Source: an uncultured Oscillospiraceae bacterium
GTDB taxonomy: Bacteria; Bacillota; Clostridia; Oscillospirales; Acutalibacteraceae
Length of the DNA: 26,162 nucleotides
Assembly (NCBI GenBank): GCA_900545625.1
Contig: UQZS01000022.1
Span: 1 to 26,162, forward strand
Reading direction: 5' to 3'
The notes beneath the pieces are model-generated. The model ran no database searches. It was not told the DNA's origin and saw only the letters and a program-made list of their open reading frames with translations. Both the position numbers and the translations under genes were made by a program. Below are positions 1 through 26,162 of this stretch, in pieces (position 1 is the first letter of the stretch; every line of letters starts with the position of its first letter).

Positions 1-214
1 CATACGGCGTACCGGCAAAAGCAAGATGCAGAAGCGTGTTCTTGGAAACGGTGTACTGCACGCCCGCTTCACGAAGCTCCTTACGAAGCTGGGTGTCATC
101 GGCGACGGAGATCCCACGATAATCCACAAGCACGCCTGCGCAAGCCCCGTCCAGACGGGCCTTGAGGTCAGCGACCTGCTGCTTTTTCAGTTCTAAAACT
201 TTCTCACTCGGCAA
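1..214 (-). CDS. rplJ: 50S ribosomal protein L10, N-terminal part (cut by window edge)
   Basis: The reverse strand reads a protein beginning MPSEKVLELKKQQVADLKAR, followed by a segment with VDYRG and, later, YTVSKNTLL. This is the typical N-terminal half of L10, the stalk-base protein that binds 23S rRNA and carries L7/L12 dimers. The start is a TTG at 212-214, because a GGAGG ribosome binding site (223-227 on the complement) lies 8 nt upstream of it. An in-frame GTG at 221-223 would overlap that site and is unlikely. The gene runs off the left edge after about 71 codons. It has its own promoter and leader and lies downstream of rplA, as in most Firmicutes. Confidence 0.93.
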   Translation of the reverse strand, partial: MPSEKVLELKKQQVADLKARLDGACAGVLVDYRGISVADDTQLRKELREAGVQYTVSKNTLLHLAFAGTPY

Positions 215-223
215 AACATTCAC

Positions 224-380
224 CTCCAAAACTTAAAATGACGCTTGCTTTATGAGAAAACAAAAGCCTTTTCCGCACAAAGACGGAAAAGGCCGGATTT
301 ACCTTTATCAAAAGTAAAGCACTTTTCCTCGGCAGGCGGGCTAAGCCCTTACGCAAACGCACCTGCTGTCTTCGGCAAGC
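224..380 (-). promoter_or_regulatory. L10 leader (ribosomal protein autoregulatory 5' UTR)
   Basis: About 160 nt of untranslated RNA lie between the promoter at 387-415 and the rplJ start. The stretch is rich in potential helices and ends in an intrinsic-terminator-like hairpin. In Firmicutes this position is occupied by the L10 leader, which binds the L10-L12 complex and lowers rplJL expression when ribosomal protein is in excess. Position and architecture fit. I did not fold the kink-turn-containing binding domain in detail. Confidence 0.75.
258..293 (-). terminator. attenuator hairpin in the rplJ leader
   Basis: On the complement a 10-bp stem (GCCTTTTCCG pairing with CGGAAAAGGC, plus-strand arms 266-275 and 284-293) is followed by a T-rich tail. 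This is a classical intrinsic terminator placed inside the rplJ leader, about 45 nt before the start codon, which supports transcription attenuation of rplJL. Confidence 0.7.
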
Positions 381-386
381 GATAGT

Positions 387-415
387 ATACTAACACAAGC
401 GATCCGGCTTGTCAA
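387..415 (-). promoter_or_regulatory. SigA promoter for rplJL
   Basis: On the complement, TTGACA (410-415) and TAGTAT (387-392) are separated by 17 nt. The promoter lies just downstream of the rplA stop and drives the L10 leader and rplJ independently of the rplK-rplA transcript. Confidence 0.8.
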
Positions 416-422
416 GTATCTT

Positions 423-1121
423 TTATTCGGCAGCGCCGATCTTGTTGGCGTTGACCTTGATGCCGGGGCCCATGGTGGTCGCGACCACGCAGGACTTGAT
501 GTACTGACCTTTCATCGCAGCGGGCTTCGCCTTGATGACGGCATCCATCAGCGCGTTGAAGTTCTCCGCCAGCTTTTCAGGGCCGAACGAGACCTTGCCG
601 ATGGGGCAGTGAATAATGTTGGTCTTGTCAAGTCTGTATTCGATCTTACCGGCTTTCGCTTCGGTTACGGCTTTGGCAACGTCGGGCGAAACTGTACCGG
701 CCTTGGGCGAGGGCATAAGCCCGCGCGGACCGAGGATCTTACCGAGACGGCCGACAAGGCCCATCATGTTGGGCGCCGCGATGCAGACGTCAAAATCCAG
801 CATACCGCCCTGCACCTGCTCAACGAGATCTTCCGCACCGACGATCTCTGCGCCCGCAGCGGTGGCGGCATCCGCGTCCGCGCCCTTTGCAAAGACGGCG
901 ACACGCACGCGCTTACCGGTGCCGTTGGGCAGGATGACCGCGCCGCGAACCTGCTGGTCGGCATGGCGGGAGTCTACGCCCAGGCGGATATGCAGTTCCA
1001 CGGTCTCGTCGAACTTCGCCGTGGCGGTTTTTACAGTCAGCGCAAGCGCTTCGTCGGTATCATACAGCTTGGTCTTATCCACCAGCTTTACGCTTGCCGC
1101 GTATTTCTTACCGTGTTTCAT
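423..1121 (-). CDS. rplA: 50S ribosomal protein L1
   Basis: Encodes the L1 protein of the large-subunit L1 stalk, which also represses its own mRNA in many bacteria. The sequence starts [20 protein letters not shown] and contains the hallmark [21 protein letters not shown] segment and a C-terminal GPGIKVN. The length of 232 residues is normal. An in-frame ATG three codons upstream (1128-1130) sits only 2 nt from the AGGAGG ribosome binding site, whereas the ATG at 1119-1121 has about 11 nt spacing and gives the usual L1 N-terminus. I therefore prefer the inner start, with the outer one possible. It lies 56 nt downstream of rplK in one transcript. Confidence 0.96.
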
Positions 1122-1177
1122 AACATTCATTTCCTCCTATAAAGTGGTTATCGGATCTTTCCTCCCACGAAGGAGCA

Positions 1178-1603
1178 TCAATCTTCAACAGTGACGCCCA
1201 TGGAACGCGCGGTACCCGCGATCATACGCATAGCTGCTTCGACATTTGCAGCGTTGAGATCGGGCATTTTCTGCTCAGCGATCTTGCGGACCTGTTCCGT
1301 CGTGATCTTCGCGACCTTGGTCTTGTTCGGGACGCCCGAACCGCTTTCAATGCCGCATGCCTTTTTGATGAGGACGGCGGCGGGCGGGGTCTTTGTTACA
1401 AACGTGAACGAACGGTCTGCGTAAACCGTGATAACGACGGGGATGATCATGCCCATGTCGTTCTTGGTGCGTTCGTTGAATTCTTTCGTGAACGCCATGA
1501 TGTTAACGCCGTGCTGACCGAGCGCCGGTCCGACAGGCGGTGCCGGCGTTGCTTTGCCGGCGGGGATCTGCAGCTTAATGAAGCCTACAACCTTTTGAGC
1601 CAT
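1178..1603 (-). CDS. rplK: 50S ribosomal protein L11
   Basis: L11 binds the GTPase-associated region of 23S rRNA together with L10. The 141-residue product begins [20 protein letters not shown] and has the conserved [17 protein letters not shown] motif and the C-terminal RNA-binding domain ending in RSMGVTVED, all typical. The GGAGG ribosome binding site is 9 nt upstream of the ATG. It is followed by rplA and preceded by nusG across a 115-nt structured gap. Confidence 0.97.
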
Positions 1604-1718
1604 TAGTTAGCACCTCCGAAATTCGTGGTAGTGGCGGGACGGCTGCCTGCCGACCCTCCCACAGCGCGCCGCAGCGGCACGCCGAAACCAAGCGGGAGAC
1701 CCGCTTAATTACCGATGA
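1604..1718 (-). promoter_or_regulatory. structured nusG-rplK spacer, possible L1/L11 leader
   Basis: This 115-nt gap holds a perfect 7-bp hairpin directly after the nusG stop (arms 1690-1696 and 1700-1706) and then a GC-rich foldable segment before the rplK ribosome binding site. In many bacteria L1 binds the rplK leader to repress rplKA, and the position fits. I cannot show the L1 site with confidence. No T-tract follows the first hairpin on the coding strand, so it is not an obvious terminator. Confidence 0.35.
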
Positions 1719-2279
1719 TTATTCTTTGACGGTCTCGACCTGGTCGAGTTCCAGCTCGACGGGCGTCTCTTTCCCGAACATGGAAATGATGACGCGCACC
1801 GAATTGTTTTCCGTATCGATATCGTCCACAACGCCGATGACGCCTTCAAACGCGCCGTCCACGATGGTGACCATATCGCCCTTTTCGTAGTTGACCTCCA
1901 CCACGCGCTTTTCAACACCGAGCTGAAGGACTTCCTCCTCCGTCAGGGGGACGGGTTTGCTTTCGGGGCCGACAAACCCCGTGACGCCGCGCGTGTTGCG
2001 CACAACATACCAGGCGTCGTCGGTCATTTTGACCTCGTCGGTATCCTCGTTTTCAAAAACGGCAAACTTCACGAGCACATAGCCCGGGAACACCTTGCGC
2101 TCCACCTCTTTTTTCGTGCCGTCCTCACGGATCTCGGTCACGGTCTCGGTGGGCACTTTGACTTCGAGGATCTGATCGTGCATTTTCCGGTTTTCCACAA
2201 CGGTCTCGATATTCGCTGCGACCTTGTTTTCATAGCCGGAATAGGTGTGCACGACATACCATCTTGCATCGTCTGCCAT
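1719..2279 (-). CDS. nusG: transcription elongation/antitermination factor NusG
   Basis: NusG binds RNA polymerase through its N-terminal domain and modulates pausing and termination. The 186-residue protein begins MADDARWYVVHTYSGYENKV, the standard NGN domain opening, carries the RKVFPGYVLVK motif, and ends in a KOW domain (YEKGDMVTIVDGAFEGVIG). The frame stays open 36 codons further upstream, but an AAGGAG site lies 8 nt before the ATG at 2277-2279 and family alignment demands this start. It is 16 nt downstream of secE. Confidence 0.97.
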   Translation of the reverse strand: MADDARWYVVHTYSGYENKVAANIETVVENRKMHDQILEVKVPTETVTEIREDGTKKEVERKVFPGYVLVKFAVFENEDTDEVKMTDDAWYVVRNTRGVTGFVGPESKPVPLTEEEVLQLGVEKRVVEVNYEKGDMVTIVDGAFEGVIGVVDDIDTENNSVRVIISMFGKETPVELELDQVETVKE

Positions 2280-2295
2280 TCGATAAGCTCCTTCG

Positions 2296-2739
2296 TCAGA
2301 ATCCAAGCAGCCCGGAAAGCATCGCGCCTGCGGCTGCCGTGGTGGTCTCGCCCTCGGCCGCAGCGTCGCTGCCGACGCGTTCAGCAAGGCGAACCAGCGC
2401 GCCGATCCCTTCGGAAAGGCCCGTGTCGATAAGCCACAGGATCACGCCCAGCACCGCAACGACCACGATGACCACAGCCGTGCTCTTGAGCACGGTCTTG
2501 GCGTCTGGCCAAACGATCTTTTTGGACTCGGATCTTTCATCCTTGAAGAATTTGGCGATCGCTCTGCCCATGCGCACAAAGATGTTGCCCTTTTTCTGCT
2601 TGGACGAATCCTTGCCGCCCTTGGAGTCCTTTTTCGCCTTGGGCTCTTTTTTCTCTTTAGAGCTTTTTTCCGCCTTGGCGGGCTTTTCTTTAGAGGACTT
2701 CGGTTGCTCGGCAGAACCCTTTTTGATCTCGTCAGCCAT
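2296..2739 (-). CDS. secE: preprotein translocase subunit SecE, with long N- and C-terminal extensions
   Basis: SecE is the clamp subunit of the SecYEG channel in the cytoplasmic membrane. The core is visible as an amphipathic stretch (FFKDERSESKKIVWPDAKTV) followed by a single membrane segment (STAVVIVVVAVLGVILWLI). Most Gram-positive SecE proteins have about 60-70 residues; this one has 147. About 55 extra N-terminal residues are Lys/Ser/Glu-rich low complexity, and about 45 residues after the membrane helix are Ala/Thr/Gly-rich. The ATG at 2737-2739 is chosen because GGAGG lies 7 nt upstream; an in-frame TTG two codons earlier is less likely. It lies between rpmG and nusG, the normal place. 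Confidence 0.93.
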   Translation of the reverse strand: MADEIKKGSAEQPKSSKEKPAKAEKSSKEKKEPKAKKDSKGGKDSSKQKKGNIFVRMGRAIAKFFKDERSESKKIVWPDAKTVLKSTAVVIVVVAVLGVILWLIDTGLSEGIGALVRLAERVGSDAAAEGETTTAAAGAMLSGLLGF

Positions 2740-2754
2740 TGTCAATCCTCCGTC

Positions 2755-2904
2755 TTACTTGGTTTCCCTGTGGAGCGTGTGCTTTTTGCAGAATCTGCAA
2801 TACTTGTTCATCTCCAGCCGATCGGGCGTGTTTTTCTTGTTCTTCTTGGTGTTGTAGTTGCGCTGTTTGCACTCCGTGCACGCAAGGGTGATCTTGACTC
2901 TCAT
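2755..2904 (-). CDS. rpmG: 50S ribosomal protein L33
   Basis: A 49-residue protein, [20 protein letters not shown] to HTLHRETK, with two Cys-x-x-Cys pairs (CTEC, CRFC) that form the zinc ribbon of the zinc-binding L33 paralogue. GGAGG lies 8 nt upstream of the ATG. L33 is the usual first gene of the secE-nusG-rplK block in Clostridia. Its start codon overlaps the stop of a short upstream ORF (2901-2945) in an ATGA arrangement. Confidence 0.95.
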
Positions 2905-2945
2905 TTCGGCACCTCCGTAACGCAGCGGCAAAGCCGCTTTTTCAT
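2901..2945 (-). CDS. possible 14-codon leader peptide overlapping rpmG
   Basis: On the complement a GAGG sequence 6 nt before an ATG starts a 14-codon frame, [14 protein letters not shown]. Its TGA stop overlaps the rpmG ATG as ATGA. The rpmG ribosome binding site lies inside this frame, so translation of the leader could couple to, or open, rpmG. A GCGGC-TTTG-CCGC hairpin lies within it. It may be chance; whether the peptide is conserved in related genomes is the deciding question. Confidence 0.3.
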
Positions 2946-2969
2946 AGCCTGCCTCAGAAAACAGGGCAC

Positions 2970-2993
2970 AAAAAAAGAACCCTCTTTCAGAGG
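2970..2993 (-). other. 5'-terminal hairpin with T-tract in the rpmG leader
   Basis: Right after the predicted transcription start (about 2994) the RNA would begin with a 5-bp hairpin (CCTCT/AGAGG, 2981-2993) followed by a run of seven T on the coding strand (2970-2976). It resembles a weak intrinsic terminator but has a short stem. It could act as an early attenuator or merely as a 5' stabilising hairpin. Confidence 0.35.
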
Positions 2994-3000
2994 TAAAAGT

Positions 3001-3029
3001 ACTATACCATATTGAAAGCGGTTCGTCAA
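3001..3029 (-). promoter_or_regulatory. SigA promoter for rpmG-secE-nusG-rplKA
   Basis: On the complement, TTGACG (3024-3029) and TATAGT (3001-3006) are 17 nt apart. It lies about 97 nt upstream of rpmG with nothing else between, and probably drives the whole block down to rplA. Confidence 0.8.
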
Positions 3030-3201
3030 GTATTTTTTTGTATGTCGCGGCTTTGCGCCTGTAAGGGGCACACGTAAGGGTGTGTTTGCGCCTTACGCGC
3101 CCGAAAAGATAGTCTTGTGCCGATCACGATGACACCGCCGCCGCAATACGTGCCGGGACAAATTATACGCTTGAAATATTCAAGCTCTTCTATACATCAG
3201 T
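3030..3201. other. gene-free stretch between two minus-strand promoters
   Basis: No plausible coding frame or known RNA was recognised here. Reading the minus strand, a short palindrome (CTTGAATATTTCAAG) lies just after the upstream promoter, and a segment around 3058-3100 contains repeated GTAAGG/CCTTAC words that can pair. It may be only the long leader of the ribosomal operon. Confidence 0.4.
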
Positions 3202-3229
3202 AGTATATCATATTTATATGGTATGTCAA
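3202..3229 (-). promoter_or_regulatory. second, upstream minus-strand promoter
   Basis: On the complement, TTGACA (3224-3229) and TATACT (3202-3207) are 16 nt apart. It points towards rpmG and sits about 200 nt upstream of the first promoter, so the operon may have tandem promoters. It is divergent from the tRNA promoter at 3266. Confidence 0.6.
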
Positions 3230-3265
3230 CGCACACAGATTTTTGGGCTTTTCTTGATTTTCGGA

Positions 3266-3294
3266 TTGACAAACCGAAACGGATGATGTATAAT
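3266..3294 (+). promoter_or_regulatory. consensus SigA promoter for the tRNA pair
   Basis: A perfect TTGACA (3266-3271) and a perfect TATAAT (3289-3294) are separated by 17 nt, as expected for a stable-RNA operon. It lies about 75 nt upstream of tRNA-Pro. Confidence 0.88.
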
Positions 3295-3368
3295 ACACGA
3301 GCATTTGAAGTTGCGCATCTTTGAAAGCGTACTTTAGCGCCGCGTCCTTCGGGCGCGCACCGCGATAT

Positions 3369-3444
3369 CCGGGTGTGGCGCAGTTGGTAGCGCGCGTGGT
3401 TTGGGACCATGAGGCCGCAGGTTCGAACCCTGTCACTCGGACCA
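3369..3444 (+). tRNA. tRNA-Pro (anticodon UGG)
   Basis: A 76-nt cloverleaf. The acceptor strand CCGGGTG pairs with CACTCGG (one G-U), followed by A and an encoded CCA. The anticodon loop reads TTTGGGA with anticodon TGG, and the T-arm has the GGTTCGAACCC pattern. This isoacceptor reads CCN proline codons. Confidence 0.95.
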
Positions 3445-3489
3445 GTTGAAAAATACGGGAGGTCCCGTTCTGCGATAAAAACTGCATAC

Positions 3490-3566
<77 letters not shown>

Positions 3567-3570
3567 AAAA

Positions 3571-3600
3571 GACTGCAAATGAAAAGTTTGCAGTCTTTTT
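3571..3600 (+). terminator. intrinsic terminator of the tRNA operon
   Basis: A 9-bp stem (GACTGCAAA at 3571-3579, TTTGCAGTC at 3587-3595) is followed by five T. Five A precede it, so it could also stop transcription from the other strand. Confidence 0.9.
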
Positions 3601-3885
3601 CTAAACCGTACAAACCAAGAAGGGATCGAACCCCATCGTCGATGTTGCGGCGGTTTGCCGCAAGGCAGAGCCGCAACCGACATATAATGCGGAAGGCTTG
3701 CGAAGCAAACGAACGAAGCAAAGCGGAGCGTCGCTTCGTTTTGCTTTTTTTATTCTTAACTTTCCCTTTGAATGTTCGATACGATGCGAGCGTCGGAGAG
3801 AGGAAACGAAGCTTTCGCTTACACTGTCGCTGCGCGCGCCTTTGGCAGGCGTGGAAGCCTGCCGCTGCGCAATATGGAAAAGCAG
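3601..3885. other. gene-free, hairpin-rich stretch with tRNA T-arm-like fragment
   Basis: No convincing gene was found on either strand. Visible elements, in order: around 3622-3635 the complement reads GGGGTTCGATCCCTT, like a tRNA T-arm; around 3644-3680 a hairpin GTTGCGGC...GCCGCAAC with a smaller TGCC/GGCA inside; around 3710-3750 a hairpin AACGAAGC...GCTTCGTT followed by a T-rich tail, terminator-like on the plus strand; and at 3844-3860 a GGCAGGC/GCCTGCC hairpin. It looks like decayed repeat or remnant DNA rather than a gene. Confidence 0.45.
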
Positions 3886-3918
3886 CAAAAACCGGCAGTC
3901 GTATCGCTACGACTGCCG
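3886..3918 (-). terminator. terminator of the CNNM/CBS gene
   Basis: An 11-bp perfect stem with a 4-nt loop (arms 3893-3903 and 3908-3918) is followed on the complement by GTTTTTGCTGC. It lies 14 nt after the stop of the minus-strand gene. Confidence 0.85.
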
Positions 3919-3932
3919 ATTTATTGTTTTGT

Positions 3933-5342
3933 TTATTCTTCTTCCGCTTTTTCGTCGCGGCGGGTGCGCTCGAAGATCGATTTGCGCTCTTCGGACTGTT
4001 CGTCCGCCTCAGGCGGCGGCAGGATCTCTACCTTGACTTTGCCGATGCGGCGCTCCTCCACGTTGAGCACCGTAAAGCGAACGCCCGCATATTCGACCGC
4101 GTTCATGTCGCCGTCCTTCGGCAAAAAGCCGAGCCGGCTGATGATAAAGCCGCCGAGCGTATCGTAATCGCCGTCCGGGAATTCGATGTTGAGCTGCTCC
4201 TCGACCTCCTCGAGATCGGTCACACCGTCCATGGTGAAGGTCGTTTCGTTGATCTTGGAGATCTCCTCATCCTCGTTGTCGTATTCATCCTGGATATTGC
4301 CGACGATGGCTTCCACGATATCCTCCAGCGTTACAAGCCCCGCCGTGCCGCCGTATTCGTCCACGACGATCGCCATTTGAATATGCTTTTCGGTCATTTC
4401 GGAGAACAGCGCGCCGCAGCGCTTGGTCTCCGGCACAAAATACGCCTCGCGCATAAAGTCCTTGATGCCTTTGGATTTCGGCAGCGACGCGCCGACGTAT
4501 TTGAGCAGATCTTTGATGTATACGATCCCGACGACATTGTCGGGGTCTTCCTCATACACGGGGATGCGCGAATAGCCCTCCTTGATAGAAAGCGCGAGCA
4601 CCTCCGAAAGGGGATCCTCAATATCCACGCACGCCATGTCGGTGCGGTGGGTCATGATGTCCGCCACGTCGATGTCGTCGAATTCGAAGATGTTGTTGAT
4701 CATCTCCTTCTGGACATCCTCAATAACGCCCTTTTCCTGCCCGACGTCCACCATCATGCGGATCTCCTCTTCCGTGACGGGTTCCTCGTCGGCGTTCGGA
4801 TCCATGCCGCAGAGGCGCACGACGCCGTTTGTGGAGACGGAAAGCAGCTTGACAAAGGGCAGGCAGATCTTATTGATAAACAACAAAATCGGCACAACCG
4901 CAAACGAAACCTTTTCGGGCTTCTGCATGGCGATCTTTTTGGGGGCGAGCTCACCCAAAACCAGCGAAAAATACGAGGTGACAAGCGTAATGAGCACCGT
5001 GGAAACGCCGCTGATAACACCAAGCGGCACCACATTTGCAATCGCAGTTCCCGCAATCGCGTCGGTCAGCATGGTCGCAAAGCTCTGCGCCGCCGTAGCA
5101 GAGGTCAGAAAGCCTGCAAGCGTCACGCCGATCTGGATGGTCGAAAGGAAATTGCTGGAGTTTTCCGTCAGCTTTTTCACCTGACGGGCTTTTTTGTGCC
5201 CCTCTTCGGCGAGTTTATCGATCTTCGCGTCGTTGAGCGAAATGATCGCGATCTCCGACATGGCAAAGAAGGCGTTGAGCATCGTGAGCACAAAAAGCAA
5301 TACGAGCTTCAGTATAATATTCCCGGGGTCTGCGTCGTCCAT
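3933..5342 (-). CDS. HlyC/CorC-family (CNNM plus CBS-pair) membrane transporter
   Basis: A 469-residue integral membrane protein of the HlyC/CorC family, members of which are linked to Mg/Co efflux or, loosely, to haemolysin C. Domains in order: an N-terminal CNNM/DUF21 region with hydrophobic segments around residues 9-36, 66-105, 105-130 and 145-165, including the family-typical AFFAMSEIAI and LVLGELAPKKIA; two CBS domains at roughly 215-345 (DIMTHRTDM, SRIPVYEEDPDNVVGIVYIKD, VVDEYGGTAGLVTLEDIVEAI); and a C-terminal CorC_HlyC domain from about 365 to 445 (DGDYDTLGGFIISRLGFLP). The tail is charged. The AAGGAG site is about 12 nt from the ATG, slightly long. It is divergent from nifJ, with its own promoter and terminator. 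The transported ion cannot be told from sequence. Confidence 0.92.
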   Translation of the reverse strand: MDDADPGNIILKLVLLFVLTMLNAFFAMSEIAIISLNDAKIDKLAEEGHKKARQVKKLTENSSNFLSTIQIGVTLAGFLTSATAAQSFATMLTDAIAGTAIANVVPLGVISGVSTVLITLVTSYFSLVLGELAPKKIAMQKPEKVSFAVVPILLFINKICLPFVKLLSVSTNGVVRLCGMDPNADEEPVTEEEIRMMVDVGQEKGVIEDVQKEMINNIFEFDDIDVADIMTHRTDMACVDIEDPLSEVLALSIKEGYSRIPVYEEDPDNVVGIVYIKDLLKYVGASLPKSKGIKDFMREAYFVPETKRCGALFSEMTEKHIQMAIVVDEYGGTAGLVTLEDIVEAIVGNIQDEYDNEDEEISKINETTFTMDGVTDLEEVEEQLNIEFPDGDYDTLGGFIISRLGFLPKDGDMNAVEYAGVRFTVLNVEERRIGKVKVEILPPPEADEQSEERKSIFERTRRDEKAEEE

Positions 5343-5381
5343 ATAGTTTGTGGACTCCTTTCAATATATAAATTTCTGTAT

Positions 5382-5410
5382 AGTATATACTATTTTTACT
5401 GTAAAGTCAA
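5382..5410 (-). promoter_or_regulatory. SigA promoter of the CNNM/CBS gene
   Basis: On the complement, TTGACT (5405-5410) and TATACT (5382-5387) are 17 nt apart, giving a leader of about 35 nt to the ATG at 5342. The stretch 5411-5569 upstream of it holds no gene that I can see. Confidence 0.8.
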
Positions 5411-5569
5411 CGCCGCGGCGCAGAAATATACTTTGCAAGGCAAAGTGTCGTTTTACTTTTTCGCCCTCTCCTGCGATAAGCCTATGCGGCGGATGCCCGC
5501 GCCATGTGGTTTTCCCGCAGAATCTTCAAAAAAAATCTGTTTTTGGCGGGATTTTCATCGGATTTCATA

Positions 5570-5598
5570 TTTACATGCGCGCCGCGACGTGCTAAAAT
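5570..5598 (+). promoter_or_regulatory. SigA promoter of nifJ
   Basis: TTTACA (5570-5575) and TAAAAT (5593-5598) are 17 nt apart, with a TGC just before the -10 box (extended -10). It predicts a leader of about 85 nt for nifJ. No clear Rex operator was found nearby. Confidence 0.7.
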
Positions 5599-5611
5599 GA
5601 TTTCGTATGCG

Positions 5612-5634
5612 AACGGGCTGCCATCCCGTTTTCT
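5612..5634 (+). other. small hairpin in the nifJ leader
   Basis: AACGGG (5612-5617) pairs with CCCGTT (5625-5630), followed by TTCT. Six base pairs a few nucleotides after the predicted transcription start suggest a 5' stabilising hairpin. The stem is too weak to call a terminator. Confidence 0.35.
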
Positions 5635-5688
5635 AAGGTGCGGATCCCCGTTCCTTGCAGGCAACTTATCCACCAAGGAGGAAATATC

Positions 5689-8600
5689 ATGGCAGAAACG
5701 AAAAAGCCCATCGTCTCGCGCAAGTCGAAGTCGATGGACGGGAACAATGCCGCCGCGTATGTCTCCTATGCATTCACGGAAGTCGCGGGCATTTACCCGA
5801 TCACGCCCTCTTCGCCCATGGCCGACTACGTAGACCAGTGGGCAGCCCAGGGGCAGAAGAACATCTTCGGTACAACCGTCCGCGTGGCGGAAATGCAGTC
5901 CGAAGCAGGCGCCGCCGGCACCGTGCACGGCTCGCTGGCCGCAGGCGCGCTGACCACCACCTATACCGCTTCGCAGGGTCTTCTTCTGATGATCCCGAAC
6001 ATGTATAAGATCGCCGGCGAGCTGCTGCCGTCCGTATTCCATGTTTCGGCACGCTGCGTCGCTTCCCACGCGCTGAACATCTTCGGCGACCACTCCGACG
6101 TGTACGCCTGCCGCCAGACGGGCTTCGCGATGCTCGCTGAGACGAACCCGCAGGAGGTCATGGACCTCGGTGCGGTCGCGCACCTTGCTGCTATTGAGGG
6201 CAGAGTGCCGTTCATCAACTTCTTTGACGGCTTCCGCACCTCGCACGAGATCCAGAAGATCAAGGTCTGGGACTATGAGGACCTTAAGGAAATGTGCAAC
6301 ATGGACGCGGTCCATGCGTTCCGCAAGCGCGCGCTCAACCCCGAGCGCCCCGTGATGCGCGGATCGCACGAAAACGGCGACATCTTTTTCCAGCACAGAG
6401 AGGCGTGCAACAAATATTATGACGCTGTTCCCGCTGTCGTTGAAAAGTACATGGACAAGGTCAACGAAAAGCTCGGCACGGACTACAAGCTGTTCAACTA
6501 CTACGGCGCGCCGGATGCCGATCGCGTGATCGTTGCGATGGGCTCCATCTGCGACGTTGCGGAAGAAGTCATCGACTACCTGACCGCTAAGGGCGAAAAG
6601 GTCGGTCTTGTGAAAGTCCGTCTGTATCGTCCGTTCAGCGTCAAGCATTTTGCGGATGCGATCCCCGCTTCCGTCAAAAAGATCGCTGTGCTTGACCGCA
6701 CTAAGGAACCCGGCTCCATCGGTGAACCGCTGTTCTTAGATGTTGTCGCTGCGCTGAACGAAGCCGGCAGAAACATTGAGGTCTGCGGCGGCCGTTACGG
6801 TCTCGGTTCCAAGGATACCCCGCCCGCATCCGTATTTGCCGTGTATGAGCACCTTGAGAAAGAGCATCCCGAGCGCCAGTTCACCATCGGCATCAACGAC
6901 GACGTCACCCACCTCTCCCTGCCCGAGAAGCCCTCGCCCAACACCGCGGCAGAAGGCACCATCGAGTGCAAGTTCTGGGGCCTCGGCGGCGACGGCACGG
7001 TCGGCGCGAACAAGGACTCCATCAAGATCATCGGCGACCATACCGACAAATATGTTCAGGCATACTTCCAGTATGACTCCAAAAAGACCGGCGGCGTGAC
7101 CATTTCGCACCTGCGCTTCGGCGACAAGCCGATCAAGAGCCCCTACTACATCAACAAGGCGGACTTTGTGGCGTGCCACAACCCCTCCTACATTGAAAAG
7201 GGCTTCAAGATGGTGCAGGACGTCAAGCCCGGCGGCGTGTTCCTCATCAACTGCCAGTGGGATGCCGCGGAGCTTGCCGAAAAGCTCAACGCCGAGACCA
7301 AACGCTACATCGCGCAGAACAACATCCAGCTTTACACCGTGAACGCGATCGACATCGCCGCTGAGATCGGCCTTGGCAAGCGTACCAACACGGTTCTGCA
7401 GTCCGCGTTCTTCTCCCTTTCCAAGGTGCTGCCCGAGGCGGAAGCCATCGGCTACATGAAGGAAAAGGCACAGAAGTTCATGAAGAAGGGCAAAGAGATC
7501 GTTGAAATGAACGAAAAGGCGATCGATGCGGGCGCTACTGCGTACGTGAAGATCGACGTGCCCGCCGAATGGGCGAATGCGGCGGATGACGCGCAGCCCG
7601 AGACCGACAAGGGCCCCGCGAAGCTCGTCAAGATGGTCGATTCCATCATGAAGCCCGTCGGCAAGATGGACGGCGACAGCCTTCCCGTTTCCGCCTTTGT
7701 GGATCATGCGGACGGCACGTTCGAACAGGGCGCTTCCGCTTACGAGAAGCGCGGCGTAGCGGTCATGGTTCCCGAATGGAACCCCGACACCTGCGTACAG
7801 TGCAACAAGTGCGCATATGTCTGCCCGCACGCGACGATCCGCCCCTATGCGCTTGACGCCGAGGAAGCGGCTGCGGCGCCCGCCGTTGCCACGCTTGCGG
7901 ACAAAAAGGGCAAGGGCAAGGACGTTTACAAATACACGATGGCCGTCTCCCCCATGGACTGCATGGGCTGCGGCGTCTGCGTCGGCGTGTGCCCGACCAA
8001 CTCCCTGAAGATGGTCCCGCGCGAATCGCAGGATGAGAAGCAGGCGGCGTTCGACTACATGGTCGAAAACGTCAGCGTCAAAGAAGACCTTGCAAACAAC
8101 ACCGTCATCGGCAGCCAGTATAAGACTCCGCTTCTGGAGTTCTCCGGCTCGTGCGCGGGCTGCGCGGAGACCTCCTACGCGAGACTCATCACGCAGCTGT
8201 TCGGCGACAGAATGTATATCTCCAACGCGACGGGCTGCTCGTCCATCTGGGGCGGTCCTGCGGCAACCTCGCCGTACACCGTCAACAAGGACGGCCACGG
8301 CCCCGCCTGGGCAAACTCGCTGTTTGAGGACAACGCCGAGCACGGCTACGGCATGTATCTCGGCCAGAACGCGATCCGCAACCGTTTGATCGACGAAGTC
8401 AAAGCCATTGCGGAATCCGACAAGGCTACGGAAGCTGTGAAAGCGGCTTGCGGCGCGTACCTTGACACCGTCAACGACGGCGATAAGAACACGGCGGCAA
8501 CAAAAGACCTTGTTGCGGCGCTTGAAGCGTTCGACTGCGACTGCGACGCGCGCAAGGATATTCTGGACAATAAAGAATACCTTTCCAAGAAGTCCGTTTG

Positions 8601-9255
8601 GATCTTCGGCGGCGACGGCTGGGCATACGACATCGGCTTCGGCGGTGTGGACCATGTCCTTGCCACGGGCGAAGACGTGAACATCATGGTCTTCGACACC
8701 GAGGTCTATTCCAACACCGGCGGTCAGGCGTCTAAAGCCTCCAACATCGGCCAGGTCGCGCAGTTCGCGGCAGCGGGCAAATCCGTTGCCAAGAAGAGCC
8801 TTGCCGAGATCGCCATGAGCTACGGCTATGTGTATGTGGCGCAGATCGCCATGGGCGCTGACCAGAATCAGACCATCAAGGCGCTGGTAGAAGCGGAAGC
8901 CTATCACGGCCCGTCGATCATCATCGCCTATGCGCCCTGCGAGATGCACTCCATCAAGGGCGGCATGGTCAACTGCCAGGCAGAGATGAAGAAGGCTGTG
9001 GACTGCGGCTACTGGAACATGTTCCGCTACAACCCTGCGCTCAAGGCCGAGGGCAAGAACCCCTTCACCATTGACAGCAAGGAAGGCACCGCGAGCTATC
9101 AGGACTTCCTGATGAACGAAGCGCGCTACTCCTCGCTGACCCGTTCCTTCCCCGAACGCGCAAAGGCTCTCTTCCAGGAATCGGAAGACGTTGCGAAAGC
9201 ACGGTATGCACACCTGCTCAAGCTCAAAGACCTCTACGCGCCGGACGCGGAATGA
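5689..9255 (+). CDS. nifJ: pyruvate:ferredoxin (flavodoxin) oxidoreductase, single-chain
   Basis: Oxidises pyruvate with CoA to acetyl-CoA and CO2, reducing ferredoxin or flavodoxin; this is the central pyruvate-splitting step in anaerobes. The 1188 residues match the one-polypeptide homodimeric form. The N-terminal domain has the characteristic AAAYVSYAFTEVAGIYPITP. Two ferredoxin-type clusters are at about 702 (CVQCNKCAYVCP) and 758 (CMGCGVCVGVCP). The proximal-cluster CAGC motif is near 822, and the thiamine-diphosphate motif GDGWAYDIG starts near 975. An AAGGAGG site lies 7 nt before the ATG; the frame is open 17 codons upstream, but that segment lacks a ribosome binding site. Monocistronic, between its own promoter and terminator. 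Confidence 0.97.
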   Translation: MAETKKPIVSRKSKSMDGNNAAAYVSYAFTEVAGIYPITPSSPMADYVDQWAAQGQKNIFGTTVRVAEMQSEAGAAGTVHGSLAAGALTTTYTASQGLLLMIPNMYKIAGELLPSVFHVSARCVASHALNIFGDHSDVYACRQTGFAMLAETNPQEVMDLGAVAHLAAIEGRVPFINFFDGFRTSHEIQKIKVWDYEDLKEMCNMDAVHAFRKRALNPERPVMRGSHENGDIFFQHREACNKYYDAVPAVVEKYMDKVNEKLGTDYKLFNYYGAPDADRVIVAMGSICDVAEEVIDYLTAKGEKVGLVKVRLYRPFSVKHFADAIPASVKKIAVLDRTKEPGSIGEPLFLDVVAALNEAGRNIEVCGGRYGLGSKDTPPASVFAVYEHLEKEHPERQFTIGINDDVTHLSLPEKPSPNTAAEGTIECKFWGLGGDGTVGANKDSIKIIGDHTDKYVQAYFQYDSKKTGGVTISHLRFGDKPIKSPYYINKADFVACHNPSYIEKGFKMVQDVKPGGVFLINCQWDAAELAEKLNAETKRYIAQNNIQLYTVNAIDIAAEIGLGKRTNTVLQSAFFSLSKVLPEAEAIGYMKEKAQKFMKKGKEIVEMNEKAIDAGATAYVKIDVPAEWANAADDAQPETDKGPAKLVKMVDSIMKPVGKMDGDSLPVSAFVDHADGTFEQGASAYEKRGVAVMVPEWNPDTCVQCNKCAYVCPHATIRPYALDAEEAAAAPAVATLADKKGKGKDVYKYTMAVSPMDCMGCGVCVGVCPTNSLKMVPRESQDEKQAAFDYMVENVSVKEDLANNTVIGSQYKTPLLEFSGSCAGCAETSYARLITQLFGDRMYISNATGCSSIWGGPAATSPYTVNKDGHGPAWANSLFEDNAEHGYGMYLGQNAIRNRLIDEVKAIAESDKATEAVKAACGAYLDTVNDGDKNTAATKDLVAALEAFDCDCDARKDILDNKEYLSKKSVWIFGGDGWAYDIGFGGVDHVLATGEDVNIMVFDTEVYSNTGGQASKASNIGQVAQFAAAGKSVAKKSLAEIAMSYGYVYVAQIAMGADQNQTIKALVEAEAYHGPSIIIAYAPCEMHSIKGGMVNCQAEMKKAVDCGYWNMFRYNPALKAEGKNPFTIDSKEGTASYQDFLMNEARYSSLTRSFPERAKALFQESEDVAKARYAHLLKLKDLYAPDAE

Positions 9256-9278
9256 TCGTCTGACGAAAAGCGCAAAAC

Positions 9279-9314
9279 CCGCCCCGAGGCTTCGGCTTCG
9301 GGGCGGTTCGCTTT
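9279..9314 (+). terminator. terminator of nifJ
   Basis: A GC-rich stem of at least 9 bp (CCGCCCCGA/TCGGGGCGG, extended inwards around a TTCG loop) followed by TTCGCTTT, 24 nt after the nifJ stop. Confidence 0.85.
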
Positions 9315-9327
9315 ACATGTATTTCTA

Positions 9328-9356
9328 TTGACAATTTTCGCGGCGTATACTACAAT
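9328..9356 (+). promoter_or_regulatory. SigA promoter of the zinc-ribbon protein gene
   Basis: TTGACA (9328-9333) and TACAAT (9351-9356) are 17 nt apart, about 32 nt upstream of the ATG. Confidence 0.82.
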
Positions 9357-9387
9357 GACGGTAGAAAACTTCCGTGAGGTGAAAGAG

Positions 9388-9882
9388 ATGAAAACCTGCC
9401 CGAACTGCCACAACGCTGTCGGCGATACCGATACATTCTGCGCTGCCTGCGGCGCGGCGCTGCAAGCCGCACCTGCACAAAACGCACCCATTTATAACAC
9501 CACGCCGCCGTACGGCGCCAACACCGCAGGCAGTACACCTGTGAAATACTGCCAGAACTGCGGCAATCCGTGTGACATCAACGCCGCCGTCTGCTTAAAA
9601 TGCGGCTGTGCATTTGCGCCACCGACTCCCGTGAAGGTCGACGAGCCCTCCATTTGGCTGCGCATCGCCTGTTTCTTCATCCCCGTTTTGGGGCTGATCA
9701 TGTACTTAGTCGAGCGTGACGACCGCCCGAAGTGCGCAAAATCCTATGGGATGGCGGCACTGATCTCCGTGATCCTGCAAGTCGTTTTTGTTGTTCTGTT
9801 CTATATTATCTTTTTTGTAATTTTCGGCGTGGCGTTTTCCACTGCGGTTACGGATTATTCCTATTACATGATGATGCTTTGA
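9388..9882 (+). CDS. double zinc-ribbon membrane protein of unknown function
   Basis: A 164-residue protein with two Cys4 zinc ribbons at the N-terminus (C4/C7/C18/C21 and C55/C58/C69/C72) joined by a Pro/Ala/Asn-rich linker. A hydrophobic segment follows at about 90-108, then a charged loop (VERDDRPKCAKSYG) and a second membrane segment at about 121-152. This is a common layout in Firmicutes (zinc-ribbon domain plus a membrane tail with the pattern seen around YLVERDDRPKCAKSY), without a known function. The GAGGTG site is 6 nt before the ATG; the open frame upstream of it lacks one. It is flanked by its own promoter and a strong terminator. Confidence 0.85.
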   Translation: MKTCPNCHNAVGDTDTFCAACGAALQAAPAQNAPIYNTTPPYGANTAGSTPVKYCQNCGNPCDINAAVCLKCGCAFAPPTPVKVDEPSIWLRIACFFIPVLGLIMYLVERDDRPKCAKSYGMAALISVILQVVFVVLFYIIFFVIFGVAFSTAVTDYSYYMMML

Positions 9883-9893
9883 TCGCTCTAACA

Positions 9894-9936
9894 AAACGGG
9901 CGGGTATCCAAAAAGGATACCCGCCCGTTTGTTTTT
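9894..9936. terminator. bidirectional terminator between zinc-ribbon gene and hpf
   Basis: A perfect 16-bp stem (arms 9894-9909 and 9915-9930) with T-rich flank GTTTTT on the plus strand and A/T-rich flank on the other side. It lies between convergent genes and can serve both. Confidence 0.88.
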
Positions 9937-9940
9937 GCGT

Positions 9941-10471
9941 TTATGCTTCTGCCTCCTGCGGCTCTAAGATCGAATAGCCGCCGTCCTTGCGGCGGTACAC
10001 GACGTTGACCGCGCCCGAATCCGCGTTGAGGAACATATAAAACGTGTGCCCAAGCATATTCATCTGCAGGATCGCCTCTTCCGCGCTCTGCGGGCGAAGC
10101 TCCACCGCCTTGGTACGCACGATGTCGAACTCCTCTTCCTCCGCTTCGGGCGCGTTGAACACCTCGTCAAACGAGACCTCGCGCAAGCGGCGCTCCAGCT
10201 TGGTTTTATTTTTACGGATCTGCCGAATGAGGGAGTCCACACAGGCGTCCAGCGCATCCTCCAGATCCTGCGCGCGTTCCTGCGCGCGGAATATGAAACC
10301 GCCCTTTTGGAGCGTAATTTCGACTACTTTGGCGTTCTTTTCAACCGTCGCCGTGATTTTGGCGGTTGCCTCCGAACCGAAAAACTTTTCCACCTTTTGC
10401 AGCTTTTTGGCCGCATGTTCCTTAAAGGATTCTCTGGGTGTGCATTTTCTGCCGACGATGGTAATGTTCAT
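9941..10471 (-). CDS. hpf: ribosome hibernation promoting factor, long form
   Basis: Long-form HPF binds the 30S decoding region and dimerises ribosomes into inactive 100S particles in stationary phase or under stress. The 176 residues contain an N-terminal RaiA/HPF domain (about 1-100, starting MNITIVGRKCTPRESFKEHA), an acidic linker (NAPEAEEEEFDIVRTK) and the C-terminal dimerisation domain (about 120-176) with the diagnostic LRPQSAEEAILQMNMLGHTF and VVYRRKDGGY. An AGGGGA site lies just upstream of the ATG. Confidence 0.96.
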   Translation of the reverse strand: MNITIVGRKCTPRESFKEHAAKKLQKVEKFFGSEATAKITATVEKNAKVVEITLQKGGFIFRAQERAQDLEDALDACVDSLIRQIRKNKTKLERRLREVSFDEVFNAPEAEEEEFDIVRTKAVELRPQSAEEAILQMNMLGHTFYMFLNADSGAVNVVYRRKDGGYSILEPQEAEA

Positions 10472-10496
10472 TACAACATCCCCTTTTGTATATATT

Positions 10497-10533
10497 CAAA
10501 GGCGTTGCCGCCTTTGTTTTCAAGAACAGTATA
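10497..10533 (-). promoter_or_regulatory. hpf -10 region and 5' hairpin
   Basis: On the complement TGC-TATACT forms an extended -10 box (TATACT at 10528-10533) without a clear -35. The RNA would start near 10521 and immediately form an 8-bp hairpin (CAAAGGCG/CGCCTTTG, arms 10497-10504 and 10509-10516), a likely stabilising 5' stem. Confidence 0.5.
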
Positions 10534-10593
10534 GCACACATTCGGCAAAGAATAAAGACGGAATTTGAAAATTTTGTTAAAAATCTCTAATTT

Positions 10594-11436
10594 TTACAAG
10601 ACTGCTTGCGCATGGCGCGTCACATGGCAGCCAATGTTTACGGCGGCGGGCAGCCCCGCGATATGCGTGGGCGCGGTCTCGATATTGACACACAGCGCCG
10701 TGGTTTTGCCGCCGAAGCCCTGCGGCCCGATACCCAAAGCATTGATGCGCTCGAGCAGCGCGCGCTCCATATCGGCGTAAAACGGATTCGAGTTGCGCTC
10801 GGAAACGGGGCGGCAAAGCGCTTTTTTGGCAAGGTAGGCGCAGTACTCAAAATCGCCGCCGAAGCCTACGCCGACGACCATCGGCGGGCAGGGATTACCG
10901 CCCGCGTCTTTCACGACCTGCACGACGAAATCCATAAGATCCTCCGCTTTGGCGCTCGGGGTAAACATCCGAAGCCGGCTCATGTTCTCGCTGCCGAAGC
11001 CCTTGGGCGCGGCGGTGATCGAGATGTGCTCGCCGGGGACGATGCGTGTATGGATCACAGCGGGGGTGTTGTCCTCGGTATTCACGCGGTCGAGCGGGTC
11101 GCGTACCACGGATTTGCGCAAAAGCCCCTCCGTATAACCTTTGGCAACGCCGCGGTTGACTGCTGCTTCAAAATCACCGCCTGTGATGTGTACATCCTGC
11201 CCAATCTCAAAAAACAGCACCGCCATCCCTGTATCCTGACAGATCGGTACATCCAGCTCGCGCGCGGCATCCAGATTTTCACAAAGCGTATCCATGATTT
11301 TTTTCGGCAGCGGCTCACTTTCCGTTTCCCCCGCGGCGGCGATGCGCGCGCAAAGGTCGTCGGGCAGCACTTTATTCGCTTGGATGAGCAGTTTTGCGAC
11401 GGTATTTTCAATTTCGGAAACATGGATCTCCCGCAT
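10594..11436 (-). CDS. fumarate hydratase class I alpha subunit (Fe-S hydro-lyase), without its beta partner
   Basis: The alpha (N-terminal, [4Fe-4S]-binding) half of the two-subunit class I fumarase/L(+)-tartrate dehydratase family, which interconverts fumarate and malate (or acts on tartrate). The 280 residues have the three expected cluster cysteines: C66 in PICQDTG, C183 in GGNPCPP and C270 near the end (NIGCHVTRHA). The substrate-site motif APKGFGSENMSRLRMF is present. The beta subunit normally sits directly downstream, but here the next gene is hpf and no beta gene exists in the window. The specific substrate cannot be decided from the alpha subunit alone. The start is the ATG at 11434-11436, preceded by an AAGGGAAG site. 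Confidence 0.9.
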   Translation of the reverse strand: MREIHVSEIENTVAKLLIQANKVLPDDLCARIAAAGETESEPLPKKIMDTLCENLDAARELDVPICQDTGMAVLFFEIGQDVHITGGDFEAAVNRGVAKGYTEGLLRKSVVRDPLDRVNTEDNTPAVIHTRIVPGEHISITAAPKGFGSENMSRLRMFTPSAKAEDLMDFVVQVVKDAGGNPCPPMVVGVGFGGDFEYCAYLAKKALCRPVSERNSNPFYADMERALLERINALGIGPQGFGGKTTALCVNIETAPTHIAGLPAAVNIGCHVTRHAQAVL

Positions 11437-11459
11437 GATTATCTCTTCCCTTCAAAGCT

Positions 11460-11489
11460 GCGCGGGCAAGCGATCCCGCCTGCCCGCGC
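11460..11489 (-). terminator. hairpin after yabR, possible weak terminator
   Basis: A 9-bp GC-only-type stem (GCGCGGGCA/TGCCCGCGC) with a 12-nt loop lies between the yabR stop and the fumarase start. No T-tract follows on the minus strand, so read-through into the fumarase gene is likely. Confidence 0.35.
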
Positions 11490-11503
11490 CTGTTTCTGTA
11501 AAA

Positions 11504-11950
11504 TTATCTCTTCTTCGAGTACGAACTGCGGCGGCCGCCGTCGGTCGCGCGCTTTAAGTCGGAGATCTTTTCGTCGCTGACCTGCTTGAAGCGTGCCATC
11601 ATATCCTCAAAGGTACGCGGCTCTTCACGGCGCGTCTCATTTCCGCGCCAAACGTTCGGCGTGCTCTTCTGCCGCGGCGGACCGCTGCGACGCGGATGCT
11701 CCTGCTTCCCCTCAGGCGCCGGATTCGCCTTTTTAATGGACAGACTGATTTTGCCCTCAGGCGTGACATCCAAAACTTTGACCTTGACGGTTTGATTTTC
11801 CTGCAGAAAATCGTGGATGTCATTCACATAGCTTTGGGACACCTCGGAAATGTGCACCATACCGGTCACATTTCCCGGCAGTGTAACAAACGCGCCAAAC
11901 CCCGTGAGCCCCGTAACCTTGCCTTCGAGAATTTCCCCAACTTCGACCAT
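11504..11950 (-). CDS. yabR: S1 domain RNA-binding protein, YabR-like
   Basis: A 148-residue protein with one S1 RNA-binding domain at about 1-75 (MVEVGEILEGKVTGLTGFGA, GMVHISEVSQSYV, GKISLSIKKA) and a basic, Pro/Arg-rich tail. It lies directly downstream of yabP-yabQ-divIC, the same order as in Bacillus subtilis, which supports the name YabR. The exact function is unknown; the fold suggests binding to RNA or the ribosome. A GGAGGAG site lies about 12 nt upstream of the ATG, a rather long spacing. Confidence 0.88.
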   Translation of the reverse strand: MVEVGEILEGKVTGLTGFGAFVTLPGNVTGMVHISEVSQSYVNDIHDFLQENQTVKVKVLDVTPEGKISLSIKKANPAPEGKQEHPRRSGPPRQKSTPNVWRGNETRREEPRTFEDMMARFKQVSDEKISDLKRATDGGRRSSYSKKR

Positions 11951-11993
11951 AGAAACGATATGTCTCCTCCTGCCAAGCTATAACGAACGTGCG

Positions 11994-12848
11994 TCAGTTG
12001 CTCGGCGTAATATCATAGTATACCTTTTCATCAGGCATAACATATCCCAGCTTTTCACGGGCGACGCGCTCGATATATTCGGACTCGTCACCACCGTCCA
12101 CGACCGCTTGCAAACGCTCATTCTCAGCGACCTGCTGCGTATACTGCTCCTGCAGCGCTGCAGCTTCCTTTTCCTTTTCACGGATATCAAGCTGCGTGCT
12201 GACAAAAGAAATGACAAAATACCCTACTGCAAGCAGCAGAGCCAGAGAAAGAATGAAGCTATGTTTTTGCTTTTTTCTTTTCCTTTTTGCCATGTGTTTC
12301 TTTCCGTCACTTTCGGTTTGCGCGTGCACTTCACCCGCGGATGATACTTTATCGTTTTGATTATACAACAAGTGTCGCACACTTTGCAAGTATATTTTTG
12401 ATTTTTTTACCGAAGTTTTTGACTTTTTCTGTGCTTTTTGAACATTTTTTGCAAAAACACGCTTGCAAAACGCTGCAAACCGCTGCAGCGGCGTTAAGAA
12501 AACGCGTAAAATCATATGGAAAAAGCGGCGCACGGCGGCGATGACCTTATCGAACAGCCGCATGACGAGAACCCCGACGGTGAAATAATACACCAAAAAT
12601 CCGAGCAGCTCGCCGAACAGAACATACCCGCGCACGCTGCCGCCGTGCACCGTCAGCGCAAACAGGAAGGTCAGGAACGCTGCAGAAAAGGCAAACAGCA
12701 CATCGGAGATAAAAAACGCTTTTTTGCCGTCGGAGACTGTATGCCGCACGGCACGAAACACGTCGTAAAGCAGCCCGATCAAAAAACCGAAGCCGACAGC
12801 GTGGAGAAATGCCGTCACCTGCTGCGGGATGTCCGCGATATAGGTCAT
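11994..12848 (-). CDS. YabQ sporulation protein fused in frame to DivIC/FtsB-like division protein
   Basis: One uninterrupted frame of 284 codons. Residues 1-110 are YabQ-like: an early MTYIADIPQQVTAFLHAVGF, hydrophobic segments at about 10-30, 45-68 and 75-98, and the GLLYDVFRAVR motif. In B. subtilis YabQ is a mother-cell protein needed for cortex formation. Residues 110-185 are a Lys-rich tail. From M186 (ATG at 12291-12293) the sequence becomes a DivIC/FtsB protein: MAKRKRKKQKHSF, one membrane helix at about 198-216, a coiled coil at 222-250 and the conserved EYIERVAREKLGYVMPDEKV. DivIC is essential for the divisome. The genes are normally separate; here no stop divides them. A weak GGAAAG lies about 6 nt before the internal ATG, so DivIC may also be made on its own. 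Start overlaps the yabP stop by 1 nt. Confidence 0.85.
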   Translation of the reverse strand: MTYIADIPQQVTAFLHAVGFGFLIGLLYDVFRAVRHTVSDGKKAFFISDVLFAFSAAFLTFLFALTVHGGSVRGYVLFGELLGFLVYYFTVGVLVMRLFDKVIAAVRRFFHMILRVFLTPLQRFAAFCKRVFAKNVQKAQKKSKTSVKKSKIYLQSVRHLLYNQNDKVSSAGEVHAQTESDGKKHMAKRKRKKQKHSFILSLALLLAVGYFVISFVSTQLDIREKEKEAAALQEQYTQQVAENERLQAVVDGGDESEYIERVAREKLGYVMPDEKVYYDITPSN

Positions 12849-13138
12849 CAGCGGAACACCCGGCTAAAGAACGAACCGCGGCTTTCCTTGGACTGTTCGG
12901 CGTAAGAAAGCGAAGCAATATCGCCTTCGACCGCAAGCTCGCCCATTTCAAGGCTCAATCGGCTGATGTGCAGGTCCGCACCCTTGACGGTCAGCTCGCC
13001 AAGCTCCGTAAACACAACGATCATCTGTTCGTCAAAGCTGTCTACATCGGAAACGCCCGAAACCGTCAGCCGACGCCGATCCTCCAGCACGACGCTGTGC
13101 GGCATTTTCATCAGGTTATTGGTATTGCCCTCGTTCAT
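12848..13138 (-). CDS. yabP: sporulation protein YabP
   Basis: A 96-residue YabP/YqfC-family protein: MPHSVVLEDRRRLTVSGVSD, FTELGELTVKGADLHI and LSLEMGELAVEGDIASLSYAE are the family blocks. In Bacillus it is produced in the mother cell under SigE, is linked to the forming spore and is needed for normal spore coat or cortex. The last ten residues are basic. Its stop TGA shares one base with the yabQ ATG, suggesting translational coupling. AAAGGAGG lies 10 nt before the ATG but is inside a long inverted repeat (13141-13187). Confidence 0.93.
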   Translation of the reverse strand: MNEGNTNNLMKMPHSVVLEDRRRLTVSGVSDVDSFDEQMIVVFTELGELTVKGADLHISRLSLEMGELAVEGDIASLSYAEQSKESRGSFFSRVFR

Positions 13139-13140
13139 AA

Positions 13141-13187
13141 ACAGACCTCCTTTGTCCTTCTATATGTATGCGGACAAAGGAGGCTGT
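13141..13187 (-). promoter_or_regulatory. inverted repeat sequestering the yabP ribosome binding site
   Basis: Plus-strand arms 13146-13157 and 13172-13183 are perfect 12-bp complements; four more pairs follow beyond a single-base bulge (13141-13144 with 13184-13187). In minus-strand RNA made from upstream, the whole AAAGGAGG is paired, ending 2 nt before the ATG. The loop contains the predicted SigE -10 box, so RNA started there would lack the blocking arm and leave the site free. An operator role is an alternative. Confidence 0.75.
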
Positions 13188-13191
13188 ATGC
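13163..13191 (-). promoter_or_regulatory. SigE-like promoter of yabP
   Basis: On the complement, GCATACA (13185-13191) and CATACATA (13163-13170) are 14 nt apart, close to the SigE pattern KMATATT-(14)-CATACANT. The transcript would begin near 13156, about 18 nt before the ATG. Known SigE control of yabP in Bacillus supports it. Confidence 0.6.
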
Positions 13192-13211
13192 GTTTTCAAA
13201 GTCTATGCGGG

Positions 13212-13976
13212 TTATTCCTCTTCGAGCAGGGATTGCAGCAGCACCGGGCGGCGCGTGGTAATATTGTCAGGCGACAAAGTCAGCAAATTGCGCTGCACGA
13301 ATTTGTTGTCCGCCGTCCAGAAGGATACCTTTAAGCCCTCTTCGTGGAACACCTCCACGAGCGCTTTGCTTGCGTTGTTGTAGTGACAGTTGAGCCCTAC
13401 CGCGCCGCTGCGCAGTACTTCATTTGCCACACTGCGCAAATAGGCGCGGTCCTCAAGCTGGAACCGATTGAGATCGGCGTTGAGGTAATAGGGAATACCG
13501 GGCGCGTCGATCTTGACCGTTTGGGTATGATCCGCCGTCACGCCGGTGAAGAAGCAGCGCGTCTGCATGCCGCAGCGCACAATGGTATCATATACGGCGG
13601 GGATATTGGAAAACGCCTTGAGATCAAGGTTCACCTGCACGCTGTCGGAGCCTTCGGCAACACGGCGCAGGGCATCCTCCAACAAAACGCCCTCATCGTC
13701 GCCCGCCGTTTCGGCATGCAGCAGAACGGGCGTACCGTCGTTGCGCACGCTGACGTCTACTTCCATGACAGGGACGCCAAGCTCAAGCGCCTTTTCAATA
13801 AACGCCATGGAATTGTCCGCCGTGTCCTCACAACCGCTGTGCGCGGTATAGGTAAATCCCTCGGGCAGGCGGATCTCCCCATTCAGGATACGGTGCAGCT
13901 CTACACCCGCGCGCACAGCGATCAGCGCGCCGGCAGCGCTCAGGCCAAGTGCGACGATTTTTAAGATCTTTTTCAT
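13212..13976 (-). CDS. glycerophosphodiester phosphodiesterase-like protein, altered first motif
   Basis: A 254-residue protein with an N-terminal hydrophobic anchor or uncleaved signal (residues 4-24) and a GDPD-type TIM-barrel domain. Expected landmarks: the first catalytic His in HSG (H46; the family normally has HRG, so the Arg is replaced by Ser), the metal-binding ExD at E72/D74 (MEVDV), the second His at H87 (VLLHAE instead of HD) and a late FWTADNK segment. GDPD enzymes split glycerophosphodiesters to glycerol-3-phosphate and an alcohol; the changed Arg makes activity uncertain. The start at 13974-13976 is set by an AAAGGAG site 6 nt upstream. It is 11 nt downstream of the HAD gene, likely one operon, and no terminator separates it from yabP. 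Confidence 0.82.
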   Translation of the reverse strand: MKKILKIVALGLSAAGALIAVRAGVELHRILNGEIRLPEGFTYTAHSGCEDTADNSMAFIEKALELGVPVMEVDVSVRNDGTPVLLHAETAGDDEGVLLEDALRRVAEGSDSVQVNLDLKAFSNIPAVYDTIVRCGMQTRCFFTGVTADHTQTVKIDAPGIPYYLNADLNRFQLEDRAYLRSVANEVLRSGAVGLNCHYNNASKALVEVFHEEGLKVSFWTADNKFVQRNLLTLSPDNITTRRPVLLQSLLEEE

Positions 13977-13987
13977 GGGCGTCTCCT

Positions 13988-14590
13988 TTACTGCTCTATG
14001 TCTTTCAGCCAAACCCCGTCCGCCTTGACTTTTTCAACACGATCGCCCGTCACGAAATAGACGTCGCGGGCAATATCCATCATAGCACGGTCGTTTACGG
14101 AATCGGTGTAAAACTCGTCAATGGGCACATCGCCGTATTGCTCGCGGTAGGCGGTTATCTTCGCTTCTTGATAGCAAAGACGGCCGATCTCGCCGGTTTC
14201 TAAATCGACCTCCGTGCCGATAAAATGCTGCACCCCGATGCGCCGGCAGATCTCCGAAAGCATCACCTCGGGGCAGGCAGATACGATCACATCGTCATCG
14301 CGGCGGATCTTTAAGTAAAAGCTCTTAATCTTCTTTTCATGCTTGTCCCAAAACTCAGCGATACTTTGATCAATGTTGTCTAACTGTGCGCAGCATTCCC
14401 GCAAAATATAGCCGTATTCGCTTTTAACTTCACTAAGCGCTACCTTCCCCATTTTATAGCGCACAAAGCCCTCGCCGACCTTTGGGATATAGCGGGCAAT
14501 CAGCTTTGGCTCTTTTTTCAGATAAAACAGAAAAATGTCCAGTCCGCTCTCGCCGTCGTAAATCGTATTGTCAAAATCAAAAACGCGCAA
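13988..14590 (-). CDS. HAD superfamily hydrolase, subclass IB phosphatase
   Basis: A 200-residue protein starting MRVFDFDNTIYDGESG, which holds HAD motif I (D5 and D7). An all-helical cap follows, then motif II around VIVSACPEV and a late DSVNDRAMM equivalent to motif IV. The overall layout resembles SerB-like/HAD-IB phosphatases acting on small phosphomonoesters or lipid phosphates; the substrate is unknown. Start codon TTG (14588-14590) is supported by GGAGG 7 nt upstream and by the motif lying at the very N-terminus. Its neighbour, a GDPD-like protein, hints at phospholipid head-group metabolism. Confidence 0.85.
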   Translation of the reverse strand: MRVFDFDNTIYDGESGLDIFLFYLKKEPKLIARYIPKVGEGFVRYKMGKVALSEVKSEYGYILRECCAQLDNIDQSIAEFWDKHEKKIKSFYLKIRRDDDVIVSACPEVMLSEICRRIGVQHFIGTEVDLETGEIGRLCYQEAKITAYREQYGDVPIDEFYTDSVNDRAMMDIARDVYFVTGDRVEKVKADGVWLKDIEQ

Positions 14591-14611
14591 AATTTCGCCT
14601 CCGTAGTTTCA

Positions 14612-14640
14612 ACATTACAAGCCGCACGATAAAAAAGCAA
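14612..14640 (-). promoter_or_regulatory. possible promoter for the HAD-GDPD pair
   Basis: On the complement, TTGCTT (14635-14640) and TAATGT (14612-14617) are 17 nt apart. It partly overlaps the tail of the preceding terminator. The match is moderate. Confidence 0.35.
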
Positions 14641-14663
14641 AGCCGCTCCCGATAAAGAGCGGC
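14631..14663 (-). terminator. terminator of the ireB operon
   Basis: A 7-bp stem (GCCGCTC/GAGCGGC, arms 14642-14648 and 14657-14663) followed on the complement by TTTGCTTTTTT, 12 nt after the stop of the upstream gene. Confidence 0.85.
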
Positions 14664-14675
14664 AATCCCATTTTC

Positions 14676-15002
14676 TTAACCGCGCAGCGCACGCTCCAAC
14701 CAGATTTCGGCGATGTCCATAGCGGCGAACAGCCCTTTTTTCTCGCTGGTTTTGATCACGCGCTCCTTAGCGCTTGCGTCCGGGTCGGTGCTTAAAAGCT
14801 GCACCGTGACCTTCGACGCGAGGTCGTACCCCTCGAAATCCTTTTTCGAGGTGATGCGCAGCATAATAACATAATCGTCCGACATATTGCCGTAATAGAT
14901 CGTGTCGCCGTTGCGCACTAAGGGCTTGCCTTTATAGGTCAAAAAATCCTGTTTTGCCGGCTTCTCTGTTTTCTCCTGTTTCGCCTGTTTCTCCTGTGCC
15001 AT
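14676..15002 (-). CDS. conserved small protein of unknown function, co-transcribed with ireB
   Basis: A 108-residue soluble protein. The first 20 residues are Lys/Glu/Gln-rich low complexity, followed by a compact domain (DFLTYKGKPLVRNGDTIYYG, DYVIMLRI, VTVQLLSTDPDASAKERVIK) and an amphipathic C-terminal helix (DIAEIWLERAL). I do not recognise a named family; it looks like a conserved Clostridia protein. The ATG at 15000-15002 has AAGGAG 8 nt upstream; an in-frame GTG three codons earlier is less likely. It begins 12 nt after the ireB stop and ends before a strong terminator, so it is in the ireB operon. Confidence 0.8.
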   Translation of the reverse strand: MAQEKQAKQEKTEKPAKQDFLTYKGKPLVRNGDTIYYGNMSDDYVIMLRITSKKDFEGYDLASKVTVQLLSTDPDASAKERVIKTSEKKGLFAAMDIAEIWLERALRG

Positions 15003-15014
15003 GCGCTTCACTCC

Positions 15015-15281
15015 TTACTTGCCGTCCGAACCGATTTGCAGATAATTTTTTACAAGCGCCTGCAAAAGCTCATCGCGGTCCAGCCGGCGGATCAGACTGC
15101 GGGCGTTGTTATGGGTCGTGATATATGTCGGGTCTTCGGACAAAATATACCCGACGATCTGGCTGATGGGGTTGTATCCCTTTTCGCGAAGCGCCTCATA
15201 CACCGCAACGATGGTTTGGCGCATCGCCTCCTCGTGCTCGTCCTTGATGGAAAACTGAATGGTCTTGTTCAGATCCGGCAT
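15015..15281 (-). CDS. ireB: IreB family regulatory phosphoprotein
   Basis: An 88-residue protein matching the IreB (DUF965, formerly YrzL) family: [40 protein letters not shown], and [20 protein letters not shown]. In Enterococcus IreB is phosphorylated by the PASTA kinase IreK and regulates cephalosporin resistance. The conserved threonines near the N-terminus (T7) and in YITTH are present. GGGGAGG lies 6 nt before the ATG. Confidence 0.95.
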
Positions 15282-15334
15282 ACAGTGCCTCCCCTTCCGA
15301 TGTCGGCGCGTTTTCCCGCCGCCGAAACGAATAT

Positions 15335-15363
15335 ATTATATACGAAGCGCAGACAAAAAACAA
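15335..15363 (-). promoter_or_regulatory. SigA promoter of the ireB operon
   Basis: On the complement, TTGTTT (15358-15363) and TATAAT (15335-15340) are 17 nt apart, about 55 nt upstream of ireB and just downstream of the ABC ATPase stop. Confidence 0.7.
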
Positions 15364-15380
15364 TACGTTTCCGTCAAATT

Positions 15381-16082
15381 TTAAGAATTTGCCGAAATCG
15401 CTTCGCGGCGGTAATCCTCGACGACCTTGCCGTCCTGGATACGGATCACGCGCTTTGCCTCGTTTGCAATGCCGTTGTCGTGCGTGATGAGGATGACCGT
15501 GCGCCCCTCGTCGTTTAATTCGTGCAAAATTTTCATGACCTCCGCACCCGAACGGCTGTCAAGGTTGCCGGTCGGCTCGTCGGCGAGGATGATCGGCGGG
15601 CGCGCCGCCACCGCACGTGCGATCGCTACACGCTGCTGCTGGCCGCCGGACATCTGCTTCGGCAAGTGCGTTAATCTGTGCCCAAGCCCCACGCGCTCCA
15701 GCGCCGAAAGCGACAGCTTGTGCCGCTCGGCGGCGGGCATGCCGCGATAGGTCAGCGGCAGCTCGACATTCGCCTGTGCGGTCAGGCTCGGGATCAGGTT
15801 GAAGCCCTGGAAAATAAAGCCGATCTCTTTATTGCGGATCTCCGAAAGCTCGTCGTCGGTCATGTCGGAGGTGTTTTCCCCGTCGAGATAATATTCCCCG
15901 CTTGTGGGGACGTCCAGGAGGCCCAGCATATTCATCAGCGTGGATTTGCCCGAACCCGACTGCCCGACGATCGCGACAAAGTCCCCGCGCGAAACGGAAA
16001 GCGTCACGCCGTCGAGCGCGCGCACCTCATTTTCACCGGGGTTATAAATCTTATAAATATCCTTAACTTCGATCAGTTCCAT
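15381..16082 (-). CDS. ABC transporter ATP-binding protein, MacB/LolD type, without a permease gene
   Basis: A 233-residue ABC ATPase. Walker A is GQSGSGKST at 40-48, the Q-loop lies in [11 protein letters not shown], the signature is [14 protein letters not shown], Walker B is [13 protein letters not shown], and the H-loop lies in VILITHD. The GNLDS and [14 protein letters not shown] features are typical of the MacB/LolD/FtsE-like group, whose partners are usually FtsX-like permeases moving peptides, lipoproteins or drugs. No permease lies on either side (ireB downstream, spoVAC divergent). The ATG at 16080-16082 gives the family N-terminus [13 protein letters not shown]; the ribosome binding site is weak (GGGAAAG), and a GTG start five codons upstream is possible. 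Confidence 0.92.
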
Positions 16083-16148
16083 ACGGCTTTCCCGCACAGC
16101 GGCTGCACGCGCGGCGCTCCTTTCCGGCACAAAATCATTCCATATTGA

Positions 16149-16177
16149 ATCATAGCCGATTTTTTCCTATATTTCAA
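16149..16177 (-). promoter_or_regulatory. SigA promoter of the ABC ATPase gene
   Basis: On the complement, TTGAAA (16172-16177) and TATGAT (16149-16154) are 17 nt apart. Confidence 0.65.
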
Positions 16178-16189
16178 TGGACAAATTGT

Positions 16190-16218
16190 GAATTTTCATG
16201 CGGTTTTCGGTCAATCTA
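16190..16218 (+). promoter_or_regulatory. probable SigG promoter of spoVAC-spoVAD
   Basis: GAATT (16190-16194) and CAATCTA (16212-16218), 17 nt apart, fit the forespore SigG pattern (gHATR and CATnnTA) with one mismatch in each box. There is no SigA-like alternative in front of spoVAC. spoVA operons are SigG-dependent in Bacillus. Confidence 0.5.
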
Positions 16219-16240
16219 AGCGTATGAGGAGTGAAAAGCA

Positions 16241-16684
16241 ATGGCTACCACCGGTAAAGAATATGATTCCATGACCAAAAAGGCGTCGCCGCCCTCCAAA
16301 AAAGCTAAAGATCTGTTTTGCGCATTCGCAATCGGGGGATTCATCTGCACGCTCGGACAGGTATTTACGTGGCTGTATACGCGCGCAGGGTTTTCCGAGG
16401 ACGGCGTGAAGGCGGCAACACCCGTCACGCTGATCGCCCTTACGGCGGTGCTCACGGGCATCGGCGTATTCGATAAGATCGCCAAAGTGGCGGGCGCGGG
16501 GACGGTCGTGCCGATCACAGGCTTTGCGAATTCCATTGTCTCCCCCGCCATGGAGTTTCAGGCAGAGGGACGTGTGCTCGGAACGGGCGCCAAGCTGTTT
16601 TCCATTGCGGGACCGGTCATCGCCTACGGCACGTTCGCGGCGGCCCTCTACGGGCTTATCGCCTATATTTTCAAGCTATATTAA
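16241..16684 (+). CDS. spoVAC: stage V sporulation protein AC
   Basis: A 147-residue membrane protein of the SpoVA dipicolinate channel in the inner spore membrane, where SpoVAC acts as a mechanosensitive channel component. Landmarks are FAIGGFICTLGQVFTWLY, the TPVTLIALTAVLTGIGVFDK segment, AGAGTVVPITGFANSIVSPA and a last membrane helix near the C-terminus. It begins with a short charged tail. GAGGAG lies 9 nt before the ATG. It is followed 15 nt later by spoVAD. Confidence 0.96.
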   Translation: MATTGKEYDSMTKKASPPSKKAKDLFCAFAIGGFICTLGQVFTWLYTRAGFSEDGVKAATPVTLIALTAVLTGIGVFDKIAKVAGAGTVVPITGFANSIVSPAMEFQAEGRVLGTGAKLFSIAGPVIAYGTFAAALYGLIAYIFKLY

Positions 16685-16699
16685 AGGGAAGGCGCTTTT

Positions 16700-17728
16700 A
16701 TGGCAGTAAGACAAGGCAGATATACGCTGAACCTTCCGTCGCGCCCGTCCATCATCGGCAACGCCGCCGTCGTCGGCAAAACCGAGGGCGAGGGGCCGCT
16801 GAAAGCCGAATTCGACCACATTTATACGGACGACACGCTCGGGGAAATTTCGTTTGAAAAGGCGGAAAGCACCCTGCAGCGCGAAGCGGTCATCCGCGCG
16901 CTCGACAAAGCGGGCAAAACGCCCGCCGAAGTGGATTTCATCCTTGCAGGAGACCTTTTGAACCAGTGCATCGGCACGTCGTTCGGACTGCGGGAGCTGA
17001 ATATCCCGTTTTTGGGGATGTACGGCGCGTGCTCGACCATGTCGCTCTCCTTAGGGCTTGCAAGCGTTTTGGTGGACACAAAAGCGGCGGACGTGGCGGT
17101 TGCTTCGACCTCCTCGCACTTCTGCTCGGCGGAACGGCAGTTCCGCCAGCCCTTAGAATACGGCGGGCAGCGTCCGCCCACGGCACAGCGCACGGCGACC
17201 GCCGCAGGTGCGAGCGTCGTGGCGGCGGCCACACCCGAAAAGCCGTGCGTGGAGGCAGTCACGTTCGGTCGGATCGTGGATTTAGGGATAAAGGACGCAA
17301 ACAACATGGGTGCGGCTATGGCGCCCGCCGCCGCGCAGACTATTGCGGACTTTTTAACTGACACGGGCAGCACGCCGCAGGATTACGATCTGATCTTAAC
17401 GGGCGACTTGGGTCTTGTGGGGACAAAACTCTTAAAGGAGCTTTTGCAGAAAGACCACGGCGTAGATCTCGGCGACCGGCACGCGGACTGCGGGCTGCTG
17501 CTGTATGACCTGGAAGCGCAGGACGTACACGCGGGCGGCTCGGGCTGCGGGTGCGCAGGCTCGGTGTTCAACTCCTATATCCTGCGCCGTGTGACCGCCG
17601 GGGAATTAAAGCGCGTGGTTTTGGTGGCGACGGGGGCGCTGATGTCGCAGACCTCGTCCTTGCAGGGGGAAAGCATCCCGTCTATCGCACACGCGGTGCT
17701 CGTGAGCGCGCCGCAAAATGCTTTGTAA
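16700..17728 (+). CDS. spoVAD: stage V sporulation protein AD
   Basis: A 342-residue thiolase-fold protein that binds dipicolinic acid for uptake into the forespore. It shows the family sequences RPSIIGNAAVVGKTEGEGPL, LAGDLLNQCIGTSFGLRELN, FLGMYGACSTMSLSLGLASV and the C-terminal GCGCAGSVFNSYI. Full length. GGGAAGG lies upstream of the ATG. In most spoVA operons spoVAE follows, but not here. Confidence 0.96.
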   Translation: MAVRQGRYTLNLPSRPSIIGNAAVVGKTEGEGPLKAEFDHIYTDDTLGEISFEKAESTLQREAVIRALDKAGKTPAEVDFILAGDLLNQCIGTSFGLRELNIPFLGMYGACSTMSLSLGLASVLVDTKAADVAVASTSSHFCSAERQFRQPLEYGGQRPPTAQRTATAAGASVVAAATPEKPCVEAVTFGRIVDLGIKDANNMGAAMAPAAAQTIADFLTDTGSTPQDYDLILTGDLGLVGTKLLKELLQKDHGVDLGDRHADCGLLLYDLEAQDVHAGGSGCGCAGSVFNSYILRRVTAGELKRVVLVATGALMSQTSSLQGESIPSIAHAVLVSAPQNAL

Positions 17729-17752
17729 ATTTGATGTGTAGTGGGGAACGAT

Positions 17753-17923
17753 ATGGAGCAGTTTTTACGCGATCTGCGCCTTGTGCGTGCAGGCACGCAG
17801 ATCTTGCACGTTTTGTGCTTTTTAAAAACCGTACTGACGGTTGGGATAATCGTCTTTAGCGTTTTGGAAGCCTGCGGCATACTTTCCGAACGGAAAAACA
17901 CCGCAGGGAAGCTTACGGCATAA
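17753..17923 (+). CDS. small single-pass membrane protein behind spoVAD
   Basis: A 56-residue ORF (MEQFLRDLRLVRAGTQILHV at the start) with one membrane segment at about 18-43, flanked by basic residues. The Shine-Dalgarno sequence is weak (GGGG, 6 nt before the ATG; an in-frame GTG four codons upstream also exists). It lies 24 nt after spoVAD and ends before a terminator, so it is probably in the spoVA transcript. It does not resemble SpoVAE. Function unknown; it could be a spurious ORF. Confidence 0.5.
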   Translation: MEQFLRDLRLVRAGTQILHVLCFLKTVLTVGIIVFSVLEACGILSERKNTAGKLTA

Positions 17924-17941
17924 CGCCGTAACACAACAAAC

Positions 17942-17975
17942 AGGCAGTCCGCACAAAAACGGGCTGCCTGCTTTT
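17942..17975. terminator. terminator between convergent units
   Basis: A 10-bp stem with one wobble pair (AGGCAGTCCG at 17942-17951, CGGGCTGCCT at 17960-17969) followed by GCTTTTCTT. The minus-strand flank is also T-rich, so it likely serves both the spoVA operon and the opposing gene. Confidence 0.8.
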
Positions 17976-17976
17976 C

Positions 17977-18426
17977 TTACGACATAATATACAGAAGCGC
18001 CATCAAAAGCGATTCGTCCGTGCCCTCGGATTTGAGGAGCAGCAGCAGGGAAAACAGCATCGCTTCATCCGGCTCGCGCAAAACGTCGTCGAGCAGATTT
18101 GCCTTGGTGCTCTGCGCCGTCTGCGCTTTGGCTTTCTGCGTTTCGGGATCGAAATATTCCTTGAAGCTCGGATAGGTAAGGTCTCGATTTTCCGGCAGGT
18201 TCAACGGCATTTTGATGCGGCCGGACGGCGATTTTTTCTGCGGCTGCCGGTTTTGCGCAGGCACATTTTGCACGGGCGGCCTGTGCCCATCCGTATTCTG
18301 CGGGCGCCCTTGGGCGGCACGATTGTCCTCCTCTACATACTGCTGTGCGCGCTGCTGCATACTGCGCACACGTTCGAGCGCCTTTTCCTGCATCCGGCGC
18401 AGTTCATCATAAGTATACTCCTGCAT
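17977..18426 (-). CDS. small protein of unknown function, third gene of a three-gene cassette
   Basis: A 149-residue protein I do not recognise. It starts with an amphipathic coiled-coil-like helix (MQEYTYDELRRMQEKALERV), continues with a Gln/Pro/Asn-rich disordered middle (about 35-70) and ends in a very leucine-rich helix pair (DEAMLFSLLLLLKSEGTDES and LLMALLYIMS). Leucine-rich C-termini of this kind occur in conserved small proteins of gut Clostridia. It begins one base after the stop of the gene upstream, so the two are tightly coupled. Confidence 0.75.
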   Translation of the reverse strand: MQEYTYDELRRMQEKALERVRSMQQRAQQYVEEDNRAAQGRPQNTDGHRPPVQNVPAQNRQPQKKSPSGRIKMPLNLPENRDLTYPSFKEYFDPETQKAKAQTAQSTKANLLDDVLREPDEAMLFSLLLLLKSEGTDESLLMALLYIMS

Positions 18427-18427
18427 G

Positions 18428-18796
18428 TCAGAACAACCCCTTCAAAAGCGGAAGCACATCCATAAGGCGCAGGAACCGCATAGCTTCCTCTGCCTTCTGC
18501 CGCCGCTCTTCGGAAAGCAGGGGCATAAGCGCATGGATAAACCGCGTTCGATCGTCCTCTTTGCCCATCTGCCCCGCTACCGTCGCAAGCGTTTTTGTGA
18601 GATCCTCACCGAACAGGGAAGACATCCCACCGCCTGTCTTTCCCGCCGCGGCGGACGGTTTGGAAGAAGTTTCGTTTTGTCCTTTTCCCCCGTCCACCGC
18701 ACCGGAGTTGATCAGATTCTGCGCCACGCTTTTGAGCCGTTCGAGCTCCTCGGGGCTGACGGAATTCAAAAGCTCACTGATGCTGTTCGTGTCCAT
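18428..18796 (-). CDS. small protein of unknown function, second gene of the cassette
   Basis: A 122-residue protein with an N-terminal helix (SISELLNSVSPEELERLKSV), a Gly/Ser/Lys-rich linker (about 34-62) and a C-terminal helical part with RFIHALMPLLSEERRQKAEE and a LLKGLF end. No family is recognised. The ATG at 18794-18796 is chosen because GGGGGAG lies 7 nt upstream; an ATG two codons earlier is too close to it. Its first 23 bases overlap the end of the upstream gene. Confidence 0.75.
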   Translation of the reverse strand: MDTNSISELLNSVSPEELERLKSVAQNLINSGAVDGGKGQNETSSKPSAAAGKTGGGMSSLFGEDLTKTLATVAGQMGKEDDRTRFIHALMPLLSEERRQKAEEAMRFLRLMDVLPLLKGLF

Positions 18797-19007
18797 CCGC
18801 ATTCTCCCCCATCAGCTTGCGCATAAGGCTTTGCGCCTGCGGCGTTTGTAGCAGTGCACGCGCGGCATTTTCGTCCGACAGCACCTCTTGGAGCTTTTTG
18901 GACTGCGCGGGACTCAACTGCTGCATGAGATAATCTTCTACTTCTTTTTTGCTGCCTTTGGCTTTCATTTCCCCGATCATTTTATCCAAAAATCCGTTAT
19001 CCTGCAT
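18774..19007 (-). CDS. small protein of unknown function, first gene of the cassette
   Basis: A 77-residue, all-helical, charged protein (MQDNGFLDKMIGEMKAKGSK; LSPAQSKKLQEVLSDENAAR; AQSLMRKLMGE). No family is recognised. The start ATG at 19005-19007 has GAGGTG 6 nt upstream; an in-frame GTG three codons upstream overlaps that site. It overlaps the following gene by 23 nt and is divergent from the phosphoesterase gene. The three genes keep one compact order, suggesting a joint role. Confidence 0.72.
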   Translation of the reverse strand: MQDNGFLDKMIGEMKAKGSKKEVEDYLMQQLSPAQSKKLQEVLSDENAARALLQTPQAQSLMRKLMGENADGHEQHQ

Positions 19008-19035
19008 TGCAAACACCTCACCGATTTGATATACT
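19007..19035 (+). promoter_or_regulatory. SigA promoter of the phosphoesterase-nagA operon
   Basis: TTGCAA (19007-19012) and TATACT (19030-19035) are 17 nt apart. It overlaps the start codon of the divergent gene and gives a leader of about 30 nt. Confidence 0.7.
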
Positions 19036-19071
19036 TGTCATACAAATACTTATGAACGGGAGGCAGACATT

Positions 19072-19545
19072 ATGCTTCGTTTGCTGGTGCTTTCGGATTC
19101 GCACCGCGACCGATACGCGCTCGAACGTGCGCTTCGCCTGCACCGCGAGGCGGATGCGGTCTTTTTCCTCGGCGATGGGGAGGAGGATTTTCTGTCTCCG
19201 AATATACAACAGCTTTGTCGTGACAAAAAGGTCACGGCGCTTGCGGGAAACTGCGATTTTTACTCCCAGCTGCCAAAAGAGGAGTTGGTGCTTTTGGGCG
19301 GGAAGCGTATTTTGGCGCTGCACGGGCATACGCGATTTGTCAAGCACGGATTCGAGATGCTCGAAGAAGAAGCCGAGCGCCTGCACGCGGATCTGGTGCT
19401 GCACGGGCACACGCACATCCCGCGCACAGCATATAAAAACGGCATTTACTACCTGTGCCCGGGCAGTGTGCACGCCGGGGATTACGGGATGGCGGATATT
19501 ACAGACAAGGGCGAGATCCTTTGTATAACAGCAAAACTGACATAG
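19072..19545 (+). CDS. YfcE/MJ0936-family metallophosphoesterase
   Basis: A 157-residue calcineurin-like phosphodiesterase with all the metal-site motifs: D9 and H11 (SDSH), D35 (LGDG), N60 (AGNCD), H84 (LHGH) and the HGHTH block at 111-115, plus a PGS near the end. Members hydrolyse phosphodiesters in vitro; the natural substrate is unknown. GGAGG lies 8 nt before the ATG. nagA starts 20 nt after its stop. Confidence 0.93.
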   Translation: MLRLLVLSDSHRDRYALERALRLHREADAVFFLGDGEEDFLSPNIQQLCRDKKVTALAGNCDFYSQLPKEELVLLGGKRILALHGHTRFVKHGFEMLEEEAERLHADLVLHGHTHIPRTAYKNGIYYLCPGSVHAGDYGMADITDKGEILCITAKLT

Positions 19546-19565
19546 CGAAAGGAGCATTTCCTATT

Positions 19566-20729
19566 ATGATGCTGTATATAAAAAATGTTCAAATCATTGG
19601 GGAAAACAACGTGTTTCCCGGCGAACTCCTCGTCAAAGACGGCAAGATCGCTGAGGTCGGCGCGCATGTGCCCTGCCCCGAGGACGCCGAGGTGCTCGAC
19701 GGCGGCGGACAATACCTTTCGCCGGGCTTTATAGACCTGCATGTGCACGGCGGCGGCGGATATTCCGCCATGGGCGGCAAAGACGCAGTCGTGCACATGT
19801 GCGAAGCGCACGCGCGCTACGGGACGACCTCCATTCTGCCGACGACGCTCGCCGCGCCCATCGCGCAGCTCAAAACCGCGATGGACGGCATCCGCGAGGC
19901 ACAGAGTGCTACGGACAACGTACACATCCTCGGCGTGCATTTGGAGGGGCCGTTCCTCTCGCCTAATATGTGCGGCGCGCAAAGCCCCGATAACATCCTT
20001 GTGCCTGACGAGTGGGACTGCGAGGATCTGCTCTCCTACTGGGACGGGATCAAGATCATGGGCGCTGCGCCCGAAGTGAAGGGCGGCATGGCGCTCGGTG
20101 AGCTCATCCGCAAGCACGGTGCGGTGGCATCCGTGGCGCACTCCACGGCGGATTATGACATCGCGCAGGAGGCGTTCCGAAACGGGTATTCGGACGTGAC
20201 ACACCTGTATAACGCCTGCACCTCCTGCCACAAGGTCGGTGTATTCCGCCACGCGGGAACGGTGGAGGCGGCGCTCGTCAACGACGATGTGACCACGCAG
20301 GTCATCGCCGACCTGCGCCACCAGCCTGAGGGCGTTTTACGGCTGATCTACAAATGCAAGGGTCCGGACAAAATGTATGTCATCACCGACGGGCTGGAGT
20401 TCGCCGCGACGCAGATGCAGGAGGGCGAAGAGTTCGTGCAGGAAAACGGCATGGCGGTCGTCTACACGGACGGCGTGATGCTGCTCGCCGACCGTTCGTG
20501 CCTTGCGGGTTCGGTGGCGACCTGCGACCTTTTGGTGCGCAATCTGTATAAGAAGCTTGAGCTGCCGCTTTGCGATTGTGTAAAGATGGCAAGCCTTACA
20601 CCCGCGCGTGTAGTCGGGATCGACGACCACACGGGAAAGATTGCGGCGGGCTATGACGCAGATCTGCTGCTGTTCGACGATGACGTGCGCATCAGCGCCG
20701 TTTTTGTAAGCGGCAAGCGAATCGTGTAA
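19566..20729 (+). CDS. nagA: N-acetylglucosamine-6-phosphate deacetylase
   Basis: Removes the acetyl group from GlcNAc-6-phosphate to give glucosamine-6-phosphate, used in amino sugar catabolism and cell wall recycling. The 387-residue amidohydrolase shows the metal and substrate motifs FIDLHVHGGGG, HLEGPFLSP, AHSTADYD, THLYNA and ITDGLEFA, and the C-terminal strand DADLLLFDDDV. The family normally has THLFNAM at the fourth motif; here it reads THLYNAC. Two adjacent ATGs (19566 and 19569) follow an AAAGGAG site; the first is taken. No nagB lies nearby. Confidence 0.94.
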   Translation: MMLYIKNVQIIGENNVFPGELLVKDGKIAEVGAHVPCPEDAEVLDGGGQYLSPGFIDLHVHGGGGYSAMGGKDAVVHMCEAHARYGTTSILPTTLAAPIAQLKTAMDGIREAQSATDNVHILGVHLEGPFLSPNMCGAQSPDNILVPDEWDCEDLLSYWDGIKIMGAAPEVKGGMALGELIRKHGAVASVAHSTADYDIAQEAFRNGYSDVTHLYNACTSCHKVGVFRHAGTVEAALVNDDVTTQVIADLRHQPEGVLRLIYKCKGPDKMYVITDGLEFAATQMQEGEEFVQENGMAVVYTDGVMLLADRSCLAGSVATCDLLVRNLYKKLELPLCDCVKMASLTPARVVGIDDHTGKIAAGYDADLLLFDDDVRISAVFVSGKRIV

Positions 20730-20748
20730 AGTTGTTTGGCTTGTCAAT

Positions 20749-20921
20749 TGTATCCTCGGCGTGATTTGTGTTTCTTGATCATTTGTTGGTTTTCACATAG
20801 AGAGGATACATACATTTGGAGCTTTTGCAAACGGTTCCGCAAGCAATAGCGCTGTCATGTGTGCGCTGCAAAAAGCGGTACGTGTTTTTGCAAGCGGAAA
20901 CGAAAAATTAGAAGCAAAACC
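20749..20921 (+). other. gene-free stretch with nested pairing segments, possible structured RNA
   Basis: No gene is recognisable. A perfect 9-bp inverted repeat (20749-20757 and 20802-20810, TGTATCCTC/GAGGATACA) is followed by a set of nested complementary segments: TTTTGC with GCAAAA (outer), GGTTCCGC with GCGGAAAC (one mismatch), AGCGC with GCGCT (inner hairpin) and GCAAAAA with TTTTTGC (second inner hairpin). Together they could form a three- or four-way junction of about 100 nt right before a strong terminator. It could be a small RNA, or simply the nagA 3' UTR. I could not match it to a known class. Confidence 0.4.
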
Positions 20922-20960
20922 ACCGGCGGGCTTCAACGAAGCCCGCCGGTTTTATGTTTT
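20922..20960 (+). terminator. intrinsic terminator downstream of nagA
   Basis: A perfect 13-bp stem with a 3-nt loop (arms 20922-20934 and 20938-20950) followed by TTTATGTTTT. It ends the nagA transcript or the putative structured RNA. The DNA from here to 21075 is AT-rich and holds nothing else recognisable. Confidence 0.9.
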
Positions 20961-21075
20961 GCGGGCAGCCCGGATCAAAGTTGTCCGGTCTGCCGGATTG
21001 TTCTCTGCTTGTCTGTACTTTATTTTGTTAATAATATATCAAAAAATATTTTAATAAAAAACTTTTTAAACACTA

Positions 21076-21104
21076 TTGACAAATCGCAGGAAATATTGCA
21101 TACT
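21076..21104 (+). promoter_or_regulatory. SigA promoter of gdhA
   Basis: TTGACA (21076-21081) and CATACT (21099-21104) are 17 nt apart in an AT-rich surrounding. The RNA would begin near 21111 and form a perfect 7-bp hairpin with a CTTC loop at 21115-21132, a probable stabilising 5' stem. Confidence 0.75.
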
Positions 21105-21159
21105 GTTTTTATAGGGTGAATCTTCATTCACCAAATATAGTATGAAACGGAGTATGCTT

Positions 21160-22413
21160 ATGTCCTACAACCCTTACGACAATGTGCTTGCTACGGTTGA
21201 AAAAGCCGCCGAAATGCTCGGCTATGCGCCTGAGGATTACGAAGCCGTAAAATATCCCGAGCGGGAACTGAGCGTCTCCGTACCCGTGCGCATGGACGAC
21301 GGCAGTGTGCGCGTGTTCCAGGGCTTCCGCATCCAACATTCCACCGTGCGCGGTCCTGCGAAAGGCGGTATCCGCTACCACCAGAACGTCAACAAAGACG
21401 AGGTCAAGGCGCTGGCGGCCTGGATGACCTTTAAATGCTCTGTGGTGGATATCCCCTACGGCGGCGGCAAGGGCGGTGTCGTGGTCGACCCCTCTACCCT
21501 GTCCATTGCGGAATTGCAGCGGCTCACCCGCCGTTTCACCACCATGATCGCGCCGATCATCGGCCCGGACCGCGACATTCCCGCCCCCGACGTGGGCACG
21601 AACGCGGAGGTCATGGGCTGGGTCATGGATACATACAGCATGCTAAACGGTCATGCCATCCCTGCTGTGGTCACGGGCAAGCCCATCCAGCTCGGCGGCA
21701 GCCAGGGACGCGGTGAGGCGACGGGGCGCGGCGTGATGCTCAACACCCTGTACATCTGTGAAAAGCTCGGTATTTCCATTCAGGATGCGACGGTCGCCGT
21801 ACAGGGCATGGGCAATGTCGGCAGCGTTTCGGCACGCCTGCTTTACGAGCAGGGCGCAAAGGTCGTGGCGGTCAGCGACGTTTCCGGCGGCATTTATAAG
21901 GCGGAGGGCTTAAACATCCCCGCGATCTGCCAATATCTTTCCAAACGCGGCAACCTGCTTTCAGGGTATGAAGAAGCGGGTATGACGCGCATAAACAACG
22001 AGGAACTGCTTACCTCCGACGTCACGGTGCTCATCCCTGCGGCGCTGGAAAATCAGATCGACGCGCAAAACGCCGGGCGCATCCGCGCCAAGGTCATTGT
22101 AGAGGGCGCGAACGGCCCGACGACGATCGAAGCGGACGATATTTTAGAGAAAAAAGGCGTGGTGCTCGTCCCCGATATTCTCGCAAACGCGGGCGGCGTG
22201 GTCGTCTCGTATTTCGAGTGGGTGCAGAATTTGCAGGCGCTCGAATGGGAGGAACAGGACGTCAACGACAAGCTTGCCAAAAACATGCGCAAGGCGTTCG
22301 ACAGTGTGTACGCCATTGCCGAGAAGAAGCAGACCACGCTGCGCATGGGCGCATACCTCATCGCTCTCAAGCGCGTGGTAGAGACCACGCAGTTCCGCGG
22401 CATCTGGCCGTAA
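21160..22413 (+). CDS. gdhA: glutamate dehydrogenase (Glu/Leu/Phe/Val dehydrogenase family)
   Basis: Interconverts glutamate and 2-oxoglutarate plus ammonium. The 417 residues (counting from MSYNPYDNVL) match the shorter hexameric type typical of catabolic NAD-linked enzymes. The substrate-binding KGGIRYH (K68) and the catalytic-lysine motif PYGGGKGG (K104) are present, as are the Rossmann motif VQGMGNVG, GEATGRG and the late ANAGGVVVSYFEW. Cofactor use cannot be fixed by eye. Three in-frame ATGs occur (21142, 21154, 21160); CGGAG lies 7 nt before the third, which also gives the usual N-terminus. Monocistronic, with its own promoter and terminator. Confidence 0.93.
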   Translation: MSYNPYDNVLATVEKAAEMLGYAPEDYEAVKYPERELSVSVPVRMDDGSVRVFQGFRIQHSTVRGPAKGGIRYHQNVNKDEVKALAAWMTFKCSVVDIPYGGGKGGVVVDPSTLSIAELQRLTRRFTTMIAPIIGPDRDIPAPDVGTNAEVMGWVMDTYSMLNGHAIPAVVTGKPIQLGGSQGRGEATGRGVMLNTLYICEKLGISIQDATVAVQGMGNVGSVSARLLYEQGAKVVAVSDVSGGIYKAEGLNIPAICQYLSKRGNLLSGYEEAGMTRINNEELLTSDVTVLIPAALENQIDAQNAGRIRAKVIVEGANGPTTIEADDILEKKGVVLVPDILANAGGVVVSYFEWVQNLQALEWEEQDVNDKLAKNMRKAFDSVYAIAEKKQTTLRMGAYLIALKRVVETTQFRGIWP

Positions 22414-22497
22414 GGCGCGATTTTTGACACGGCGCTTTGTAAGAGCGCAATACGTATTTCCGAAAAAAGTGATGTGTCCCGCACGGTCGGGAAAAAC

Positions 22498-22532
22498 AGC
22501 GCGGCGAGGGAATTCCTCGCCGCGCTTAATTT
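22498..22532 (+). terminator. terminator of gdhA
   Basis: A perfect 12-bp GC-rich stem (arms 22498-22509 and 22515-22526) with a 5-nt loop, followed by TAATTTT. A smaller TCCCG/CGGGA hairpin precedes it at about 22477-22492. Confidence 0.88.
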
Positions 22533-22547
22533 TGTGATTTGAAAAGC

Positions 22548-22575
22548 GGGCGCCACCGTCCGTTCCCGGTCGCCC
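22548..22575 (-). terminator. possible terminator behind the micro-protein genes
   Basis: On the complement a GGGCG/CGCCC stem encloses a further foldable GC-rich loop and is followed by GCTTTTC. It is the only candidate stop signal between the last minus-strand micro-gene and gdhA. The stem is short. Confidence 0.35.
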
Positions 22576-22611
22576 GGTCAGTTCCGGCTGCCATCCCCCT
22601 TTACCGTAGAC

Positions 22612-22734
22612 TCAAATATCCAGCCAGCCGTCGTCCCCGCCCTCTACCGGGCCGGTGCCGACCGAAACGGTAATGATATCTTCCACATCATACACAGAGA
22701 CGTCGAAATCCGGGGTCTCATAGAGATGTTTCAT
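22612..22734 (-). CDS. 40-residue micro-protein B, paralogue of micro-protein A
   Basis: A 40-codon ORF starting MKHLYETPDFDVSVYDVEDI and ending GGDDGWLDI, strongly acidic, without a signal peptide or membrane segment. AAAGGAG stands before the ATG with about 9 nt spacing, a good translation start. It aligns without gaps to the preceding 41-residue ORF, with the shared pattern Y-x-x-P-D-F-x4-Y-x5-I-T and a shared G-D near the end. A Y-x-x-P-x-F-type opening is, from memory, common in short ORFs of gut Clostridia; no function is known to me. Candidates are a peptide signal, a RiPP-like precursor or a partner of the secreted protein upstream. Confidence 0.75.
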   Translation of the reverse strand: MKHLYETPDFDVSVYDVEDIITVSVGTGPVEGGDDGWLDI

Positions 22735-22770
22735 TTTCTCGTGCTCCTTTCAGAATCAAATTATCCCTTG

Positions 22771-22896
22771 TCACCGGAGGATCACCGCATCGCCGTCCTC
22801 CGGCAAGTCGCCGCTGATCTCAATTGTGATTGCTTCACTTTGCTCATACGCCGTATACGCGAAGTCCGGCGGTGCGTATATCTTTCCGGTTCCCAT
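22771..22896 (-). CDS. 41-residue micro-protein A, paralogue of micro-protein B
   Basis: A 41-codon ORF starting MGTGKIYAPPDFAYTAYEQS and ending GDAVILR, acidic, with no signal peptide. It begins 17 nt after the stop of the large secreted protein gene and has no clear Shine-Dalgarno sequence, so translation may depend on coupling to that gene. Similarity to micro-protein B at one constant offset (about 11 identities over 35 positions) shows that both are real and arose by duplication. Function unknown. Confidence 0.68.
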   Translation of the reverse strand: MGTGKIYAPPDFAYTAYEQSEAITIEISGDLPEDGDAVILR

Positions 22897-22913
22897 TGTA
22901 TTTTTCGCTGGGC

Positions 22914-25634
22914 TTAGCCGGCGTAAGGATACGCCGCAAGATAGTCCGCTGCAATGGCGTCATAATTTGTATTCAGAAAAGCCTGCTCGGCCGCATCATA
23001 GAACGCGTAAGCCGTCCTGCCGTCCGCATCGAGATACTCGACCACGCCGACATACGTCAAATCGGAACGCGTCGCTTCGCTCGTGATCTCCAGACGTGCG
23101 CCGAAGTATGCGTCAGCCGTGTCGCTTGTCTTCTGGATATAGTTCGTCCAGGCGACTTCATAGCCTTCCGCCGCGGTGCCCTGCGCCACTGCCTGTGCGG
23201 TTTCTATGCTGAAGCCTTCCGTGCCCTTGTACGCCACGAAGCCCAGTCTTTGGATCGCGTTGGTGTCGCCGCCGGCTGCCGTGTTCGCGAAGTACGTATC
23301 CCAATCCGCATCCGTGATCGTGGAGATCACACGGAACATGAAATCCTCCGCGACCGTCGTTTCGCTCGTCACCGTCATCTTGACCTGCGCTCTGCTCTTC
23401 GCGACAACCGGGCCTTCCTGCTCGAGTACTGTTGCGGTTGCGCTGAAATACTGTTTACCATCGGTGAGCGTTCCTGCGATCGCCGTTTCCTCCGTAAACG
23501 GCGAGCCGTCGATTTGGGTGGCGTCGGCATGCATCTGTTCCCAAGCCGGCTCCCGGGTGTTTTCATCGAAAATACCGTCGTCCAGGACCTTTATACTGAT
23601 CGCGGTGTTTTCGGGGCGAACGATCACGTTCCCTTCGCAGTAAAGGCTTTCCGTATAGCCTACTGCGGCTACGTTCCCACCCGAGAGGATGATATCCCCA
23701 TAGATTGCGATACCGCTGCTGTAAACGTCAGAGCCGTCACTCACGGCAAAGCCTCCTGCGGCTTTCACCGTGCCGCCGGTAACGGTAACGCCGGCGTCGG
23801 AAACGATACCGTCGCTGTAGGCGTAGCCGCCTTCACCCGTGGAGTCAGCTTCGCCGCCTGCGGCGTTCACTGCACCGCTGTTTATGGTGATATTGACACC
23901 GCCGATACCGTTGCTTTCCGCAAGCAGAGCTGTGGCAGCGCCGCCTGTGGCGGTGACCGTGCCGCCGGTGACGGTAATGAAATCGGATTTGATGCCGCTG
24001 CTGAAAGCGTAACCGTCTTCACCCGTGGCGGTAGCTTCGCCGCCTGCGGCGTTCACTGCGCCACTTCTTATGATAACAGCATCATAGGTGTGAATGCCGA
24101 TGCTGTAGGTATAACCGTATTCGCTCGTGACGGCTGCTGCCCCGCCCTTTGCTGTAACCGTACCGGCGCTCACGGTGACCCTATAGGCATAAATACCCGT
24201 GCTTTCGGCATTTTCCGAAGCTTCCACCGTACCGCCGGAAATATCCAGCGCGCCGTCGCCGGAGGCAGTGAGATTGCCGCCGACAAAGACCCCGAAGCTT
24301 GCACCGATTCCGTTTGCATCGTCGCCATTCGGGCCGATGATCGTGTTCGTGCCTGCAAGCTCGAGCGTAAGGTCGGTTTCACAAAAGACGGCGGCGGCGC
24401 CTCCGTACTCAAATTCGTGCGCGCCCTGCGTGACCGTCGCATTATTGAGGGTCAGCGTGCTGCCGTCCCAAGCGATGTTGTAGTTGTCCGCAGAAGCGCC
24501 CGCAGTCGTCACCGCGCCGGAAGCATCCGTCAAAGCATAAACGGTGGTGTCCGCCTTACCCGCAAGCACCACGCCGCCTACGCAGATAATGTCGTTAAGC
24601 TGTACCACAACGCTGTGGAAGTATTTTTCCCCGGCAACGAGGTCGGTGATCTCTGTTTCCGCTGCAAACGGAGAACCACTGATTTCCGATGCAGTCTCCG
24701 CAGTCCCGCCCGTATGCACCTCAATGCCCCCGCCGGTCTGCGGGTTGACGACAGCATAGCGAGCGTGGGAAACGGCCTCGCTGTCACCGGTGGCAGTGAC
24801 TTCCCCACCCTCTATGGAAACGTATCCGTTATTGGCACATACGCCATAACTGTAAATAAGGGAGTACTCGTTCGTGGCGGCGGCTTTACCGTCTGCGGCA
24901 GTGACTTTCCCGCCCCGTATGGAGACGTCTCCGTTGTTGGAAAATATACCGCAGCTGTAAACCATGCAGGCATGACCCATGGCGGTGGCTTCGCCGCCTG
25001 CGGCGGTTACATTGCCGCCCTCTATGATAACAGCACCATAAGTGTAGATGCCGTTGCTGTAGGTATAACCGTATCCGCCCGTGACGGCTGCTTCCCCGCC
25101 CTTTGCTGTGACCGTACCGGCACTTACGGTGACCCTATGGGCATAAACACCCATGCTTTTGGCATTTTCCGAAGCTTCCACCGTACCGCCGGCGGCATTC
25201 AGAGAACCGCCGCCGGAAATAAAGATCTCTTCATTGTTGATATAAATGCCATAGCTGGAGACATAAGCATTTCCGGATTCGTTATCCGATCCTCTGACAT
25301 GGCTCTCCCCGACCAGTTCTATCGTCAGATCGGTTTCGCAATAGATGGCAGCGGCTGCGCCGTCCTCAAATTCGTGCGCGCCCTGCGTGACCGTCGCGTT
25401 ATTCAGGGTAAGCGTGCTGCCGTCCCACGCGATGTTGTAATTGTCCGCAGAAGCGCCTGCGGTCATCACCGCGCCTGTATCATCCGTCAGAGCGTAGACG
25501 GGGGCGTCCGCACTGCCTGTGAGCGCTATGCCGCCGACATAGACTGTGTCGCCGTCCGCTGCGAATGCCGCGACGGGCAGCAGCGTCAGCACCAAGCATA
25601 GGCTCAGCAGGATCGCGGTCAATCGTTTTTTCAT
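22914..25634 (-). CDS. secreted repeat protein, probable beta-helix surface protein
   Basis: A 906-residue exported protein. Residues 1-26 are a classical signal peptide (MKKRLTAILLSLCLVLTLLP, then VAAFAA). Two large homologous units follow at about 28-345 and 348-735, each opening with a VGG-x5-G-x-A block and the shared NYNIAWDGSTLTLNNATVTQ. They continue with many short Gly/Ala/Thr/Val-rich rungs (of the type GGTVTATGGAA, VSAGTVTAKGG) that predict a right-handed parallel beta-helix, like carbohydrate-binding or adhesin domains. Each unit closes with an IxGSPF(A/T)xET element. A different C-terminal domain (about 738-906) ends AAYPYAG. No LPXTG, SLH or dockerin was seen, so attachment is unclear. 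The ATG at 25632-25634 has AAGGAGG about 9 nt upstream; the frame is open further up but lacks a signal there. Confidence 0.85.
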   Translation of the reverse strand: MKKRLTAILLSLCLVLTLLPVAAFAADGDTVYVGGIALTGSADAPVYALTDDTGAVMTAGASADNYNIAWDGSTLTLNNATVTQGAHEFEDGAAAAIYCETDLTIELVGESHVRGSDNESGNAYVSSYGIYINNEEIFISGGGSLNAAGGTVEASENAKSMGVYAHRVTVSAGTVTAKGGEAAVTGGYGYTYSNGIYTYGAVIIEGGNVTAAGGEATAMGHACMVYSCGIFSNNGDVSIRGGKVTAADGKAAATNEYSLIYSYGVCANNGYVSIEGGEVTATGDSEAVSHARYAVVNPQTGGGIEVHTGGTAETASEISGSPFAAETEITDLVAGEKYFHSVVVQLNDIICVGGVVLAGKADTTVYALTDASGAVTTAGASADNYNIAWDGSTLTLNNATVTQGAHEFEYGGAAAVFCETDLTLELAGTNTIIGPNGDDANGIGASFGVFVGGNLTASGDGALDISGGTVEASENAESTGIYAYRVTVSAGTVTAKGGAAAVTSEYGYTYSIGIHTYDAVIIRSGAVNAAGGEATATGEDGYAFSSGIKSDFITVTGGTVTATGGAATALLAESNGIGGVNITINSGAVNAAGGEADSTGEGGYAYSDGIVSDAGVTVTGGTVKAAGGFAVSDGSDVYSSGIAIYGDIILSGGNVAAVGYTESLYCEGNVIVRPENTAISIKVLDDGIFDENTREPAWEQMHADATQIDGSPFTEETAIAGTLTDGKQYFSATATVLEQEGPVVAKSRAQVKMTVTSETTVAEDFMFRVISTITDADWDTYFANTAAGGDTNAIQRLGFVAYKGTEGFSIETAQAVAQGTAAEGYEVAWTNYIQKTSDTADAYFGARLEITSEATRSDLTYVGVVEYLDADGRTAYAFYDAAEQAFLNTNYDAIAADYLAAYPYAG
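24069..24238. repeat. internal direct repeat R1, copy 1 (second copy 25023-25192)
   Basis: A stretch of about 170 bp nearly identical to 25023-25192, offset by 954 bp, within the secreted protein gene. It encodes the rungs around VSAGTVTAKGG and the Tyr-rich YGYTYS motif in both units. The high DNA identity points to recent duplication or gene conversion between the units. Confidence 0.85.
24408..24518. repeat. internal direct repeat R2, copy 1 (second copy 25365-25475)
   Basis: About 111 bp nearly identical to 25365-25475, offset by 957 bp. It encodes the shared SADNYNIAWDGSTLTLNNAT segment. The offset differs from R1 by one codon, so a 3-base indel separates the two units. Confidence 0.85.
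25023..25192. repeat. internal direct repeat R1, copy 2
   Basis: Partner of 24069-24238; it lies in the first (N-terminal) protein unit because the gene is on the minus strand. Confidence 0.85.
25365..25475. repeat. internal direct repeat R2, copy 2
   Basis: Partner of 24408-24518, in the N-terminal unit of the secreted protein. Confidence 0.85.
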
Positions 25635-25772
25635 GGATCCTTTCCTCCTTTTCGCGTCGGTTTGCGATCGTATAGATCCCCTTCCGCATGCCTTGGGGTA
25701 TATTCTTACACTGTAATTGTATCGAAAAAAGGGAGGATTTTCTATTACCCGTTTTGACCCCTGAAATGGGTG

Positions 25773-25801
25773 ATGCCCGCAGAAGTCTGCGGGCATTTTT
25801 C
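25773..25801 (+). terminator. plus-oriented intrinsic terminator without a plus-strand gene
   Basis: A perfect 11-bp stem (ATGCCCGCAGA at 25773-25783, TCTGCGGGCAT at 25786-25796) is followed by TTTTCT on the plus strand. It lies just after the stop of the minus-strand LuxR gene, where the T-tract is on the wrong side; the minus strand has only A before the hairpin. It could still pause minus-strand transcription or stop antisense RNA. The rest of 25635-25800 is the leader of the secreted protein gene; a TACAAT near 25710 is a possible -10 without a good -35. Confidence 0.55.
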
Positions 25802-26162
25802 TATTGCAGCATATACTGTTTCAATTCTTTCCGGGTTCCGACATGCAATTTCCGCATGGCTTCGGAGATGTGGCTTTTGACTGTATTTGCCGATATATGC
25901 AGGTGTTCTGCGATCTCCTGATTCGTCCAGCCTCTGGCGGCGAGCATCGCCATGGCAAACTCGGTGGTGGTCAGATCATCGGCGACATCGTGCCCGGTGA
26001 TCGGGTTATGCACTCTACGCCACCCGGAAGAGAAACGATAGGTGATATCAATGATCCGCTTAAAATCCTTCGGCCATTTTGGTTTGATGACCGCCTCCAG
26101 CATGGCGCCCAACAGGCCGTGATGCTCCCCGAAGCCCTCGATGAGATCGTCCGGTTGGGCGA
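25801..26162 (-). CDS. LuxR-type transcriptional regulator, C-terminal part (cut by window edge)
   Basis: The frame is open to the right edge, so only the last 120 residues are visible. The end holds a LuxR/GerE helix-turn-helix of about 55 residues: LTTTEFAMAMLAARGWTNQE, IAEHLHISANTVKSHISEA and MRKLHVGTRKELKQ. The region before it (WPKDFKRIIDITYRFSSGW) could be the end of a sensor or a MalT-like helical domain; this cannot be decided. It precedes the secreted protein and the two micro-proteins on the same strand and may control them, which is inference. Confidence 0.85.
   Translation of the reverse strand, partial: AQPDDLIEGFGEHHGLLGAMLEAVIKPKWPKDFKRIIDITYRFSSGWRRVHNPITGHDVADDLTTTEFAMAMLAARGWTNQEIAEHLHISANTVKSHISEAMRKLHVGTRKELKQYMLQ

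What the first reader, a model, noticed from the sequence alone, without database searches (positions are those of the whole stretch)
22612..22896. Two tandem paralogous micro-protein genes directly behind a secreted repeat protein
Two ORFs of 41 and 40 codons, missed by size cut-offs, sit in a row on the minus strand. They align without a gap at one constant offset: Y7/Y5, P10/P8, D11/D9, F12/F10, Y17/Y15, I23/I21, T24/T22, E33/E31, G35/G33, D36/D34 and L40/L38. The second has a good ribosome binding site. Such retained similarity between two reading frames is hard to explain by chance and argues for translated, selected peptides. With the surface protein just upstream and a LuxR regulator before it, they may form a small system: secreted protein plus peptide pair. 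No modifying enzyme or exporter is visible in the window, so a RiPP interpretation is open.
Basis: partly seen in the sequence, partly recalled or inferred. Interest (0 to 1): 0.72.

Follow-up and report, generated by a model that had tools for sequence, protein, structure and literature searches.

The report
Paired phosphopeptide precursors behind secreted protein
Two tiny genes behind a surface-protein gene in a gut Clostridia bacterium look like precursors of a recently described kind of phosphorylated peptide, and relatives carry many such precursors, nearly all behind secreted-protein genes and mostly not next to the enzymes thought to process them.

Summary
In detail: both ORFs, all 11 identities and the ribosome-binding site are there, and the similarity is not chance (0 of 20,000 shuffles; dN/dS about 0.14-0.15). 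They belong to a large unnamed family with the motif YxxPxF...EDIITxS. In the same genus and beyond, the family co-occurs with the gene set of LPP RiPPs (linear polyphosphorylated peptides, Popov et al. 2026): PqqD-type RRE, HprK-like kinase, SipW-type peptidase, MsbA-like exporter, NTP transferase. In SIG554 the same tandem stands directly before kinase-RRE-peptidase-exporter. Order sample: 32 of 38 precursor genomes have the peptidase, against 87 of 295 overall; the control gene cas1 shows no such link (8 of 38, 90 of 295). Class sample: 16 of 17, against 76 of 292. New: precursors mostly lie apart from the enzymes, up to 11 per genome, behind secreted-protein genes (54 of 58 distinct complete upstream ORFs signal-peptide-like). 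Against: the window's own genome is not held; the nearest relative's orthologous pair is decayed; leader spacing differs from published LPPs; no peptide has been seen. What the product does, presumably with the secreted protein at the surface, is inference.

The parts
22612..22734 (-). precursor B, 40 aa MKHLYETPDFDVSVYDVEDIITVSVGTGPVEGGDDGWLDI
   Evidence: 24 database homologues at E<=10; matches in 24 of 40 relatives at E<=1; pooled dN/dS 0.137 over 8 sequences
22771..22896 (-). precursor A, 41 aa MGTGKIYAPPDFAYTAYEQSEAITIEISGDLPEDGDAVILR
   Evidence: A/B tandems in 7 held genomes; dN/dS 0.150 over 3 sequences
22669..22734 (-). predicted leader of B (residues 1-22; Y5xxP8xF10 as RRE-binding motif, T22 as last leader residue)
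   Evidence: inference from the LPP cleavage site after T-1 (PMC13381572) and T at Y+17 in 71 of 85 precursors with YxxP
22615..22668 (-). predicted core of B (residues 23-40); Ser24 (codon 22663-22665) is the predicted phosphorylation site
   Evidence: inference; Ser at Y+19 in 118 of 119 retrieved database proteins with YxxP and 72 of 85 locus precursors; both sets were found by motif-bearing profiles
22774..22824 (-). predicted core of A (residues 25-41); nearest Ser is S28, at T+4
   Evidence: inference by the same logic; spacing differs from B
22744..22750 (-). ribosome-binding site AAAGGAG of B
   Evidence: 9 of 9 aligned tandem loci
22914..25634 (-). secreted repeat protein (probable start at the Met before the signal peptide; the ORF runs to 25796)
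   Evidence: sequence; Beta_helix_3 and InlJ_IG below cut-off
22917..23426 (-). C-terminal Ig/FnIII-like domain (last 170 aa), shared with other genus secreted proteins that precede such ORFs, whose N-terminal parts differ
   Evidence: alignments; AlphaFold2 pLDDT 90.4; only weak, general fold matches
22498..22526 (-). terminator-like hairpin after B, followed by GTTTTTC
   Evidence: pattern match
25801..26112 (-). LuxR-type HTH gene (its frame is open to the window end); relation to the system not tested
   Evidence: GerE 3.5e-14

Best explanation
ORFs A and B are paired RiPP-type precursor peptides of an LPP-like (linear polyphosphorylated peptide) pathway that works in trans. Shown here: they are selected coding sequences of a family with an RRE-type YxxPx[FILV] motif and a conserved T-x-S 17-19 residues after the Tyr; the family co-occurs with a PqqD-type RRE, HprK-like kinase, S26/SipW-type peptidase, MsbA-like exporter and NTP transferase; nearly all examined precursor genes follow a secreted-protein gene. 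Inferred from the published LPP biochemistry: the RRE binds Y and P, the kinase phosphorylates the conserved Ser (Ser24 of B), the peptidase cuts after Thr22, and the exporter releases a short, very acidic linear phosphopeptide (18 residues for B, 17 for A). Inferred further and less sure (about 0.3): the peptide meets the secreted protein at the cell surface as a co-made partner, tag or link to surface polysaccharide.
For: G245 (SIG554): dockerin-bearing secreted protein, secreted protein, A-like, B-like, kinase, RRE, S26, ABC, Wzz/AAA_31 protein on one strand. Precursor beside the machinery also in G023, G003, G033 (Ethanoligenens harbinense), G094, G513, G393. Order sample, 295 genomes: precursor (E<=1e-3) in 38, 32 of them with S26, S26 only 55, neither 202, p=6e-14; by genus 23/2/33/90, p=1e-9. 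Control on the same 295: cas1 in 8 of the 38 and in 90 overall, p=0.19. Class sample, 292: 16 of 17 precursor genomes have S26, which is in 76; without own-genus G001 15 of 16. 9 of 50 order genomes with both have a precursor within 10 kb of S26, 1.1 expected, max 8 in 20,000 simulations. Genus, 25 genomes: RRE 23, S26 22, NTP transferase 24. Nearest genome G001 has kinase, RRE, S26, ABC in one locus and the NTP transferase elsewhere. RRE residues matching LppB N33/D70 in 17 and 18 of 19; kinase model (pLDDT 95.5) has HprK/P fold; peptidase Ser, His, Asp in 17 of 17. 54 of 58 distinct complete upstream ORFs are signal-peptide-like.
Against: The window's own assembly is not held, so its machinery is inferred from kin. 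G001's orthologous pair is decayed: no ATG, B T22A and S24L, A T24K. Window A lacks the C-terminal W of six other A copies. Spacing (T at Y+17, S at Y+19) differs from published LPP (T at Y+15, S at Y+18); A-type peptides have Ser at T+4. 6 of 38 order genomes and 1 of 17 class genomes with precursors have no detected S26; 55 of 87 S26 genomes in the order and 60 of 76 in the class have no detected precursor. 5 of the 9 close precursor/S26 pairs rest on precursor hits of E 0.03-0.1. The RRE profile scores the lasso RRE TbiB1 above LppB in PDB. L033, L047, L048 precursors are not behind a secreted gene; two of the 54 'secreted' neighbours (L057, L165) are membrane proteins by eye. The secretion baseline in the same loci is high, 142 of 301. 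Shared descent makes the p-values too small. No peptide has been observed.
Confidence: 0.75

Rival explanations
1. The ORFs are small partner proteins (chaperone or surface subunit) of the secreted protein that are never modified; co-occurrence with the RRE/kinase/peptidase set only reflects shared ancestry in Clostridia.
For: Position behind secreted-protein genes; in 41 of 50 order genomes with both, no detected precursor lies within 10 kb of S26 (draft contigs can hide some).
Against: YxxP and the Ser at Y+19 are kept while C-termini vary; the link holds in two samples (at least 14 genomes in common, only G001 of them with a precursor at E<=1e-3 in both) and by genus, while cas1 on the same genomes shows none; adjacency above chance.
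Confidence: 0.12
2. The peptides are modified and exported as above but act on their own, as signals or antimicrobials; the position behind secreted genes only shares a promoter.
For: Published LPPs have no known role, and the sections and passages I read describe no secreted partner; 'secreted' occurs 0 times in that main text. Short gaps fit simple co-transcription.
Against: In G331, 9 of 11 precursors lie 25-49 bp behind different secreted proteins with near-identical signal peptides, which fits partnership better than one free signal; in the genus the secreted proteins share a C-terminal domain despite different N-termini.
Confidence: 0.35
3. Chance or decaying ORFs without function.
For: G001's orthologous copy lost both start codons and T/S residues; window A lacks the C-terminal W.
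Against: 0 of 20,000 shuffles; dN/dS 0.14-0.15, and pN/pS 1.7 and 3.4 for B read in the other two frames; 296 database proteins at E<=0.01.
Confidence: 0.08

Closest known systems
Linear polyphosphorylated peptides, LPP (Popov et al. 2026, PMC13381572; read: abstract, sections 6, 7, 10, 11, 12; passages of sections 4, 8, 9)
   Same: RRE, HprK-like kinase, archaeal-type signal peptidase, MsbA-like exporter and NTP transferase; small precursors with a YxxP leader motif and a T..S stretch; no lasso B2 domain over cut-off in the 25 genus genomes; near a polysaccharide-type gene (Wzz/AAA_31, tested in G245).
   Different: Found in Clostridia; precursors mostly not next to the enzymes, up to 11 per genome with one S26, nearly all behind secreted-protein genes; tandem A/B pairs; T/S at Y+17/Y+19 instead of Y+15/Y+18; enzyme set sometimes split (kinase-RRE-ABC and S26-NTP).
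Paeninodin-like lasso peptides with HprK-type kinases (as described in PMC13381572)
   Same: RRE, kinase, NTP transferase; [Y/W]xxP leader.
   Different: Bacillota paeninodins use WxxP and a Gly at the LppB N33 position; here YxxP, and Asn in 17 of 19 RREs; B2 domain PF13471 over cut-off in 0 of 25 genus genomes, with weak sub-cut-off matches in 9.
HPr kinase/phosphatase
   Same: Fold of the kinase model and its P-loop.
   Different: At most 20% identity in the listed fold matches; no sequence match of the profile in PDB; predicted substrate is the precursor, not HPr.

Membership tests
LPP RiPPs | discrete PqqD-type RRE | tested here: met
   PF05402 3.8e-18; 23 of 25 genus genomes. The window's own genome is not held.
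LPP RiPPs | RRE residues N33 and D70 (Tyr-type binding) | tested here: met
   17 and 18 of 19 RREs; mapped by my reading of the LppB chain, where one numbering offset of 18 fits both
LPP RiPPs | HprK-like kinase | tested here: met
   28 of 28 loci chosen by RRE, S26 or precursor hits; NCBIfam ScmC and HprK_rel_A below cut-off; HprK/P fold
LPP RiPPs | SpI/SipW-type leader peptidase | tested here: met
   22 of 25 genus genomes; sigpep_I_arch match below its cut-off; Ser, His, Asp in 17 of 17 read by motif order
LPP RiPPs | MsbA-like exporter | tested here: met
   24 of 28 loci; ABC_membrane and ABC_tran over cut-off, MsbA_rel the best NCBIfam hit, below cut-off
LPP RiPPs | NTP transferase | tested here: met
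   PF14907 over cut-off in 24 of 25 genus genomes, but in 0 of the 18 genus RRE loci; within 2.1 kb of S26 in G012, G016, G018, G021
LPP RiPPs | no macrolactam cyclase or lasso leader peptidase with the set | tested here: inconclusive
   PF13471 over cut-off in 0 of 25 genus genomes, sub-cut-off in 9; the asparagine-synthetase-type cyclase was not searched
LPP RiPPs | precursor motif YxxPxVLxHQxIxFETxxS | tested here: not met
   YxxP and T..S kept, but HQ and FET absent and T and S two and one residues further
LPP RiPPs | precursor inside the gene cluster | tested here: inconclusive
   beside it in G245, G023, G003, G033, G094, G513, G393; not so for the tandem pairs of G001, G004, G013, G020, G025
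LPP RiPPs | RRE falls in the LPP clade of the RRE tree | not tested
   no tree made; PDB profile search ranks TbiB1 above LppB
LPP RiPPs | multiple phosphates on core Ser, cleavage after T-1 | not testable with these tools
   needs co-expression and mass spectrometry
Paeninodin-like lasso peptides | WxxP precursor | tested here: not met
   YxxP in both window peptides and in 85 of 88 precursors
Paeninodin-like lasso peptides | B2 leader peptidase | tested here: not met
   PF13471 over cut-off in 0 of 25 genus genomes, sub-cut-off in 9

The most novel reading that the evidence does not exclude
Clostridia use a genome-wide secreted-protein/phosphopeptide pairing system: one cytoplasmic RRE-kinase-peptidase-exporter set makes, for each of many secreted proteins, its own phosphorylated peptide encoded just behind it, and this peptide attaches, folds or anchors that protein at the cell surface or capsule.
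Probability: 0.3. Interest if true: 0.9.

Novelty: new variant of a known kind. Interest (0 to 1): 0.72.

Why it matters
LPPs were described in 2026 with unknown role and with precursors inside their gene clusters. Here the same gene set is found in many Clostridia, with precursors spread over the genome behind secreted-protein genes. That gives the pathway a likely set of partners and makes its function testable, for example in Ethanoligenens harbinense YUAN-3, whose peptide Ethha_0863 (sequence equal to the G033 peptide) lies beside the enzymes. It also suggests that cluster-based RiPP mining would miss many precursors of such systems, and gives a likely role to a class of tiny genes that carry, where a name was shown, only 'hypothetical' or 'uncharacterized'.

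Full report
What is there. The window holds, on the minus strand, a LuxR-type HTH gene, a secreted repeat protein (ORF 22914-25796, probable start 25634), ORF A (22771-22896) and ORF B (22612-22734), then a terminator-like hairpin (22498-22526). No Pfam or NCBIfam family matches either peptide.

They are genes. B has 24 database homologues at E<=10, one named as Candidatus Fimenecus sp., and matches in 24 of 40 related genomes at E<=1. Pooled dN/dS is 0.137 for B (8 sequences) and 0.150 for A (3 sequences); read in the other two frames, B gives pN/pS of 1.7 and 3.4. AAAGGAG before B is kept in 9 of 9 aligned tandem loci. A/B tandems occur in G001 (two loci), G004, G013, G017, G020, G025, G245 and the window.

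Result against. The nearest held genome, G001, has the orthologous locus (LuxR, 960-aa protein, A, B, gdh; L035), but its A and B have no ATG at the usual places, B has T22A and S24L, A has T24K. It keeps an intact pair elsewhere (L034). In the window, A lacks the C-terminal W of six other A copies. This copy may be losing importance while the family stays under selection.

The family. Aligned members share YxxPxF, an acidic stretch and T-x-S. Of 88 deduplicated precursors (E<=0.01) from 80 loci, 85 have YxxP; among these, T stands at Y+17 in 71 and S at Y+19 in 72. Of the 120 retrieved database proteins (one search listed the best 120 of 296), 119 have YxxP, 110 T at Y+17 and 118 S at Y+19. 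Both sets were found with motif-bearing profiles. C-termini vary; mean net charge is -6.5.

The machinery. In L039 (G023) and L066 (G033) the precursor is followed by an HprK-like kinase, a PqqD-type RRE, an S24/S26 peptidase and an ABC exporter, in G033 also an NTP transferase. In G245 (Oscillospiraceae bacterium SIG554) an A-like and a B-like ORF stand directly before kinase, RRE, peptidase and exporter, behind two secreted genes, one with a dockerin domain. Of 28 loci chosen by RRE, S26 or precursor hits, 28 have the kinase, 28 the RRE, 21 the peptidase, 24 the exporter and 4 the NTP transferase; some end at contig edges. The window has none of the set. In the 25 genus genomes the RRE is in 23, S26 in 22, NTP_transf_5 in 24. 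Of the seven genus loci without S26, four genomes (G012, G016, G018, G021) have S26 and NTP transferase within 2.1 kb of each other elsewhere. Among the 15 other genomes of that sample, RRE and S26 are both in G027, G033, G038 and G039 and in no other; NTP_transf_5 is in these four and in G040.

Co-occurrence. Order sample, 295 genomes: precursor at E<=1e-3 in 38, S26 in 87, both 32, precursor only 6, S26 only 55, neither 202, p=6e-14; without the own genus 28/6/54/202. By genus: 23 both, 2, 33, 90. Control: cas1 in the same 295 genomes is in 90, and in 8 of the 38 precursor genomes, p=0.19. Class sample, 292 genomes: precursor in 17, S26 in 76, both 16; without G001 15 of 16. At least 14 genomes are in both samples. 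The genomes are related by descent, so p-values are too small; the control, the second sample and the collapse by genus are the checks made. In 9 of the 50 order genomes with both (precursor E<=0.1) a precursor lies within 10 kb of S26; 1.1 are expected and 8 was the most in 20,000 simulations. 5 of those 9 rest on precursor hits of E 0.03-0.1.

The secreted neighbours. Of 80 precursors with at least 700 bp upstream, 76 have a same-strand ORF of 200 aa or more ending within 450 bp. These are 67 distinct ORFs; 58 are complete, and 54 of them look signal-peptide-like by a rough rule that also of 301 ORFs in the same loci. By eye, two of the 54 (L057, L165) are membrane proteins, and two of the four misses (L066, L190) have a signal peptide behind a later Met. 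L033, L047 and L048 precursors are not behind a secreted gene. G331 (another order) has 11 precursor matches and one S26; 9 of the 11 lie 25-49 bp behind different secreted proteins with near-identical signal peptides. In the genus, the secreted proteins share a C-terminal Ig/FnIII-like domain although their N-termini differ; a link to the secreted proteins of other families was not established.

What it is. The gene set is that of LPP RiPPs (PMC13381572): there the RRE binds YxxP, an HprK-like kinase puts several phosphates on core Ser3, and a SipW-like peptidase cuts after Thr-1. RRE residues matching LppB N33 and D70 (mapped through the LppB chain) are kept in 17 and 18 of 19 of our RREs, the kinase model has the HprK/P fold, and the peptidase keeps Ser, His and Asp in 17 of 17. 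The exact LPP leader motif and spacing are not met, and the RRE profile scores the lasso RRE TbiB1 above LppB, so I call it LPP-like, a variant, not a plain member.

How it probably works. Shown: selection, motif, co-occurrence, position. Inferred: RRE binding, phosphorylation of Ser24 (B), cleavage after Thr22, export of an acidic linear phosphopeptide, and contact with the co-made secreted protein at the surface. The Wzz/AAA_31 gene after the exporter (Pfam-tested in G245; similar-looking ORFs in the same place in most genus loci) agrees with the capsule link noted for LPPs.

Noticed in passing
L035 (G001:C7) 3440-3720, orthologous to window 22612-22910: Both small ORFs have lost their start codons and conserved Thr/Ser residues in the nearest held relative, while a second intact pair exists in the same genome.
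   Followed up: partly
L150 3922-5403 and, by eye, the same place in most genus machinery loci: A Wzz plus AAA_31 (BY-kinase-like) protein follows the exporter, hinting at a link to surface polysaccharide.
   Followed up: partly
L150 10674-11759; L037 1332-2510: Secreted proteins with a dockerin-like C-terminus (over cut-off in L150, just below in L037) stand before the precursor-linked secreted gene; a surface complex is possible.
   Followed up: no
L033 3088-3207, L047 3566-3736, L048 3644-3763: A precursor-like ORF near an nrdR-like gene in three genomes, not behind a secreted protein.
   Followed up: no
L171, L173-L179 (G331): Nine secreted proteins with near-identical signal peptides (eight begin MRKRRILSLLLAVAV, one MRTKRILSLLLAITV), each followed at 25-49 bp by a precursor ORF.
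   Followed up: partly
L101 4874-5026 (G003): A 50-aa YxxP peptide directly before the kinase gene, behind a 478-aa protein without a signal-peptide-like start.
   Followed up: no
L118 6171-6473 (G038): A YEKP-containing 100-aa ORF of a different type lies between RRE and kinase, perhaps another precursor class.
   Followed up: no
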